Of a stretch of 64,000 nt of DNA, positions 1 to 64,000 are shown one piece after another. This DNA is from Thalassovita mediterranea (GTDB lineage: Bacteria; Pseudomonadota; Alphaproteobacteria; Caulobacterales; Hyphomonadaceae), in contig CP080408.1 of the NCBI GenBank assembly GCA_019448215.1, positions 2,666,001-2,730,000 on the forward strand. The letters are read 5' to 3'. How positions within the stretch are numbered: the first letter of the stretch is position 1; each line of letters opens with the position of its first letter. The position numbers were made by a program, and so were the translations under genes. Below the pieces are notes generated by a model. The model saw only the letters and a program-made list of their open reading frames with translations, was not told where the DNA came from and searched no databases.

Positions 1-1004
1 GGCGCCGGTGCTGGCTGGGTAACGCCCTCATAGTTGACGAAAGTCTGGCGTTCCTTGTTGTGCGGATGCTCGGGCGCTTCAGTCATGGAGAGGACCGGAG
101 CAAAGCACACATCGGTGCCTTCCATGATCTCACACCACTCGTCGCGGGTCTTGGTCTTGAAGACGTCGATGATCTTGGCCTTGAGCTCTGGCCATTTGGA
201 GCGGTCCATCTGGTGCTGGAAGTCCGGATCGGTGAGACCGGCCTTTTCAAGCAAGAGCGCGTAGAATTGCGGCTCGATCGAGCCGATGGCGACATAGCCG
301 CCATCCTTGGTCTCATAGGTGTCGTAGAAGTGGGCTCCGCCATCGAGCATGTTGTCCTCACGCTCATCGCTCCAGACGCCCATGGCGCGCATGCCAAAGA
401 ACATGGAGGTCAGGGACGCCGCGCCATCAGTCATGGCAACGTCGATCACCTGCCCCTCGCCGCCGCCGCGGGCGTTGAGGATGGCGGCCAGAAGACCAAA
501 AGCGAGATAGAGCGCGCCGCCGCCATAATCGCCAATGAGGTTGAGTGGCGGGTATGGACGCTCACCCTTGCGGCCCATCGCGCCGAGTGCGCCAGTAAGC
601 GCGATATAGTTGAGGTCGTGGCCGGCAGCTTGTGACAGCGGGCCGAACTGACCCCAGCCGGTCATGCGGCCATAGGCCAGCTTCGGGTTGCGCGCGAGCA
701 CGACATCCGGGCCGAGGCCGAGGCGTTCCATAACACCCGGGCGGAAGCCCTCGATAAGACCGTCAGCCTTTTCGATCAGCTTGAGCGCGGTTTCGACATC
801 GTCCGGGTTCTTGAGGTCGAGCGCGATGGAGCGGCGACCGCGCGATTCGACATTCGCTGGCGTGGCGGCGCGCCCGCCCTTGCCTGCCCTGTCGATGCGC
901 ACAACGTCTGCGCCAAGGTCCGACAGGAGCATGCCGCAGAACGGCCCCGGCCCAATGCCCTGAAATTCAACAATCCTGATGCCTGTAAGTGGTCCGCTGG
1001 CCAT
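1..1004 (-). CDS. CaiB/BaiF family CoA-transferase, alpha-methylacyl-CoA racemase type (3' end outside window)
   Basis: Acts on CoA thioesters; the closest family type epimerises 2-methylacyl-CoA during branched-chain lipid breakdown in the cytoplasm. The first 334 residues are visible. They include the N-terminal [14 protein letters not shown] stretch, the active-site pair H129-D130 (AGHDLNY) and D159 in LIGDYGGG. A later IEPQFY supplies the glutamate of the racemase triad. These match the His/Asp/Glu set of the racemase branch, whereas true CoA-transferases use a nucleophilic aspartate. ATG at 1004 is preceded by a strong GGGAGGAG. The C-terminus is lost at the left edge. Family assignment is firm; the substrate is inferred. 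Confidence 0.9.
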
Positions 1005-1116
1005 CGCCTCGCTCCTCCCTGATTTCGCAATGGCGAGACCATATAAGAGCGGGTCTGGCTGCCAAGACTTGCCGTCGCGTCGCACCAGTCGCTGGTCTGC
1101 AGCGGCAAAGGGGCAG

Positions 1117-4100
1117 TCAGGCGGGTGTCAGGGCGCTGAGCTCACGAAGCAGGTTGCGGATGAGCTGGATGCGCTTTTCCTTCTCGTCCGGCGCGCGGGT
1201 GACGACCAGCTTGCCATCCGGGCGAAGCTTCATGGAATTCGGGCGCGACTGGACGATGGTCATCAGCTCGCGCGGCTCCACGGGCGTATCTTCGCGGAAG
1301 GCCATGACGATGCCCTTCGGGCCGGAATCGAGCTTGCCGATGCCAAGCTTCTTACAGGCCGCCTTGATGGCGGTGATGTCGAGGAGCTGCTTGGTCTCTT
1401 CAGGGAGCGGGCCGAACCGGTCGATAAGCTCGGCGGCGAAACGCTCACGGCCTTCATCGGTGTCGATCTCAGCAAGGCGGCGGTAGAGGCCGAGGCGAAC
1501 GCCTAGGTCCTCGACATAGTCTTCCGGGATAAGAACCGCGACGCCAAGATTGATCTGCGGTGACCAGTCGTCTGCGACTTCTTCTTCGAGGTCGCTGCCG
1601 GATTTGAGGGCGTTGACCGCGTCTTCCAGCATGGACTGGTAGAGTTCGACGCCGACTTCCTTGACGTGGCCGGACTGCTGGTCGCCGAGGAGGTTACCAG
1701 AGCCGCGCATGTCGAGGTCGTGGCTCGCAAGCTGGAAGCCTGCGCCAAGGCTGTCGAGCGATTGCAGGATGCGCAGGCGGCGCTCGGCGCCTGGCGTCAT
1801 CACATGCTCACGCGGCGTGGTGAGGTAGGCATAGGCACGAAGCTTGGACCGGCCGACGCGTCCACGAAGCTGGTAGAGCTGCGCCAGGCCGAACATGTCG
1901 GAGCGATAGATGACGAGCGTATTGGCGCGCGGAATGTCGAGCCCGCTTTCGACGATCGTGGTCGAGAGCAGCACGTCATACTCGCCCTCATAGAAGGCGG
2001 TCATGATGTCTTCGAGCTCTGTTGGTGGCATCTGCCCGTGAGCGACGATGAAGCTCACCTCCGGCACGTTGTCGCGCATGAAGGTTTCGAGGAAATCGAG
2101 GTCAGAGATACGCGGGGCGACGAAGAAGGCCTGACCGCCGCGATACTTCTCACGCAGCAGCGCCTCACGGATCGTGACGGTGTCGAACTCGGCGACATAG
2201 GTGCGCACAGACAGGCGGTCGACGGGCGGGGTCGCGATGATGGAAAGATCGCGGATGCCGGTGAGCGCCATCTGGAGGGTGCGCGGGATCGGCGTTGCCG
2301 AAAGCGTCAGGACGTGGACGTCCGATTTCAGTTCTTTCAGCCGCTCCTTGTGCTTCACGCCAAAGCGTTGCTCCTCATCGACGATGAGAAGGCCGAGACG
2401 CTTGAACTCGATCGACTTTGACAGGAGTGCATGGGTGCCGACGACGATGTCGACATCGCCGCTGGTGAGGCCCTCGCGGGCGTCGTTCGCTTCCTTTTGC
2501 GTGACCATGCGCGACAGGTGTCGGACTTTGACCGGCCAATTGGCGAAGCGTTCGGCGAAGGATTTGAAGTGCTGGCGCGCGAGCAGTGTGGTCGGCGCGA
2601 TGACGGCGACCTGCATACCGCTCATTGCGGCCACGAAGGCGGCGCGAAGGGCAACTTCAGTCTTGCCGAAGCCGACATCGCCGCAGACCAGGCGGTCCAT
2701 CGGCTTGCCGCTGGCGAGGTCTTCGAGCGTATCCTCGATGGCGTTGAGCTGGTCGTCTGTCTCTTCGTAAGGGAAGCGGGCGGCGAACTCTTCGTAGAGT
2801 CCCTGCCCTGTTGTCGTTGGTTCGGCCTTCTTGAGTTCGCGCGCGGCGGCGATCTCCAGCAGCTCTGCCGCCATTTCGAGGATGCGCTTCTTGGCTTTCG
2901 CCTTGCGGGTCTGCCAGCCGACACCGCCCAGCTTGTCGACGGCGCTTTCGGCGTCATCGCTGCCATAGCGGCTGATAAGGTCGACGTTCTCGACCGGCAG
3001 GAAGATCTTGTCGCCGCCGGAATATTCGAGCTCCAGGCAGTCATGCGGCGCGCCGGTCAGCTCGAGTGTCTTGAGGCCGGCATAACGGCCAACACCATGA
3101 TCGACGTGCACGACGAGGTCGCCTGTATTGAGGGAGGCCGCCTCGGAAATGAAGTTCGCGGCCTTGCGCTTGCGGCGCGGGGCTGCCAGCCGGTCACCGA
3201 GCACGTCGGGTTCTGAGATGATGGCGAGAGATTCGGTCTCGATCCCCTGCTCTAGCGGCAATTCACAGATGCTGAGGCCAGCCGTGACCGCCGCTTCCAT
3301 GGAATAGACCCGCGGCAATGCGCCGAGCCCGTGATCATCCATGACATTGACGAGCCGGTCGGCAGAGCCGGACGTCCACGCCCCGAAGATAACGGTCAGG
3401 CCTCTTTCACGCAGGGCTTGCGCATGGGCGGCGGCCGATTTGAAGACGTTCGTCTCTGGCTGCGCGCGTTCTGGTGCGAAGTCGCGGCCGTGCTTACCGC
3501 CGAGGTCGATGCCGGTTTCGGCGCCTGCGGCAGAGAAGCGGGCGATGCCGCGTGCGGAAAGCTCTTCGTCGAGCTCTCGATTGCTCAGATAGAGTGCGTC
3601 CGGCGGGAGGACGCGCGAGGGGCGGTCCTCGGTGGCCGCTTCGAGCCGGGCGGCGTGATAGTCTTCGGCCTGTGAGCGGCGCTCACTTGAGGCCTCGCCC
3701 GCCAGATAGCCAAAGCCGATAAGGGCATCGCTGCCGATATAATCGAACAGGCTGTCGAGATGGTCGTGGAAGAGCGGGAGCCAGTTTTCGAGACCCTGCC
3801 GCCTGATCTGAGCCCGCGCGGCCTCATACATCGTGTCGCCGCCTGGCGCGCCGAAGGCATCAAGGTATTTCTCGCGAAACAGGCTGAGCGTGTCGCTGGA
3901 GAAGAGAATCTCGGAGACGGGTGCAAGCGTGATCGATGGCAGCTCGCGCGTTGAAATCTGGGTTTCCGGATTAAAGGCTTTCAGCTGGTCCAGCGTATCG
4001 CCAAACAGGTCGAGCCGGATCGGTTCATCGCTGGTCGGCGGATAGATATCGATGATGCCGCCGCGAATGGCGTACTCGCCCCGCTCACTCACCGTCGAGG

Positions 4101-4563
4101 CGCGGATATAGCCGTTGACGGACAGGTAGTCGGTGAGGGCGTCCTCTGCGAGTTCTTCGCCGACACTCATGGAGAAGCTGGCCGCGCGCATTGTTTCGCG
4201 GGGTGGCAGGCGCTGGATCAGGGATGAGCCTGTGGTGATGACCAGAAGCGGCTTGCTGCCTTCGCGTTGCTGCGCAATGCGCGCGAGCGCGGCGCAACGC
4301 TGGGACGCCACAGCGGCGCTCGGGCTGACCCGGTCATAGGGAAGCATGTCCCAGCCCGGCAGAAGGACGCGGTCCATTGTCGGGTGAAAGAATTCGGCGA
4401 GCTTGAGGGCGGTCGCTGCGGTCTTGTCATCCCGCGCGACGTAGAGCGCGATGCCGCCCTTGTTCAGGAGGGAGTCCTGAAAGGCTTTGATATCCAGTCC
4501 GAAGGGCGCGCCTGAGACGTTCGTCGGCGCAGACAGGCTGGTGAGGCGCGAAGGGCTGGGCAT
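1117..4563 (-). CDS. mfd: transcription-repair coupling factor Mfd
   Basis: Removes RNA polymerase stalled at DNA lesions and recruits UvrA. The 1148-residue length is normal. Domain order seen: UvrB-like N-terminal region (1 to about 460); CarD-like polymerase-binding domain near 480-550 ([16 protein letters not shown]); RecG-like translocase with Walker A GDVGFGKT near 630 and DEEQ box near 728; SATPIPRTL; helicase motif [13 protein letters not shown] domain at the C-terminus. All motor motifs are intact. ATG at 4563 follows AGGTGA. It lies between the racemase gene and sdhE on the same strand, 57 nt after sdhE ... mfd spacing, a common alphaproteobacterial arrangement with recG divergent. 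Confidence 0.98.
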
Positions 4564-4620
4564 TGGTCGATCACCTGGCGGGACAGACAGGAGCGCGCCT
4601 TCAGCGCGTTCGCCGTGTTT

Positions 4621-4881
4621 TTAGAGAGCGCGCGCGTCGTATCTAAAGCCGAGCAACTGGTCCAGCACAGGCCCTGCATAATTTGGCGGCACGGGTTTGT
4701 TGCCGATAATCCAGGCGTAGACTTCCCAGTCCGGCGTGGCGAGCAGGCGTTCGAACTCATCAAGTTCGGTCTCGGACATGGCATCGATCTTTTGCTGGGC
4801 GAACTGGCCCATGATCAGGTCCATTTCCCGGAAGCCACGGCGCGACGCGCGGAACTGGAGTTTGCGTTTACGTTCTTCCAC
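4621..4881 (-). CDS. sdhE: succinate dehydrogenase flavinylation factor SdhE
   Basis: Small helical chaperone that promotes covalent FAD attachment to SdhA. The 86 residues carry the family motif RGxxE (RGFREMD, about residues 15-21). A conserved DWEVYAWI and a C-terminal LLGFRYD are also present. Length is typical for the family. It sits just upstream of mfd on the same strand and divergent from recG. This mfd/sdhE/recG neighbourhood is usual in alphaproteobacteria and supports the call. Confidence 0.93.
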   Translation of the reverse strand: MEERKRKLQFRASRRGFREMDLIMGQFAQQKIDAMSETELDEFERLLATPDWEVYAWIIGNKPVPPNYAGPVLDQLLGFRYDARAL

Positions 4882-4992
4882 GAGAGATACCTCTGTTTGA
4901 GCGTGAAACCGTCACATAGGTGAAGCTTGAGCGATTGCCCACCGACCTCTTCAATTGAAGCCTGCGACGCTTTCGATATTGTCAGCTGACCC

Positions 4993-7059
4993 ATGCGTGA
5001 TGAACGACTCTTTCCCCTGTTCCAGCCCGTCGACAAGCTTCCGGGGATTGGTCCCAAGCTGAAGCCGGTCCTTGAGCGGCTGATAGACGGCGATACGGTA
5101 TGGGATCTCCTGCTCCACCTGCCGGAAAAATGGCTGGATCGCCGGGTGCGCAACAGTTTTCAGGACCTGGTCGCTGGCGAAGTCTCAACGGTTCGCGGCG
5201 AAGTCATGTCGTACAAAGCGCCCTATTCCGACCGGGCGCCGCACCGCATCCAGCTCTTTGATGGCAGTGGCTTTCTGACGCTCACCTATTTTCGTGCCGA
5301 CCCGCGCTGGCTGCAGGGACAGTTTCCGATCGGCAAGGAGCGGATCGTGTCCGGCCTCGTCAGTGAGTTTCAGGGCGAGCGGCAGATGTCGCATCCAGAC
5401 CATGTCGTGGACCCCGCGCGGGGTGAGCCGCCGCCGCCGGTAGAGCCGATCTATCGGCTGACGGCAGGCCTGACGAACAAACGGGTGCATTCGGCGATGA
5501 TCGCCGCGCTGGACCTCGTTCCGGACGATTTGCCGGAATGGCTGGGCAATGATCTTGTCGCCGCGCAGCACTGGCCGGGCTTCAAGGCGGCGCTGGCGGG
5601 TCTGCATACGCCTGACGCTTTCGACCCTGACGCGTTCGAACTGGCACGCCGCCGCCTGTCCTATGACGAAGCCTTGGCGCGCGAGATCATCTTTGCCTTT
5701 GCACGCGAAAGCCGCGCCCGCAGGACTGCGCCGCCGCTTGAGGGGCCGAATGATGCGTTGAATGCGCTGTCGGCGCGTCTGCCCTACAAGCTGACATCGG
5801 CGCAGAGGCGGGCGATCCGCGAGATCGCAGATGATGTGGCAAGGCCGCACCCGATGAGGCGGATGCTGCAGGGGGATGTTGGCGCGGGTAAGACGCTGGT
5901 CGCGGTCATGGCCGCGTTGAAAGCGGTGTCAGCTGGCTACCAGGCCACCTTCATGGCGCCCACCGAAGTGCTGGCGCGTCAGCAATATGAGACGGTGGCA
6001 GGATTGCTCGCGCCCCTCGGCCATGAGGTGGCGATCCTGACAGGCCGTGAGAAAGGTCCAAAGCGCGAATCGACGCTCATGGGGCTCGCCGATGGCAGCA
6101 TTCATGTCGCGGTCGGCACGCAGGCTCTTTTTCAGGAAAGCGTGTCTTTCCGGAAGCTTGGCCTCATCGTGGTGGATGAACAGCATCGCTTTGGTGTTGC
6201 CGACCGGATGCGTCTCATCGAAAAGGCGTCGGCGCCGCATATGCTGGTAATGAGCGCGACGCCTATTCCGAGGACGCTGGCGCAGTCGGTGCATGGCGAC
6301 CTCGATATCTCGATCCTTGATGAGAAGCCTGCAGGCCGTCAGCCGATTGAAACTCGTGCGATTCCCGACACACGCATCGAGGACGTCGTCGAAGCGATCG
6401 GACGCGCGATTGACCGAGGCGAGCGTGTCTTCTGGGTCTGTCCGCGCGTCGATGCAGATGAGGATGACAGCTCGGCCGTCGCCCGCGCCGCTGCGCTGGA
6501 GGACTGGCTCGGGCAGAAGGTCGGCCTCGTGCATGGCCGCCTGCGCGGCGACCAGAAGGACGAGGCACTTGAGGCATTCAGGCGCGGCGATACGAAAGTG
6601 CTCGTTGCGACGACGGTGATTGAGGTTGGCGTCGATGTGCCAAATGCCACGGTCATGGTGATCGAGCGGGCCGAAGGATTTGGCCTGGCGCAGTTGCACC
6701 AGCTGCGCGGGCGGGTGGGGCGCGGTGAGCGCAAATCCTATTGCATCCTGCTCTACCGGCCTCCCCTCGGTGAGCTCGCGCACAAGCGGCTTGAGACGCT
6801 ACGCGAGACTGAGGATGGGTTTGCGATTGCCGAGGCGGATTTCAAGCTGCGCGGGCCTGGCGATGTGCTCGGTGTGCGCCAGTCCGGCGCTGTCGATTAC
6901 AGGATTGTCGACCTGCAGACCGACGCTGACCTCATCGAAATCGCCCGCAAGGATGCCCGCTATGCAATTGAAACTGATCCCGGCCTGGTGAGCGAGCGGG
7001 GCCAGGCGCTAAGCATCCTCAGAGAGCTTCTCAGTCCGCTCGTCCGCCAGCGGGAGTGA
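4993..7059 (+). CDS. recG: ATP-dependent DNA helicase RecG
   Basis: Fork-reversal and branch-migration helicase of recombination and replication restart. 688 residues, the usual size. An N-terminal wedge/OB region (about 60-150) is followed by the SF2 core: Walker A GDVGAGKT near 297, DEQHRFG near 395, SATPIPRTL, and QLRGRVGRG near the C-terminus. No key motif is missing. Its last 51 nt overlap the convergent DUF502 gene. ATG at 4993 has no obvious strong ribosome site. It was chosen because the start RDERLFPLFQPVDKLPGIG aligns with the family beginning. Confidence 0.97.
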   Translation: MRDERLFPLFQPVDKLPGIGPKLKPVLERLIDGDTVWDLLLHLPEKWLDRRVRNSFQDLVAGEVSTVRGEVMSYKAPYSDRAPHRIQLFDGSGFLTLTYFRADPRWLQGQFPIGKERIVSGLVSEFQGERQMSHPDHVVDPARGEPPPPVEPIYRLTAGLTNKRVHSAMIAALDLVPDDLPEWLGNDLVAAQHWPGFKAALAGLHTPDAFDPDAFELARRRLSYDEALAREIIFAFARESRARRTAPPLEGPNDALNALSARLPYKLTSAQRRAIREIADDVARPHPMRRMLQGDVGAGKTLVAVMAALKAVSAGYQATFMAPTEVLARQQYETVAGLLAPLGHEVAILTGREKGPKRESTLMGLADGSIHVAVGTQALFQESVSFRKLGLIVVDEQHRFGVADRMRLIEKASAPHMLVMSATPIPRTLAQSVHGDLDISILDEKPAGRQPIETRAIPDTRIEDVVEAIGRAIDRGERVFWVCPRVDADEDDSSAVARAAALEDWLGQKVGLVHGRLRGDQKDEALEAFRRGDTKVLVATTVIEVGVDVPNATVMVIERAEGFGLAQLHQLRGRVGRGERKSYCILLYRPPLGELAHKRLETLRETEDGFAIAEADFKLRGPGDVLGVRQSGAVDYRIVDLQTDADLIEIARKDARYAIETDPGLVSERGQALSILRELLSPLVRQRE

Positions 7060-7749
7060 GCGCTGCTTAGGTGTCTCTTCGCCGTGCTCAGGCACAACGA
7101 GGCCAGCCGACAGGATCATCTTAGCGCCGTCCTCGATCGACATGTCCATCTCGATGCATTCAGATTCCCGCACATAGATAAGGAAGCCCGAGGTCGGGTT
7201 TGGCGTCGTTGGAACGAAGACACCGATAAAGTCGGCGCCTAGACGGTGCGCGATCTCACCCTTTGCATTGGACGATACAAAGCCGATGCACCATGAGCCG
7301 ACCTTCGGGTACTCCACCATAACCACACGATCATAAGAGGCCTGCTGATTGTTGGTGAGCACCTCGATCAGCTGTTTGAAGGCGGCATATACGTTGCGGA
7401 CAATTGGCACGCTGGAGAGAAGCCGGTCTGCGCCCCGCACGACTGAACGACCAAGTAGGTTCGTGGTGACCGCGCCGAGAATCGTCAGCGCCACGATCAT
7501 CACGATCACGCCAAAGCCGGGAATCGCGATGTTCGTATAGGTCTCTGGCTGAATGATCGGCGGCAGCAGGGGTTTGACCCTGTTGTCGATGAAATTGATC
7601 AGGAATTGCAGGACGAAAAAGGTGATCGCAATCGGGGCGGCGATGACCATGCCTGCGAGGAATCTACCCCGCAGCCACGCCCACAGACTGGGCCGTTTCG
7701 GCTCGGGTGCCATCAATCCGTTGTCAGAGTGACCGGATTTATCCGCCAT
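7009..7749 (-). CDS. DUF502 family membrane protein
   Basis: Function unknown. The 246-residue protein has a basic N-terminal region. It is followed by one clear membrane segment (about 30-52, MVIAAPIAITFFVLQFLI) and a second at about 70-95 (IAIPGFGVIVMIVALTILGAV). A soluble domain follows with the conserved RNVYAAFKQL and FVPTTPNPTSGFL stretches that define DUF502. ATG at 7749 is preceded by AGGAG at good spacing. The 3' end runs antisense into recG for 51 nt, an unusually long convergent overlap. Recognition rests on the two conserved stretches. Confidence 0.88.
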   Translation of the reverse strand: MADKSGHSDNGLMAPEPKRPSLWAWLRGRFLAGMVIAAPIAITFFVLQFLINFIDNRVKPLLPPIIQPETYTNIAIPGFGVIVMIVALTILGAVTTNLLGRSVVRGADRLLSSVPIVRNVYAAFKQLIEVLTNNQQASYDRVVMVEYPKVGSWCIGFVSSNAKGEIAHRLGADFIGVFVPTTPNPTSGFLIYVRESECIEMDMSIEDGAKMILSAGLVVPEHGEETPKQRSLPLADERTEKLSEDA

Positions 7750-7829
7750 AAAAGCGCTCCTGAAAAGTGGTCGTGGTTTACGTTGAGTATGGCTTGGAGA
7801 TCATATGATTTCCGTTAATTGTGGCGAAG

Positions 7830-8837
7830 ATGAGTGAGAAACAAGAATTCGATAGCAGGCTGCAGGCGGTCCTTAGACGCGTGTATGGCGAGCAGACAGC
7901 GCTGGCCTCTGCCAACCGGCTGTCAGGTGGCGCAAGCCAGGAAACCTGGCTGCTTACCCTCAACGGTACCGGAGCCCCGGAGACGCTGATCCTGCGGCGC
8001 GCGCCGGAAGGCATGGAAGCGACTGATGATTCGCGCGCGATTGGCTTGCCGAACGAAGCAAAGCTGATCCGTAAGGCCCACGATGCCGGCGTGGCGGTGC
8101 CCGAAGTCGTCCATGTGCTGGAGCCGGATGAAGGTGTCGGCGAAGGCTTTATCATGTCCCGAGTCGAAGGCGAGACGATCGCGCGGCGCATCCTGCGCGA
8201 TGATGAGTATGCCAAGGCTCGAGAGAACCTGCCGGCACAATGTGGCCGCGCGCTGGCTGGCATCCACCGCATCGATGGCTCTGATGTGCCGCGTATTCGC
8301 GAGAGCACCGGTCTTGCGCAGGTCGAGCAGTATGAGCAGACCTATCAGGAAATCGGTGTCTGCAGGCCCATATTCGACCTCGCGATTGTCTGGCTGAAAG
8401 AAAATGCGCCAAAGCCGCTTGAGCCGATGCTCGTGCATGGCGACTTCCGGCTCGGCAATATCATGGTGGATGAGCAGGGTCTGGCGGCCGTGCTGGACTG
8501 GGAGCTCGCCCATTATGGCGACCCGCGTGAGGATATTGGCTGGATGTGCACCAATTCCTGGCGGTTCGGGCAGTCTGACAAGCGCCTTGGCGGCTTTGGC
8601 GATGTAGAACCGCTGCTGGAAGCCTATGCTGCTGCGGGCGGCGCGGAATTCACGCCGCGCGATATCGACTGGTGGGACATGCTGGGCAGCATGAAGTGGG
8701 GCATCATGTGTATGGGCATGTACGAGACGTTCCGCTCTGGCGCCGATGCGAGTGTTGAGCGTGCAGCCATTGGTCGGCGCGTCTCAGAGACCGAGATGGA
8801 CCTTGTGAACCTTCTGGAGGGCCAACGTCATGCATGA
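7830..8837 (+). CDS. aminoglycoside-phosphotransferase-fold kinase (ACAD10-like phosphotransferase family)
   Basis: Belongs to the APH/choline-kinase fold, in the branch related to the kinase part of ACAD10, which is thought to phosphorylate hydroxy-acyl intermediates before dehydration. Seen: nucleotide-binding N-lobe, then catalytic loop HGDFRLGN near residue 203 (Asp and Asn of the Brenner motif) and metal-binding LDWE near 222. Two starts are possible: GTG at 7821 and ATG at 7830. Neither has a strong ribosome site; ATG was preferred. It is followed by the DUF6285 gene, a recurring partner of this branch. The substrate is unknown. Confidence 0.85.
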   Translation: MSEKQEFDSRLQAVLRRVYGEQTALASANRLSGGASQETWLLTLNGTGAPETLILRRAPEGMEATDDSRAIGLPNEAKLIRKAHDAGVAVPEVVHVLEPDEGVGEGFIMSRVEGETIARRILRDDEYAKARENLPAQCGRALAGIHRIDGSDVPRIRESTGLAQVEQYEQTYQEIGVCRPIFDLAIVWLKENAPKPLEPMLVHGDFRLGNIMVDEQGLAAVLDWELAHYGDPREDIGWMCTNSWRFGQSDKRLGGFGDVEPLLEAYAAAGGAEFTPRDIDWWDMLGSMKWGIMCMGMYETFRSGADASVERAAIGRRVSETEMDLVNLLEGQRHA

Positions 8838-9207
8838 TCAGCCAAGTGTCAGTGAACTCGTTCAGGCGGTTAAGAATTTCGTCGATCATTCGGCAATGCC
8901 GGAGCTGAAAGGCCGCGCCGCTTTCCATGCGCGCGTTGCGTCCAACGTGCTAGCAACGATCCTTCGGGACCTCGAAGCGCGCGAAGGCAATGACGCGGCC
9001 GAGTATGAGCGCCTCAAAGCCCTGCTGCCCGGCAGTGACGGAAAATCCCGCGAGGCGCTGAATGAGGAACTCCGTGGCAAGATCCGCTCGGGCGAGCTGA
9101 CGGTTGAGTCGGCGGCCCTGATGGATCACCTCAAAAAGACCGCAATTGCGCAGTTGAAGGTCGATCAACCGAAATACTCGGGACTGGCAACCGCTCTAGA
9201 GGACTGA
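8830..9207 (+). CDS. DUF6285 domain protein
   Basis: A 125-residue, mostly helical protein with no catalytic motif that I recognise. The segment MPELKGRAAFHARVASNVL near residues 20-40 is the most family-like part, matching DUF6285 proteins that accompany ACAD10-type phosphotransferases. It overlaps the end of the phosphotransferase gene by 8 nt and has GGAGG nine bases before ATG 8830, so the two are probably co-translated. It is likely an accessory subunit of that kinase; this is inferred from neighbourhood only. Confidence 0.8.
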   Translation: MHDQPSVSELVQAVKNFVDHSAMPELKGRAAFHARVASNVLATILRDLEAREGNDAAEYERLKALLPGSDGKSREALNEELRGKIRSGELTVESAALMDHLKKTAIAQLKVDQPKYSGLATALED

Positions 9208-9209
9208 AT

Positions 9210-10118
9210 ATGCGCCCTATCCTGATCGCGCTTGGCATTATCGCTGCGCTGGCTGTCGGTTGGGTCGCATTGAAGGATAGTGTCTACGCGTCTTGGCTTG
9301 GTCAGGGTGAACGGGATGCTGTGGAGCCGGATTACTCGCTGGATGAGGACTGGCTTCAGCGCCCGGCGGAAACGCCGCCGGGTGGATGGGCGAGTCCTTG
9401 GGGCGTCGATATTATCGTACTGGCACCCTACCCGACCACGCCGCAGCCTGCGGGCCTGCTTCCGGCGTCGAGCGATATCAGCAAGGGCGACTATGCCGAT
9501 TTCATGGATGAGGCCGGGCTCTCATCTGATGAGAGCGCGGTCATTTACGCGCCGTCCTACCGCGCGCCGTCGCCTGCGTCAGGAAAGCGGATGCGAACGG
9601 AAGCCAGCGCATTGGCCTCGAGCGACGTGGCAGCGGCCGTGGCCCGCTATGTGTCCGCTGAGAACCGTAAGCGCGGCGTGCTGATCGTGGCTGGGCCCGG
9701 CACCGAGACGCTGCTGGAAGGCGCGCTTGGCGCCCTGCCCTCTGATGAAGATTTCCGCCAGCGCTTCGGGGGTGTCATGATTTCAGCGGATATGGGCGCG
9801 GCTGAGTGGACTGAGGCGGTGGGCGCTTGTAGCGGCGCTGTCGAAGCGTGTGTGGTTTCGACGAGCCTTACTGCCAGCAAGCCTGTCAGGCGCTTTTTCC
9901 TGCCGAGCCTGCCCCGCCCGCGGCTGGTCTATAGCGATGACGGCACGCTGGCGCAGAGTGTCGAGGCGCGCGCCGAAACACTGTCGGTCTGGCTGGAAGA
10001 GACCCTGCCAAAGCCAGCAGAACCATTCGACACATGGGCGGCAGAGGAAGTCGTGGATGTCGCCCCGATCCGTCGCCCAAACTCGGAACGTGATATTTCG
10101 GGTGAACGCGGAAACTAG
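9210..10118 (+). CDS. DUF3089-like alpha/beta-hydrolase relative lacking the catalytic serine
   Basis: 302 residues with an N-terminal membrane anchor or signal (about 1-20, ILIALGIIAALAVGWVAL). The order of landmarks follows DUF3089: DYSLDEDWLQRP, then an APYPTT strand, YAPSYRAPSP, SSDVAAAVARY, and a strand-turn at LIVAGPGTE. In active members that turn is the nucleophile elbow GHSQG. Here the serine is absent. A C-terminal GACSGAVEACVV pair of cysteines also fits. It starts 2 nt after the DUF6285 stop behind GAGGA, and its stop overlaps hldE by 4 nt tail to tail. It is likely a periplasmic pseudo-hydrolase; function is unknown. Confidence 0.65.
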   Translation: MRPILIALGIIAALAVGWVALKDSVYASWLGQGERDAVEPDYSLDEDWLQRPAETPPGGWASPWGVDIIVLAPYPTTPQPAGLLPASSDISKGDYADFMDEAGLSSDESAVIYAPSYRAPSPASGKRMRTEASALASSDVAAAVARYVSAENRKRGVLIVAGPGTETLLEGALGALPSDEDFRQRFGGVMISADMGAAEWTEAVGACSGAVEACVVSTSLTASKPVRRFFLPSLPRPRLVYSDDGTLAQSVEARAETLSVWLEETLPKPAEPFDTWAAEEVVDVAPIRRPNSERDISGERGN

Positions 10119-11566
10119 CTGCGTGAGCGCTCGATGATGCCGGTCGTCGATCGACCTTCAAGAAGCGGCACGATGACCACCTCACCGCCGCGCGCCTTGA
10201 CCGTATCGGCGCCAACGATCTCGTCGGCCTTGTAGTCGCCGCCCTTGACCAGAACGTCTGGCTGGATTGCATCGATCAGTTCGGCGGGCGTGTCCTCGTC
10301 GAAGCTTGTGACAGCGTCTACGCCGGCGATGCCTGCGAGGAGCTCTGCACGGTCCTGCTCAGTGTTTACGGGCCGGCTTTCGCCTTTGAGGCGTTTGACC
10401 GACGCATCCGTATTGATCGCAACGATGAGGCGGTCACATTGCGCGCGGGCCTGGCGCAAGACGCGTAGGTGGCCGGGGTGCAGGATATCGAAACAGCCAT
10501 TGGTGAAGCCGACCCGCAGGCCGGATGCGCGCCATCGCACGGCCAGTTCAGCAATGTCCGAGCGGTTCAGCAAACCAGCAGAGACAGGCGCCTCACCCGC
10601 GGAAAGTGCGCGGTGAAGCTCTTCTGCGCTGACGGTAGCCGTCCCGACCTTGCCAACCACGATGCCAGATGCAGCGATGGCGAGGGCGACGGCGTCCTTG
10701 AGGTCTGCGCCTGCAGCGATCGCGGCGGCCAGTGCGGCCATGCTGGTGTCACCAGCGCCGGACACGTCGAACACCTGCCGGGCTTCGCCCTTCATGTGAA
10801 AGGTTCTGGCGCTTTCATGCCAGGACATGCCCTTGCCTGCGCGGGTGACCACGAGCCGGGTTTCCGGTAGTAGGTTTGCCATCGCGCTGAGGGCGGCATC
10901 AACGTCGTTGTCGCTTGCCGTGGGCAAGCCGCTTGCGGCGGCGAGTTCGCTCGCATTCGGCTTGATCAGGCTGGCGCCTGCATAGATGCTGAAATCCTTT
11001 GACTTCGGATCGACCAGAACCGGGATGTCATTGGCCTTCGCAGCCTTGATGCAGGCGTTAAAGACGACCGGGGTGATCACCCCTTTTGCGTAATCAGACA
11101 CGATAATCAGCGAGGCCGTCTTCGCCGCCGCTTCAACCAGTTTGCCGATCTCTAGCGAGGCCTTCGCGAGGTCCGGCCCATCGTCTTCAGTGTCGACGCG
11201 CAGGAGTTGCTGCGTGCCCGCGATGAAACGGGTTTTGATTACGGTGGCCATGTTTGCGGTGCGCACGAGCTGACAGCTGATCAGCGGATCGGCTTCAAGG
11301 AGGTCAGTAAGCTGCGTTCCCGCCTCATCGTCGCCGACGCAGCCGATCATGACTGTGCGGAGACCAAGCGCGCTGAGGTTTCGGGCCACGTTGCCTGCAC
11401 CGCCCGGCACTTCGGTTGAGTTTGTCTTTCGAAGGACTGGAACGGGCGCTTCGGGCGACACTCGGCCGACGCTGCCATAGACGTACCGGTCGAGCATCAG
11501 GTCCCCGACGCAGATGATCTGCTTGCCGCGGGCTTTTTCGAGAATCTCGGATATCTGCTGTCTCAA
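10115..11566 (-). CDS. hldE: bifunctional heptose-7-phosphate kinase / heptose-1-phosphate adenylyltransferase HldE
   Basis: Makes ADP-heptose precursors for lipopolysaccharide inner core. 483 residues with both halves. The ribokinase-like kinase (about 1-320) shows GGAGNVARNL and the catalytic VSGAGDTS loop. The nucleotidyltransferase (about 345-483) shows TNGCFDILHPGH. An in-frame TAA lies two codons before TTG at 11566, and the ATG at 11573 is in another frame. The gene therefore appears to start at TTG, since the next in-frame ATG is more than 20 residues in and would delete conserved sequence. It is divergent from the photolyase gene. Confidence 0.95.
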   Translation of the reverse strand: MRQQISEILEKARGKQIICVGDLMLDRYVYGSVGRVSPEAPVPVLRKTNSTEVPGGAGNVARNLSALGLRTVMIGCVGDDEAGTQLTDLLEADPLISCQLVRTANMATVIKTRFIAGTQQLLRVDTEDDGPDLAKASLEIGKLVEAAAKTASLIIVSDYAKGVITPVVFNACIKAAKANDIPVLVDPKSKDFSIYAGASLIKPNASELAAASGLPTASDNDVDAALSAMANLLPETRLVVTRAGKGMSWHESARTFHMKGEARQVFDVSGAGDTSMAALAAAIAAGADLKDAVALAIAASGIVVGKVGTATVSAEELHRALSAGEAPVSAGLLNRSDIAELAVRWRASGLRVGFTNGCFDILHPGHLRVLRQARAQCDRLIVAINTDASVKRLKGESRPVNTEQDRAELLAGIAGVDAVTSFDEDTPAELIDAIQPDVLVKGGDYKADEIVGADTVKARGGEVVIVPLLEGRSTTGIIERSRS

Positions 11567-11664
11567 GCCGCATTACCCCGTGCCAGCTTCTAATTTCAGG
11601 TCGCGTCCTGTCTGACTAAACAAAGTTTTCCTTTGGCACCAGACACATGGGATGTGGACAAGAA

Positions 11665-11694
11665 TGATCCACGCCACAGTTTGCCACGTAAACG
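11665..11694 (+). promoter_or_regulatory. RpoE/ChrR (ECF11)-type promoter of the photolyase operon
   Basis: TGATCC at 11665-11670, an 18-nt spacer, then TAAACG at 11689-11694. This matches the known RpoE consensus of Rhodobacter sphaeroides (TGATCC, about 18 nt, TAAG-like). Transcription should begin near 11700, just ahead of AGGAG at 11714. An identical arrangement stands before the chrR-like gene. No experimental start is known here. Confidence 0.75.
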
Positions 11695-11725
11695 ACTACA
11701 ACATTGGGCAAGCAGGAGAAAAACG

Positions 11726-13180
11726 CTGGGACAGGACAATCCGGATTCTGTGATCGTCTGGTTTCGGAACGATCTTCGGCTGGCAGATCATGCGGCCCTT
11801 GCAGCCGCTGTCGAAGCGAATGCGAAGATATTCCCCGTCTATATTCTCGAAGATACGGTTGCTGGCGGCCGCGATCTTGGCGGCGCATCGAAATGGTGGC
11901 TGGATAAATCGCTGAAGTCGCTTCGCTCAGCTATTTCGCAACGCGGCGGAAAGCTGATCTGCCGGAAGGGCGATGCCGAGAAAATCCTGCGTGACCTAAT
12001 CAAGGAAACCGGCGCCGAAGCGGTTTTCTGGGGACGCAGATACACGCAGCCCGAGATCGACCGTGACGCGGACATCAAGAAAGCGCTCAAGGATGACGGC
12101 ATTGACGCAAAGAGCTTCAACACCACGCTTCTGACCGAGCCGTGGGCGTACAAGACGACGTCTGGCGGCTACTACAAGGTATTCACGCCCTACTGGCGCG
12201 CCGTGCGCGGCAGCTATGAAGCGCCCGACCCGCTACCCGCGCCGGATAAGTTCGATGGCGTCGGCATCGATGGGGACGAGATTGAGAGCTGGGGCCTGCA
12301 TCCAAGCAAGCCCGATTGGTCCAAAGGCTTCGACGAGATGTGGACCCCGGGCGAGGATGGTGCGCAGGAGAGATTGCAGGACTTTCTCGACGGCCCGATC
12401 CGCGACTATGAGGAAATGCGCAATCGTCCCGATGAGGATGGCACGTCAGGCCTCTCCCCTCACCTGCGACATGGCGAGATCAGCCCGGCGACGATCTGGC
12501 GGGCAGTTATGGGGCGCATCAATCGCGGCCTGAAGGAAGAGGAAAGCGCCTGGTCATTCCTCTCCGAAATCGTCTGGCGTGAATTTTCCTATGTCCTGAT
12601 TTATCATAACCCGAAGATGGGACGTGAGAATTACGACAGTAAATTCAATGTGATGGAGTGGAGATCCAGTAAAAAGGATCTTCACCGCTGGCGGAAAGGC
12701 GAAACCGGCTATCCGATCGTCGATGCGGGTATGCGCCAGCTTTGGGCAACAGGCTGGATGCATAATCGCGTCCGGATGATCGTGGCCTCCCTGCTGACCA
12801 AACACCTGCTCCTTAACTGGACCGAAGGCGAAGACTGGTTCTGGGACACGCTTGTCGATGCGGATCCTGCATCGAATGCAGCCGGTTGGCAGTGGACGGC
12901 CGGATCTGGCGCAGATGCATCGCCCTATTTCCGGGTCTTCAACCCAATCACGCAGGGCCAGAAGTTCGACCAGACCGGTGCCTACGTGCGTCATTGGTGC
13001 CCGGAGCTGAAGAAGCTTCCCAACAAGCATCTCCATGCACCCTGGGAGGCGGGCCGCGACGTACTGAAGAAAGCGGGCATTGAGCTTGGGAGCACCTATC
13101 CCAAACCGATTATCGCACACAAGGAAGGGCGCCAGCGTGCGCTTGATGCCTGGGAAGCGCTTAAGGAAAAGCAGGACTGA
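11726..13180 (+). CDS. phr: deoxyribodipyrimidine photolyase (cryptochrome/photolyase family)
   Basis: Light-driven flavoenzyme repairing UV pyrimidine dimers. Seen: N-terminal antenna domain beginning VIVWFRNDLRLADHAAL; FAD-domain signatures TGYPIVDAGMRQL and TGWMHNR near residues 335-355; then WTAGSGADASPYFRVFNP. About 484 residues, normal for class I. The start is uncertain. The predicted transcript begins near 11700, which rules out upstream TTG codons. AGGAG at 11714-11718 sits at ideal distance from an in-frame CTG (11726), and the alternative is GTG 11750. First gene of a four-gene operon behind an ECF11-type promoter. Confidence 0.95.
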   Translation: MGQDNPDSVIVWFRNDLRLADHAALAAAVEANAKIFPVYILEDTVAGGRDLGGASKWWLDKSLKSLRSAISQRGGKLICRKGDAEKILRDLIKETGAEAVFWGRRYTQPEIDRDADIKKALKDDGIDAKSFNTTLLTEPWAYKTTSGGYYKVFTPYWRAVRGSYEAPDPLPAPDKFDGVGIDGDEIESWGLHPSKPDWSKGFDEMWTPGEDGAQERLQDFLDGPIRDYEEMRNRPDEDGTSGLSPHLRHGEISPATIWRAVMGRINRGLKEEESAWSFLSEIVWREFSYVLIYHNPKMGRENYDSKFNVMEWRSSKKDLHRWRKGETGYPIVDAGMRQLWATGWMHNRVRMIVASLLTKHLLLNWTEGEDWFWDTLVDADPASNAAGWQWTAGSGADASPYFRVFNPITQGQKFDQTGAYVRHWCPELKKLPNKHLHAPWEAGRDVLKKAGIELGSTYPKPIIAHKEGRQRALDAWEALKEKQD

Positions 13181-13182
13181 GA

Positions 13183-14514
13183 ATGAAGAAAATTGCTGTC
13201 ATCGGCTCAGGCATTACCGGTCTTGGCGCTGCCTATGCACTGAAAGACACGGCTGACGTCACCGTGTTTGAAGCGCGTGAGCGCGCCGGTGGTCATGCTC
13301 ACACGCGGACCATCGACTATGACGGGCATGAGCTGAACGTCGATGTCGGCTTCATCGTCTATAATGGCCGCAACTATCCCAACCTCACAGGTTTCTTCGA
13401 TGCGCTGGGCGTGGAGACAGAGCAAAGCGATATGAGCTTTGCAGTGTCGAATGAAGACGGGTTCGAGTGGGCTTCGACCGTAAAAGGCATGTTCGCCCGC
13501 AAGCGGAACCTGTTGCGACCTCGGTTTCACAAATTCTGGCGCACGATCCTCAAATTCAACGACATTGCCCGCGAGGACCTTGCGGCCGGACGGATCGGCA
13601 ATGAGACGCTGGGTGTGTGGCTGAACCAGAAAGGGTTCAGCGAGGACTTCAAGCAGAACTATATCCTTCCGATGGGCGGCGCGATCTGGTCGACGCCCCC
13701 TTCAGAGATGCTGGACTATCCGGCGCTAAGTTTCTTCCGCTTTTTTGAGAACCATCGCCTGATGCATGCCGAGCGCCCAAAATGGCGCACGGTGACTGGT
13801 GGGTCCAGGCAATATGTCGACAAGGCGGCGGAGGTGCTTGGCTCCCGCTTGCGCCTCAGCGCGCCGGTAAAACAAGTCAGCCCCTTCGGCCAGCATGTGC
13901 GGGTGACGACCGAGGATGGTCGTGAGCACTTGTTTGACGATGTTATTCTTGCCGTTCATTCCGATACGGCCCGCCAGATGCTGGCGCCGGCTTTCGAGGA
14001 TCAACGCTTCCTGCTGAACTCGGTCGGGTACCGCCCAAATCGCATCTATCTGCACCGGGATCCGACTTACATGCCCGACAGGAACGCAGCCTGGGCGAGC
14101 TGGAACGTCATCCAGAAGTATTCCGACGGCGAGAATATCTGCCTCACCTACTGGATGAACCTGCTTCAGAATTTGCCAAAAGATTGCCCATTGTTCGTGA
14201 CCCTGAACCCGTCCGTGCCACCTGCGGCAGACAAGGTTTTCCATGAGGTGACGTTCGATCACCCGCAATTCGACGCACCGGCCGCTGCGGCCTGCCGCTC
14301 GCTGGAGCGAATTCAGGGCGATAGGGGGCTCTGGCTTGCGGGCGCGTGGCTCGGGTCGGGCTTCCATGAGGATGGGCTGAAGAGCGGTCTTCGCGCGGCG
14401 CTCTCGCTTGGCGGACGGGTCCCTTGGGCCGCTGAGGGCGTCGAACTCGTCGTACCGTCAACGGAACGAGCCATATCTGCGGATGCCAAGGCAGCCGGGG
14501 CCGCGGCGCAGTGA
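13183..14514 (+). CDS. FAD/NAD(P)-binding amine-oxidase-like oxidoreductase
   Basis: 443-residue flavoprotein with the N-terminal dinucleotide fold GSGITGLGAAY (residues 8-18) and ERAGGHAHT typical of amine-oxidase/desaturase-like enzymes. GGAIWSTPP and a C-terminal FAD-closing LAGAWLGSGFHEDGLKSG are also conserved in this branch. Homologues commonly sit beside DUF1365 and cyclopropane-synthase-like genes, as here, and are linked to fatty-acid modification under singlet-oxygen stress. It starts 2 nt after the photolyase stop behind AGGA, and overlaps the next gene by GTGA. The exact substrate is inferred to be a membrane acyl chain. Confidence 0.88.
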   Translation: MKKIAVIGSGITGLGAAYALKDTADVTVFEARERAGGHAHTRTIDYDGHELNVDVGFIVYNGRNYPNLTGFFDALGVETEQSDMSFAVSNEDGFEWASTVKGMFARKRNLLRPRFHKFWRTILKFNDIAREDLAAGRIGNETLGVWLNQKGFSEDFKQNYILPMGGAIWSTPPSEMLDYPALSFFRFFENHRLMHAERPKWRTVTGGSRQYVDKAAEVLGSRLRLSAPVKQVSPFGQHVRVTTEDGREHLFDDVILAVHSDTARQMLAPAFEDQRFLLNSVGYRPNRIYLHRDPTYMPDRNAAWASWNVIQKYSDGENICLTYWMNLLQNLPKDCPLFVTLNPSVPPAADKVFHEVTFDHPQFDAPAAAACRSLERIQGDRGLWLAGAWLGSGFHEDGLKSGLRAALSLGGRVPWAAEGVELVVPSTERAISADAKAAGAAAQ

Positions 14515-15314
14515 GCGACACCGCCCCTGCACTGAAGCTGCACCAGGGTGAAACGGTGCACCGGCGGTTCACGCCGTTTGTGTCGGACTTTAGCTATCGC
14601 GTCTTCATGGTCGAAGTTGATGTCGACCGGCTGGAAGATGCGCGTCGTCAGTGTCGCTTATTTGGTGTCGATGAAGGCGCGCTTTTTGGCTTTCGGACAG
14701 ATGAGCATGGCGCCCAGGGTGGGCAGTCATTGCGGGGCTGGGCACACGAGCGGCTGCTGGAGGCGGGCGTGGACGCGTCTGCGCTCAAGCTGAAGCTCAT
14801 CACTTTTCCCCGGCACCTGTTTTACAAGTTTGCGCCCATCTCCGTCTGGATTGCGGAGGACGAGGAGGCACGCCCTGCCGGCGTTATTTACGAAGTGCGC
14901 AACACGTTCGGCGAACGCCACGTCTATGTCGCCGCCGCTGATGGCGCATGGAGCAAGCATGCCGCAGACAAGATCTTCCATGTCTCGCCATTCTTCGACG
15001 TCTCGGGAAAGTATGAGTTCTCGCTTCAGCGCGACGAAAACATGCTGCGCCTTGGCGTGAGCACAGTCTCAGACGGCGGCGTCAAACATATGGCGACCCT
15101 GTCGACCAAAGCTGCCCCGGCAACCGACCAGGCGCTTCTCCGCAAGGCCATCTTCATGCCGCTCTCCACGCTGGGGGTAACCTTGGCGATCCACTGGGAG
15201 GCTTTGAAGCTTTGGCTGAAGGGCGCAAACTATCATTCCAAACCGCATCAGGCGCAGCAAAGGGTGTCTGTTGCGACACCATCAGGCCGTGTCTTGAAGG
15301 AGAAACACCAATGA
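14511..15314 (+). CDS. DUF1365 family protein
   Basis: 267 residues; recognised from the N-terminal HRRFTPFVSDFSYRVFM block, from FGFRTDEHG, and from HVSPFFDVSGKYEF in the middle. Catalytic mechanism unknown; a conserved partner of the FAD oxidoreductase and Cfa-like genes. Starts with GTG overlapping the upstream TGA (GTGA) and ends overlapping the next start (ATGA), so it is translationally coupled on both sides. Probably helps modify phospholipid acyl chains; this rests on gene context. Confidence 0.88.
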   Translation: MSDTAPALKLHQGETVHRRFTPFVSDFSYRVFMVEVDVDRLEDARRQCRLFGVDEGALFGFRTDEHGAQGGQSLRGWAHERLLEAGVDASALKLKLITFPRHLFYKFAPISVWIAEDEEARPAGVIYEVRNTFGERHVYVAAADGAWSKHAADKIFHVSPFFDVSGKYEFSLQRDENMLRLGVSTVSDGGVKHMATLSTKAAPATDQALLRKAIFMPLSTLGVTLAIHWEALKLWLKGANYHSKPHQAQQRVSVATPSGRVLKEKHQ

Positions 15315-16543
15315 ACCAGCAGTCAGGCGAAATTCGCGCAACAGTCTCGACGCTAAGACAACTGTCCGGTGTTCCCGCGGGCTTCCGGCTTGCGGGGCTC
15401 TTCCTGCTTCGAACAGAGAATGGCTCGCTTCGCTTCAATCTGCCGGATGGGCGTTCGGTGCTGTTCGATCAGGGAAATCCCGGTCCGCATGCTGTGGTCG
15501 ACGTCCACGAGTTTGGTTTCGCTAAACGTGCTCTCGCGGGCGGCGATATCGGCTTTGCCGAAAGCTATATGGACGGCGAATGGTCCACGCCGGACCTGAC
15601 AGCGGTCCTGGAATATTTCTCGGAGAATTTCGAGGCGGCTGGAAAGCTAGCCGTTGGTGGCTCGCTCGTGAGGGGGATCAACAAGCTACGCCATATGTTC
15701 AACCGCAACAGCCGCGCCGGTGCGCGCCGAAACATCATGGCGCACTATGATCTCGGGAATGATTTCTACTCGGCCTGGCTCGATGAGACGATGACCTACT
15801 CGTCTGCCCTGTTTGACAAGCCAAACCTGTCTCTGGAGCAGGCCCAGACGGCCAAATATAAAGGTATCGCCGATCAGCTTGCTGCCGGGCCTGATAGCGA
15901 ACTGCTCGAGATTGGCTGCGGCTGGGGCGGGTTCGCCGAATATGCGGCCAAGGCGCGTGGGTCAAAGGTGACATGTCTCACCATATCCGAAGCTCAGCGG
16001 GACTATGCAGCTGCCCGGATGCAGAGAGAGGGACTGTCGGACCGTGTAGAGATCCGTCTGGAGGATTACCGCGACCATCAGGGCAAATATGATGGCGTTG
16101 CCTCTATCGAAATGTTCGAGGCGGTCGGTGAAGCGTACTGGCCGAGCTATTTCGAGAAGGTGCGTGAGAGCTTGAAGGATGATGCGAAAGCTGCGCTCCA
16201 GATTATCACGATCGAGGACCGACTGTTCCGTCGATACCGCAAGCGGACCGACTTCATCCAGCGCTACATTTTCCCGGGTGGCATGTTGCCAAGCGAAGTG
16301 GCGCTTCGAGAGTCGCTGAGCAATGCGGGGCTTCGCTTCGATGCCGTGCACTATTTCGGACAGGACTATGCCCGCACGCTGAAGCTATGGGCTGATCGCT
16401 TTGAAGAGGCCTGGGACAAGATCCAGACTTTCGGGTTCGATGAGCGCTTTCGTCGTTTGTGGCGCTTCTATCTCAGCTATTGTGAGGCTGGTTTCGGGAA
16501 TGGCCGGATCAATGTCGGCCAGTTCCAGCTATCGCGGGCATAA
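15311..16543 (+). CDS. cfa: cyclopropane-fatty-acyl-phospholipid synthase family methyltransferase
   Basis: SAM-dependent enzyme acting on unsaturated acyl chains of membrane phospholipids. 410 residues from ATG 15311, which has AGGAG about nine bases upstream; the frame stays open further 5' but without a comparable start. Seen: the substrate-binding AHYDLGNDFY, the SAM loop LEIGCGWGGFAEYAA near 195-210, the QRYIFPGG block, and the C-terminal YLSYCEAGF with the conserved cysteine. It could make cyclopropane or a methylated (furan-type) fatty acid; sequence alone does not decide. Last gene of the operon, followed by a clear terminator. Confidence 0.93.
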   Translation: MNQQSGEIRATVSTLRQLSGVPAGFRLAGLFLLRTENGSLRFNLPDGRSVLFDQGNPGPHAVVDVHEFGFAKRALAGGDIGFAESYMDGEWSTPDLTAVLEYFSENFEAAGKLAVGGSLVRGINKLRHMFNRNSRAGARRNIMAHYDLGNDFYSAWLDETMTYSSALFDKPNLSLEQAQTAKYKGIADQLAAGPDSELLEIGCGWGGFAEYAAKARGSKVTCLTISEAQRDYAAARMQREGLSDRVEIRLEDYRDHQGKYDGVASIEMFEAVGEAYWPSYFEKVRESLKDDAKAALQIITIEDRLFRRYRKRTDFIQRYIFPGGMLPSEVALRESLSNAGLRFDAVHYFGQDYARTLKLWADRFEEAWDKIQTFGFDERFRRLWRFYLSYCEAGFGNGRINVGQFQLSRA

Positions 16544-16544
16544 G

Positions 16545-16572
16545 AAAAGGCGGGCTTTGCGGCCCGCCTTTT
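16545..16572. terminator. bidirectional intrinsic terminator
   Basis: AAAAGGCGGGC / GCCCGCCTTTT arms close a short TTTGCG loop. Both strands end in a T-run, so it can end the photolyase-cfa operon (plus) and the chrR-DUF6134 operon (minus), whose stop codon lies 23 nt away. Confidence 0.9.
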
Positions 16573-16594
16573 GTCGTTCTGGTGTGAGTACTGC

Positions 16595-17302
16595 CTAGTA
16601 GAGTTCAGTCAGCACATAATCGATCTGCTGACCGCGCGCTTCGAAGCTGAGCTTCACCCAGCGCGACTGATCATCATACCAGAGATCGACAGTCAGATCT
16701 GACTGCAGCCGGTAGTGGGTGGTTTCTACTTCTTCGCCGCCAATCGTCAGGGTCTCACGGCCGATTTCGTCGACTTTGGTGTCGAGCAGCTCGCCCGTTT
16801 CAGTGGACAGGATCTGGCTGCTGAATGCCTGCTGGATGTTCCAGTGGCTAGACGGGATGATACCGAGCGGCGCATTGCCGGAATACGCTGAGCCTTCAAC
16901 GGTCAGGCTGTCGCCATTGATGCTTGCCTCGACGAATTCATCGTCGCCGTCATCATTTGTCTGGCCTTCAAGGCCGACCAGCTTGCCGTTCTTCCAGGTT
17001 TCGGTCGCGTCGAGCTCGTAGCGAAACACCGTGATCGGACCGAGGCCGGCCTTTAGCTCGACATCAGAGCGCGCCGTGAAGCTGTCTTCGGACTCGACGT
17101 CGAAGGAGATGGTGTGCGTGCCGAATTCATTGCCTTTACGCAGGACGTTGAAGACGATCTGGTCTCCGTCCTGAGGCTGCCAGGCTGCTGGCGCTTCATC
17201 CGAAACCGGCGCGCTGATGCTGTCGGTCTCAGCGCTATCGGCAAAGGCTGGTGCGGCGGTCAGCGCTGCTGCCAGCGCGAGGGTGCTGATCGAGGTTTTC
17301 AC
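16595..17302 (-). CDS. secreted DUF6134-type protein, coupled to the chrR-like gene
   Basis: 235 residues from GTG 17302, with GGAG six bases upstream and a GTGA overlap with the chrR-like stop, so translation is coupled. A cleavable signal peptide (about 1-20, TSISTLALAAALTAAPAFA) predicts export to the periplasm. The mature part shows DGDQIVFNVLRKG, FGTHTISF, FRYELDATETW and GIIPSSHWN, which recall DUF6134 proteins of beta-strand character. No catalytic site is evident. Its place behind an anti-sigma gene under an ECF11-type promoter suggests a role in envelope or light stress; this is inference. Confidence 0.75.
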   Translation of the reverse strand: MKTSISTLALAAALTAAPAFADSAETDSISAPVSDEAPAAWQPQDGDQIVFNVLRKGNEFGTHTISFDVESEDSFTARSDVELKAGLGPITVFRYELDATETWKNGKLVGLEGQTNDDGDDEFVEASINGDSLTVEGSAYSGNAPLGIIPSSHWNIQQAFSSQILSTETGELLDTKVDEIGRETLTIGGEEVETTHYRLQSDLTVDLWYDDQSRWVKLSFEARGQQIDYVLTELY

Positions 17303-17823
17303 GTGAATCTCCAGAATGGCGTATCTGCACGAGCAACGAAGCAGGTACATGCCTTGTTCCCGGATGCGGCGGGGCGGTGGCGCTCTCCGGGCGTCGCGAG
17401 AACCAGTTCTCCAGCCTCGAACGTGTCGCGCCCGTCTTCGAGGCAGCCCTCCAGAACGATCATCGCTTCCAGCGTGCTGTGTCCGTGTGCGAACACCCGG
17501 TCGCCCGGCTCCAGCCGCATCAGCGATCCGCTATTTTCTGGCAGCTTGCAGAAGCGGGCCCCAGATATGCCCTTGCGCCACATGACGGTGTTATAGTCAG
17601 TATTGATGATCTCGGTGGCGATGTCCTCCATCCGGTAGATGGCTTCCTGATGATCTTCACCGGTCGGATTGATATTGGCGCGAACCGCTTCCCAGACACG
17701 CGCAATCTCGTCGCCCTCCTCTGACATGAGGCGATGCAGGGTCGCCGCGAGGCTCATGCTGGCCGACAGATTGCCGGTCGCATAGTCCAGCATGAAGGCG
17801 TGATATGTGTCGACGTTGGACAT
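17299..17823 (-). CDS. ChrR-like anti-sigma factor (cupin), zinc-finger ligands mostly lost
   Basis: 174 residues. The N-terminal anti-sigma domain aligns with ChrR around DYATGNLSASMSLAATLH. Compared with ChrR ligands H6, H31, C35 and C38, only the second is kept (H30); the others read D5, S34 and G37. The C-terminal cupin keeps H113, H115, E119 and H149, the metal set that senses singlet oxygen in ChrR. ATG 17823 was chosen because it begins the family domain and lies about 25 nt below the predicted transcript start. No sigma gene is adjacent, unlike the usual rpoE-chrR pair. Family call is good; an active anti-sigma role is inferred. Confidence 0.8.
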   Translation of the reverse strand: MSNVDTYHAFMLDYATGNLSASMSLAATLHRLMSEEGDEIARVWEAVRANINPTGEDHQEAIYRMEDIATEIINTDYNTVMWRKGISGARFCKLPENSGSLMRLEPGDRVFAHGHSTLEAMIVLEGCLEDGRDTFEAGELVLATPGERHRPAASGNKACTCFVARADTPFWRFT

Positions 17824-17854
17824 TTCCGGGCGCTCAAACAGATTAGCTTCGAAC

Positions 17855-17884
17855 CTATTACGCGCGACAAGCCTGACTGGATCA
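17855..17884 (-). promoter_or_regulatory. RpoE/ChrR (ECF11)-type promoter of the chrR-like operon
   Basis: On the minus strand TGATCC (17884-17879), 18-nt spacer, then TAATAG (17860-17855). Same -35 hexamer and spacing as the element before the photolyase gene. It places the start of transcription near 17847, about 25 nt before the ATG of the chrR-like gene, as expected for autoregulation. Confidence 0.75.
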
Positions 17885-17950
17885 GCCCGGACCGGTGTTG
17901 TCACTGCCAATGCTGATAGCTACATCGACACTGTAAACGGAGTAGTCTGA

Positions 17951-18955
17951 ATGATCCTCAACTCGGTTCTCGACGCGATCGGGAATACACCACTCATCAA
18001 ACTGCAGCGGGTTTCAGAGGAAACCGGATGCACCATTCTCGGCAAGGCCGAATTCCTCAATCCGGGCCAGTCTGTAAAGGACCGCGCGGCGCTGGGCATT
18101 GTCCGCGACGCAGAGCGCTCTGGCGCGCTGAAGCCGGGCGGCACGATTGTCGAAGGTACGGCCGGTAATACCGGCATTGGCCTCGCTCTGGTGGGCAGTG
18201 CACTTGGCTACCGCGTCGTGATCGTGATGCCGCGCACGCAGAGCCAGGAAAAGAAGCTGGCCGTGAAGCTGCTTGGTGCGGAATTGATCGAGGTGGATGC
18301 GGTCCCCTACTCCAACCCCAATCACTATGCGCGCTATTCCGGAAAGCTCGCCGAAGAACTCGCCAAGACAGAGCCGAATGGTGCGATCTGGGCAAACCAG
18401 TTCGACAATACTGCGAACCTTGAGGCGCACTATGCGACGACGGGTCCTGAAATCTGGCAGCAGACCGACGGCAAGGTCGACGGGTTCATCTGCGCGGTCG
18501 GCTCAGGCGGCACGCTCGCTGGCGTTGCGAAATACCTTCAGGAGCAGAGCAAGGACGTAAAGATCGGGATCGCTGATCCCGGCGGCGCGGCGCTCTATGA
18601 GTACTTCAAGAATGGCGAGCTGAAATCAGAAGGCACGTCGATTACCGAAGGTATCGGTCAGGGCCGTATCACCAAGAATATCGAGGACCTGAAGGTCGAC
18701 TATGCCTATCGGTGTCAGGATGACGAGGCGCTGAACATCCTCTACGACCTAATCCTGCATGAAGGCCTTTGCCTTGGCGGGTCTGCCGGTATCAACATTG
18801 CGGGCGCCGTCCGCCTCGCAAAGGACCTTGGCCCGGGCCACACGATCGTGACGATCCTCTGCGACTACGGCAATCGCTACCAGTCGAAGCTCTACAATCC
18901 TGAATTCCTGCGCAGCAAGGACCTGCCCGTTCCGCCATGGATGGAGGAAGCCTGA
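17951..18955 (+). CDS. cysK: cysteine synthase A (O-acetylserine sulfhydrylase)
   Basis: PLP enzyme joining sulfide to O-acetylserine to make cysteine. 334 residues with the N-terminal IGNTPLIKLQR, the PLP-lysine block NPGQSVKDRAAL near residue 43, EGTAGNTGIG, and the phosphate-binding GSGGT loop. The C-terminus is close to the longer alphaproteobacterial CysK branch (VTILCDYGNRYQSKL). GGAG lies eight bases before ATG 17951. First gene of a cysK-sseA-metC operon, divergent from the chrR-like gene with 127 nt between them. Confidence 0.94.
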   Translation: MILNSVLDAIGNTPLIKLQRVSEETGCTILGKAEFLNPGQSVKDRAALGIVRDAERSGALKPGGTIVEGTAGNTGIGLALVGSALGYRVVIVMPRTQSQEKKLAVKLLGAELIEVDAVPYSNPNHYARYSGKLAEELAKTEPNGAIWANQFDNTANLEAHYATTGPEIWQQTDGKVDGFICAVGSGGTLAGVAKYLQEQSKDVKIGIADPGGAALYEYFKNGELKSEGTSITEGIGQGRITKNIEDLKVDYAYRCQDDEALNILYDLILHEGLCLGGSAGINIAGAVRLAKDLGPGHTIVTILCDYGNRYQSKLYNPEFLRSKDLPVPPWMEEA

Positions 18956-19806
18956 TGGCTGATGGATCACCGCTCGTTTCAGCGGCTTGGCTGAAAGATA
19001 ATCTGAAGGCGCCCGACCTTCGCGTCGTCGATGCGAGCTGGTTCCCAAGCTGGACGGCAAGTGCCGGTGCGGGGCGCCAGTCTTATGACCGGGGGCATAT
19101 TCCGGGCGCGGTTTATTTCGACATTGACGAGATCAGCGACACGGAAAGCAATCTGCCGCACATGATGCCGGATTCAGTGAAGTTCTCATCGCGTGTTCGC
19201 AAGCTCGGCATCGGTGATGGAAACCGGGTCGTCGTTTACGATGCGAATGACTTCTTTGCGTCCGCGCGCGTCTGGTGGATGTTCCGCGTCATGGGACACA
19301 AGGATGTGTACGTGCTGAACGGCGGTTTGCGTGCCTGGGAGGCAGAGGGCGGCGAACTTGAAGACCTGCCGCCTGTGATCACTGGCGGGCGGCACTTTAC
19401 GCCGCGCGTGCGCTCAGACCTCATCAAGTCGCGCGAGCAGGTCGCCGCCGCATCAGCGTCTGGTGACACACCGATCCTCGATGCCCGCCCTGCGGGCCGC
19501 TTTTCCGGGACTGAGAAAGAGCCACGCCCGGATCTGCCCTCTGGGCACATCCCCGGCAGCGGAAACGTCCCTTCCGGCAAGCTGGTTGGCGCGGACGGCA
19601 AGCTCGTCTCGAAGGACCAGATCAAGGCGCTGCTGGGCGATCACGCCGGTGGGCCGGCTATTGCAAGTTGCGGATCTGGCGTTTCAGCCGCAGTCATTGC
19701 GCTCGCTCTGGCCGAGATCGGCAATTGGGACGTCGCTGTCTACGATGGCTCCTGGTCGGAATGGGCCTCCCACCCAGAGAGCGAGATTGCGACCGCATCG
19801 GCATGA
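18955..19806 (+). CDS. sseA: 3-mercaptopyruvate sulfurtransferase
   Basis: Transfers sulfur from 3-mercaptopyruvate to a thiol acceptor. Two rhodanese domains in 283 residues: the inactive N-terminal one carries YDRGHIPGAVYFDID, and the C-terminal one has the active cysteine C239 in CGSGVSA, the mercaptopyruvate-type loop rather than the thiosulfate CRKGVTA type. ATG 18955 shares a base with the cysK TGA and is preceded by GGAGG. The next gene overlaps by ATGA. It links cysteine breakdown to the neighbouring cysteine genes. Confidence 0.92.
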   Translation: MADGSPLVSAAWLKDNLKAPDLRVVDASWFPSWTASAGAGRQSYDRGHIPGAVYFDIDEISDTESNLPHMMPDSVKFSSRVRKLGIGDGNRVVVYDANDFFASARVWWMFRVMGHKDVYVLNGGLRAWEAEGGELEDLPPVITGGRHFTPRVRSDLIKSREQVAAASASGDTPILDARPAGRFSGTEKEPRPDLPSGHIPGSGNVPSGKLVGADGKLVSKDQIKALLGDHAGGPAIASCGSGVSAAVIALALAEIGNWDVAVYDGSWSEWASHPESEIATASA

Positions 19807-20963
19807 AACTTCCGACCCGGCTCATCCATAACCGCAAGGGCAATCCCGAGCGGCGCACCGTAAACCCACCTGTCGAGCGTGCATCGACTGTGCTCCTGCC
19901 GGACCGGCAATCGCTTTATGGCGGCGGGACCGGGTATGGCCGGATGGGTCTGTCGGTGCACCGGGAGCTGGAAGCGGCTTTGTGTGAGCTGGAAGGTGGC
20001 AAGTATGCGCGGCTGACGCCTTCGGGCCTGAGTGCCTGCGCCGTGGCGATCGCGTCTGTCGTGAAGGCCGGCGACCACGTGCTGCTCTCAGATTCTGTGT
20101 ATGGGCCCACGAGGCGCTTCTGTGAGAAGCGCCTGCCGACGATGGGTATCAGCGCCGCACGCTTTAATCCGCGCGACCCTGAGGCGTTGAAGGCGGCCAT
20201 CACGCCAGAGACCAGATTGATCGTGCTCGAATCGCCGGGGTCTCTCACCTTCGAGATTTCGGACACGCCGGCCATTGTCGAGATTGCGCGCAAGACAAGT
20301 ATTACGACGGTGATGGACAATACCTGGGGCGCTGGCGTGTTTCATCGCCCGCTCGATCTCGGCGTCGATATCTCGCTTCAGGCGCTCACCAAATATGTGG
20401 TGGGCCATGCGGATGCTTTTGGCGGCGCGGTTGTGACGAATGACAAGAAGCATGCCGTGGCAATCGAAGCTCTGACAGAAGACTGGGGCATATCGCTCGG
20501 GCCGGATGATGCCTATGCGGCGCTGAGGGGCACACGCACGCTGGGCACTCGGTTGAAAGCGCATGAAGCAAGTGCGCTCGAGATCGCGAACTGGCTGGAC
20601 ACGCAGGATGATGTCAGCCTTGTCATCCACCCTGCCCTGCCCAACCATCCCGATCACGAGATCTGGAAGCGGGACTTTTCAGGAAGTTGCGGTCTGTTTG
20701 GCTTTCTTCTGGATGCGCCAGAAGACGCCCATGTAGATGCTTTCCTGTCAGCGCTGAAACTCTTCAAGATGGGCTTCTCCTGGGGCGGTTTTGAAAGCCT
20801 GATCATCCCTTGCGATGAGCAGCTGACACGGCTGCCGGAAGACTGGACGCAGGCCCGTCAGGGGCGGCTTGTGAGGCTCCATGCAGGCCTTGAAGACCCT
20901 GCCGATCTTGTCGCTGATCTGGCTCACGCATTCGCCGTCTTACATCACGTAAAAAATACTTGA
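19803..20963 (+). CDS. metC: cystathionine beta-lyase
   Basis: Cys/Met-metabolism PLP enzyme cleaving cystathionine to homocysteine. 386 residues from ATG 19803, which overlaps the sseA stop as ATGA; the open frame continues upstream but inside sseA. Seen: substrate/phosphate GYGRMGL near 45, TPSGLSACA, VMDNTWGAGV with the PLP-binding aspartate, and the Schiff-base lysine in QALTKYVVGH near residue 198. The C-terminal SWGGFESL is typical of MetC rather than MetB/MetZ. Third gene of the sulfur operon. Confidence 0.92.
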   Translation: MKLPTRLIHNRKGNPERRTVNPPVERASTVLLPDRQSLYGGGTGYGRMGLSVHRELEAALCELEGGKYARLTPSGLSACAVAIASVVKAGDHVLLSDSVYGPTRRFCEKRLPTMGISAARFNPRDPEALKAAITPETRLIVLESPGSLTFEISDTPAIVEIARKTSITTVMDNTWGAGVFHRPLDLGVDISLQALTKYVVGHADAFGGAVVTNDKKHAVAIEALTEDWGISLGPDDAYAALRGTRTLGTRLKAHEASALEIANWLDTQDDVSLVIHPALPNHPDHEIWKRDFSGSCGLFGFLLDAPEDAHVDAFLSALKLFKMGFSWGGFESLIIPCDEQLTRLPEDWTQARQGRLVRLHAGLEDPADLVADLAHAFAVLHHVKNT

Positions 20964-20966
20964 TCT

Positions 20967-20982
20967 TTGAATCGCGATTCAA
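20967..20982. repeat. 16-bp perfect palindrome containing two GANTC sites
   Basis: TTGAATCGCGATTCAA reads the same on both strands and lies 4 nt after the metC stop. It contains GAATC and GATTC, the recognition sequence of the alphaproteobacterial CcrM methylase. It could be an operator or methylation-sensitive site for the genes downstream. Role unproven. Confidence 0.5.
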
Positions 20983-21000
20983 TATTTCGAGCGCCGACAC

Positions 21001-21341
21001 GCAAGCGAGCTACGACGGTCCCGAAAGGGCGTCAGTACGGGTGAGCCCAGATGTCTTCACTTTCATCATCGGGTGCTGAGCCCGGTAATGCTGGACGAGG
21101 ATACTTGGATGGCACCGAACATGATCGCTTTAGCGGCAGCTTACAGCCGTTTGGACGTAGCCTGGGACACCGGGCTCTATAACTATTACGACCAGAAATT
21201 CGGAGATTATGCGGCTGCGGTCGCTGAACTTATAAGGCCGTAGCGGGTTCGCCCGCCGAACTGTCGTGCGCATCGGGCGTTTGTACTGGTGCAGTCAATA
21301 AGTTCACTGGCTTCGTGCCAGCTAAAATCCGAATCTTTGCC
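21001..21341 (+). ncRNA. structured leader RNA candidate (possible speF-type motif) before the decarboxylase
   Basis: The 378-nt stretch 20964-21341 has no confident gene and stands directly before an ornithine-decarboxylase-type gene. It holds a series of short perfect hairpins: CCC-GAAA-GGG at 21020-21029, GGG-TGAG-CCC at 21039-21048, CGGG-TGCTGAG-CCCG at 21070-21084, and GCGGG-TTCG-CCCGC at 21243-21256. An RNA element named speF is known upstream of such decarboxylases in alphaproteobacteria, and the position and size fit. I cannot score the covariance model here, so identity is a proposal. Confidence 0.5.
21088..21243 (+). CDS. possible small protein, 51 residues
   Basis: ATG 21088 to TAG 21243 encodes a 51-residue, acidic, aromatic-rich peptide (MLDEDTWMAPNM ... 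AAAVAELIRP). No ribosome site is visible. The frame is open back to a TGA at 20968-20970 without an early start codon. Codons such as TTA, ATA and AGG are unlike the neighbours. The same bases form several hairpins, so this may be an accidental frame inside a structured leader, or a leader peptide. I do not recognise it. Confidence 0.25.
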   Translation: MLDEDTWMAPNMIALAAAYSRLDVAWDTGLYNYYDQKFGDYAAAVAELIRP

Positions 21342-22529
21342 ATGTTTAAATCTGGTTCTGCGCCGCTGGCGCGCCCTGCTATTCTTCCCGATACCTCCAA
21401 CCGCTCAGGTCTTCCGGCCTTTGCAAGTGTTGGCGATGTCCTGCGCGCCTATGAAGGCGATGACGCGATCTTCGTTCTCTACCCGAAGAAGATTGCGGCG
21501 GCTGCGCGTACCTTTCTGAACGGTTTCCCCGGCAAGGTTCTCTATGCCGTGAAAGCAAACCCGCATCCGGCCGTCCTGAAGACGCTGTGGACCAGCGGTG
21601 TGCGCAACTTTGATGTTGCCTCAACCCGCGAGGTCGACCTCGTCCAGAGTGTTGTGCCGGGCGCGAAGCTTTTCTTCATGCACCCTGTGAAGTCGCGCGC
21701 AGCGATCCGTCACGCCTATGAGTGCGGCGTGCGTGATTTCTCGTTCGATTCTGCTGACGAGCTTCAGAAGATGCTTGAAGTCACGGGCTATGCGAGCGAC
21801 CTGACGCTTCACCTGCGTGTGGCGCTGCCGAAGGGCGGCGCAGCCATGCCACTGTCGGGCAAGTTTGGTGCAGACCGCGATCAGGCCGTCGAACTGCTCG
21901 GCGAAGCACGCCGCCATGCCTTCAAGCTAGGCGTGACCTTCCATGTTGGTTCGCAGTGCCTTGAGATCAGCGACTATAACATGGCGCTGGCCTATGTCCG
22001 CTCCATCGTAGATGCAGCGGGCGTTAAGATTGATTCGATCGATTGCGGTGGTGGTTTCCCGGTACCGTATCCAGGCATGTCGCCGCGCCCGATGGGTGAG
22101 TATTTCAGCGCGATCCGTGCGTCGCTGGCGGCTCATGGTTTCGCAGGCCTTCAGGTGCTGGGCGAGCCTGGCCGTGCGCTCTGTGCGCAAGGTGGTTCGA
22201 CGCTTGCACGTGTTGAGCTTCGCAAGGGCGGTGACCTGTACCTCAATGACGGTAGCTATGGCTCGCTCTTCGACGCGGCCCAGTGCGCCTGGAAGTTCCC
22301 TGTGAAGCTCCACACCGTCGAGCCACGCGACCAAGGTGAAACTGAAGCTTTCCGCTTCTTCGGGCCAACCTGCGACAGCCTTGATGTCATGAATGGTCCA
22401 TTCGAGCTGCCTGCTGATGTGCAGGAAGGCGACTGGGTCGAGATTTGCCATCTCGGTGCCTATGGCCAGGCCCTCTCCTCGCGCTTCAATGGCTTCTACA
22501 GCGAGACGACCGTCGCCGTCATGGCGTAG
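21342..22529 (+). CDS. ornithine/lysine-type decarboxylase, PLP fold III
   Basis: Alanine-racemase-fold decarboxylase making a diamine (putrescine or cadaverine). 395 residues from ATG 21342; a GTG at 21315 is an alternative, and neither has a strong ribosome site. Seen: PLP lysine in VLYAVKANPHPAVL near residue 67, HVGSQC, the glycine-rich IDCGGGFPVPYPG, GEPGRALCA, and the catalytic cysteine in FFGPTCDSLD near 350. The last motif is typical of ornithine decarboxylase. The deoxyhypusine-synthase-like gene downstream supports a polyamine role. Ornithine versus lysine preference is not decided. Confidence 0.9.
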   Translation: MFKSGSAPLARPAILPDTSNRSGLPAFASVGDVLRAYEGDDAIFVLYPKKIAAAARTFLNGFPGKVLYAVKANPHPAVLKTLWTSGVRNFDVASTREVDLVQSVVPGAKLFFMHPVKSRAAIRHAYECGVRDFSFDSADELQKMLEVTGYASDLTLHLRVALPKGGAAMPLSGKFGADRDQAVELLGEARRHAFKLGVTFHVGSQCLEISDYNMALAYVRSIVDAAGVKIDSIDCGGGFPVPYPGMSPRPMGEYFSAIRASLAAHGFAGLQVLGEPGRALCAQGGSTLARVELRKGGDLYLNDGSYGSLFDAAQCAWKFPVKLHTVEPRDQGETEAFRFFGPTCDSLDVMNGPFELPADVQEGDWVEICHLGAYGQALSSRFNGFYSETTVAVMA

Positions 22530-22553
22530 TCATCCCTTCAATCTAGTCTGAGA

Positions 22554-22583
22554 GCGGCCTTCGCCTGAAAGGGTGAGGGCCGC
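22554..22583 (+). repeat. hairpin between decarboxylase and deoxyhypusine-synthase-like genes
   Basis: GCGGCC (22554-22559) and GGCCGC (22578-22583) form the base of a stem that continues inward with mostly paired bases around a small purine-rich loop. No T-run follows, so it is unlikely to be a plain terminator. It may be a processing or leader structure before the downstream gene. Confidence 0.4.
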
Positions 22584-22645
22584 CTGCCTTCTGGACCCAA
22601 TCACCCCACACCGTTACAACGCCTCCCAAGTCATCGGAGACCCTC

Positions 22646-23677
22646 ATGTCTGACAATTCCAATCGTAAGGCCGAACTGCTGAGCAAGCCGGTAGAGCATA
22701 TCGACATCACCAAGTTCGACGCGCGTCCTATCGTCGAATCGATGGGCAAGATGTCCTTCACCTCGCGCGACCTCGCGCGGGCGACAGATATCTTCAACAT
22801 GGCGCTTGAGGACGAGGACTGCTCGACCATCCTGACGCTCGCAGGCTCCACCTCGGCGGGCGGCTGTATGCACGTCTACCGCGACCTCGTGAAGGACGGC
22901 CTGATCGACTGTATCGTCGCAACTGGCGCGTCGATCATCGACATGGATTTCTTCGAGGCGCTTGGCTACAAGCACTATCAGGCGCCGGAGTCGGTCGACG
23001 ACAACGTCCTGCGCGACCTCTACATCGACCGTATCTATGACACGTTCATCGATGAAGAAGAGCTGCAGGCCTGCGACCACGTCATCTATGATATCGCCAA
23101 CAAGCTTGAGCCGCGCCCCTATTCCTCGCGTGAGTTCATCTGGGAGATGGGCAAGTGGCTGAAGGAGAATGCGGTCAAGAAAGGCTCGCTGATCGAGACC
23201 TGCTACGATCACAATGTGCCGATTTTCGTGCCGGCCTTCTCTGACTGCTCGGCAGGTTTTGGCCTCGTGAAGCACCAGGTCGAAAATCCGGGCAACTACA
23301 TGTCGATCGACAGCGTCGCCGACTTCCGCGAGCTCACGGACGTCAAGATCGCTGCCGGTACGACGGGTCTCCTCATGGTGGGCGGCGGTGTGCCGAAGAA
23401 TTTCGTCCAGGATACAGTGGTTTGCGCTGAAATCCTCGGCAAGGAATGCGAGATGCACAAATATGCCGTGCAGATCACTGTTGCCGACACGCGTGACGGC
23501 GCCTGCTCGTCCTCGACGCTGAAAGAAGCTGCGAGCTGGGGCAAGGTGCAGACCGTCCATGAGCAGATGGTGTTTGCCGAGGCAGGTTCCGTGGTTCCGC
23601 TTCTGGCGTCTGCGGCCTGGCACAAGGGTGCCTGGAAGAACCGCCGCAAGCGTGAGTTCGCCAAGCTCTTCCTTTAG
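22646..23677 (+). CDS. deoxyhypusine-synthase family enzyme (probable polyamine aminobutyltransferase)
   Basis: 343 residues of the deoxyhypusine synthase fold. NAD-binding GSTSAGG and CIVATGASIIDMDFFEALG lie in the N-half. The catalytic-lysine region appears as SSSTLKEAASWGKV near residue 290, matching the EAxSWGK loop of the family. Bacteria lack eIF5A; characterised bacterial relatives make homospermidine or related polyamines by transferring an aminobutyl group. GGAG precedes ATG 22646. The decarboxylase directly upstream would provide the diamine. Family certain, product inferred. Confidence 0.88.
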   Translation: MSDNSNRKAELLSKPVEHIDITKFDARPIVESMGKMSFTSRDLARATDIFNMALEDEDCSTILTLAGSTSAGGCMHVYRDLVKDGLIDCIVATGASIIDMDFFEALGYKHYQAPESVDDNVLRDLYIDRIYDTFIDEEELQACDHVIYDIANKLEPRPYSSREFIWEMGKWLKENAVKKGSLIETCYDHNVPIFVPAFSDCSAGFGLVKHQVENPGNYMSIDSVADFRELTDVKIAAGTTGLLMVGGGVPKNFVQDTVVCAEILGKECEMHKYAVQITVADTRDGACSSSTLKEAASWGKVQTVHEQMVFAEAGSVVPLLASAAWHKGAWKNRRKREFAKLFL

Positions 23678-23703
23678 GGCGCAGCGCGACACGAAAGACC
23701 ATG

Positions 23704-23734
23704 ACGCCGGGACATTACTTGTCCCGGCGTTTTT
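23704..23734 (+). terminator. intrinsic terminator after the deoxyhypusine-synthase-like gene
   Basis: An 11-bp perfect stem (ACGCCGGGACA / TGTCCCGGCGT) around TTACT, followed by TTTTT. Confidence 0.93.
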
Positions 23735-23780
23735 CGTTGGGCAGATTGAAGCGAGATTTCCAAGCATGAGGAGACCGCAC

Positions 23781-24596
23781 ATGTCCGACCGGATTCAGGT
23801 CACGAAGAAAGACGGCGTCGCTGACGTCAAACTCGTTCGCACAGACAAGATGAATGCGCTGGACGATGCGATGTTCGAAGCGCTGCTCTCGACGACCGAG
23901 GAACTGTCCAAGGACAAGTCAGTGCGCTGTGTCGTGCTCTCTGGCGATGGCCGCGCGTTCTGTGCAGGTCTCGATATGGGTAATTTTGGCAAGATGGCTG
24001 AAGGTAATAGTGGCGGCGGGTCGCCGGGTGGCCGCCAGGGGCTCACCCCGCGCACGCATGGCATCACCAACCGGGCGCAGCAGGCCGTGTGGGGCTGGCG
24101 CGCCCTGCCCGTCCCTGTCATCGCCGCTGTGCATGGCGTCGCCTTCGGTGGCGGCTTTCAGGTGATGCTGGGCGCAGATATGAGGATCATCCACCCGGAG
24201 ACGAAACTCTCTATCATGGAGATCAAATGGGGCCTCGTACCGGACATGGCGGGCACGGCGATTATGGGCTCGCTCTGCCGCGATGACCGCCTGCGCGAGC
24301 TCACCTACACCGGACGCATCTTCTCGGGCGCTGACGCGGCTGAGTACGGCTTTGCGACAGAGGTCAGCGAGACACCGTATGAGCGCGCCATGGAGCTTGC
24401 GACGCAGATCGCAGGCAAGAACCCGGACGCCATCCGCGCGAACAAGGAGATCTTCAACAATTTGCCAGACATGACCGCTGCAGAGGCCCTGCTTCAGGAA
24501 TCAGTGCTGCAGGACAAGCTGATCGGTAGCAAGAACCAGATCGAGGCGGTGATGGCAGAGCTGCAGAAACGCCCGGCCGCCTTTGCCGATAGCTGA
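23781..24596 (+). CDS. enoyl-CoA hydratase/isomerase (crotonase) family protein
   Basis: 271 residues from ATG 23781, with GAGGAG eight bases upstream; an ATG five codons earlier overlaps that ribosome site and was rejected. Crotonase landmarks: oxyanion loop GRAFCAGLDMG near 58-68, AVHGVAFGGGFQ near 115-126, and IMEIKWGLVPDMAG near 138-151. The hydratase glutamate pair is not clearly conserved (the second site reads Asp in VPDM), so it may be an isomerase or hydrolase-like member. It stands alone between two terminators. Confidence 0.88.
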   Translation: MSDRIQVTKKDGVADVKLVRTDKMNALDDAMFEALLSTTEELSKDKSVRCVVLSGDGRAFCAGLDMGNFGKMAEGNSGGGSPGGRQGLTPRTHGITNRAQQAVWGWRALPVPVIAAVHGVAFGGGFQVMLGADMRIIHPETKLSIMEIKWGLVPDMAGTAIMGSLCRDDRLRELTYTGRIFSGADAAEYGFATEVSETPYERAMELATQIAGKNPDAIRANKEIFNNLPDMTAAEALLQESVLQDKLIGSKNQIEAVMAELQKRPAAFADS

Positions 24597-24618
24597 GGGC
24601 ACGCGCATTGCGGCCAAA

Positions 24619-24653
24619 AAGAAAGGCGACCGTTTGAGGCGGTCGCCTTTTTC
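24619..24653. terminator. bidirectional intrinsic terminator
   Basis: AAAGGCGACCG / CGGTCGCCTTT stem with A/T runs on both sides. It ends the crotonase gene (plus) and can end the tRNA-Asp transcript (minus). Confidence 0.9.
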
Positions 24654-24681
24654 TTGATCTGTTTTGCCATTTCGAACGAAA

Positions 24682-24758
24682 TGGCGCGAGTGACGGGGCT
24701 CGAACCCGCGACCTCCGGCGTGACAGGCCGGCACTCTAACCAACTGAGCTACACCCGC
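24682..24758 (-). tRNA. tRNA-Asp (GTC)
   Basis: 77 nt, cloverleaf complete. Acceptor stem GCGGGTG / CACTCGC with one G-T pair, D-arm AGCTCAGTTGGTTAGAG, anticodon loop CTGTCAC giving GTC, T-arm GGTTCGAGCC, discriminator G, encoded CCA. The determinants fit Asp. Confidence 0.97.
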
Positions 24759-24792
24759 GCAGATCGTCCACCGCATTTGGCGGTGAGGCGCC

Positions 24793-24821
24793 TGATTAGA
24801 CAAGCCACGCGCACCGGTCAA
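24793..24821 (-). promoter_or_regulatory. sigma70-type promoter of tRNA-Asp with GGCGCCT discriminator
   Basis: Minus strand TTGACC, 17-nt spacer, TAATCA, then GGCGCCT. The same GC-rich discriminator follows the -10 of tRNA-Pro at 29 kb, as expected of stable-RNA promoters under stringent control. Confidence 0.65.
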
Positions 24822-24896
24822 GCATGAAACGCGCTCGTATGCAGACGACTTGCAGCTGGCTGCAGCGGGCAGCTGAAAACGCCAATAGGTACCGCG

Positions 24897-27335
24897 CTAG
24901 CCCGTCGCTTTCTGCCGGTTGCGCGGCTGACCTTCGAGACGGATGACGTCGCCCGACATCGAAATGTCTGCCGGAGATTGCGACAGCAACTGGTCTGCTT
25001 CTTCCTCTGAACGCACTGGGAAAAGGTGGCCGAGTTTCTCAAGCGGCTGCGGGCGGCTGATAAGGAAGCCCTGCAATTCGTCGCAGCCAATCTCGGTGAG
25101 ATACTGCTTCTGGGTTTCGGTTTCGACGCCTTCGGCCGTGCAGCTCATATTGAGCGCCTTGGCAATCTGAAGCGTTGCCTTTGTGATGGCACGGCTCTCA
25201 TGATTGTGGTCGATGTCTTCAACGAAGCTCTTGTCGATCTTGAGCTTGTCGAACGGGAAACGGCGCAGATAGCTCAACGATGAGAAGCCGGTACCGAAAT
25301 CGTCGAGCGAGATTCGCAAGCCAATCTCTTTCAACTGGTTGAGACGCTGCAACGTGAATTCGGTATCCGTCATGAGGACCGATTCGGTAATCTCAAGCTC
25401 AAGTCGCGCCGGGTCGATCTGATTGACGGCGATCGCGTTGATGATCGTCGTCACAAGGCTGGAACTGTGGATCTGTAGCGGCGAAATATTCACCGCGACG
25501 CGCATATTATCCGGCATGCGGCGCGCAGCCCTCAGCGCTTCGCGCAGCGCCCAGTCGCCCAGACGGGTAATGATTCCGCTATCTTCGGCGTGTTGAATGA
25601 AGTGGTCTGGCCCGATCAGGCCCCGCGTCGGATGCTGCCAGCGAATGAGCGTCTCAGCACCGATGATCTTATTGGTCTTTGCGTCCAGCTGCGGCTGGAA
25701 GAACAGGCGAAGTTCGTTGTTCTCAAGCGCCTTGTTGAGGTCCAGCTCGATTGTCTGGCGCGCCTTGGCCCGGTCCTCGAGGTTCTGGCTGAAGACGCAC
25801 CATGTGCGCTTACCTGCTTCCTTGGCCTGATAGAGGGCGAGGTCGGCGTGCTTCAGAAGCGTCTGAATTTCCATATTATATTGTTCGATGATGCGCACAC
25901 CGATACTCGCGCCGCAATGAACGATTGAGCTCCAGATGTCGTATGGCCGGTTCAGGCGCTCGCTCATCGATTTCACGGTCTCGATCAGCTCGTCCTGAGA
26001 GTCGCATTCGAGTAGCATCGCGAACTCGTCACCGCCAAGCCGGGCGATAACATGGGCGTCTGGCGCTGCATCCTTAAGGCGATTGGCAACCTGGCACAGG
26101 AGTTCGTCACCTGCCGGGTGGCCAAGCGTATCGTTGACCCATTTGAAGTTATCGAGATCCAGCCACAGCAAGGCGCGGCAACGGCCATCCGGAATGGGAC
26201 GGGCGGCGGCCTTTTCCAGACACTCGTGAAGATTGGCCCTGTTGGGCAGCGACGTCAGCGGATCAAAGTGGGCCATGAATGCGATACGATCTTCGATCGC
26301 CTTGGACTGGGTGATATCGGACGCAACACCCCGGAACCCCTGAAATTTGCCGGCGCTGTCAAAGATCGGCTTACCCGTCAGGGACCACCAGGTCTGTGAC
26401 TCGCCTTCGACCTCGAGGTTCAGATCACGAAAGCTCTGCTGACGCTCCAGGCAACGCGACAGAGTTCGGGATGCGTCGCTCTCCTTGAAGAGCGTCGTCA
26501 GGCCGACACCGACGGCCATCAGCTCAAAATTGTTCTGCTCGGAGACGGTAGGCAGCGGAATGTCGATGAGAAAATTGCCCTGATCGGTCTGCCAGAGCCA
26601 GTCTGACGTGCTCTCTTCAAAGTCACGCAGCAGAAGACCGATCAACTGAGCCTGCTGTTTCACCGCCGACCCGTTGAGGTGTTGTTCGACGAACTGGTTG
26701 AACGACCATTTGGACGATGTCCACAGAACTACCGCATACACAAATGCCAGGACGGACAGGAAGTCGTTGCGCGGATCCTGGCCGAGCTGAAGCCCGACGA
26801 CGTAGCCAATGACGGTGGGGATCAGGAAGCCCATGGCGGCTTCTGGAATACGTCCTATGAGCAGGACGCCGGCGAACATCACGCCTGCCACAATAGAGCT
26901 GACGGCGAGTTGGTTCGTATGATCGGTTAGCGGGAGGATGAGAAGTGGGAGAATGCCCCAGAGGATGCCGAGCACCGACGCGAAACGAGCGAAACGATCA
27001 ATGCTGTTCTTGCCCGCTTCGGCCGATGGAATTGTCTGCGCGTCTTTCGACCGACGACGCATAATGAAATAGCCGATCAACATGATTGATGTGGCAATAA
27101 CCATCGTCATCGACCAGACACCAAGTAGTCGGTTCGCCGGCGTGTTGGCGAAAGAGATCATCACCACAGCGGCATTGATGAGGTTGGCGAGGCCGATAAC
27201 GGGCAATAGCGAACCGACGGCGTCGACCTGCTTTTCACGGATCGCGCCGAGCTGTTCGTCGGGAATTTCGATCGAGCCAAGGATGCTGGCTGACTTCAGT
27301 TTTGGTGGCTCCGCCGGGTGCGATGCATCGCCCAT
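24897..27335 (-). CDS. membrane-bound GGDEF/EAL cyclic-di-GMP signalling protein with PAS domain
   Basis: 812 residues from ATG 27335, which has AGAGGA at correct spacing (the ATG six bases earlier is too close). Six hydrophobic segments lie in the first ~215 residues. A PAS/PAC-like sensor follows (SDWLWQTDQGNFL ... GFRGVASDITQSKAIEDR). The cyclase domain has an intact LGGDEFAML near 435, and the phosphodiesterase domain carries ETL in place of EAL near 560, with DDFGTGFSSL and EGVET kept. Both activities may be alive. It is divergent from glpK and presumably controls motility or attachment. Confidence 0.94.
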   Translation of the reverse strand: MGDASHPAEPPKLKSASILGSIEIPDEQLGAIREKQVDAVGSLLPVIGLANLINAAVVMISFANTPANRLLGVWSMTMVIATSIMLIGYFIMRRRSKDAQTIPSAEAGKNSIDRFARFASVLGILWGILPLLILPLTDHTNQLAVSSIVAGVMFAGVLLIGRIPEAAMGFLIPTVIGYVVGLQLGQDPRNDFLSVLAFVYAVVLWTSSKWSFNQFVEQHLNGSAVKQQAQLIGLLLRDFEESTSDWLWQTDQGNFLIDIPLPTVSEQNNFELMAVGVGLTTLFKESDASRTLSRCLERQQSFRDLNLEVEGESQTWWSLTGKPIFDSAGKFQGFRGVASDITQSKAIEDRIAFMAHFDPLTSLPNRANLHECLEKAAARPIPDGRCRALLWLDLDNFKWVNDTLGHPAGDELLCQVANRLKDAAPDAHVIARLGGDEFAMLLECDSQDELIETVKSMSERLNRPYDIWSSIVHCGASIGVRIIEQYNMEIQTLLKHADLALYQAKEAGKRTWCVFSQNLEDRAKARQTIELDLNKALENNELRLFFQPQLDAKTNKIIGAETLIRWQHPTRGLIGPDHFIQHAEDSGIITRLGDWALREALRAARRMPDNMRVAVNISPLQIHSSSLVTTIINAIAVNQIDPARLELEITESVLMTDTEFTLQRLNQLKEIGLRISLDDFGTGFSSLSYLRRFPFDKLKIDKSFVEDIDHNHESRAITKATLQIAKALNMSCTAEGVETETQKQYLTEIGCDELQGFLISRPQPLEKLGHLFPVRSEEEADQLLSQSPADISMSGDVIRLEGQPRNRQKATG

Positions 27336-27460
27336 CACCATTCCTCTTTGCGCAATTACAAGGCGTCTCTTAGAGAAAAGAGGTGAACATCCTCTCAAGA
27401 CAGGTCTTTGAAATTTGACCGATCAGGTGAGAGTGTGTCGGCAAAACAGGAGTAATCGCG

Positions 27461-28969
27461 ATGCCGTCAGAGGCGCTTATCCTCACCTTGGACCAGGGAA
27501 CGACTTCAAGCCGCGCAATGGTCTTCGATTCGAAGGGCACCGTGGTGGCGGTCGCCCAAGAGGAGTTTACCCAGCATTTCCCAAAGCCGGGTTGGGTCGA
27601 GCATGAACCTGAAGACATCTGGGCAACGACGCTCGACACTGCGCGCCGTGCGATGAAGGCAGGCGAAGCCGAGACGGGCGGCAAGGTCGTGTCTATCGGA
27701 ATCGCGAACCAGAGAGAAACCGTCATCGTCTGGAACCGTGAGACAGGAAAGGCCGTGAGCCGCGCCATAGTCTGGCAGGACAGGCGTACGGCTTCGATGT
27801 GCGAGGCTCTCAAGGCAGGCGGCCACGAAGACATGGTCAATTCGCGCAGCGGCCTGACCATCGACCCCTATTTCTCTGGCACCAAGCTGCGCTGGATCCT
27901 CGAAAACGTTCCCGAGGCGGCAAGTCTGGCAGAGGCTGGAAAGCTTGCCTTCGGTACGGTCGACAGCTTCCTAATGTTCCGGCTGAGTGGCGGCAAGGCG
28001 CACGTCACCGATGAGACAAATGCGAGTCGGACCCTGCTCTACAATATTCGCGAAGGGGGCTGGGATGATGAGCTGCTCAAGCTCCTGAAGGTGCCACGGT
28101 CTGTGCTCCCGGAGGTGAAGACCAGCGCTGCATCCTTTTGCGAAGCGGCGCCGGAATGGTTTGGGCGTGCCTTGCCCGTCACTGGCGTCGCGGGCGACCA
28201 GCAGGCCGCCGCCTTCGGGCAGGCCTGCTTTCATCCAGGCATGGTGAAGAGCACCTATGGCACAGGCTGTTTCCTGCTCGCCAATAGCGGAGAAGAGTGC
28301 CTCACCTCGACGAACCGCCTCCTGTCCACGGTGGCGTGTCGCACTGGCGCCGCGCCGCAATTCGCGGTCGAGGGGTCTATTTTCATTGCGGGGGCTGTGT
28401 CTCAATGGCTTCGCGATAGCCTGCAGATCATCAAGAGCGCGAGCGAGACCGAGCTTTTGGCCCAGCAGGCCGGCGGAAACGAAGGCGTCTATTTTGTGCC
28501 GGCATTTACCGGGCTTGGGGCGCCGCACTGGGACGCCGATGCGCGCGGGGCGATGTTTGGCCTCACGCGGGGCACCGACAAGGCTGACATAGCGCGCGCG
28601 GCGCTGGAATCGGTCGCTTATCAGACGCTCGACCTGCTGACGGCTCTGAATGCCGATGGGTTCGATACAGGCCGTATCCGCGTCGATGGCGGTATGGTCG
28701 CCAATAGCTGGTTCCTGCAATTCCTCGCAGATGTTACGGCAACGACGATCGACCGTCCGGATATGATCGAGAGCACCGCCCGCGGCGCGGCCTTCCTGTC
28801 CGGGCTTCAGTCCGGCGTGTTTGACAGCGTCGACGCGCTTGAGAAGCTCTGGCAGAGCGAAACCGTCTTCAAGCCGACAATGAATGATGCGGAACGAAAA
28901 GTGCTCATCACAGGCTGGGAGAAGGCTGTAAAGACAACGCTCTACAGGGCTCAGCTCGACCGCGATTAG
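27461..28969 (+). CDS. glpK: glycerol kinase
   Basis: Phosphorylates glycerol to sn-glycerol-3-phosphate. 502 residues, normal length, FGGY fold: DQGTTSSRAM at 10-19, SIGIANQRETVIVW, IVWQDRRT, the glycerol-binding GVAGDQQAA near 245, and GLGAPHWDADARG. AGGAG precedes ATG 27461. No glpF, glpD or regulator is adjacent, so it stands as a single gene. It is followed after 2 nt by the 3' end of tRNA-Pro on the other strand. Confidence 0.97.
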   Translation: MPSEALILTLDQGTTSSRAMVFDSKGTVVAVAQEEFTQHFPKPGWVEHEPEDIWATTLDTARRAMKAGEAETGGKVVSIGIANQRETVIVWNRETGKAVSRAIVWQDRRTASMCEALKAGGHEDMVNSRSGLTIDPYFSGTKLRWILENVPEAASLAEAGKLAFGTVDSFLMFRLSGGKAHVTDETNASRTLLYNIREGGWDDELLKLLKVPRSVLPEVKTSAASFCEAAPEWFGRALPVTGVAGDQQAAAFGQACFHPGMVKSTYGTGCFLLANSGEECLTSTNRLLSTVACRTGAAPQFAVEGSIFIAGAVSQWLRDSLQIIKSASETELLAQQAGGNEGVYFVPAFTGLGAPHWDADARGAMFGLTRGTDKADIARAALESVAYQTLDLLTALNADGFDTGRIRVDGGMVANSWFLQFLADVTATTIDRPDMIESTARGAAFLSGLQSGVFDSVDALEKLWQSETVFKPTMNDAERKVLITGWEKAVKTTLYRAQLDRD

Positions 28970-28971
28970 GA

Positions 28972-29048
28972 TGGTCGGAGCGGCGGGATTCGAACCCACG
29001 ACCCCTTGTCCCCCAGACAAGTGCGCTACCGGGCTGCGCTACGCTCCG
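28972..29048 (-). tRNA. tRNA-Pro (GGG)
   Basis: 77 nt. Acceptor CGGAGCG / CGCTCCG, D-arm AGCGCAGCCCGGTAGCGC, anticodon stem CTTGT / ACAAG around CTGGGGG (anticodon GGG), T-arm GGTTCGAATCC, discriminator A, encoded CCA. Confidence 0.97.
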
Positions 29049-29058
29049 ACTAGGCGCC

Positions 29059-29087
29059 TGCTTAATCGCGGCGCCCACTGATTGCAA
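29059..29087 (-). promoter_or_regulatory. probable promoter of tRNA-Pro with GGCGCCT discriminator
   Basis: Minus strand TTGCAA, 17-nt spacer, TAAGCA, then GGCGCCT directly before the tRNA. The -35 is embedded in a 12-bp palindrome TGATTGCAATCA (29079-29090). Confidence 0.55.
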
Positions 29088-29107
29088 TCACTGTTGCTGC
29101 AGGTCCC

Positions 29108-29617
29108 TCAAGCCGCTTTTCGCAACCGGGCTGCATCAAGACGCGCCTTGATATCTTCAAGGTCACTCAACATGGTTTCGAGGCGTTCGCTGCCCTTCAG
29201 GCCGGTCTCCTGTGGTGCATCTTCATACGAGAAAGCCGCACGGACCGAATCCTGTAGCTTTCGCGCTGGGCCTTCCCTGGTTGAAGGCTGAGCGGGCTGC
29301 TGCGCGTTAGCTTTTGAACCGAGAATGGCCGCGCCATCGAGAACGGCGTCCAAGCCCTGTTCATTGAGGAGCTGTCCTGCGCCCTTGAGGGTGAACCCCT
29401 TCTCGTGAACAAGCAGCTTGATCGCGTGAAGCGCGCGAAGGTCCTCGGGCCGGTACATCCGGCGACCGTCGGGCCGCTTCATGGGTTTCAGATACCGCGT
29501 AAACTTGCCTTCCCAATAGCGAAGCACGTGAGGCTGAAGATCAAGCTCTTCAGCAGCTTCACCAATTGAACGATAGGCGGCTGCGGATTTCCTTACCCGC
29601 TTAGCGGCATTTCCCAT
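29108..29617 (-). CDS. MerR family transcriptional regulator
   Basis: 169 residues. The N-terminal winged helix-turn-helix reads YRSIGEAAEELDLQPHVLRYWEGKF (split here: YRSIGEAAEEL, then HVLRYWE), and RRMYRPEDL follows, as in MerR. No metal-binding cysteine cluster appears after the linker helix. The C-terminus is alanine/arginine rich and predicted helical. This regulator follows ihfA in many alphaproteobacteria, and the gap here is 12 nt. Its ligand is unknown. Confidence 0.92.
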   Translation of the reverse strand: MGNAAKRVRKSAAAYRSIGEAAEELDLQPHVLRYWEGKFTRYLKPMKRPDGRRMYRPEDLRALHAIKLLVHEKGFTLKGAGQLLNEQGLDAVLDGAAILGSKANAQQPAQPSTREGPARKLQDSVRAAFSYEDAPQETGLKGSERLETMLSDLEDIKARLDAARLRKAA

Positions 29618-29629
29618 GAATTTCCCCTC

Positions 29630-29929
29630 TTAGTCGTCGTCTGTTTCCACGGCAGTCTTGAGGAGCGGAGAAGGTTTGAAAGTCACGACGCGACGCGCTG
29701 AAATCTTGGCTTCAACACCCGTCTTCGGATTACGTCCCGCGCGCGCTGCTTTCTTGCGAACCACGAAGTTACCGAACCGCGAAAGCTTCACTTCATTCTC
29801 ATGCTCGAGGCTCTTGCCGATAAGATCGAGCACTCGATCGAGAATGTCGCCTGATTCCTGACGGGTGAGACCCACCTCACGCACAATGGCGTCGGAAATT
29901 TCTACGCGGGTAACGGTTTTGTTGCTCAC
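29630..29929 (-). CDS. ihfA: integration host factor alpha subunit
   Basis: DNA-bending HU/IHF family protein. 99 residues, usual length, beginning TRVEISDAIVREVGL. It contains FGNFVVRKKAARAGRNPKTG, with the proline-bearing arm that intercalates DNA (residues about 60-80, given in parts). It acts with IhfB in nucleoid structure and recombination. It lies in the conserved plsX-fabH-ihfA-merR run, 50 nt after fabH. Confidence 0.93.
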   Translation of the reverse strand: MSNKTVTRVEISDAIVREVGLTRQESGDILDRVLDLIGKSLEHENEVKLSRFGNFVVRKKAARAGRNPKTGVEAKISARRVVTFKPSPLLKTAVETDDD

Positions 29930-29979
29930 GAACTCAGCTCCTCTGGTTAACAGATATGGCTGATTTCTTAACGAAAAGA

Positions 29980-30948
29980 TTACAGCCTAAAGAGGGAAGC
30001 GCCCCAGGAAAAGCCGCCGCCCATAGCTTCACTTAGCACAAGATCGCCCTTTTTGATGCGACCATCCGAGACCGCCGTATGAAGAGCGAGCGGGATGGAA
30101 GCGGCGGACGTGTTTCCGTGCTTTGCTACAGTAGATATGACCTTTTCCTCGTCGAGGCCAAGTTTCTTGGCAACGCCGTTGAGAATACGCTGATTAGCCT
30201 GGTGAGGCACGAACCAGTCAATGTCGTCGATCGAGTAGCCGGTGTCGCTGAGGACCGACTCAACGGCGCTGGAAATGTTCGCAATGGCATGCCGGAAAAC
30301 CTGGTTTCCCTGCATGCGGACATGGCCGATGGTCCCGGTCGAAGAGACGCCCCCATCAACGTAGAGAAGCTCCTTTTTAGAGCCGTCCGTACGCACATGG
30401 TGGGCGATCACACCTTCATCCTCAGCGCCGGTGCCGGTCTGCAGCACAACAGCCCCTGCCCCATCGCCAAAGAGGACGCAGGTTGACCGGTCCGACCAGT
30501 CCAGAATGCGCGTGAACGTCTCTGCGCCGATGACAAGTGCCGTCGAGAACAGGTTCTGACGAAGCATGGAGTCTGCCGTCGCAAGCGCGAAGAGGAAGCC
30601 AGAACAGACGGCCTGCACGTCGAACGCTGCGCCCTGCTTGATGCCGAGCTTGTCCTGAACGGTCGTCGCCGTGGCCGGAAAAGTCTGGTCGGGAGTGGTT
30701 GTCGCAAGCACGATCAGGTCGATCTGGCCTGCGTCTATGCCTGCATTGGCCAGCGCTTCCTTTGCCGCACCTGTCGCCAGATCCGAAGTGAGCTCACCGT
30801 CGGCTGCGATGTGGCGTTCTTCGATACCGGTGCGCTCGCGAATCCATTCGTCGGACGTATCCACCATCTTCGAGAGGTCGGTATTGGTAAGGATGCGCTC
30901 AGGCAGATAGGCGCCTGACCCGCGAATAAAGCTACGCTGCATGCTCAT
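29980..30948 (-). CDS. fabH: 3-oxoacyl-ACP synthase III
   Basis: Starts fatty-acid synthesis by condensing acetyl-CoA with malonyl-ACP. 322 residues with the complete triad: C115 in VQAVCSGF, His in [10 protein letters not shown] near 248, and Asn in KHGNTSAAS near 278. The terminal [10 protein letters not shown] loop is also present. ATG 30948 overlaps the plsX stop as ATGA, so expression is coupled to plsX. Confidence 0.96.
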
Positions 30949-31985
30949 TTACTGACCGATTCTGCTGCAATGTCCTGACGACCGACACGGGTCAGCCCCG
31001 TGGCGACTTCCTGCATGTAATTGCTACGCGCGAGATTTGCCGCCAGCCCGACAGCTGTCGCGAAGCCCTCCGCATCAGTGCCGCCATGACTTTTGACCAC
31101 GACACCGTTCAGACCGAGAAGCACGCCGCCATTTACGCTCGACGGGTTCATTTTTGTGCGCAGCTCCATCAGGCCGCGGCGCGCAAGTAGCGCGCCGGCT
31201 TTTGAAAGCGGGCTGGAGGTGAGTGCCTGACGCACATATGTCGACACGAGACGCGCGGTACCTTCTGCTGTCTTCAAGGCGACATTACCGGTGAAACCAT
31301 CGGTAACGACGACATCGACCACACCCATGGAAATGTCGTTGCCCTCAACGAAGCCTTTGAATTCAATTCCAAGATCACGGGTCCGCAGGATTTCGCTGGC
31401 GAGCTTGATCGCGTCGCTGCCCTTTTCTTCCTCAGAACCGATATTGAGCAAGCCGACCGCCGGCTTTTGAATGCCGAAAACGGCTCGTGCGTAGGACTCG
31501 CCCATCACGGCGAACTCGACGAGTTGCTCTGCATCAGCGTCCAGATTGGCACCTACATCAAGCACGACCGTCCGGCCTTTGAGCGTTGGCCATATGGCCG
31601 TCATTGCGGGTCTGTGGACGCCCTCCATCTTGCGGAGAGCCAACATGGACATCGCCATGAGCGCGCCAGTATTGCCTGCCGACACGCCCGCTGCCGCCCG
31701 CCCGTCTTTTACGGCCTCAACTGTGCTCCACATGCTCGTCCCCTTTGCCTTGCGGAGGGCCGAGGACGGCTTGGCGTTCATGCTGACGACCTCAGGCTGG
31801 TCGCAAATCTCGCAGATGCTGGTCAGGCCACGCGAAGCAACACTGGTTTCAAGCTCACTCTGGCGCCCATGAAGAAGGAAGCGGATATCTTTCGACCTGG
31901 TGCTGAAGAGCTTCAGTCCGTCCAGCACGACTTCCGGTGCCGCATCGCCGCCCATGGCGTCGATTGAGAGGGTGAGGTCACTCAT
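30945..31985 (-). CDS. plsX: phosphate acyltransferase PlsX
   Basis: Converts acyl-ACP to acyl-phosphate for phospholipid synthesis. 346 residues from ATG 31985 ([14 protein letters not shown]); a TTG six codons upstream is possible but adds only unconserved residues. Seen: [43 protein letters not shown] and [12 protein letters not shown], all family blocks. It is coupled to fabH downstream. The small DUF177 gene that often precedes plsX is absent here. Confidence 0.96.
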
Positions 31986-32076
31986 TGGAGAAAACAGGTC
32001 CAATCTTGAATTGGCGGGACAGTACGCACGCGGCCAGATCAGTGCAACTCACTGAACGCAACTGGCGATGAAATCA

Positions 32077-32610
32077 TCAGGGCTGCCAGTCAAGTTCGCC
32101 TGACAGCAGAGTCTCGGCAGACTGGGTATCCAGAATGCGCCTCGCATTGATGATGTCGTCGGCTGCGTTCGTCGTGCCGGTACCGTCTGTCAGCTCGTTT
32201 CGCTCGAGGATTTCCATAATGCTCGTTTTAGGCTCGGGTGACAGAAAGGCTTCGTTCACTGCGATCCCCAACCCGACGAATCGTTCGCCGATTGTCCGGA
32301 CCTTGCGTGCGATGGAGGCATCTCCGACCCCTGTCTCCCTGAGGCCAGCATCAATGTCGTCAAATATCCGGTCAGTCAGACGCGACGAGAGCGCTCGACC
32401 TTGCGGGGAAATTGCCGACAGGCGCGTGGTCACGAGGCCGGAATAGATAGCGAGCGCTCCAGCACGCCCTTCCATAGTATCGGCGAAGCCGCGGCTGCCG
32501 AAGACGTCTGGATTGCGAGCACGGCCCAGAATCGCAGCATACAAGCTTGAAACAGCCGCCTTGTCCTTACGGGGTGAACTGCCTGGGAGAAATCTGCGGA
32601 GCCAATCCAT
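32077..32610 (-). CDS. ubiquinol-cytochrome c chaperone (CBP3 family)
   Basis: 177 residues with the family pattern VSSLYAAILGRARNPDVFG near 20-38 and DIDAGLRETGVGD near 88-100. Relatives assist assembly of the cytochrome bc1 complex. The gene stands divergent from bamE, its usual partner. DUF177 normally follows but only 91 nt separate this gene from plsX. ATG 32610 begins MDWLRRFL, the usual start of the family. Confidence 0.87.
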   Translation of the reverse strand: MDWLRRFLPGSSPRKDKAAVSSLYAAILGRARNPDVFGSRGFADTMEGRAGALAIYSGLVTTRLSAISPQGRALSSRLTDRIFDDIDAGLRETGVGDASIARKVRTIGERFVGLGIAVNEAFLSPEPKTSIMEILERNELTDGTGTTNAADDIINARRILDTQSAETLLSGELDWQP

Positions 32611-32680
32611 ATCTGCGCTCTATAACTTGCCAATCGCCTCTGCCGCCATGTAAGCGATTTCAGAGTGAAAGGAATTGTTC

Positions 32681-33160
32681 ATGGCACATCGGACCATTCT
32701 CGCTAGCCTTGCACTGGCCTGCCTGACTGCTGGCTGTATCTCGCCTATGCAGGAATATCATGGTTACGCGCCCGACGAGGTCGCGCCGAGCCAGATCACA
32801 CCAGGTATCGACACGCGTTCGAGTGTGCTGGCCCAGCTCGGTTCGCCGTCGACCAGCAGCATCTTTGACGACAATACCTGGATGTACATCACGACAATCC
32901 AGGAGCGCTTTGCGTTCTATCGCCCTGACATCTCCACGCGGACCGTGACCGCGATCCGTTTCAGCGACGAAGACGTGGTTGAGGAAGTGCTCGAATACGA
33001 CCAGAACGATGGCCGCGTCCTGAACTATGCGTCTCGCGAGACGCCAACCCGCGGACGTGAGCTTGGCCTCTGGGAACAGATCTTCGGCAATGTGGGCCGT
33101 ACAGTTCTCCCGCCGTCGAACGAGGCCACACCAGGCAATCCGACGGGCCGTCGCAACTAG
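32681..33160 (+). CDS. bamE: outer-membrane assembly lipoprotein BamE (SmpA/OmlA)
   Basis: Part of the BAM complex that inserts beta-barrel proteins. 159 residues from ATG 32681 behind AAGGAA. Signal peptide with lipobox LTAGC, lipidated cysteine 19. SmpA/OmlA fold blocks follow: ITPGIDTRSSVLAQLGSP (about 38-55) and a TWMYITTIQE strand. The tail (about 125-159) is proline-rich and low in conservation. Divergent from the cytochrome bc1 chaperone gene. Confidence 0.9.
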   Translation: MAHRTILASLALACLTAGCISPMQEYHGYAPDEVAPSQITPGIDTRSSVLAQLGSPSTSSIFDDNTWMYITTIQERFAFYRPDISTRTVTAIRFSDEDVVEEVLEYDQNDGRVLNYASRETPTRGRELGLWEQIFGNVGRTVLPPSNEATPGNPTGRRN

Positions 33161-33217
33161 AATTTGGAAAGAGAGCGCGGGCCTCAAATCCCTGCCAGCT
33201 CTTCGGAACTAGACAAG

Positions 33218-33258
33218 AAAAACCCCCGACCGTTCGAAGGTCGGGGGTTTCTTTTTTT
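33218..33258. terminator. bidirectional intrinsic terminator between bamE and hppA
   Basis: AAACCCCCGACC / GGTCGGGGGTTT perfect 12-bp stem with GTTCGAA loop and T-runs on both strands. Confidence 0.94.
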
Positions 33259-33274
33259 GTTTTAAGTTCCTGCC

Positions 33275-35440
33275 TTAATGGGCGAGAACGGCCAGCATGA
33301 GCAGCGCCACGATGTTCGTGATCTTGATCATCGGGTTCACGGCTGGGCCAGCGGTATCCTTGTACGGGTCACCAACAGTGTCACCGGTCACTGCAGCCTT
33401 GTGAGCCTCAGAGCCCTTGCCGCCATGATTGCCGTCTTCGATATACTTCTTGGCATTATCCCATGCACCGCCACCGGACGTCATTGAGATTGCCACGAAG
33501 AGCCCCGTGACGATCACGCCCAGGAGCATTGCGCCCACAGCAGCAAGCGCCGCCGAGATACCGCCAATCGGCCAGATGACCAGCAGTAGCACGATGGGAG
33601 ACAGGACCGGCAGCAGAGATGGCACAATCATCTCCTTGATCGCGGCCCGTGTAAGGATGTCGACAGCGCGGCTATAGTCCGGCTTGACTTCACCTTTCAT
33701 GATGCCCGGCATTTCGCGGAATTGACGGCGAACTTCTACCACAACGGACTGAGCGGCGCGCCCAACGGCCATCATCGACATACCCCCGAAGAGGAATGGC
33801 AGGAGACCGCCGAACAGAAGGCCGACCACGACGTATGGGTTGGCAATAGAGAAGTTGACGGTCGCCCCAAGCAGAACGCTGCCCTCTGCGGCATTTGTCG
33901 CAAAGTAACTGAGGTCCTCTGAGTACGCCGCGAACAGCACGAGTGCGCCGAGACCGGCAGAACCGATAGCATAGCCCTTGGTCACAGCCTTGGTCGTGTT
34001 GCCCACGGCGTCGAGCGCATCGGTCGTGTCACGCACTTCGCTTGGAAGGTCGGACATTTCGGCGATGCCGCCGGCATTATCCGTCACAGGTCCGAACGCA
34101 TCGAGCGCCACGATCATGCCTGCCAGAGCCAGCATCGTCGTCGTAGCGATCGCGATGCCATAAAGGCCCGCAAGATTGAAGGTCAGGATGATACCGGCAA
34201 TGATCACGATCGCTGGAAGCGCTGTCGACTCGAGCGAGACAGCGAGACCCTGGATCACGTTCGTGCCGTGGCCGGACTCAGACGACTTCGCCACGGAACG
34301 CACCGGACGGTAAGCCGTGCCAGTATAGTATTCCGTGATGACGACGATGAGCGCGGTCACAACCAGACCTGCGACACCGCAGAAGAAGAGATCGAGGCCT
34401 GTGACAGTTGCCGCTTCGCCGCCTTCATTGGTGAGAAGACGCAGAGCTGCGCCAGCGCCTTCGAGTTCACCGAAGCCGTTTGGAAGACCGTAATTGACGG
34501 CAACGGCAAGGCCAGCAAGCGAGAACACACCCGTTGCGATGAGGCCCTTATAGAGCGCGCCCATAATATTGGTCGAACCCTTACCAAGCTTCACGAACCA
34601 GGTGCCTGCAATGGACGCCACAATACAGACAGCACAGATTGCGAGCGGCAGAAGCATGATGGAGTTCAGGTAGCCAAGGCCGCTGAAGTATATTGCGCCG
34701 AGAACCATGGTCGCGACGATTGTCACGGCAAATGTTTCGAAGAGGTCAGCTGCCATGCCAGCACAGTCGCCGACATTGTCGCCGACATTGTCTGCGATGG
34801 TTGCGGCATTGCGAGGGTCATCCTCCGGGATGCCAGCCTCGACCTTGCCGACCATGTCGCCGCCAACGTCCGCGCCCTTGGTGAAGATACCACCGCCAAG
34901 ACGGGCAAAGATCGAGATCAGCGAAGCACCAAAGCCGAGTGCGACGAGACCATCGACGACAGCGCGGTCGCTTTCACCATAGCCGACGACACCGGTCAGA
35001 AGGCCGTAATACGCAACCACACCCAGCAGGGCGAGACCTACGACCAGCATGCCGGTAACGGCGCCCGACTTGAACGCGATGTTCAGACCGCCTTGCAGGC
35101 TTTTGCTAGCCGCCTGGGTGGTGCGCACGTTTGCCTGCACGGACACTTTCATACCGATAAAGCCCGCCGCGCCTGAAAGCACTGCACCGATAATGAAACC
35201 GACAGGAACTTCCCAGTTTCTGAACGCGATAAACAGGACGATGACTACGCCAACGCCCACCATGCCGATGGTGGTATACTGGCGTTTCAGATAGGCGTTT
35301 GCCCCTTCCTGAATTGCGCCCGCAATTTCCTTCATTCTCTCTGTGCCGGCATCGGCGCTCATAATCGAGCGCGACTGCAGCCAGCCATACAGCACCGCGG
35401 CGAAGCCCGCCGCCAGTGCGATCCAGTACCATAGGGTCAT
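33275..35440 (-). CDS. hppA: K+-independent membrane proton-pumping pyrophosphatase
   Basis: Uses pyrophosphate hydrolysis to pump protons across the inner membrane. 721 residues with about 16 hydrophobic segments. Substrate-site blocks: [18 protein letters not shown] near 183-200, DNVGDNVGD near 216, and the C-terminal [14 protein letters not shown]. The diagnostic [10 protein letters not shown] carries lysine where K+-dependent enzymes have alanine, so potassium should not be required. GGGAGGAA precedes ATG 35440. It stands downstream of thiL with a 137-nt gap. Confidence 0.96.
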
Positions 35441-35577
35441 TAGTGCCCTTCCTCCCTTATTTATTATGAGGCTGTATTCGCGTTGAATCAGCCCTGCCCT
35501 TGTGTGGATTCAGGACTGCCAAACCAAGCGGCGATTAGCAAGAAACTTCGAATGAAGGGTTTGGGGACGAAAGTGGC

Positions 35578-36507
35578 CTAGTGGCGGTATCCTGTCCGGA
35601 CAGGCGATGGCACATCAGAGCCATTCAAGCTCAGCATAATGCCCTCGCCAGCGCGCACGACGCCGACCGGTGAGACGTGAAGACCGAGAGATTCTGCGGT
35701 TCCAAGCAGGCGGTGTTTGTCGGTGTCAGGCGCCGTGAACAGGGTCTGGTAGTCGTCGCCGGATGTCGCCATTTCAAGGGCGTGTTCAGCATCACGAACG
35801 GTCTCGGCAAAGGGGACCTGCCCAAGGTCGATCTTGATGGAGGCCTTGCTCTCTTGCGCCAGGTGTCCGGCATCGGAGATCAATCCATCGGAAACGTCGA
35901 TGGACGCAGTCGCAAACGCGGCGATGAGATCTGCGATGTTCAGGGGAGGGATGTCTGGAACGCGGTAATGAGCGGCATGCTCGCTATCGATGTCGCTCTG
36001 CGCATCGCGGAGGCCTAGGCCCCCACGGCCAATCTTGCCGGTCACATAGACCGTGTCGCCTTTACGCGCGCCGCTTCGCTGGATAACGCTTTCGGTCAGG
36101 CATGTGCCAGTGAGCGTCAGGCTAAGTGAAAGCGGGCCTGTCGTGCGCACTGTGTCGCCGCCGATCAAGGCGATATTCCAGGCGTCGAGGTCTCTGCGGA
36201 GCCCCTCGCAGAGGGCAGCGAATTGGTCTTCGCTGAAAGCTTCCGGCATTGCGATAGAAAGCAAGGCGTCCCTCGGCACGGCGCCCTTGCAGAGAATGTC
36301 GGAAATGTTCACGCGGAGGAGCTTCTGTCCGACGGTGTCGAGCGGGTCGCCGCTCAGGAAATGGACGCCTTCAACCATTGTATCGAGCGTTGCGATAAGC
36401 GGTGAACCGGCTGGCCGAAGGACCCCGACATCGTTTCTGAGCCCGTCAGCGCCCGGAGATTTCGCGAGCGGGCGCAGGTAACGGGCAATCCAGTCGAACT
36501 CGCTCAT
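35578..36507 (-). CDS. thiL: thiamine-monophosphate kinase
   Basis: Final step to thiamine pyrophosphate. 309 residues of the PurM-like fold: DVGVLRP near 27, LIATLDTMVEGVHFL, GDTVRTTGPLSLSLT, YVTGKIGRGGLG, and SIDVSDGLISDAGHL near 214. ATG 36507 lies 6 nt after the nusB stop, so it ends the nrdR-rib-nusB-thiL run, a standard alphaproteobacterial order. Confidence 0.95.
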   Translation of the reverse strand: MSEFDWIARYLRPLAKSPGADGLRNDVGVLRPAGSPLIATLDTMVEGVHFLSGDPLDTVGQKLLRVNISDILCKGAVPRDALLSIAMPEAFSEDQFAALCEGLRRDLDAWNIALIGGDTVRTTGPLSLSLTLTGTCLTESVIQRSGARKGDTVYVTGKIGRGGLGLRDAQSDIDSEHAAHYRVPDIPPLNIADLIAAFATASIDVSDGLISDAGHLAQESKASIKIDLGQVPFAETVRDAEHALEMATSGDDYQTLFTAPDTDKHRLLGTAESLGLHVSPVGVVRAGEGIMLSLNGSDVPSPVRTGYRH

Positions 36508-36513
36508 GCGGCC

Positions 36514-36990
36514 TTATTCTCCTGGGCGGATATCCTTGCCGATATTGTCGAGTACGGCATTCACGAAATTCGCCTCTGTCTTCTCAAAGAAGTCATGCGC
36601 GAGCGAGACATATTCGTCGATGATGACGGGCCTAGACAGCTCAGGATGCGCGATGAATTCGGCTGTCGCTGCGCGAAGGATCGCGCGGGTCGTGGAATCG
36701 AGGCGCGAAAGCTTCCAGCCCTTGTTCAGGCGCTTGAGGATCGCCTTGTCGATCTCTGCCTGGTGCTCCACGGTTGCGCGAAGAACCGCCTTGAAGAGGT
36801 CCGGGTCGGCCTCTTCAACCGGTTCCTCGTCCGGGCCAAAGCCAAGACGGTCTTCCATGAATTCACGGATAACGGCGCGGGCACCGCGGCCCGTCTGCTC
36901 CATCTGATAGAGGGCCTGCACGGCAGCAAGGCGCGCCCCTGCCCGGCGGGCACGGATTACTTCAAATGGGAGCTTCTGGGTGTTGCTCAT
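36514..36990 (-). CDS. nusB: transcription antitermination factor NusB
   Basis: RNA-binding helical factor of rRNA antitermination. 158 residues from ATG 36990, which overlaps the ribH stop as ATGA. Seen: RRAGARLAAVQALYQME near 14-30 and LRAATAEFIAHPELSRPVIIDEYVSLAHDF (about 105-135; quoted in parts: LRAATAEF, VIIDEYVSLAHDF). The C-terminal FVNAVLDNI is the family ending. Upstream in-frame codons lie inside ribH and were excluded. Confidence 0.94.
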   Translation of the reverse strand: MSNTQKLPFEVIRARRAGARLAAVQALYQMEQTGRGARAVIREFMEDRLGFGPDEEPVEEADPDLFKAVLRATVEHQAEIDKAILKRLNKGWKLSRLDSTTRAILRAATAEFIAHPELSRPVIIDEYVSLAHDFFEKTEANFVNAVLDNIGKDIRPGE

Positions 36991-37415
36991 CCGACGAACT
37001 TCTTGCGGAGTTTCAGCATTTCGAGACAAGCTACGGCAGCGTCGCGGCCTTTGTTCTTGCGCTTGCGGTCAGCGCGCGCGAGGGCCTGCTCTTCGTTCTC
37101 GACGGTCAGAATGCCATAGCCGATGGCGAGACGGCGCTCGACGGCAAGGGTCATCAGCCCGCGTGCGCTCTCGCCGCAGACATAATCATAATGGCTCGTC
37201 TCACCGCGAATGACGCAGCCAAGCGCGATAAAGCCGTCATAGCGCCCGCTGTCTGCTGCCATGGCAATTATGCCCGGCACTTCGAAAGCGCCCGGCACTT
37301 CAATGGTTTCGAGCGTCACGTCCTCGTCAGCCAGCGCTTCGGCAACGCCTGCTTCAAGCTCGAGGGAGATGTGTTCGTAGTAGCGCGAGGTCGCGATCAG
37401 GATGCGGTGGGCCAT
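36987..37415 (-). CDS. ribH: 6,7-dimethyl-8-ribityllumazine synthase
   Basis: Condenses the pyrimidine and dihydroxybutanone phosphate intermediates of riboflavin synthesis. 142 residues: TSRYYEHIS near 8, PGAFEVPGI near 43-51, LGCVIRGETSHYDYV near 66-80 with the catalytic histidine. GILTVENEEQA follows. The start overlaps the ribBA stop by one base and its stop overlaps nusB. Confidence 0.96.
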   Translation of the reverse strand: MAHRILIATSRYYEHISLELEAGVAEALADEDVTLETIEVPGAFEVPGIIAMAADSGRYDGFIALGCVIRGETSHYDYVCGESARGLMTLAVERRLAIGYGILTVENEEQALARADRKRKNKGRDAAVACLEMLKLRKKFVG

Positions 37416-38542
37416 CAGCTGTTTCCGTCGTTGAGGGTTCGCCAGCCTTCGATCTGCATGCCATAGCCCTCAAGGCCCGCCACGCGTGTCGGCTTGGTGT
37501 CTGAAAGGAAGATCATCTTGCGCACGCCAAGCTCACGCAGGATCTGCGCGCCGACGCCGTATTCGCGCAGTGGCATATGTCCGTCATCGCCTTCGGAGGT
37601 CTTGAGACCAAGGCGCGATGCAATGGAGTTCGGCCGCATCGTGTTCACGAAAATGACGACGCCCGGCTCTTCGGCATTCGCGATGATCTTCATCGCGCGC
37701 TCGACGAGATTCGCACGCGGACCTTTCTGACCGAGAATGTCGGAGAGGACGTCCGTGCGGTGAACGCGAACCAGGACAGTCTCTTCAGGGGTGATCTTGC
37801 CGTGAACGACGGCGATGTGTTCGCAATTGTCGAGCGTGTTGCGGAAGACGACCGTCTTGAAGCCGTCGCCATACTCGCTGTCGAGAGGGGCTTCGACGCG
37901 ACGCTCCAGATAGCGGTCATTCTTGCGGCGCCAGGCGATGAGGTCGGCAATCGTGCCGATCTTCAGACCATGAAGCTGCGCAAAGGAAACGAGCTCAGGA
38001 AGACGGGCCATCGTCCCGTCATCATTCATGATTTCGCAGATCACACCCGCCGGATAGAGGCCAGCCATGCGAGAAATATCAACGGCCGCTTCGGTATGGC
38101 CTGCGCGAACAAGCGTGCCGCCATCGCGCGCGATCAACGGGAAGACGTGACCCGGTGATACGATGTCGTGATGGTCCTTGGTCGGGTCGATGGCGACCGC
38201 AACCGTCTTGGCGCGGTCTGCAGCAGAAATGCCGGTGGTCACGCCATCCTTGGCTTCGATGGAAACGGTGAAGGCCGTCTGCATGCTTTCGCGGTTGTCG
38301 CGCGCCATCATGTCGAGGTTGAGCGTGCGGGCGCGTTCCTTCGTCATGGAGAGGCAGATCAGGCCGCGGCCATACTTCGCCATGAAGTTAACTGCTTCCG
38401 GCGTTGCAAAGCTTGCCGGGATGACGAGGTCGCCTTCATTCTCGCGGTCTTCAGCGTCGACGAGAATGAACATGCGCCCATTGCGCGCGTCCTCAATAAT
38501 CTCATCGATGGAGGAAATAGCGTGGTGGAGATCGCCGCTCAT
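37415..38542 (-). CDS. ribBA: 3,4-dihydroxy-2-butanone-4-phosphate synthase fused to an inactive-looking GTP cyclohydrolase II domain
   Basis: 375 residues. The N-terminal synthase (about 1-205) is complete: DAEDRENEGDL, GDDRA-region equivalents, and RAGHTEAAVDIS. The C-terminal domain (about 206-375) aligns with GTP cyclohydrolase II, but the three zinc cysteines are all missing; the segment reads VRVHRTDVLSDILG. The terminal TNNP block reads SDTKP. Such RibB-X fusions are known, and the cyclohydrolase step must then come from another gene. It overlaps ribE by 4 nt and ribH by 1 nt. Confidence 0.93.
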   Translation of the reverse strand: MSGDLHHAISSIDEIIEDARNGRMFILVDAEDRENEGDLVIPASFATPEAVNFMAKYGRGLICLSMTKERARTLNLDMMARDNRESMQTAFTVSIEAKDGVTTGISAADRAKTVAVAIDPTKDHHDIVSPGHVFPLIARDGGTLVRAGHTEAAVDISRMAGLYPAGVICEIMNDDGTMARLPELVSFAQLHGLKIGTIADLIAWRRKNDRYLERRVEAPLDSEYGDGFKTVVFRNTLDNCEHIAVVHGKITPEETVLVRVHRTDVLSDILGQKGPRANLVERAMKIIANAEEPGVVIFVNTMRPNSIASRLGLKTSEGDDGHMPLREYGVGAQILRELGVRKMIFLSDTKPTRVAGLEGYGMQIEGWRTLNDGNS

Positions 38543-39168
38543 GCTGTGCCCTTGGTCTCTGGTGCGTCGGCACCGATCATCCGGGCGACGTACCGCGCGA
38601 GCATGTCGACCTCAAGATTTACTTTGCTGCCCGGCTGTAATGCGCTGAGCGTTGTCACTTCCCAGGTGTGAGGAATGATGGCGACATCAAAGTCGCCATT
38701 GTCGTGCGCCTTCGCGACGGTCAGTGACACGCCGCTGACTGTGACGGAGCCCTTCGTCGCAAAATAGCGCGCGATTTCCGAGGGCGGGCGTATCGTGACG
38801 CGGAAGCTGTCGCCCTCGGGCTTTACGGACACGATTTCGCCGAGACCATCGACATGGCCGTAGACGAGGTGACCGCCGAGTTCTTCACCGAGCTTGAGAG
38901 ATAGCTCCAGATTAACGCCGGAGCCGGAGGTGAGCGCACCGAGCGTCGTCAGCGACAGGGTCTCTGGGACTGCTTCGACTTCGAACCAGCTCCCCTCGTC
39001 TTCCTCGCCGAAATCGACGACGGTCAGGCAGACGCCTTCATGCATGATGGAAGCCCCCATTGTGATGCTGTCGACGGGGTAATGCGACACGACACGCATC
39101 CGCCGCAGACCATTAGTGTCCTCAACGCTGTCGACGCGGCCGATATCGGTTACGAGCCCAGTAAACAT
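38539..39168 (-). CDS. ribE: riboflavin synthase alpha subunit
   Basis: Dismutates two lumazines to riboflavin. 209 residues made of two similar lumazine-binding barrels. The first starts MFTGLVTDIGRV and contains the repeat element GASIMHEGVCLTVVD. The second contains GSVTVSGVSLTVAK. AGAGGA lies eight bases before ATG 39168. The gap of 91 nt to ribD holds a small palindrome (39231-39247). Confidence 0.95.
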   Translation of the reverse strand: MFTGLVTDIGRVDSVEDTNGLRRMRVVSHYPVDSITMGASIMHEGVCLTVVDFGEEDEGSWFEVEAVPETLSLTTLGALTSGSGVNLELSLKLGEELGGHLVYGHVDGLGEIVSVKPEGDSFRVTIRPPSEIARYFATKGSVTVSGVSLTVAKAHDNGDFDVAIIPHTWEVTTLSALQPGSKVNLEVDMLARYVARMIGADAPETKGTA

Positions 39169-39230
39169 GGTAATTCCTCTTCCTCACCCGGCATATAGGC
39201 ATGTGATTGAGGCGTACCAATCACTTTCCT

Positions 39231-39247
39231 CGGGTCAATTTGACCCG
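39231..39247. repeat. inverted repeat between ribD and ribE
   Basis: CGGGTCA and TGACCCG separated by ATT. No T-run on the minus strand after it, so it is more like an operator or a short RNA hairpin than a terminator. Confidence 0.35.
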
Positions 39248-39259
39248 CGCGTTGCAGTG

Positions 39260-39919
39260 CTAGGATGCGGGGGTCCAGATTTCGAGGCAGTCTGCATCGA
39301 ACGACTCGCGCGATTGCAGCTCCCACCGCGTGGTCTGGTCCATCTGTTCATGCCCCAGCGCGCCGACTGCCGGGATACCATCGCCGCCAATGAGGATGGG
39401 TGCGCGGAACCAGGCAAGCACGTCGACGAGGCCCGCGGCCAGGAAACTCGCCGCGAGTGTGCCGCCTCCTTCGAGGAAGATGCGCTGTAGCCCTTCGGCT
39501 TCGCAGCGTCGCAGCAGCTGATTGAGGTCTAGCCTTCCGTCCGAGGAGCCTACGGGCCAGGTTTCGGCGCCCGTCTTCGCAAAGGCGTTTCCGTCTGCGT
39601 GATCATCATGGGCGAGGATGACGCGGCCGAGGCCGATGGATTCCACGAGCCGGGAATGAGGCGGTGTGCGCAGACGGCTGTCGGCGACGATGCGAACCGG
39701 CTGAGTGGCTGGCGCAGGAACTGTCCGCGCCGTCAGAAGTGGATCATCGGCCAGCACCGTGCCGACGCCGACCAGCACAGCGTCATGACGCGCCCTCATC
39801 TCGTGGACGCGGGCGCGAGACTTGCTGTTGGTGATCCACTGGCTGACACCGTTAGACAACGCAATCCGGCCATCTAGCGAGGTTGCGAGTTTCAGCGTGA
39901 CAGAGACTTTACCGCTCAC
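39260..39919 (-). CDS. ribD: riboflavin biosynthesis reductase (RibD C-terminal domain only)
   Basis: 219 residues, all belonging to the reductase half of Rib[17 protein letters not shown] near 5-20, [15 protein letters not shown] near 46-60, and [17 protein letters not shown] near 143-159. The usual N-terminal deaminase with HAE and PCxxxGxTPPC is absent. There is no room for it because ATG 39919 overlaps the nrdR stop by 4 nt. The enzyme should reduce the ribose side chain; the deamination step must be encoded elsewhere. Confidence 0.9.
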
Positions 39920-40386
39920 TCGTCTGAACCGGGTTCGTCCAGCGCGGAAGAGTCGATGAACTTCGCGAAGTCTGTCGGATCACGAAAGTCCTTGTAGACG
40001 CTCGCATACCGCACATAGCCGACAGGATCGACGGTCTTCAGTGCGTCCATGACAAGTTCGCCGATGTCTTCAGAGGTGACTTCGGTTTCGCCGCTGCTTT
40101 CGAGCTTGCGAACGATGCCAGAAACGAGCTGTTCGACACCTTCATCGCCGACGGCGCGCTTTCTGAGCGCGATCGTCACCGATTTTGCGACTTTCTCACG
40201 GTCGAACAAGGCGCGTTTGCCATCGCGTTTGACGACGATGATCTCGCGCAGCTGCACCCGTTCAAAGGTCGTGAACCGGCCGCCGCAGACTTCGCATGCA
40301 CGTCGGCGCCGAACAGCCGTATTGTCCTCAGCCGGGCGCGAATCCTTCACGGCCGTGTTTTCAGCGGTGCAGAACGGGCACTTCAC
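39916..40386 (-). CDS. nrdR: transcriptional repressor NrdR
   Basis: ATP/dATP-sensing repressor of ribonucleotide reductase genes. 156 residues: zinc ribbon MKCPFC ... [12 protein letters not shown] (cysteines 3, 6, 34, 37 approx.), then the ATP-cone domain starting [20 protein letters not shown]. Length and order are standard. It lies 7 nt after glyA and overlaps ribD by 4 nt. Confidence 0.96.
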
Positions 40387-40393
40387 CTCAGGC

Positions 40394-41698
40394 CTATCCC
40401 AGCGTTTCGTATATGGGGAAACGGGCAGTCAGCGCTTTCACATCTTCGGCGATGCGCGCCTCGGTTGAGGATGGATCGCCGCTTGCGACGGCATCGACGA
40501 TTTCACCGATCCATTCGCCGATCTGTCGGAATTCTGCCTCGCCGAACCCGCGCGTCGTACCCGCAGGTGACCCGACGCGGATACCGCTGGTGATCGCTGG
40601 CTTCTCAGGATCAAATGGCACGCCGTTCTTGTTACAGGTGATGTAGGCGCGGCCAAGAGCGGCCTCCGCATCCTTGCCGGTGACTTTCTTCGGGCGAAGA
40701 TCGATCAGGGCGACATGCGTGTCGGTGCCGCCGGAAACGAGATCGAGACCGGAAGCCTTTGCTGCCTCGGACATGGCGCGCGCATTCTTCACGACCTGCG
40801 CGGCATAGGCGCGGAAGTCGTCGGTGAGCGCCTCTCCGAAAGCAACCGCTTTTGCAGCGATCACGTGCATGAGTGGGCCGCCCTGGATGCCCGGGAAGAC
40901 TGCCGAGTTTACTTTCTTGGCGATGGTCTCGTCATTGGTAACCACCATGCCGCCGCGAGGGCCGCGAAGCGTCTTGTGGGTCGTCGTCGTAGCGACGTGA
41001 CAATGATCGAGTGGGTTCGGGTGCGCGCCGCCCGCGACGAGGCCTGCGAAGTGCGCCATGTCCACCATGAACCAGGCGCCGACCTCGTCAGCGATCTCAC
41101 GGAACTTCGCAAAGTCGATCTGGCGCGGATAGGCGGAACCACCTGCGATGATAAGCTTTGGCTGGTGCTCTTTCGCAAGTGCGCGGACCTCATCAAAGTC
41201 GATGAGGTGGGTATCTTCGCGAACGCCATACTGGACCGCGTTGAACCATTTGCCCGATTGGTTCGGTTTTGCGCCATGGGTGAGGTGGCCGCCTGCATCG
41301 AGGCTCATGCCCAGAATGGTGTCGCCCGGCTTGATCAGCGCCTGGAAGACGGCCTGGTTTGCCTGGCTACCGGAATTAGGCTGGACGTTGGCATATTCGC
41401 AGTTGAAGAGCTTTGTTGCCCGCTCAATGGCGAGGTTTTCAGCAAGGTCCACAAACTGGCAGCCGCCATAGTAGCGCTTGCCCGGATAGCCCTCTGCATA
41501 CTTGTTCGTGAGGACCGAACCCTGCGCGTCCAGAACCGCCTTTGAGACAATGTTTTCAGAGGCGATCAGCTCGATCTCGTGCTGCTGACGGTCAAGCTCC
41601 TTCGCGATCGCATCTGCAAGCTCCTTGTCGGTGTCATTCACACCGGCGGAGAAGAAGCGCGTACGGTCAAAGCTTGCCGAAGAAGACGTATCGGGCAT
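40394..41698 (-). CDS. glyA: serine hydroxymethyltransferase
   Basis: PLP enzyme interconverting serine and glycine with tetrahydrofolate. 434 residues from ATG 41698, with GAGGA 8 nt upstream; the frame stays open 19 codons further but without conserved residues. Seen: [36 protein letters not shown], and the PLP lysine in [13 protein letters not shown] near 245. It is followed by nrdR after 7 nt. Two stem-loops occupy its leader toward hemA. Confidence 0.97.
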
Positions 41699-41736
41699 GG
41701 TCAGATCCTCATTCTGCGTTTTGATCTCTCTAAGAG

Positions 41737-41765
41737 CGCTCGCGTCCGGGAGCAAGACGCGAGCG
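41737..41765 (-). promoter_or_regulatory. perfect hairpin in the glyA leader
   Basis: Arms 41737-41746 and 41756-41765 (CGCTCGCGTC / GACGCGAGCG) pair over 10 bp around a 9-nt loop, about 40 nt before the glyA ATG. No T-run follows on the minus strand. A leader structure or operator is possible; it does not look like a glycine riboswitch. Confidence 0.45.
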
Positions 41766-41782
41766 TGTGCGACGAATGCAAC

Positions 41783-41820
41783 AATGCCCGCAAGCTTCCC
41801 GGCGGAGGCTGGCGGGCATT
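41783..41820. terminator. probable terminator hairpin after hemA
   Basis: AATGCCCGC (41783-41791) and GCGGGCATT (41812-41820) pair, with partial pairing inside. It begins 36 nt below the hemA stop. The T-rich tail is short (ATTGTTG on the minus strand), so efficiency is uncertain. Confidence 0.5.
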
Positions 41821-41856
41821 TGTCTCGTTCGTCATGCCTTCAATAAAGGCTGTGGA

Positions 41857-43074
41857 TCAGGCGGCTTCCTCAAGTCCAAGCTGTTTCCAGACAGCGAGGA
41901 TGGCAGCAACCAGTTCATCCATCATCACTTCATCGTGCACAGGGCCGGGCGTGAAGCGAAGACGCTCCGTGCCGCGCGGTACTGTCGGATAGTTGATGGG
42001 CTGGACATAGATGCCGAAGTCGAAGAGCAGCGTGTCGGAAAGCGCCTTGCATTTTTCCGGGTCGCCAACGAGCAGCGGGACGATGTGGGTTACGCTGTCC
42101 ATGACCGGCAGACCCGCATTGCGGAACTTCGCTTTCAGGAGCGCGGCCTTGGCCTGGTGGTCGGCACGAAGCGTGCGGCCGTCCTCGGTGCGAAGCTTGC
42201 GGACACTTGCCAGTGCGCCAGCTGCCATAACCGGACAGGTCGAGGTGGTGAAGATAAAGCCCGAAGCCATCGAGCGGATCGCGTCGATGATGGTGTCGTG
42301 CGCGGCGATATAGCCACCCATGACGCCGTAAGCCTTGCCGAGCGTGCCTTCGATAATGTCGATCCGGTCCATCAGCTGCTCGCGCTGGGCAACGCCTGCG
42401 CCTTCCTCGCCGTACATGCCAACAGCATGGACTTCATCGAGATAGGTCAGTGCATCGAATTCATCTGCGAGATCGCAGAGTTCTTTCAGCGGTCCAACAT
42501 CGCCGTCCATCGAGTAGACGCTCTCAAAAGCGATAAGCTTTGGGCGCGATGGATCATCATTTTCCATCAGGGCGCGCAGGTGCTCGACGTCATTGTGACG
42601 GAAGATGCGGCGGTCAGCGCCTGAGCGACGAATGCCTTCAATCATCGACGCGTGGTTCAGCGCGTCGGAATAGATAATGAGGCCTGGCAGGATCTTGCCG
42701 AGCGTCGACAGGGTTGCGTCATTGGCGACGTAGCCAGACGTGAACAGGAGCGCGCCGGTCTTGCCGTGAAGGTCCGCGAGCTCACGCTCTAGCTCGACGT
42801 GGTAGCGCGTCGTGCCCGAAATGTTGCGGGTGCCACCGGAACCAGCGCCAAAGCTGTCGATTGCCTCATGCATGGAGTTCAGGACGTCATCGTCCTGACC
42901 CATGCCGAGATAATCGTTCGAGCACCAGACGGTGATCTCGCGCTCGCCATCTTCAAATTTGGCGGTCGCTTTCGGGAAATTGCCGCGATGACGCTGAAGG
43001 TCGACGAAGACGCGGTAGCGGCCCTCATCGCGAATATCAGTCAGCGCATCTTCGAACGCCTTGAGATGTTTCAT
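41857..43074 (-). CDS. hemA: 5-aminolevulinate synthase
   Basis: PLP enzyme joining glycine and succinyl-CoA, the first step of heme synthesis in alphaproteobacteria and mitochondria. 405 residues from ATG 43074 behind AAAGGTGA. Seen: [10 protein letters not shown] near 60, [11 protein letters not shown] near 87-97, [24 protein letters not shown], and the PLP lysine in [14 protein letters not shown] near 248. It is separated by 158 nt with two hairpins from glyA, which supplies its glycine. Confidence 0.97.
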
Positions 43075-43194
43075 CGGCTTTTCACCTTTCCCGTATTTAG
43101 GGCTCGTGAATGGGTTCCCGGCTATATGGCAAAGCCACAAGCCGGTATCCATAGGTGTTTTCCGCTATACCGCTTTTGTCGCAGCAGTCGAAAA

Positions 43195-43986
43195 TCAGGT
43201 GTCGTAGCCCGGCGACTGGCGGTCCAGTTTGCGTTTCATGGCTGGCCAGACGAGCTTTTCGGTCAGTGAGCCCATGCCAGAGCTGTGGCCGGTCATGCCG
43301 CCCTGCCCGGCCACTTTGCCTTGCAGGTCAACATCACATTCGAGCACGCCGTCGCGGCCTGCCGACAGCGCCATCACCTGCATGGAACAGGCGCGCTCCA
43401 GGAAGAACATACGCGTGAAGGTCATGGCCGCAGTCTCGCCGCAGGTCAGCGTGCCGTGGTTGCGCAGCAGCATGGAGTGCTTCTGTGGACCAAGGTCAGC
43501 AACAAGGCGCTCACGCTCGTCCAGGTCGAGCGCCACGCCCTCATAGTCGTGATAGGCAACGTCAGCGCGCACGATCATCGCAGTCTGCGAAATCGGAAGC
43601 AGGCCTTCCTTCTGCGAGGAAACGGCAACGCCCTGATCGGTATGCAGGTGCATGACGACGTTCGCGTCTTCGCGATTCGCGTGAATTGCCGAGTGGATGG
43701 TGAAGCCCGCCGGATTGATGAAGTATGGCGTGTCCATCACGATATTGCCCTCAAGGTCGACCTTGACCAGCGAGCTCGCGGTGATCTCGTCGAAGAGCAT
43801 GCCGTATGGATTGATCAGGAAGTGATGCTCAGGACCCGGGACGCGGTGCGAGATGTGCGTGAAGATCATGTCGTCCCAGCCGTGCAGGGCTGTGAGACGG
43901 TAGAGCATCGCGCAATCCACGCGCGCCTGCCATTCCTCTGCGGAAACAGCGCTCTTCACATCAATTGATTTCATATCGTCCGGCAT
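43195..43986 (-). CDS. class II aldolase/adducin family protein
   Basis: 263 residues from ATG 43986, with GGAGGA five bases upstream. Zinc-aldolase fold landmarks: DMIFTHISHRVPG near 40-52, HSAIHANREDANVVMHLHT (about 98-116, with the metal histidines of HLHT), and LLRNHGTLTCG near 175. These suggest an active metal site. Substrate unknown; not specific enough to call fuculose or ribulose phosphate aldolase. It stands singly between hemA and the divergent nadK. Confidence 0.88.
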   Translation of the reverse strand: MPDDMKSIDVKSAVSAEEWQARVDCAMLYRLTALHGWDDMIFTHISHRVPGPEHHFLINPYGMLFDEITASSLVKVDLEGNIVMDTPYFINPAGFTIHSAIHANREDANVVMHLHTDQGVAVSSQKEGLLPISQTAMIVRADVAYHDYEGVALDLDERERLVADLGPQKHSMLLRNHGTLTCGETAAMTFTRMFFLERACSMQVMALSAGRDGVLECDVDLQGKVAGQGGMTGHSSGMGSLTEKLVWPAMKRKLDRQSPGYDT

Positions 43987-44090
43987 GATCTTCCTCCAAG
44001 TCTTTACTGGAACATACAGCAATTGCCCCCTTTTGCACTATCCCCCTACGCAAGCTTGACCTTCGCTCCAAGCGCAGCGACACCACGCAA

Positions 44091-44855
44091 ATGAGCATCA
44101 AGATCTCTTTCACCGCATCGCGGCGACCGGAAGCGCAGGAAGCCCTGCAGCGCCTGACCCGTCAGTATGGCCAGTATTCCGAGGAGGAAGCAGAGGTCAT
44201 CGTGGCACTTGGCGGCGACGGGTCGATGCTGAATGCGATGCGACGGCGCTTTGACGATCGCAAGCCCGTCTATGGCATGAACCGCGGCACGGTCGGTTTC
44301 CTGATGAATGACTATGTCGAGGAAAACCTGATTGATCGGCTGAACCGGGCTGAGAAAGCCATGCTCGTGCCACTCCGCATGGTTGCGACTGATGTGCATG
44401 GTGAGCATTTCGAACGTCTTGCGATCAATGAGGTCTCGCTATTCCGCGAAACGGCCCAGAGCGCAAAGCTGCGCATTCGGGTCGATGGCAATGAGCGGAT
44501 GAGCGAGCTGACCTGCGACGGCATCATGGTTGCGACGCCTGCAGGCTCAACAGCTTACAACCTCTCGGCGCACGGCCCTATTCTTCCCATTGGCGCGAAT
44601 CTGTTGGCCCTCACACCGGTGAGCGCGTTCCGGCCACGTCGCTGGCGCGGCGCCCTCTTGCGTCACGATGCGCGTGTGGAATTCGAGATCGTTGAACCGA
44701 ACCGGCGCCCCGTGTCTGCTGCTGCGGACAATCAGGAAGTGCGCGACATTGCGAAGGTCTCTGTCACTGAAGACCGCAGCAAGCCGCTCACCATGCTGTT
44801 CGACCCGGGACACGCCCTGGATGAGCGTATCCTTCGCGAACAGTTTTCCTTCTAG
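44091..44855 (+). CDS. nadK: NAD kinase
   Basis: Makes NADP from NAD. 254 residues, short alphaproteobacterial form. Seen: [13 protein letters not shown] near 43-55 (GGDG motif), [13 protein letters not shown], the NE/D-type [11 protein letters not shown], and [23 protein letters not shown] split around residues 143-165 ([16 protein letters not shown]). No ribosome site is obvious before ATG 44091. It ends 2 nt from the convergent secF stop. Confidence 0.95.
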
Positions 44856-44857
44856 CG

Positions 44858-45826
44858 TCAGACGCCCTGGAAGCCTTCAACCTCGCGGCGCTGCTTCTCA
44901 CCCTGGTCAAGGCCAAGCAGGAGCAGCACTGAGGACGCAACGAACACCGACGAATACGTACCGATGATCACGCCGAAGATGAGCGCGAAGCTCATGCCGC
45001 TGAGCACGGTGCCACCGAAAAGGTAGATGCTGAACAGCGCCAGAAGCGTGGTGCCGGATGTCAGCAAGGTACGCGACAGCGTCTGGTTGACGGCAAGATC
45101 GATAACCTTGTCCGGCTCCATCTTCTTGTACTTGCGGGCCTCTTCACGGACGCGGTCAAACACGATGACGGTGTCGTTCATCGAGTAACCAACAATCGTC
45201 AGAAGTGCTGCGATGGTGGACAGGTTGAACTCGAATTGGGTGAGCGAGAACATGCCCATGGTGATGATGACATCGTGGAACAGCGCAGCAACGGCGCCGA
45301 GCGCGTACTTCCATTGGAAGCGGACCGAGATGTAGGCCATCATCAGCGCCAGCGCGACGGCAAGCGCCATAAGGCCGCTTCTGAGAAGCTCACCGGAGAC
45401 TTTCGGCCCGACAGCAGCACTGCTCCGCACGTTGAGACCTGGAAACGCCTCATTCAAAGCGGCGCGGACGCGGTCATTGGCTTGTTGCTGCGCCGTGTCC
45501 TGGTCCATGCCGGGCTCTGCAGGCTGGGTCGCAAAGCGGATGACGATCACTTCGATCGCTTCGACACCGGTGCCACGGGCGGCGTTGACGCCGACCTCGC
45601 CAAGACCGAGACCGCCCATGACCTCACGGACATCCTCTTCCTGCACGCCTTCGGGTTGTTCAATCTCAATGACGGAGCCGCCAGCGAAGTCGATGCCGAA
45701 ATTCATACCCTTGGTGAAGATGAGGGCGAAGGATGCGGCGATCAGGATCGCCGAGAATAGCAGCGCCGGCAGTCTGAACGACATGAAGCGGACATTGGTG
45801 CTATTTGGCCAGTATTGGAGAAGCAT
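44858..45826 (-). CDS. secF: protein translocase subunit SecF
   Basis: Inner-membrane partner of SecD that uses proton force to finish protein export. 322 residues, six membrane segments, first periplasmic region between about 45 and 150. Seen: GMNFGIDFAGGS near 36-47, GYSMNDTVIVFDRVRE near 215-230. Nine bases separate it from secD upstream. Confidence 0.96.
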   Translation of the reverse strand: MLLQYWPNSTNVRFMSFRLPALLFSAILIAASFALIFTKGMNFGIDFAGGSVIEIEQPEGVQEEDVREVMGGLGLGEVGVNAARGTGVEAIEVIVIRFATQPAEPGMDQDTAQQQANDRVRAALNEAFPGLNVRSSAAVGPKVSGELLRSGLMALAVALALMMAYISVRFQWKYALGAVAALFHDVIITMGMFSLTQFEFNLSTIAALLTIVGYSMNDTVIVFDRVREEARKYKKMEPDKVIDLAVNQTLSRTLLTSGTTLLALFSIYLFGGTVLSGMSFALIFGVIIGTYSSVFVASSVLLLLGLDQGEKQRREVEGFQGV

Positions 45827-45835
45827 AGCGGCCCC

Positions 45836-47512
45836 CTAAATCGAAAGCTTGCGAGGGCGCGCGAGGCGCAGCCACATGGCGGTAAACCAGCGGGTCACGA
45901 CGAACGCCGTGAACACCGATGTCACGATACCGATGGCGAGCGTCACTGCGAAGCCTTTCACCGGGCCGGAGCCAAGCAGGTAAAGGATCGCGGCGGCGAT
46001 GAAGGTTGTGATGTTGGCATCGAGGATCGTCGACAGCGCGCGCTCATAGCCTGCGATGACCGCCGTCGTCGGAGAGCGGCCATTGCGTTGCTCTTCACGG
46101 ATCCGTTCAAAGACGATGACGTTTGCGTCAACAGCCATACCAATGGTGAGGACGATACCTGCAATACCCGGCAGGGTCAGCGTCGCGCCAAGGCCAGAAA
46201 GCGCACCGAGGATCAGAACGATATTGGCGAGCAGCGAGCCGACAGCGAAGCTGCCGATCAGGCCGTAGGCGATGATCATGAACACACCGACGAGCGCGAG
46301 GCCGATAAGGCTTGCATTTGTACCAGCTGCAATGGAGTCAGCGCCAAGGCCCGGCCCCACCGTGCGCTCTTCGATAAAGTTCAGCTTGGCTGGAAGCTCA
46401 CCGGCTTCGATAATGTCGGCGAGGTCCTGAGCTTCTTCGAGCGTGAATTGTCCGGTGATCTGGACGTTGCCGCCCCAGATCGGCTCATTGATTCTCGGCG
46501 CTGACATGATCGTGCCGTCGAGAACGATTGCGAAGATCTCGCCCCGATTATTGGCGGTCGTCTGACCGAAGCGTTCGGCACCGGTGCCATTGAGGCGGAA
46601 ATCCACGGCCGGCGAGTTGTCGTCCGGGTTGCGGCCCTGACTTGCGCTTGCGATGTCGCTGCCGGTGACCACGGGCGTCCTGCTGACCAGCATAGGGCGG
46701 CCGAACTCATCCACCAGAAGCTCAAAACCTGGTGGCGGACGCGTTGCCTGCGCCGCGTTGACGGCTGACGGGTCCATGTTCGCCATGTTGAAGGTCAGAC
46801 GGCCAGCCTGGCTGAGGATATTCTTGATGCGCCGTGGGTCAGCTTCACCTGGGGCTTCGATGACGATACGCGTATCGCCTTGCGGTGTGATGGAGACCTC
46901 GCTGACGCCATCAGGGTCAAGGCGGCGGCGAATGATCGTGATCATCGTGCCTTGCGCGTCAGCGGCGAGCGCCTGCTGAGCATCCTCACTCACGCTCACC
47001 ATGATACGCTGAGGGCCAACACGCTCGATTGAAAGAACACGGTCGCCGCCGGTCGCGCCAATGGTCGGATTGATGCGACGAAGGCGGCGCAGCGCTTCTT
47101 CCATATCTTCTGGATTACGCAACTGGATCGGAAGTGTCGTCCCCTGCTGTTCCGGCACATCGCGCTGGATGAGTGGGTCGCGATTGAGCGCCTGAACGAT
47201 ATCGGTCTGGAGGGTTTCGAGGCGGTTTGCGGCAACTTCTGCCGGATCGATCTGAGTCAGTAGATAGACGCCGCCCTGAAGGTCGAGCCCGAGGTTGACT
47301 TTATTGGTGGGAAGGAAACTGGGCCACCAGGATTCCTCGGCTGCATCCATTTGCGCTTGGTAGGCCGCGATGTCCTGCGGTGCTTCAGATTCTGGTTCGC
47401 GCGGCTGAACGCCGAGGAAGCCATCCGTAAACGCGTTTGGAATTGCCATGAGCGTACCCCAAAGGAGCACGATCAGGATAAGACTTACTTTCCAGGCCGG
47501 AAAATTCAGCAT
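45836..47512 (-). CDS. secD: protein translocase subunit SecD
   Basis: Larger partner of SecF. 558 residues. N-terminal membrane anchor (about 10-27), then periplasmic P1 domain with NLGLDLQGGVYLL near 72. The transport core contains GLALVGVFMI, GMAVDANVIVFERIREE near 460-475 and a C-terminal six-helix bundle. Order yajC-secD-secF is standard. 21 nt separate it from yajC. Confidence 0.96.
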   Translation of the reverse strand: MLNFPAWKVSLILIVLLWGTLMAIPNAFTDGFLGVQPREPESEAPQDIAAYQAQMDAAEESWWPSFLPTNKVNLGLDLQGGVYLLTQIDPAEVAANRLETLQTDIVQALNRDPLIQRDVPEQQGTTLPIQLRNPEDMEEALRRLRRINPTIGATGGDRVLSIERVGPQRIMVSVSEDAQQALAADAQGTMITIIRRRLDPDGVSEVSITPQGDTRIVIEAPGEADPRRIKNILSQAGRLTFNMANMDPSAVNAAQATRPPPGFELLVDEFGRPMLVSRTPVVTGSDIASASQGRNPDDNSPAVDFRLNGTGAERFGQTTANNRGEIFAIVLDGTIMSAPRINEPIWGGNVQITGQFTLEEAQDLADIIEAGELPAKLNFIEERTVGPGLGADSIAAGTNASLIGLALVGVFMIIAYGLIGSFAVGSLLANIVLILGALSGLGATLTLPGIAGIVLTIGMAVDANVIVFERIREEQRNGRSPTTAVIAGYERALSTILDANITTFIAAAILYLLGSGPVKGFAVTLAIGIVTSVFTAFVVTRWFTAMWLRLARPRKLSI

Positions 47513-47533
47513 GGCCCACTCCCCTCAGAGCGA

Positions 47534-47917
47534 TCAGGACGCTTTGGTATCGTTCGCGGCCGGTGCCGGATCGTTCTTGCTGCGGACGTCTGCGACCATG
47601 GAGCGTACGACGCGCACGCGCACGCCGTCGGCGAGCTCGACGCTGAGCTCTTGCTCAGTGACTTTAACGACTTTGCCAATAAGGCCACCTGACGTGATCA
47701 CCGTATCGCCGCGCACGATTGCTTCAATCATCTGGCGATGTTTCTTCTGACGCTGGTTCGCCGGGCGAATGAGCAGGAAGTAGAAGATAAGGATCAGCGG
47801 CACGAAAAAGATGAGCTGACCGATAATTCCGCCGGTTGCGCCGCCAGCTTCCTGTGCTGAGGCTAATGGTGCGAGGCTTGCTGCTGTCAGGCCAGCCAGG
47901 ACCAGTCTTGAATTCAT
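47534..47917 (-). CDS. yajC: preprotein translocase subunit YajC
   Basis: Small membrane protein accompanying SecDF. 127 residues from ATG 47917 behind GGAG; upstream in-frame codons add nothing conserved. An N-terminal hydrophobic signal-like region (5-22) is followed by the main membrane segment IGQLIFFVPLILIFYFLLIRP (about 33-53, quoted as LIFFVPLILIFYFLLIRP) and by a soluble part with RGDTVITSGGLIGKV. Confidence 0.94.
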   Translation of the reverse strand: MNSRLVLAGLTAASLAPLASAQEAGGATGGIIGQLIFFVPLILIFYFLLIRPANQRQKKHRQMIEAIVRGDTVITSGGLIGKVVKVTEQELSVELADGVRVRVVRSMVADVRSKNDPAPAANDTKAS

Positions 47918-48065
47918 CTCTTTTTTCTCCGCGGATTTCAGGCTCGTCGCTATATCTGTGGAGGGCTTACATTGCAAACAAGACCAATCAATGCGCGATT
48001 GCAGTGTTGCCCATACGCCGCAGCCGGGTTCGTATCATCAGAGACTTGCCAAACCGGACGAATAT

Positions 48066-48089
48066 GTTAGTGAGCGAATACTCACTAAC
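48066..48089. promoter_or_regulatory. operator-like palindrome upstream of the TetR gene
   Basis: GTTAGTGAG and CTCACTAAC, perfect 9-bp arms around CGAATA, 18 nt before the tetR-type ATG. This TTAGTGAG pattern is typical for TetR-family operators; probable autoregulatory site, also facing the yajC-side promoter region. Confidence 0.75.
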
Positions 48090-48107
48090 TGGAGCGCTTC
48101 TCTCTCA

Positions 48108-48698
48108 ATGCCCGATCCGTCACAGAACAAATTACGTACCCGCAACGCCCGTCCGAAGATCGAGCGAGCTGCGCTGAAACTGTTCATTGATGAAGGGATC
48201 AATGCGGCAACGACGCGCGAAATAGCCAATGCGGCAGGTGTGTCTGAGGGCGCGTTGTACCGGCACTATAAGGGCAAGGATGAACTTGCGCTGTCCCTCT
48301 TCATGGCCACTCACAACCGGCTCGGGGAAATGCTGCGTGAGGCATTGTCGGCACCGGGCTCGCTGGAAGAGCGCGTTGCGCGCGCCGTGGACGCCTATTG
48401 CGCGATCGCAGATGATGACTGGTTGCTCTTCTCGTTTCACCTCGTCTCGCTGAACAGGTTCCTGCCGCATGATGAGCGGCGAAGCGATGATCCGGTGACC
48501 ATTCTGGAGACGTTGGTCGCGGCGATGATGAAATCCGGCGAAATTCCTGAGGGGGACCCAGCACTGACAACAGCGATGTGCCTTGGCGTCGTCATGCAGT
48601 CCGGCCTCAACAAAGTCTATAACCGCCTGCCCGGGCCGTTCGCTGCCCATGCGCCAACGTTTACCCGGACCATTCTCGCCATCCTCCATCAGAAATAG
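48108..48698 (+). CDS. TetR family transcriptional regulator
   Basis: 196 residues from ATG 48108; the open frame reaches further back, but it would run through the operator palindrome and has no conserved sequence. N-terminal helix-turn-helix: IERAALKLFIDEGINAATTR (about 18-37) and AGVSEGALYRHYKGKDEL near 44-61. The C-terminal ligand domain is unassigned. It is followed after 19 nt by an acyltransferase gene, so it probably represses itself and plsC in response to a lipid-like or hydrophobic ligand (inferred). Confidence 0.92.
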   Translation: MPDPSQNKLRTRNARPKIERAALKLFIDEGINAATTREIANAAGVSEGALYRHYKGKDELALSLFMATHNRLGEMLREALSAPGSLEERVARAVDAYCAIADDDWLLFSFHLVSLNRFLPHDERRSDDPVTILETLVAAMMKSGEIPEGDPALTTAMCLGVVMQSGLNKVYNRLPGPFAAHAPTFTRTILAILHQK

Positions 48699-48717
48699 TC
48701 ATCGAAAGGGTCAAGTC

Positions 48718-49485
48718 ATGATCAGAGGCTATATCTTCACAGGCGTTTACTACGTCCTGTCCTTCATTTGCGTGATGCTTGCCCTGCCCGCCATGCTCCT
48801 GCCTGGTCAGGGCGCCGTTCGCGGTCTCGTTCGCCTGTACACGCTTTCGATCCGCTTTGTGCTTCGATGGATTGCCGGCATCTGCACCGACATTCGCGGC
48901 AGGCACAATCTTCCGGAGGGGCCATTCATAGTTGCAGCCAAACACCAGAGCTGGGGCGATGGATTTCTGATCTACCCGGAAGTGAACAACCTCGTTTTCG
49001 TGACCGGCGACCATCTGGAGAAGTTCCCTTTCGTCGGCGGGATCCTGCACAAGCTTGGCGCGATCGTGATCGACACGTGCGGGGGCAGCCACCGGCGCGC
49101 TGAATCGCTCGCCGAAGGTGTGCAGCAGGCGAAGACCGAAGGTCGCCGCGTTCTGATCTATCCGGAAGGCCACCTCGCTCCCCCCGGCTTCCACTTCCCG
49201 TACAAGCCGGGCGTCTGGCACATGCAGCAGGCGATGGGGGTACCAGTGGTGCCGGTCGCGACCAATCTTGGTCTCTTCTGGCAACAACAGGAGATCAGAA
49301 AGCAGCCCGGACGCGCTGCTGTGGAGTTTCTTGAGCCGATCCAGCCGGGGCTTTCGAAGCAGGAGTTTCTGGCGGAACTGACCCGGCGCATAGAGGGTGC
49401 AACGACAACACTTCTGAACGAGGTCGGCTCGTCAAAAACCTTTGAGAGTCAGAAGCTTCCCGAGCCAGTGAAGCCAATCGCCTGA
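48718..49485 (+). CDS. 1-acylglycerol-3-phosphate acyltransferase family protein (PlsC-like)
   Basis: 255 residues from ATG 48718 behind AAAGG. Two N-terminal membrane segments (about 5-27 and 37-58), then acyltransferase motif HQSWGD (HX4D) near 80 and YPEGH near 144, a variant of FPEGTR. VPVVPVATN matches the fourth motif. It likely forms phosphatidic acid at the inner membrane. Paired with the TetR gene directly upstream. Confidence 0.9.
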   Translation: MIRGYIFTGVYYVLSFICVMLALPAMLLPGQGAVRGLVRLYTLSIRFVLRWIAGICTDIRGRHNLPEGPFIVAAKHQSWGDGFLIYPEVNNLVFVTGDHLEKFPFVGGILHKLGAIVIDTCGGSHRRAESLAEGVQQAKTEGRRVLIYPEGHLAPPGFHFPYKPGVWHMQQAMGVPVVPVATNLGLFWQQQEIRKQPGRAAVEFLEPIQPGLSKQEFLAELTRRIEGATTTLLNEVGSSKTFESQKLPEPVKPIA

Positions 49486-49594
49486 CACCAGCAGACGAAC
49501 CATTACAAAAGAGTTATCGAAAAACGGCAATAAAATATCTTTACGCGATGCGGGTTTATTGTTATTCAATAATCATTCATCAGCGGAGGATATC

Positions 49595-50095
49595 ATGAGT
49601 TTTCAAAAAATCGTTCTTGCGGCAGCATTCAGCCTCGCTCCAGCGTCAATTGCGCTCGCCAGCGACGCTGATATCTGGACCAGTGCAAACACTTATGAAG
49701 ACGGGGGTGTTCAGTCGATCACTTCTGGTAGCGCAGCAGCGCGCGGCGCATATTTTGCCTGTATCGATGATCAGCTTCGTGTTGCCGTTGGCGTAGAGCC
49801 AGGCAATGTCGGCACCATGCTCGAGAGAACGTCGAGCCGCACGCGGACCTATGAGATCAAGACGACCATTGGCGATGGCGAAACCTTTGAGTCGAAATGG
49901 GCTTACAAACCCTCTTTGAAGGTTGCCATTGCTCAGGATTCAGTGACGCCCCACAAACTTTACAATGCGGCTGTGCGCGGAGACACGATCTCAATGAAGC
50001 TGCCCGGAAAGTCGCAATTCGACATCACGCTACCGGCCGTGAATGCTGATTTCACGAGCTTCGCCAATAACTGTGGCGTGACGAACCCGCGATAG
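49595..50095 (+). CDS. hypothetical secreted protein, 166 residues
   Basis: ATG 49595 is preceded by GGAGG at ideal distance. The signal peptide (about 1-21, FQKIVLAAAFSLAPASIALA) predicts export. Two cysteines, in AYFACIDD and NNCGV, may form a disulfide. The rest is beta-strand-like and lysine/threonine rich. I do not recognise a family. The upstream 109 nt is markedly AT-rich (TTACAAAAG ... AATAAAATA), suggesting its own promoter. It is convergent with the suf operon. Confidence 0.75.
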   Translation: MSFQKIVLAAAFSLAPASIALASDADIWTSANTYEDGGVQSITSGSAAARGAYFACIDDQLRVAVGVEPGNVGTMLERTSSRTRTYEIKTTIGDGETFESKWAYKPSLKVAIAQDSVTPHKLYNAAVRGDTISMKLPGKSQFDITLPAVNADFTSFANNCGVTNPR

Positions 50096-50124
50096 ACTGC
50101 CTCTGATCACGCAGAAAACAGAAC

Positions 50125-50481
50125 CTAAAGTGCGGCGGGGGCGATTGTAACGCTCTCGCCGCAACCACAAGCGTCGGTCTGGTTCGGGTTACGGAACACG
50201 AACTTCTCGTGAAGCAGCGTTGTTTCATAGTCGACGATAGAGCCGAGCAGGAAGAGCACGGCCTTCGAGTCGACAACGATCTTCACACCATTGTCTTCGA
50301 CGACTTCATCGAGTTCGGCCGGCGCGTCGACATAGTCCATGACGTATTCCATGCCGGCGCAGCCGCCATTCTTGACGCCGACCCTGAGATAGCCAGCACC
50401 TTTTTCGGTCATGATCTCCTCGACGCGGCGAGCCGCTTCATCGGTGAGCTTGACGAGTTGGGGACGTGGTCTTCTGGCCAT
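50125..50481 (-). CDS. sufA: iron-sulfur assembly A-type carrier (SufA/ErpA/HesB family)
   Basis: Carries Fe-S clusters to target proteins. 118 residues from ATG 50481. The three family cysteines are present: one in KNGGCAGMEY near 42 and two in DACGCGESV near 107-109. No strong ribosome site precedes the ATG; the upstream open frame lies in the sufT overlap zone and lacks conservation. Last gene of the suf operon. SufA versus ErpA cannot be separated by sequence alone; context favours SufA. Confidence 0.9.
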   Translation of the reverse strand: MARRPRPQLVKLTDEAARRVEEIMTEKGAGYLRVGVKNGGCAGMEYVMDYVDAPAELDEVVEDNGVKIVVDSKAVLFLLGSIVDYETTLLHEKFVFRNPNQTDACGCGESVTIAPAAL

Positions 50482-50516
50482 ATCTAACAGGTGTGATCGC
50501 TTGAGGCGTGTTTCAA

Positions 50517-50900
50517 CTAGAGCATGTTCAGCGCAAGACGCGCTTCGTCGGACATACGTGACGGATCCCATGGTGGGTCGAAGGTCAGACGGACCTCGAC
50601 GTCCTTGACACCTTCCACAGTGCGGGCTGCGTTCTCGACCCAGCCGGGCATGTCGCCTGCAACCGGGCAGCCTGGGGCCGTCAGCGTCATGTCGATATCG
50701 ACCTTGCGATCGTCATCGATGTCGACCTTATAGATCAGGCCCAGTTCGTAGATGTCGACGGGAATTTCCGGGTCGAACACCGATTTGAACGCCATGATCA
50801 GCTCATCGGTCAGCCGATCGAGTTCTTCCTGCGGGATCTTCGATCCGCTGGTGTCTTCGCTCGTTTCCGGCGTTTCTGAGAGGCTCATATCATCTGGCAT
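50517..50900 (-). CDS. sufT: SUF-system maturation factor SufT (DUF59/MIP18 family)
   Basis: 127 residues with an acidic disordered N-terminus (1-30) and the DUF59 fold: DPEIPVDIYELGLIY near 44-58 and the cysteine-bearing MTLTAPGCPVAGDMP near 71-85. It also has the C-terminal FDPPWDPSRMSDEAR. Helps load or mature Fe-S proteins. Lies 9 nt after sufS and 35 nt before sufA, the standard alphaproteobacterial order. Confidence 0.93.
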   Translation of the reverse strand: MPDDMSLSETPETSEDTSGSKIPQEELDRLTDELIMAFKSVFDPEIPVDIYELGLIYKVDIDDDRKVDIDMTLTAPGCPVAGDMPGWVENAARTVEGVKDVEVRLTFDPPWDPSRMSDEARLALNML

Positions 50901-50909
50901 TGCAGGACC

Positions 50910-52133
50910 TTATAACAGCATTCCGCGCGCTTTGTTTAGCGCCTCGATGAACACGTCGACTTCTTGCTCTGTGTTATAGAGCGCAAAGCTCGCCCGTGCG
51001 GTTGCACTAACACCTAGGTGGTTCATCAAAGGCTGAGCGCAATGGTGACCTGCACGTATGGCAACACCATAGCGGTCGAGTAGCTGCGCAATATCATGCG
51101 GGTGCACGCCCTCAACACTGAACGACAGGACAGGGCCCTTGCCGTCAGATGTACCGTGAATGCGGATGCCATTGATGGCAGAAAGCTCTGCCGTTGCCTT
51201 CTGCAGAAGCGCGGATTCATGCGCCCGCACGGCGTCCATGTCGAATGCGGACAACCAGTCGATGGCGGCGCCAAAGCCGATTGCCTGCAGGATTGGCGGC
51301 GTGCCCGCCTCAAACTTGTGTGGGGCGACATTGTAAGTGACCCGGTCCTGCTCGACGATCTCAATCATCTCGCCGCCGCCCTGATAGGGACGCAGCGCAT
51401 CTAGCGCCTCTGCTGTTCCATAGAGCGCGCCGATACCGCTCGGGCCATAGATCTTGTGACCTGTCAGCACATAGAAGTCGCAACCAATGTCCTGAACGTC
51501 GAGATCCAGGTGAACGCCGGCCTGGCAGCCATCAATCAGGATATAAGCGCCAGCAGCGTGTGCGATTTCTGTCGCCCGCTTCGCATCAACCTTCGTGCCA
51601 AGCACATTGGACATGTGCGTCAGCGAAACCAGCTTCGTCTTTGGCCCGACGGCGGCCTCCAGCGCCTCCATGTCGAGCGAACCGTCACCGAGGACGGGCA
51701 CCCATTTCAGGACGGCACCATGGCGTTCTCTCAGGAAGTGCCACGGGACGATGTTGGAGTGATGCTCCATCACGGACAGGACGATCTCATCGCCCGGCTC
51801 AATCATGTCCGTTATGCCATTGGCGACGAGATTCATCGCCTCGGTGCCGCCCTTGGTGAATATGATGTTCTCTTCGCTCGGGGCGTTCAGGAAGCGGCGT
51901 ACTTTCTCGCGGGCGCCCTCATAAGCCTCCGTCGTCTCGTTCGCCAGCGTATGAAGGCCGCGGTGCACATTGGCATAGGCAGTCCGTGCCTGATCCGACA
52001 TGCAGTCCAGAACAGCGTCAGGCGTCTGCGCGCTCGCCGCATTGTCGAGATAGACGAGTGGGCGTCCATTCACTTCGCGGCTGAGAATCGGGAATTCCGC
52101 CCGAACGGCATTGAGATCGAGAGCACGTGCCAT
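50910..52133 (-). CDS. sufS: cysteine desulfurase SufS
   Basis: PLP enzyme mobilising sulfur from cysteine for cluster assembly. 407 residues. Seen: VYLDNAASAQTP near 28-39, PLP lysine in LTGHKIYGPSGIG near 227, and the catalytic cysteine in RAGHHCAQPLM near 367, in the short loop of group II desulfurases. Start overlaps the sufD stop by one base. Confidence 0.96.
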   Translation of the reverse strand: MARALDLNAVRAEFPILSREVNGRPLVYLDNAASAQTPDAVLDCMSDQARTAYANVHRGLHTLANETTEAYEGAREKVRRFLNAPSEENIIFTKGGTEAMNLVANGITDMIEPGDEIVLSVMEHHSNIVPWHFLRERHGAVLKWVPVLGDGSLDMEALEAAVGPKTKLVSLTHMSNVLGTKVDAKRATEIAHAAGAYILIDGCQAGVHLDLDVQDIGCDFYVLTGHKIYGPSGIGALYGTAEALDALRPYQGGGEMIEIVEQDRVTYNVAPHKFEAGTPPILQAIGFGAAIDWLSAFDMDAVRAHESALLQKATAELSAINGIRIHGTSDGKGPVLSFSVEGVHPHDIAQLLDRYGVAIRAGHHCAQPLMNHLGVSATARASFALYNTEQEVDVFIEALNKARGMLL

Positions 52134-53359
52134 CAGCCGCCCCGCTGGTTCCGAAGAAAGCGGCGGGTAGCCTCTACGAGCTGGGCGCGAACGTCTTCAT
52201 GCGCTTCTTCCAGCGCTTCTGCGATGAAGGCCTCAGTGAGAAGCGCGCGCGCCTCCGGCTTTGGAATGCCGCGCTGCTGCATGTAGAAAAGGGCATCTTC
52301 GTCGAGCTGGCCGGATGTGTTCCCGTGTTCGCACTCAACGTCGTCGGCATAGATTTCAAGCTCAGGCTTGGCAAAAATCTCTGCGCCATTCTCAAGGAGA
52401 AGCGCCTGATGCTGCATCTCTGCATCCGTGAACTGGCCGACCGTGCGCGGCACCAGAAACTTGCCCTGGAAAACACCGCGGCCGCCATCTGCAACAGCGC
52501 CTTTGGTCAGCTGGGACGTCACGCAGGACTCAGCGCCATGCGTCACATGGGTCGTAAAATCGGTGTGGTAGCCAGAAGCAGCAAGATAAGCGCCGTTGAG
52601 GGTGGCCTCAGCGCCCTCCCCTTTATGCTCCAGCTGCGTCTCGATGCGGCAAAGCTTGCCGCCGAAGGATAGCGCGCTCTGGGTGAATGCGGCCTTGGTA
52701 TCGAGATGCGCCGTGGTGGTGATCGCGGTCACCTCTTGCTGGCTGGCTTCCTGCAGAAGCGTCCGGTTGACGCTCGCGCCTTCGGCAAGACCAAACTCGG
52801 TCAGAAAGGACGAGAATCCTGCCCCGCCGCTATAGTGTTCGAATATGTCGACATGGCAGTCTTCACGAACGACGAAGACGACGCGCGAGAAAGCTGCGTC
52901 ATCGCCGCCATGATAGGAAAGAACCAGCGGGCGATCGACTTTGGCTGAGACCTCAATCATCAGCATGTCTTTACCGGAATAACCGGTCATCGAGGCGGCA
53001 AGCGCCCCAACTGGCAACGCATTCGCTTGCGCGAAGTCGTGGCCGCCTGATTTTGGGAAGATCTTGATCCCCGCAGGCAGCTCATCAGGAATAGACCAGG
53101 CTGAGCCGTCGAAGCTCAGCTTCACCGCATTGGGCGGAAGTTCAATCGACGTGTCGGCTTCAGCCTTCACCGGTGCCAGCGCAGAGACCGCCTGACGGAC
53201 ATCCGTCCACTTCCATTGCTCCATGCGCCGGTGCGGCAGGCCAGTTCGCGCGAATGCCTCGAACGCCGCCTTCTGCGCAGCTTCTGGCGTATGGCGCGCA
53301 AAGAGTTCTGCGAGTTGGCGCTCGGCTTCGCTCGGGTTCTTGAGGGCGGTCGTAGTCAA
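52133..53359 (-). CDS. sufD: Fe-S cluster scaffold subunit SufD
   Basis: Partner of SufB and SufC in the scaffold complex. 408 residues. The C-terminal beta-helix includes VARTVGQF-like FLVPRTVGQFTDAEMQHQAL (about 302-321), EIYADDVECEHGNTSGQLDEDALFYMQQRG (quoted in part: DDVECEHGNTSG) and PKPEARALL. H and C of VECEHG are kept. It overlaps sufC by 4 nt. Confidence 0.95.
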   Translation of the reverse strand: MTTTALKNPSEAERQLAELFARHTPEAAQKAAFEAFARTGLPHRRMEQWKWTDVRQAVSALAPVKAEADTSIELPPNAVKLSFDGSAWSIPDELPAGIKIFPKSGGHDFAQANALPVGALAASMTGYSGKDMLMIEVSAKVDRPLVLSYHGGDDAAFSRVVFVVREDCHVDIFEHYSGGAGFSSFLTEFGLAEGASVNRTLLQEASQQEVTAITTTAHLDTKAAFTQSALSFGGKLCRIETQLEHKGEGAEATLNGAYLAASGYHTDFTTHVTHGAESCVTSQLTKGAVADGGRGVFQGKFLVPRTVGQFTDAEMQHQALLLENGAEIFAKPELEIYADDVECEHGNTSGQLDEDALFYMQQRGIPKPEARALLTEAFIAEALEEAHEDVRAQLVEATRRFLRNQRGG

Positions 53360-54117
53360 GCGACCTCCCCGAGGATCCCGTCATAGCCTTCTTTTTCGAG
53401 CTGCAGGGCAAGCTCCGGTCCGCCGGATTTCACGATCCGGCCCTTCGCGAGCACGTGAACTCGGTCCGGCTGAATATGGTCGAGGAGACGCTGATAGTGC
53501 GTGATGACAAGCATGCCGCGATCTTCGCTGCGTAGTGCGTTCACGCCGTCAGCTACCGTCTTCAGCGCATCGATATCGAGACCAGAGTCTGTCTCGTCGA
53601 GAATGGCGAAGCTGGGCTCCATCATCATCATCTGGAAGATTTCGAGCCGCTTCTTCTCGCCGCCGGAAAAGCCGACATTGACCGGGCGTTTCAGCATCTC
53701 CGCGTCGATGTTCAGCTTCTGGCCGATCTCGCGTGCCTTCTTGATGAAGTCGGGTGCAGAAATTTCTTCTTCGCCGCGCGTCTTGCGCTGGGCGTTGATC
53801 GCCGCGCGCACGAAGGTCATGACAGGCACGCCGGGGATTTCGACCGGGTACTGGAAAGACAGGAAGATGCCGGCAGCTGCGCGCTCATCCGGCTCCATCT
53901 CGAGAAGGTCTTCGCCATTGAGGGTCGCGATGCCGCTTGTGGCCTCATAGCCTTCGCGGCCTGTCAGCACATAGGACAGCGTCGACTTGCCAGCGCCATT
54001 GGGCCCCATGATCGCATGGACTTCGCCTGCAGGGACTTCCAGCGACAGGCCATTGAGGATGGTCTTGCGGCCATCACCTTCGCCAACATCGGCGGTCAGA
54101 TTATCAAGCTTCAACAT
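53356..54117 (-). CDS. sufC: Fe-S assembly ATPase SufC
   Basis: ABC-type ATPase of the SufBCD scaffold. 253 residues: Walker A GPNGAGKST near 39-47, signature GFSGGEKKRLE near 148-158, Walker B ILDETDSGLDID, and switch histidine in VITHYQRLL. All motifs intact. 64 nt separate it from the lipoprotein gene upstream, which interrupts the usual sufB-sufC adjacency. Confidence 0.97.
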   Translation of the reverse strand: MLKLDNLTADVGEGDGRKTILNGLSLEVPAGEVHAIMGPNGAGKSTLSYVLTGREGYEATSGIATLNGEDLLEMEPDERAAAGIFLSFQYPVEIPGVPVMTFVRAAINAQRKTRGEEEISAPDFIKKAREIGQKLNIDAEMLKRPVNVGFSGGEKKRLEIFQMMMMEPSFAILDETDSGLDIDALKTVADGVNALRSEDRGMLVITHYQRLLDHIQPDRVHVLAKGRIVKSGGPELALQLEKEGYDGILGEVA

Positions 54118-54181
54118 GCTGCCGATGTAGAGATGTCGGCCCTGTTTTCAAAGCCCGTTTCGCCGCACCAGCAAGCAAATG

Positions 54182-54895
54182 TCAGCTTATGTCGGTCAGA
54201 CCGTAGAAATCATGGCCGGAAACAGCAGCATCAAGGTCGATCGGATCAAGCAGAAGCGTGCCGATGTAATGCAGGCTTTCTTCCTGACCGTTGAGGATCC
54301 GCTTCAGCGCGGTGTTGATCGGTGTGGCGACGCCTTGAGGGCCGACCAGCACGAAACTGTCTAGGCCTGGATCAAACCCATAGTGCTCGGTGAAGTACGG
54401 ATTAGCGGCCATGAAGCGGTCGAAACGCTCCCAGCGCCAATCGAGGTGCGAATTGGCGCGGATCACTTCGCCAAGATAGAGGCCTGCAAAGGTCACGGTA
54501 TTGTCGCCGCGACCGTCAGCGATGAGCGACTCCCCTGCCCGGCCCTCTGCAGCTTGTAGACGGTTCACGGTGTGAACGTCCTTCAGCCACTCGTCGATGG
54601 TTTTCAGGCTCTCGATTGAATAATCTAGCTTCGAGCGGTCCAGACGGTTCGGAAGAAGGATCAGGCCGTCAGCCTGAGGCGACATGAAACGGTCGAGGCC
54701 GGGGCCGATGTCGGCAACGGAAAGGCTGGCTGCATAGCGCCCATCATCGCGGCCGATGACTTCGCCGCGGGAAAAACCGGAGAAAGACGCCGAAGCACCG
54801 TAGCCATCATAAGGAATGTAATACGGGGTCGGCTTGGCCGGTGACGCGCAGGAAACAAGCGCGAGACATCCCAAAATGAAACAAAGGCGGGCCAT
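54182..54895 (-). CDS. hypothetical lipoprotein inside the suf operon
   Basis: 237 residues with a lipoprotein signal (MARLCFILGCLALVSC; lipidated cysteine 16). The mature part is mixed helix and strand, with SHLDWRWERFDRFMAANPYF near 155-175 (in part: LDWRWERFDRFMAAN) and DSFVLVGPQGVATPINTALK. No enzyme motif or metal ligand cluster. I do not recognise the family. It lies between the SnoaL-like gene and sufC on the same strand; an operon with suf is likely from spacing, a functional link is not shown. Confidence 0.75.
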   Translation of the reverse strand: MARLCFILGCLALVSCASPAKPTPYYIPYDGYGASASFSGFSRGEVIGRDDGRYAASLSVADIGPGLDRFMSPQADGLILLPNRLDRSKLDYSIESLKTIDEWLKDVHTVNRLQAAEGRAGESLIADGRGDNTVTFAGLYLGEVIRANSHLDWRWERFDRFMAANPYFTEHYGFDPGLDSFVLVGPQGVATPINTALKRILNGQEESLHYIGTLLLDPIDLDAAVSGHDFYGLTDIS

Positions 54896-54993
54896 GAAGG
54901 TCCAATCAAGTCAGCCTGAAGATACTCTCCGTTCCATAACAGCAATCCGTGTGCCGACCGTTAATGGCCGTCAACCAATAGGTGAAAGTAGTT

Positions 54994-55401
54994 TCAGGCG
55001 TCGAAGTCTCGCATGAGGTCGCCCTGGCCCGGCTCAAGCACATGCTGCCACTGGCGGTATTCGCAGCATTCAGTGCCGCGAATCGTGGCTTTCAGAACGC
55101 CGTCCATGCGAACTGGATCATCTGTGCCATCACGCGTGAATGAGGCCGTCCAGTGGGCCCAGCCTGCGTCGTCGCTGATTGCGATGATGTGGAAATCAAG
55201 GACCGGGTCCTTTTGCCGGCTCAATCTTTCCTGCATCGCCGCCAGCAGCGCTGTGCGCCCTTCGCTCGGCGCGTCAAATGGCGACCAGTAGAAACTGACG
55301 TCCTCTGAGAAGAGTTCGACGATACGGATGCTGTCGAGCGCTGACCATGCCTGTCCACACGGTTGGAGCCAGTTCGCAAATGTCGTTTCAGTCAACGCCA
55401 T
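54994..55401 (-). CDS. SnoaL/NTF2-like small protein inside the suf operon
   Basis: 135 residues with an NTF2-like cone fold pattern: an N-terminal helix pair (FANWLQPCGQAWSALDSIRIV in part: LQPCGQAWSALD), LFSEDVSFYWSPFD near 30-43, and a C-terminal strand CCEYRQWQHV. Two adjacent cysteines near residue 113. Relatives include SnoaL-like isomerases and binding proteins; no catalytic claim is possible. Nine bases after sufB, so surely cotranscribed with it. Confidence 0.75.
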   Translation of the reverse strand: MALTETTFANWLQPCGQAWSALDSIRIVELFSEDVSFYWSPFDAPSEGRTALLAAMQERLSRQKDPVLDFHIIAISDDAGWAHWTASFTRDGTDDPVRMDGVLKATIRGTECCEYRQWQHVLEPGQGDLMRDFDA

Positions 55402-55410
55402 TGATGCTCG

Positions 55411-56946
55411 CTAGCCTACAGACCCTTCAAGGCTGACCTTGAGAAGGCTTTGGGCTTCGACAGCAAATTCCATGGGCAGGTGCTGCATCACTTCGCGCAC
55501 GAACCCGTTCACGAGAAGCGCGACAGCCTCTTCTTCGCCCAGGCCGCGTTGGCGGGCATAGAAGAGCTGGTCTTCGGAGAGCTTCGTTGTCGTTGCCTCG
55601 TGCTCAAGCTGCGCGTCGGCACGGCGATTCTCGACATACGGCACCGTGTGCGCGCCGCAGTCACCGCCGATAAGAAGCGAATCACACTGCGTGAAGTTAC
55701 GCGCCTTCTCGGCCTTCTTGTGGATCGAGACAAGCCCGCGATACGTGTTGTCCGACCGGCCAGCTGAGATACCCTTAGAGATAATGCGAGAGCGGGTATT
55801 CTTGCCGAGATGGATCATCTTCGTGCCAGTGTCGGCCATCTGGCGGCCATTGGTCACCGCGATTGAATAGAACTCGCCCTGGCTGTCATCACCGCGCAGA
55901 ATGCAGGACGGGTACTTCCAGGTAACAGCCGAACCTGTCTCGACTTGCGTCCAGCTGATCTTTGAGCGTGCGCCGCGGCAGTCACCGCGTTTTGTCACGA
56001 AATTGAAGATACCGCCCTTGCCGTTCTCATCACCCGGCCACCAATTCTGGACGGTCGAGTATTTGATTTCGGCATCTTCGAGCGCAACGAGCTCAACAAC
56101 GGCCGCGTGAAGCTGGTTCTCGTCGCGCATTGGCGCCGTGCAGCCTTCCAGATAGGAAACGTAAGATCCTTTGTCGGCCACGATCAGGGTGCGCTCGAAC
56201 TGACCTGTATTCTCAGCGTTCATGCGGAAATATGTGCTGAGCTCCATCGGGCAGCGGACGCCTTCAGGCACGTAGACGAAGGTACCATCCGAGAAGACCG
56301 CGCTGTTGAGCGTCGCGAAGAAATTGTCCGACTGTGGCACCACAGAGCCGAGATATTTCCGGACGAGTTCCGGGTGTTCGCGCAGCGCTTCTGAAATCGA
56401 CATGAAGATCACGCCGGCCTTCTCGAGCTCTTTGCGGAAGGTCGTCGCCACCGACACGCTGTCGAAGACCGCATCAACCGCGACGCGGGGCTTCTGATCG
56501 TCAGTGCGCGCTTCAGCTGCCGTATTCGCCGCGCCTTCGACACCCAGAAGAACTTCTGCCTCGCGAAGCGGAATGCCAAGCTTCTCGTAGGTTTCGAGGA
56601 TTTCTTTCGGGACGTCGTCGATGGACTCATACTTCGCGCCCTGCTTCGGGGCCGCGTAATAGTAGATGTCCTGATAATCGACCTTCTCGTAGTGGACTTT
56701 TGCCCAGTCAGGCTCTTCCATTGTCTGCCAGCGCTCATAGGCCTGCAGGCGCCAGTCGAGCATCCAGGACGGCTCGCCCTTCTTCTCGGAGATGAAGCGG
56801 ATGACGTCCTCGTTCAGGCCTTTCGGCGCATACTCGGTCTCAATGTCTGTCTTGAAGCCAGCAGAGTAGTTCTCGGACTCAAGCGCCTTCGCCGCTGCGA
56901 CGGTGCCTTTGTCGATACTGTCCTTAACCCTTACGTCATCAGGCAT
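55411..56946 (-). CDS. sufB: Fe-S cluster scaffold subunit SufB
   Basis: Main scaffold where clusters are built. 511 residues, the longer SufB form. Seen: [15 protein letters not shown] near 53-67, [18 protein letters not shown] near 225-242 and the terminal [19 protein letters not shown] (about 447-465), plus the cysteine in [14 protein letters not shown] near 269. The TGA of the upstream desulfurase directly abuts its ATG at 56946. Confidence 0.96.
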
Positions 56947-58089
56947 TCAAGCCGTCTCCTTCGTCTTTCTCTGGTGCAGAGCCTTCAGCCAGACGTCCGC
57001 TGTGCGGTCAAAGTCTTCAGGCTTGCTCCTCCACCCAAAGCTGGTGCGGATTGCGCTTTCTGCAAGAGCGTCATCTGCGCCCATGGCCGCAAGGACAAGT
57101 GATCTTTTCACCTTGCCGCTCGAGCAGGCAGAGCCGGATGAGACCGCAATGCCCGCGAGGTCCATTGCCATGACCTGCGTTTCAGCCCGGAAACCGCCAT
57201 AGGCAAAGTTCGATGTGTTCGGAAGTCGCGGTGCGTCCTCGCCGAACACGGTCACGCCGCCCTCAGCTTTCAGGCGCGCTTCCATTCGGTCGCGGTGCTG
57301 CGCAAGCTTCGTGAAATTGGCAATGTCCGCGACGCTCGCTTCCGCTGCAGCGCCAAAGCCTGCGATGCCGGCAAGGTTCTCAGTTCCTGAGCGCAGGGAT
57401 CGCTCCTGGCCGCCGCCATACAAGCCAGCCTTCAGCGGCGCGCCGCTTCTCAGCCAGAGAGCGCCTGCCCCCTGTGGCCCGCCTGCCTTGTGCGCGGACA
57501 GGGCGAGATAATCGACACCCAGCAGCGAGACGTTCACCGGCATCTTGCCGAGCCCTTGAACGCCGTCACAGATCGTCAAGCCGCCAGCTTCACGCACCAG
57601 TGCGGCAGCTTGGGCAACGGGCTGGACCACGCCGGTCTCATTGTTCGCGAGCATCAGGACGAGCACGGGCGTCCCGTGTTGGTCCGTGTCCCAGTTTGCG
57701 AGCCGAGAGGACAGGTCCTCAAGATCTGCTTCTCCGGTGCGGGTAACATAGACGGACTGGACAGCCGCGCCTGAATAGCCTGCATTCTTAGCAGCCGCTT
57801 CATGCTCGATAGCTGAGACGAGCAGCGTGCACTTGCCCTCAAGCTGTCGCACGACACCATTGATGGCGAGCGCGATGGCCTCCGTGCCGCCTGATGTGAA
57901 AATCAGGTCCTGCGGGATGGCGGATATGGCTGAAGCGACCTGCCGCCGGGCTGTCTCGAGTATTTTACGTGCCTTGCGACCGGGGCCGTGAACGCTGGAC
58001 GGATTTGCCCCGACTTCGAGCGCGGCGATCATCGCGTCTCGCGCTTCGGGACGGAGCGGTGCCGTTGCGTTGTAATCTGCGTAGACCAT
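56947..58089 (-). CDS. cysteine desulfurase, IscS/NifS group
   Basis: Second desulfurase of the operon, group I. 380 residues from ATG 58089 (MVYADYNATAPLRPEA); upstream codons are unconserved. Seen: FTSGGTEAIALAI, PLP lysine in LSAHKAGGPQGAG near 194, and the cysteine in SSGSACSSGKVKRS near 320 on the longer loop of this group. Its stop abuts sufB. In many alphaproteobacteria an iscR regulator precedes this gene; here the next gene is a divergent hydrolase and no regulator is present. Confidence 0.93.
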   Translation of the reverse strand: MVYADYNATAPLRPEARDAMIAALEVGANPSSVHGPGRKARKILETARRQVASAISAIPQDLIFTSGGTEAIALAINGVVRQLEGKCTLLVSAIEHEAAAKNAGYSGAAVQSVYVTRTGEADLEDLSSRLANWDTDQHGTPVLVLMLANNETGVVQPVAQAAALVREAGGLTICDGVQGLGKMPVNVSLLGVDYLALSAHKAGGPQGAGALWLRSGAPLKAGLYGGGQERSLRSGTENLAGIAGFGAAAEASVADIANFTKLAQHRDRMEARLKAEGGVTVFGEDAPRLPNTSNFAYGGFRAETQVMAMDLAGIAVSSGSACSSGKVKRSLVLAAMGADDALAESAIRTSFGWRSKPEDFDRTADVWLKALHQRKTKETA

Positions 58090-58212
58090 GGTGCTGCACA
58101 TAGGATAACACGGCGCGTCCTTACACAAAAACTTGCATTCTGCGGTTGCTTTCGCCTAAAGCGCCCTCTTCACTTCCCAGCTAAACGCGACAGAAAGAAA
58201 GAGGCGCCCAGC

Positions 58213-58965
58213 ATGGCAGAACTCATTATTCCTGGTCCGGCAGGCCGTATCGAGGCCCGCTACACCGAACCGGCACAGGAAGGCGCGCCGATCGCTCTCG
58301 TTCTACACCCGCACCCGCGTGCTGGTGGCACCATGCAGGATCCGATCACAATCCGTCTCTACCAGATGTTCGAGAAGCGTGGCTTTGGCGTTCTGCGCTT
58401 TAACACTCGCGGCGTTGGCCGCTCGCAGGGTGTTTATGACCAGGGCGTCGGTGAGCTCGAAGATGCCGCCTATGTCCTTGATTATATGGAGAACCTGACC
58501 GAGAATCCGCGCTTTGTCTGGTGCGCAGGCTACTCTTTCGGTGCTTGGATCACGCTGCAGCTGCTGATGCGCCGTCCTGAAATCGACGGCTTCCTCGCCA
58601 TCGCGCCGCCATGCAATCATTACGACCTTTCCTTCCTCGCGCCCTGCCCGGCTTCGGGGCTCATTATCTCAGGTGAGAATGACAAGATCTCCGGACCAAA
58701 AGACGTTGAGCGTTCACTGACGAAGGTTCGCGTTCAGAAAGGTGAAGTCATCGAGCGCGACACGATCGCCGGTGCCAATCACTTCTTTGTCGACAAGCAT
58801 GAAGAGCTGATCGCGAAATGCGAAGCCTATGTCGACCGCCGGCTGGTCGAAGACGAGCAGAAGATGCGTCTTGAGGCGGATACGTCCAAGAAGCGCGGGG
58901 CTGCCGCGATTGCCAACCAGTCCGACGACGTCGAAGACGACGAGGACGAAGGCGACGACGACTAA
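58213..58965 (+). CDS. alpha/beta hydrolase with acidic C-terminal tail
   Basis: 250 residues from ATG 58213 behind AGAGG; the frame extends upstream but across the divergent promoter region. Core: VLHPHPRAGGTM near 34-45, RFNTRGVGRSQG, nucleophile elbow GYSFGA near 113 with serine, ISGENDKISGP with the acid, and AGANHFFVDKHE with the histidine, so the triad is complete. The last ~20 residues are nearly all Asp/Glu (DDVEDDEDEGDDD), an unusual tail. Relatives in this clade lack assigned substrates. Confidence 0.88.
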   Translation: MAELIIPGPAGRIEARYTEPAQEGAPIALVLHPHPRAGGTMQDPITIRLYQMFEKRGFGVLRFNTRGVGRSQGVYDQGVGELEDAAYVLDYMENLTENPRFVWCAGYSFGAWITLQLLMRRPEIDGFLAIAPPCNHYDLSFLAPCPASGLIISGENDKISGPKDVERSLTKVRVQKGEVIERDTIAGANHFFVDKHEELIAKCEAYVDRRLVEDEQKMRLEADTSKKRGAAAIANQSDDVEDDEDEGDDD

Positions 58966-60092
58966 TCGATAAGGCGCCCGCCCGTCATCGGTGCGGGCGC
59001 ACTTGTCGTTCCGGGCCAGCTGATTGCCAGGCCCCGCAGTGTGCGCACTGCCAGAAATGCAAAAGCCTGCGCCTCGATGGAGTCGCCGAGCCAGCCGACA
59101 TCTTCGGCGCTTTTCACACCGCATGGCACCCGTTGCCTCAGCTCTCGCATCAGCTGAGGGTTACGCCGCCCTCCACCACATACGATGATGTGTTCGGGGC
59201 GTTCTGCAAAATTGCGGACCGCGTGCGCGACTGTTTCTGCGGAGAATGCCGTCAGCGTTGCTGCACCGTCTTCAAGGCTCATCCCGCGCGCAAGCGTTGC
59301 ATCGAAGTCGAAGCGGTCAAGGCTTTTCGGTCCGGGGAGGTCGAACCATGGTTTGTCCATCCAGAGGTCGATAGACATGGTATCGACGCGGCCCGCGGCG
59401 GCCGTCTTGCCATCCTCATCATGGGTGCCCGCGCCGTGCTGCTCCATCCACTCATCGATAGGACCATTGGCAGGCCCGGTGTCGAAAGCGACGAGGTTTC
59501 CGTCAGCGGACCGGTAGGTGACGTTCGCGACGCCCCCAAGGTTCAGGACCGCGTTTGACCTCGTATCGCCAAGGTTCTGCAGCAAAGCAGCGTGAAAGGC
59601 TGGTGCGAGTGGCGCGCCCTGCCCGCCTGCCTCAACGTCCGCGCTGCGAAAATCGAAAGCCAGCGGCACGCCGAGCTCAGAGCGCAGGCTGTCTGCATCG
59701 AGTATCTGGAGCGTGTTCCCGCGCGCGCCAGTGACAGGTGGCTTGTGCAGCACCGTTTGCCCGTGCACGCCCGCGATGGCTGGGACTGGTCCATTCCAGC
59801 CGTTGATCAGCTGCTGCCACGCATCGGAGTGAGTTTTCGTCAGGACGGCCTTAGCTTCGCGGAAGGCGGCTTCTGGCTGCGGACCGGTCCAGGCCCATTT
59901 GCGGGCGGCATCAACGGCCGCCTTCAGGACAGCGCGCTCCTCAGGCGTGTATTTGCGTTCAGCAACCGGGCCAAAGTCCAGAACACGTTCGCCATCTGTC
60001 AGGATCAGAGCCGCGTCGACCGCATCAATCGAGGTGCCGGACATGAAGCCTGCGGCCCACACTGGTTCAAAATGATCTGAAGGCTGTTCCAA
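58962..60092 (-). CDS. anmK: anhydro-N-acetylmuramic acid kinase
   Basis: Phosphorylates anhydro-MurNAc during peptidoglycan recycling. 376 residues: SGTSIDAVDAAL near 19-30, GVHGQTVLHKP near 114-124, NLGGVANVTY near 178-187, FDTGPANGPIDEW near 197-210 and VCGGGRRNPQLM near 300. It overlaps the convergent hydrolase gene by 4 nt and is divergent from tyrS. Confidence 0.94.
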   Translation of the reverse strand: MEQPSDHFEPVWAAGFMSGTSIDAVDAALILTDGERVLDFGPVAERKYTPEERAVLKAAVDAARKWAWTGPQPEAAFREAKAVLTKTHSDAWQQLINGWNGPVPAIAGVHGQTVLHKPPVTGARGNTLQILDADSLRSELGVPLAFDFRSADVEAGGQGAPLAPAFHAALLQNLGDTRSNAVLNLGGVANVTYRSADGNLVAFDTGPANGPIDEWMEQHGAGTHDEDGKTAAAGRVDTMSIDLWMDKPWFDLPGPKSLDRFDFDATLARGMSLEDGAATLTAFSAETVAHAVRNFAERPEHIIVCGGGRRNPQLMRELRQRVPCGVKSAEDVGWLGDSIEAQAFAFLAVRTLRGLAISWPGTTSAPAPMTGGRLID

Positions 60093-60142
60093 TTAATACG
60101 TGACCCGTGCTAGCAGCGCCCTTCGATAATGGAGAAACCGGC

Positions 60143-61396
60143 ATGAGCCAATACAGGTCAGACTTCCTGAGCACGCTTGAAGCCCGCGGCTTTATCAAGC
60201 AGGTCACTCATCCAGCGGAGCTGGATGCGTATTGCGCCAATGGTGTGCCGGTCGCCTATATCGGTTTCGACGCGACAGCAGACAGCCTGCATGTCGGCTC
60301 ACTTCTGCAGATCATGATGCTGCGCCATCTCCAGAAGGCTGGCGGCAAGCCGATCGTCCTGATGGGCGGCGGAACGACAAAGGTTGGCGATCCGACTGAC
60401 AAGGAAAAGTCCCGCCCGCTGCTGACTAATGAGCAGATCGAAGAGAACATCGCAGGCATCAAGAAGGCATTCGAGCCCTTCCTGACCTTTGGTGACGGCC
60501 CGACTGATGCTGTCATGGTCAATAATGACGATTGGCTGAGCAAGCTTGGCTATATCGACCTGCTGCGCGAAGTGGGCGTCCATTTCACCATCAATACGAT
60601 GACGAAGCAGGACACAGTGGCCCGCAGGCTGGCCAATGAGCAGCCCTACACCTTCCTCGAGTTCAACTATCTCATCATGCAGTCCTACGACTTCCTGGAG
60701 CTGTTCCGGCAGCATGGCTGCCGTCTTCAGATCGGCGGCTCGGATCAGTGGGGCAATATCGTTGGCGGCGTGGACCTCGTTCACAAGGCCGATGGCGGCG
60801 ACGCCTATGGTCTGACGGCGCACCTCATCACGACGGCATCCGGCGGGAAGATGGGCAAGACGGCTGACGGGGCCGTATGGCTCAATGCGGATCGCAAATC
60901 GCCTTACGAATACTGGCAGTTCTGGCGCAATACGGAAGACGCCGATGTCGGCCGCTTCCTGCGTCTCTTCACCGATCTGTCGCTCGAGGAGATTGCGAAG
61001 CTGGAAAGCCTCGAAGGGGCCGAGATCAACCAGGCCAAGATCGCGCTCGCGAATGCGACGACGACGCTTCTGCACGGCGCGGACGCTGCGCAGGACGCTG
61101 AACGGGCAGCATCTGCGGTGTTCGGCGCTGGCAGCCGGGACGACGCCCTGCCGACCACCGACATTGCGCGCAGTGAGCTGGAAGGCGGCATTTTGATCGC
61201 AGCGGCTTTCGCATTGGCGGGTCTGTCGAAATCAAACGGCGAAGCGCGCCGTCTCATCAAACAGGGCGCTGTCCGTGTGAATGATGAGTTGGTCAGCGAT
61301 GAGAATGCAACGCTCACGCTTGCAGATCTCGGCGATGGGGACGCGGTGAAGCTGTCTGCTGGCAAGAAGCGTCACGCGCTCCTGAAGGCGGTTTGA
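60143..61396 (+). CDS. tyrS: tyrosyl-tRNA synthetase
   Basis: Charges tRNA-Tyr. 417 residues from ATG 60143 with GGAG ten bases upstream. Seen: YIGFDATADSLHVGS near 38-52 (HIGH-like HVGS), LMGGGTTKVGDPTDK, QIGGSDQWGNI near 197, KMGKT near 240 (KMSKS-like), and a C-terminal S4 RNA-binding domain (about 350-417). It ends 4 nt from the convergent hflX stop. Confidence 0.97.
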   Translation: MSQYRSDFLSTLEARGFIKQVTHPAELDAYCANGVPVAYIGFDATADSLHVGSLLQIMMLRHLQKAGGKPIVLMGGGTTKVGDPTDKEKSRPLLTNEQIEENIAGIKKAFEPFLTFGDGPTDAVMVNNDDWLSKLGYIDLLREVGVHFTINTMTKQDTVARRLANEQPYTFLEFNYLIMQSYDFLELFRQHGCRLQIGGSDQWGNIVGGVDLVHKADGGDAYGLTAHLITTASGGKMGKTADGAVWLNADRKSPYEYWQFWRNTEDADVGRFLRLFTDLSLEEIAKLESLEGAEINQAKIALANATTTLLHGADAAQDAERAASAVFGAGSRDDALPTTDIARSELEGGILIAAAFALAGLSKSNGEARRLIKQGAVRVNDELVSDENATLTLADLGDGDAVKLSAGKKRHALLKAV

Positions 61397-61400
61397 TTTT

Positions 61401-62735
61401 TCAGGAAGTGGTCTGAGCAGAGAGCTCGACGTCAGGAAACTGTGACCGGAAACGGCCTTCGTGTTTCTCGCTCAGCCCCACAAGAAGATCGGTGCGGCCA
61501 TCCGGCTGCACCGTCTCTTCACTGACGGCGCCATACTCGAACAGCCAGGCCCGCGCGGCGCCCTGACTTGGGCTTAGTTGCACGGCAAATGGCTTGAGTT
61601 CATCCTGGATGGAATGCTGAACGAGCGCCAGCAGATCATCGATGCCCTCACCTGTTAGCGCCGATGTAATGACGGCCGGGGTTTCCTGCAGGCCTGCCCG
61701 CGCCGACATGCGCAGCGTTTCCTGAATGTCTTCAGGCAGCAGGTCGATCTTGTTCCATGCCTCGATGATTGGTGGTAGCGGCCGTCCGCTTTCTTCTTCC
61801 AACCGGCGAAGAACCGAAAGGACATCCTGCTTGCGGGCCTCGTCTGAGTCTTCAGACCGGTCGCGGACATGAATGAGCAGGTCGGCTTCCAAGGTCTCTT
61901 CGAGCGTCGCGCGGAAACTGTCGATCAGGTGTGTGGGAAGGTCTGTGATGAAGCCCACCGTATCGACGAGCGCTGCATCGCCAAGGCCCGGCAGCTCGAG
62001 GCGCCGAATGGTGGGGTCCAGCGTCGCGAACGGCATATCCCGCGCGAACACATTGGCACCGGTCATCCGGTTGAACAGGGTCGACTTGCCAGCATTTGTG
62101 TAGCCAACAAGCGCAATCACAGGAAAGCCGGCGTCGCGCCTGCCAGAACGTTGCAAGCCGCGCGTGCGGCGTACTTCCTCGAGATCTGACTTCAAGGATG
62201 CAAGCTGGCGGTCCAGCATGCGGCGGTCAGCTTCCAGCTGGGTTTCGCCGGGACCGCTCAGAAAGCCCTGACCGCCCCGCTGGCGTTCAAGGTGCGTCCA
62301 GGTGCGAACGAGGCGTGAGCGCTCATAGGAAAGGCGCGCCAGCTCGACCTGCAGCTTGCCTTCCTTCGTGCGCGCACGAAGGCCGAAGATTTCGAGAATG
62401 AGGCCGGTTCGGTCGATGACCTTGCAGCTTAGTGCGCGCTCAAGATTGCGCTGCTGGACCGGCGTCAGTGCAGCGTCGATGACGCAGAGTGTGCAGGCGG
62501 ACGCTGCAATATCCTCGCGCAAACGCTCCAGGATACCGCCAGAGAGAAGGTGGGATGCGCTCGGCTTGCGCACATTCTCCGGACGTAGGAAGGCGAGGTT
62601 ACAACCAAGGGCTTCGACAAGGCCGGAGGTTTCCGACAGCCGTTCGCGGTCGGGCCTGTCAGCAGGCATGGTCCAGGGAATGATGACGCCGGCCCGGTCC
62701 GGTACCGGTGTTCTATCGATTAGCTCGCTGCTCAA
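61401..62735 (-). CDS. hflX: ribosome-associated GTPase HflX
   Basis: Splits stalled or stressed ribosomes. 444 residues. N-terminal domain with [16 protein letters not shown] near 125-140 and the [15 protein letters not shown] block. GTPase motifs: Walker [10 protein letters not shown] near 210-218, [10 protein letters not shown] near 255, NKID near 328. ATGA overlap with hfq upstream suggests coupled translation, as in many proteobacteria. Confidence 0.96.
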
Positions 62736-62986
62736 TCCTTGTCCGCGCTGGTTTCCTCATCGAACAGCTGCACTGGCGCACCGGGCGCAATGGTCGAGAT
62801 GGCATGCTTGTAGACGAGTTGAGGCGGACGTCCGTCCCCGCGCAGGAGGACACAGAAATTATCGAACCAGGTCACCACGCCTTGCAGCTTTACGCCGTTC
62901 ACAAGGAAGATTGTGAGAGGCGTGCGTGATTTCCTGACAGCATTGAGGAACGTGTCCTGCAGGTTTTGTTTTTTATCCGACGACAT
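62732..62986 (-). CDS. hfq: RNA chaperone Hfq
   Basis: Hexameric Sm-like protein pairing small RNAs with messages. 84 residues: [12 protein letters not shown] near 7-18 (proximal face), [22 protein letters not shown] near 27-48 (quoted in part: [15 protein letters not shown]), and [10 protein letters not shown] near 60 (YKHA). Length is typical of alphaproteobacteria, with a short tail. The 85-nt gap to trkH holds its promoter. Confidence 0.97.
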
Positions 62987-63071
62987 GGTCTTTATCCGTA
63001 TGCTGGCGCTGTTCGCTATGCGTTTTCGCAGGCGCTATCTGGATTGCCCCCGCAATGCAAGTCCCAGCTGC

Positions 63072-64000
63072 CTACCGACGCCAAAATGAGACGGTGAGGA
63101 GCGGAATCAATGCGAGAACCTCCAGTCTGCCCAGTATCATACCGAATATGGCCAGCACTTGGTAGAACGTTGCGTCTTTGAGCTGTGCCTGCGGAATAAG
63201 CTGTCCTGAGTTGGTCAGACTACCGAATGTCGTCGACAGAGCATCTTCGAATCCAAGTCCCACGAATGAGAACAGCAACAACCCCATCACCACGGCAATG
63301 ATGTAAGCGACCAGATAGACCCAGATGCCCATCAGCGTGCGATCGGACTGTATGCGCCCTCTGAACTGGAAGTGGACCAGCGACTCCCGGTAGCCCATCC
63401 GCAAGAATTCCTGTCCCACACGCCTGAACAGCACATAGAGACGCGCGAGCTTCATGCCGCCTGCCGCAGACAGAGCTGCGCCGCCAATCATGCATGGGGC
63501 GAGCTGCACGAGTAGTGGCAGGTCCCGCGTCGTTTCACGCGCGACGAGGGCGATCCCGCTGGTCGAAAGACTGGATAGCGACCAGCCAATCGCATTGAGG
63601 CCGGTAAGGCCGCAAGCCAGCCCGATTGCAATGAAGACCAGCATCGCGAGGCTGAAAGCCAGCGTCTCTGCATCGAAGACCGCGGCGCGCCAGTCGCGAT
63701 TGGCGATCTGTATCAGAAAGAACAGGCCAAGCGTGCCAAAGATCAGCCCTAGCGAAAGCGCAAATGAACGCGTGCCGTTCACAATGTCGGAGGACGCGCT
63801 GCGTGGATCTGCAAGGCCCGTGGTCAGCGCACTGACAGCATCCAGAAATGCCGTGCCGACCCCAATGCCACCTACAACCTCCAGCGCAAACACGATCAGC
63901 AGGCAAATACCGAAATAGACCCCAGTCACCCGCATCACGCGCGGCATGGAGTCGAAGAAGCTCTCATCCGAATGGCTGAACAGAAGCGTTCGGTGGATGC
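63072..64000 (-). CDS. trkH: TrkH family potassium transporter subunit (5' end outside window)
   Basis: Membrane pore subunit of Trk-type K+ uptake. Only the last ~309 residues are visible and the frame is open through the right edge, so the true start lies beyond it. Several membrane segments alternate with pore loops at VSALTTGLAD, SLSTSGIAL and GSLTNSGQL; the central glycine of each is the family potassium-selectivity position. The final RLEVLALIPLLT block is the usual ending. It lies beside hfq-hflX, as in many alphaproteobacteria. Confidence 0.9.
   Translation of the reverse strand, partial: IHRTLLFSHSDESFFDSMPRVMRVTGVYFGICLLIVFALEVVGGIGVGTAFLDAVSALTTGLADPRSASSDIVNGTRSFALSLGLIFGTLGLFFLIQIANRDWRAAVFDAETLAFSLAMLVFIAIGLACGLTGLNAIGWSLSSLSTSGIALVARETTRDLPLLVQLAPCMIGGAALSAAGGMKLARLYVLFRRVGQEFLRMGYRESLVHFQFRGRIQSDRTLMGIWVYLVAYIIAVVMGLLLFSFVGLGFEDALSTTFGSLTNSGQLIPQAQLKDATFYQVLAIFGMILGRLEVLALIPLLTVSFWRR

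Follow-up and report, generated by a model that had tools for sequence, protein, structure and literature searches.

Two convergent operons, each preceded by a sequence resembling an ECF11-type promoter, raise the question of whether this locus forms part of a sigmaE-ChrR regulon, and of which role is played there by a ChrR-like protein with no adjacent sigma gene. A compact RpoE-ChrR-type regulon module had been proposed in an earlier note on the window (the whole 64-kb stretch of DNA analysed), and this proposal is supported by the conservation of the sites, by published promoters, by the content of the core operon and by the presence of an RpoE-ChrR pair in the same genome. Thus, the two-operon island very probably belongs to the sigmaE-ChrR (ECF11-type) photo-oxidative stress regulon. 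The whole reading, in which the orphan protein, named ChrR2 in this analysis, would additionally act as an inducible second anti-sigma factor, is assigned a probability of roughly 0.6.

On the forward strand, a TGATCC-N16-CGTA promoter (11665..11690), recognized by pattern scan and in relatives, precedes genes for a DNA photolyase (11750..13180 from the first canonical start, GTG 11750; Pfam FAD_binding_7 2.4e-89 and DNA_photolyase 1.1e-49), an FAD/NAD-binding amine-oxidase-like protein (13183..14514; Amino_oxidase 6.2e-29), a DUF1365 protein (14511..15314; PF07103 2.5e-63) and a cyclopropane-synthase-like methyltransferase (15311..16543; CMAS 1.3e-81). On the reverse strand, a second promoter of the same pattern (17859..17884), recognized in the same way, precedes chrR2 (17299..17823) and a gene for a DUF6134 protein (16595..17302; PF19630 1.6e-51), whose N-terminus looks, by eye, like a signal peptide. 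Hence, the Pfam assignments bear out the gene content that had been claimed for both operons. Three of the four within-operon junctions are start/stop overlaps (GTGA or ATGA), namely between the FAD protein and DUF1365 genes, between the DUF1365 and methyltransferase genes, and between chrR2 and DUF6134 (GTGA), and the photolyase and FAD protein genes are separated by 2 nt.

Both TGATCC elements lie where they had been placed, but the -10 hexamers originally read as TAAACG and TAATAG had to be redrawn, since relatives conserve CGTA, 16 nt after TGATCC, and the two hexamers begin two bases into this element. The distance of 25-30 nt to the first usable start was also underestimated, with the chrR2 ATG (17823) being 35 nt and the photolyase GTG (11750) 59 nt past the -10. 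A possible photolyase start is an in-frame CTG at 11726..11728 of the forward strand, 7 nt after AGGAG and 35 nt past the -10, CTG being found at this position in 17/27 leaders (one of them, L064, by eye). We take RSP_1090 and PSPTO_1117 to be DUF1365 proteins. The accessible text of PMC5507510 gives TGATCC-N16-CGTA as the promoter consensus for a homologue of RpoE/ChrR and lists phrB, RSP_1091 (flavin amine oxidase), RSP_1090 and cfaS as the core operon, in agreement with the earlier view of photolyase and cyclopropane-synthase-like genes as members of the RpoE-ChrR regulon. The photolyase operon and its promoter are, accordingly, of already known kinds.

The operons converge on a strong, symmetrical stem-loop (about 16545..16572) that folds better than shuffled sequences on both strands (z -3.3, with 0/200 as good, and z -3.6, with 1/200). 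This stem-loop was not among the calls of a terminator consensus scan, probably because its T-run has only four; nevertheless, the shared bidirectional terminator predicted earlier for both operons is likely.

Conservation in relatives had been set beforehand as the test by which the proposal could fail, and it was found on both sides of the island. A family of 105 genomes was searched with the chrR-like gene and the photolyase, which matched 89 and 101 genomes, respectively, and the best 30 loci of each were taken. The exact site was present 5' of the chrR-like gene in all 29 readable loci of these best 30 (L024-L053; the cut locus L043 is left out). On the photolyase side, a relaxed pattern (any two bases, then ATC[CT]-N16-CGTA) was present in 27/28 readable loci of the best 30, as a bare count leaving out the cut loci L074 and L082; L076 was the one readable locus without it, and 14 of the 27 sites had the exact TGATCC. 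A second, named collection comprised 45 chrR2 loci from Henriciella, which contributed the closest ones (the host is accordingly described as Henriciella-like), Hyphomonas, other Hyphomonadaceae, and bins labelled otherwise (some Acidobacteria). In each of the 45, the exact site was accompanied by a divergent cysK on its upstream side and by DUF6134 immediately after chrR2. The complete photolyase operon converged within the fetched flank in 21 of them, was partial in one (L263) and absent in 23, six of the latter having flanks shorter than 6.4 kb; the relaxed photolyase-side site was identified in 19 of the 21 islands (absent in L253 and L277). Since some organisms are probably represented in both collections, their counts are not independent.

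ChrR2 combines a helical, anti-sigma-like domain with a cupin, as denoted by Pfam, profile and model evidence. A profile of 16 ChrR2 sequences aligned with residues 9-194 of Rhodobacter sphaeroides ChrR (E 1.9e-21), whereas with the single sequence from the window only the cupin was significant, the helical domain reaching 4 bits against R. sphaeroides ChrR and an E of 0.87 against TIGR02451. ChrR2 fell below the TIGR02451 cut-off (54.5 vs 124.5 bits), and the resident ChrR1 passed it narrowly (about 125.3-125.5 bits). An AlphaFold model built with 42 sequences (pLDDT 89.6, pTM 0.87) retrieved by Foldseek, at ranks 1-5, exclusively chains of ChrR in complex with sigma (TM 0.63-0.75), the later listed matches being mostly cupins aligned over 84-130 columns; from this model, ChrR2 is predicted to keep the two-domain ChrR fold. 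Eight positions of the helical domain (Y7, F10, M11, D13, G17, A26, H30, and W44) were invariant or almost invariant among the 42 sequences, and in a quick tree of 142 proteins (FastTree, with a long-branch warning) the 45 named ChrR2 proteins formed one group with support 100.

The cupin motif HxHxxxE was present in 29/29 ChrR2 and 31/31 ChrR1 loci read. The zinc motif Hx3Cx2C, on the other hand, was absent from the 29/29 ChrR2 loci read, from the resident ChrR1, from 29/31 ChrR1 loci of a smaller set, and from 95/98 rpoE-chrR1 loci of the family, where it was present only in G032, G033, and G059. A search of titles and abstract openings in open-licence PMC returned no description of a zinc-less, second or orphan ChrR; within that literature, therefore, a zinc-less resident ChrR and an orphan zinc-less ChrR2 with a promoter in every locus read are additions. 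A role of ChrR2 as the neighbouring partner of the sigma factor was considered and rejected, this partner being chrR1, at 980.6 kb.

Judging from fold and wiring, the balance tips slightly toward ChrR2 being an anti-sigma factor. Against this are the missing neighbouring sigma, the score of 54.5 bits under a cut-off of 124.5, and the loss of both zinc cysteines, R. sphaeroides ChrR needing zinc in its anti-sigma domain to inhibit (accessible text of PMC6852236). Anti-sigma domains that do not bind zinc exist in other groups (class I, such as RseA and RskA; accessible text of PMC7406223), so zinc loss is compatible with sigma binding by ChrR2. The strongest alternative, for which we would give clearly less than even odds, keeps the regulon but makes ChrR2 an effector or a metal/redox cupin that no longer binds sigma, its helical domain being a relic or binding another protein (DUF6134, a protease). 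The lost cysteines, short linker, non-adjacent sigma, retained cupin motif, constant DUF6134 neighbour (45/45) and non-significant single-sequence match of the helical domain all favor such an effector, but this domain is conserved among 42 ChrR2 sequences and the full-length predicted model matches sigma-bound ChrR.

Which sigma factor would serve these promoters was addressed by a genome search for an ECF11-type gene, which yielded one RpoE homologue with an adjacent ChrR, at 981.6 kb, the only one of 10 PF04542 matches that adjoins a ChrR (rpoE-chrR1 pair, G000:C1:980601-981840). This RpoE scored 143.6 bits against R. sphaeroides RpoE (2q1z_A), the next best reaching 65.9. A TGATCC-N16-CGTA-type site was sought upstream of this rpoE and is absent. 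Among 98 rpoE-chrR1 loci of the family, 97 could be used (L136 gave no sigma), and a site was counted if exact or with one base changed. It was located upstream of rpoE in 12/97 loci (9 exact) and between rpoE and chrR1 in 16/97 (12 exact); these 28 sites (21 exact, 7 with one base changed) tie the motif to this sigma family. Neither position had a site in 69/97 loci, 47 of them in genomes bearing ChrR2 (search match better than about 1e-10), including that of the window, and 22 in genomes without ChrR2, the latter speaking against a feedback role of ChrR2.

All 12 upstream-of-rpoE sites were in ChrR2-less genomes, and none was found in the 57 ChrR2-bearing loci. This trade-off between ChrR2 and sigma autoregulation is apparent, unproven, and not independent of descent. 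On the tree it amounts to two changes (sign test p 0.5), and the sigma proteins with an upstream site are on very long branches (4.46 and 3.31) and may thus stem from replacement by pairs that are not orthologous; consequently, the idea that ChrR2 presence excludes autoregulation was dropped. It is improbable that the island sites belong to another ECF sigma of the genome, with overlapping specificity, rather than to rpoE-chrR1. Seven of the ten PF04542 hits, rpoE included, were judged ECF-like, the resident rpoE has no site, and upstream-site loci encode the long-branched sigma proteins, but the 16 loci with a site between rpoE and chrR1 have sigmas off these branches, and the promoters of RpoE/ChrR homologues, as far as the accessible published text describes them, share the elements and spacing. 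An RpoH-like gene carries the site in six relatives; in the genome of the window no site was found at this gene, and hence it was not kept as a regulon member.

In the 64-kb window, TGATCC-N16-CGTA had 2 matches against 0.10 expected, with at least two in 0/100 shuffles, and the loose TGATCC-N16-19-TA had 3 matches against 3.12 expected, which is chance level. The third loose match (18574, inside cysK) has N16 ahead of TA, so the statement that the window holds no further TGATCC/TA pair at the spacing first described stands. Across the 3.22-Mb single-contig genome, TGATCN-N16-CGTA matched 21 times, six matches reading TGATCC; two of these are the island sites, and the remaining four are at 766244 (5' of a fasciclin-like protein), at 469657 (5' of a lipoprotein-like protein, both labels assigned by eye) and, in two cases, within longer reading frames. 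A chance origin of the TGATCC matches, devoid of regulatory meaning, was rejected as having practically no probability, for although the loose pattern is no commoner than expected, the refined one is, and across the 45 aligned chrR2 sites identity is 100% in every one of the ten core columns but averages 46% in spacer and flanks.

DUF6134, encoded directly behind chrR2 in the island, was sought in 30 of the 40 ChrR2-less genomes of the set, 23 of which carry it, and an own TGATC[CT]-N16-CGTA site (score of at least 11 within 320 nt upstream) was detected in 22/23. All 22 scored at least 14.8 (G013 has none), and background windows of the same loci reached at least 11 in 2/414 and at least 14 in 0/414. 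These sites make DUF6134 a newly predicted regulon member. Across the class, DUF6134 is present in 164/387 genomes; among the best 30 loci, 17 had a site scoring at least 11 within 450 nt, 10 of them at least 14, and 13 had no near site, three of these with one 870-1060 nt upstream, which makes DUF6134 a predicted target beyond the Hyphomonadaceae family set. The DUF6134 model (pLDDT 88.8) gave weak matches at most in the fold search, resembling the DUF1849 barrel of Brucella (PDB 6ntr) with TM 0.50-0.55 and 7-10% identity. The term DUF6134 was found in no paper of the open-licence literature searched, and within open-licence PMC, as far as its text could be accessed, its prediction from sequence as a wider regulon target is an addition.

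In brief, we infer that the unlinked sigma factor, once freed from ChrR1, would transcribe both operons, because the promoter consensus and the regulon tested elsewhere match, and that the stress concerned would be photo-oxidative. The photolyase would provide DNA repair, and the FAD protein, DUF1365 and the methyltransferase would modify membrane fatty acids. The same sigma would also turn on chrR2-DUF6134, DUF6134 possibly being a beta-barrel-like envelope protein of this regulon, and the stress-induced, zinc-independent ChrR2 may then capture this sigma and damp the response. In this manner, ChrR2 would supply a delayed negative feedback that the rpoE-chrR1 operon, having no promoter of this type here, would not. 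More tentatively still, the singlet-oxygen system of Hyphomonadaceae may have been rewired, with sigma autoregulation and the ChrR zinc site being lost and the promoter driving only an anti-sigma gene (chrR1 alone or the orphan, zinc-independent ChrR2), so that an amplifying loop would have become a pure delayed negative feedback.

Compared with R. sphaeroides ChrR (PDB 2q1z, 2z2s), ChrR2 shares the helical anti-sigma-like domain and the HxHxxxE cupin, but has a shorter linker, no adjacent sigma, and no equivalents of Cys35 and Cys38, the equivalent of His31 being kept (numbering as in the accessible text of PMC6852236). In the same text the precise role of the ChrR zinc site is described as unknown, and singlet-oxygen sensing by this site is under debate (accessible text of PMC6432622). 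The non-zinc class I domains of RseA and RskA resemble ChrR2 as anti-sigma domains without Hx3Cx2C. Unlike ChrR2, they are presumably not fused to a ChrR cupin. With the sigmaE-ChrR ECF11 regulons of R. sphaeroides, Pseudomonas syringae (PSPTO_1043), and Shewanella oneidensis (RpoE2), as far as their accessible descriptions go, the island shares the TGATCC-N16-CGTA promoter and the targets photolyase, flavin amine oxidase, cfa, and the RSP_1090/PSPTO_1117 homologue, and the genome shares an RpoE homologue with a ChrR neighbour. It differs from them in that the sigma gene has no such promoter, the resident ChrR lacks the zinc motif, a further, orphan ChrR, predicted to be inducible, belongs to the regulon, and DUF6134 is an added predicted target. 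This family therefore retains the same promoter and core targets while nearly all of its ChrR proteins that were read lack the zinc motif (95/98 ChrR1 and 29/29 ChrR2), the cupin motif being kept in all 29 ChrR2 and 31 ChrR1 loci in which it was listed, which makes the zinc-site question testable in natural variants.

The ECF11-type site (exact form TGATCC-N16-CGTA) was found upstream of the rpoE-chrR sigma/anti-sigma pair at 12 loci, being exact in 9 of them; nine belong to the g4 genomes, which are probably Hyphomonas (L137, L138, L142, L143, L145, L146, L153, L154, and L155), and three to others (L105, L106, and L150). In the tree, the sigma proteins of these 12 pairs sat on very long branches, and the pairs look as if they had been replaced. 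At a further 16 loci (L192, L193, L195, L196, and twelve more) the site followed rpoE and preceded chrR1, an arrangement in which induction would reach the anti-sigma gene alone. Downstream of chrR1, an exact site was present in one relative, G026 (L109, about position 2358), and several relatives carried a near-match at the same place, which is probably a conserved coding stretch.

The start codon of the photolyase gene may be non-canonical. Among 27 photolyase leaders (window positions 11714-11752 and relatives, L054-L083), an in-frame CTG was located 5-11 nt past the Shine-Dalgarno in 17 (that of L064 assigned by eye), and an ATT took its place in 4. No in-frame ATG, GTG, or TTG occurred as far as the reference codon of the conserved N-terminus in 12 of the 27, four of which (L067-L070) had an ATG one codon beyond it.

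Short secreted proteins similar to each other, fasciclin-like by our reading, were encoded behind the site in the T. mediterranea genome and in G010 (L090 and L224). Furthermore, an RpoH-like sigma gene, labeled by eye from its likeness to the 324-aa sigma of T. mediterranea, had an exact site upstream in at least 6 of the 12 relatives searched (L225, L230, L286, L295, L296, and L299), a lower bound from reading 60 of 90 pattern matches; the RpoH-like copy of T. mediterranea was without the site. In R. sphaeroides, RpoE drives rpoHII, and the site before the RpoH-like gene in these relatives parallels that arrangement.
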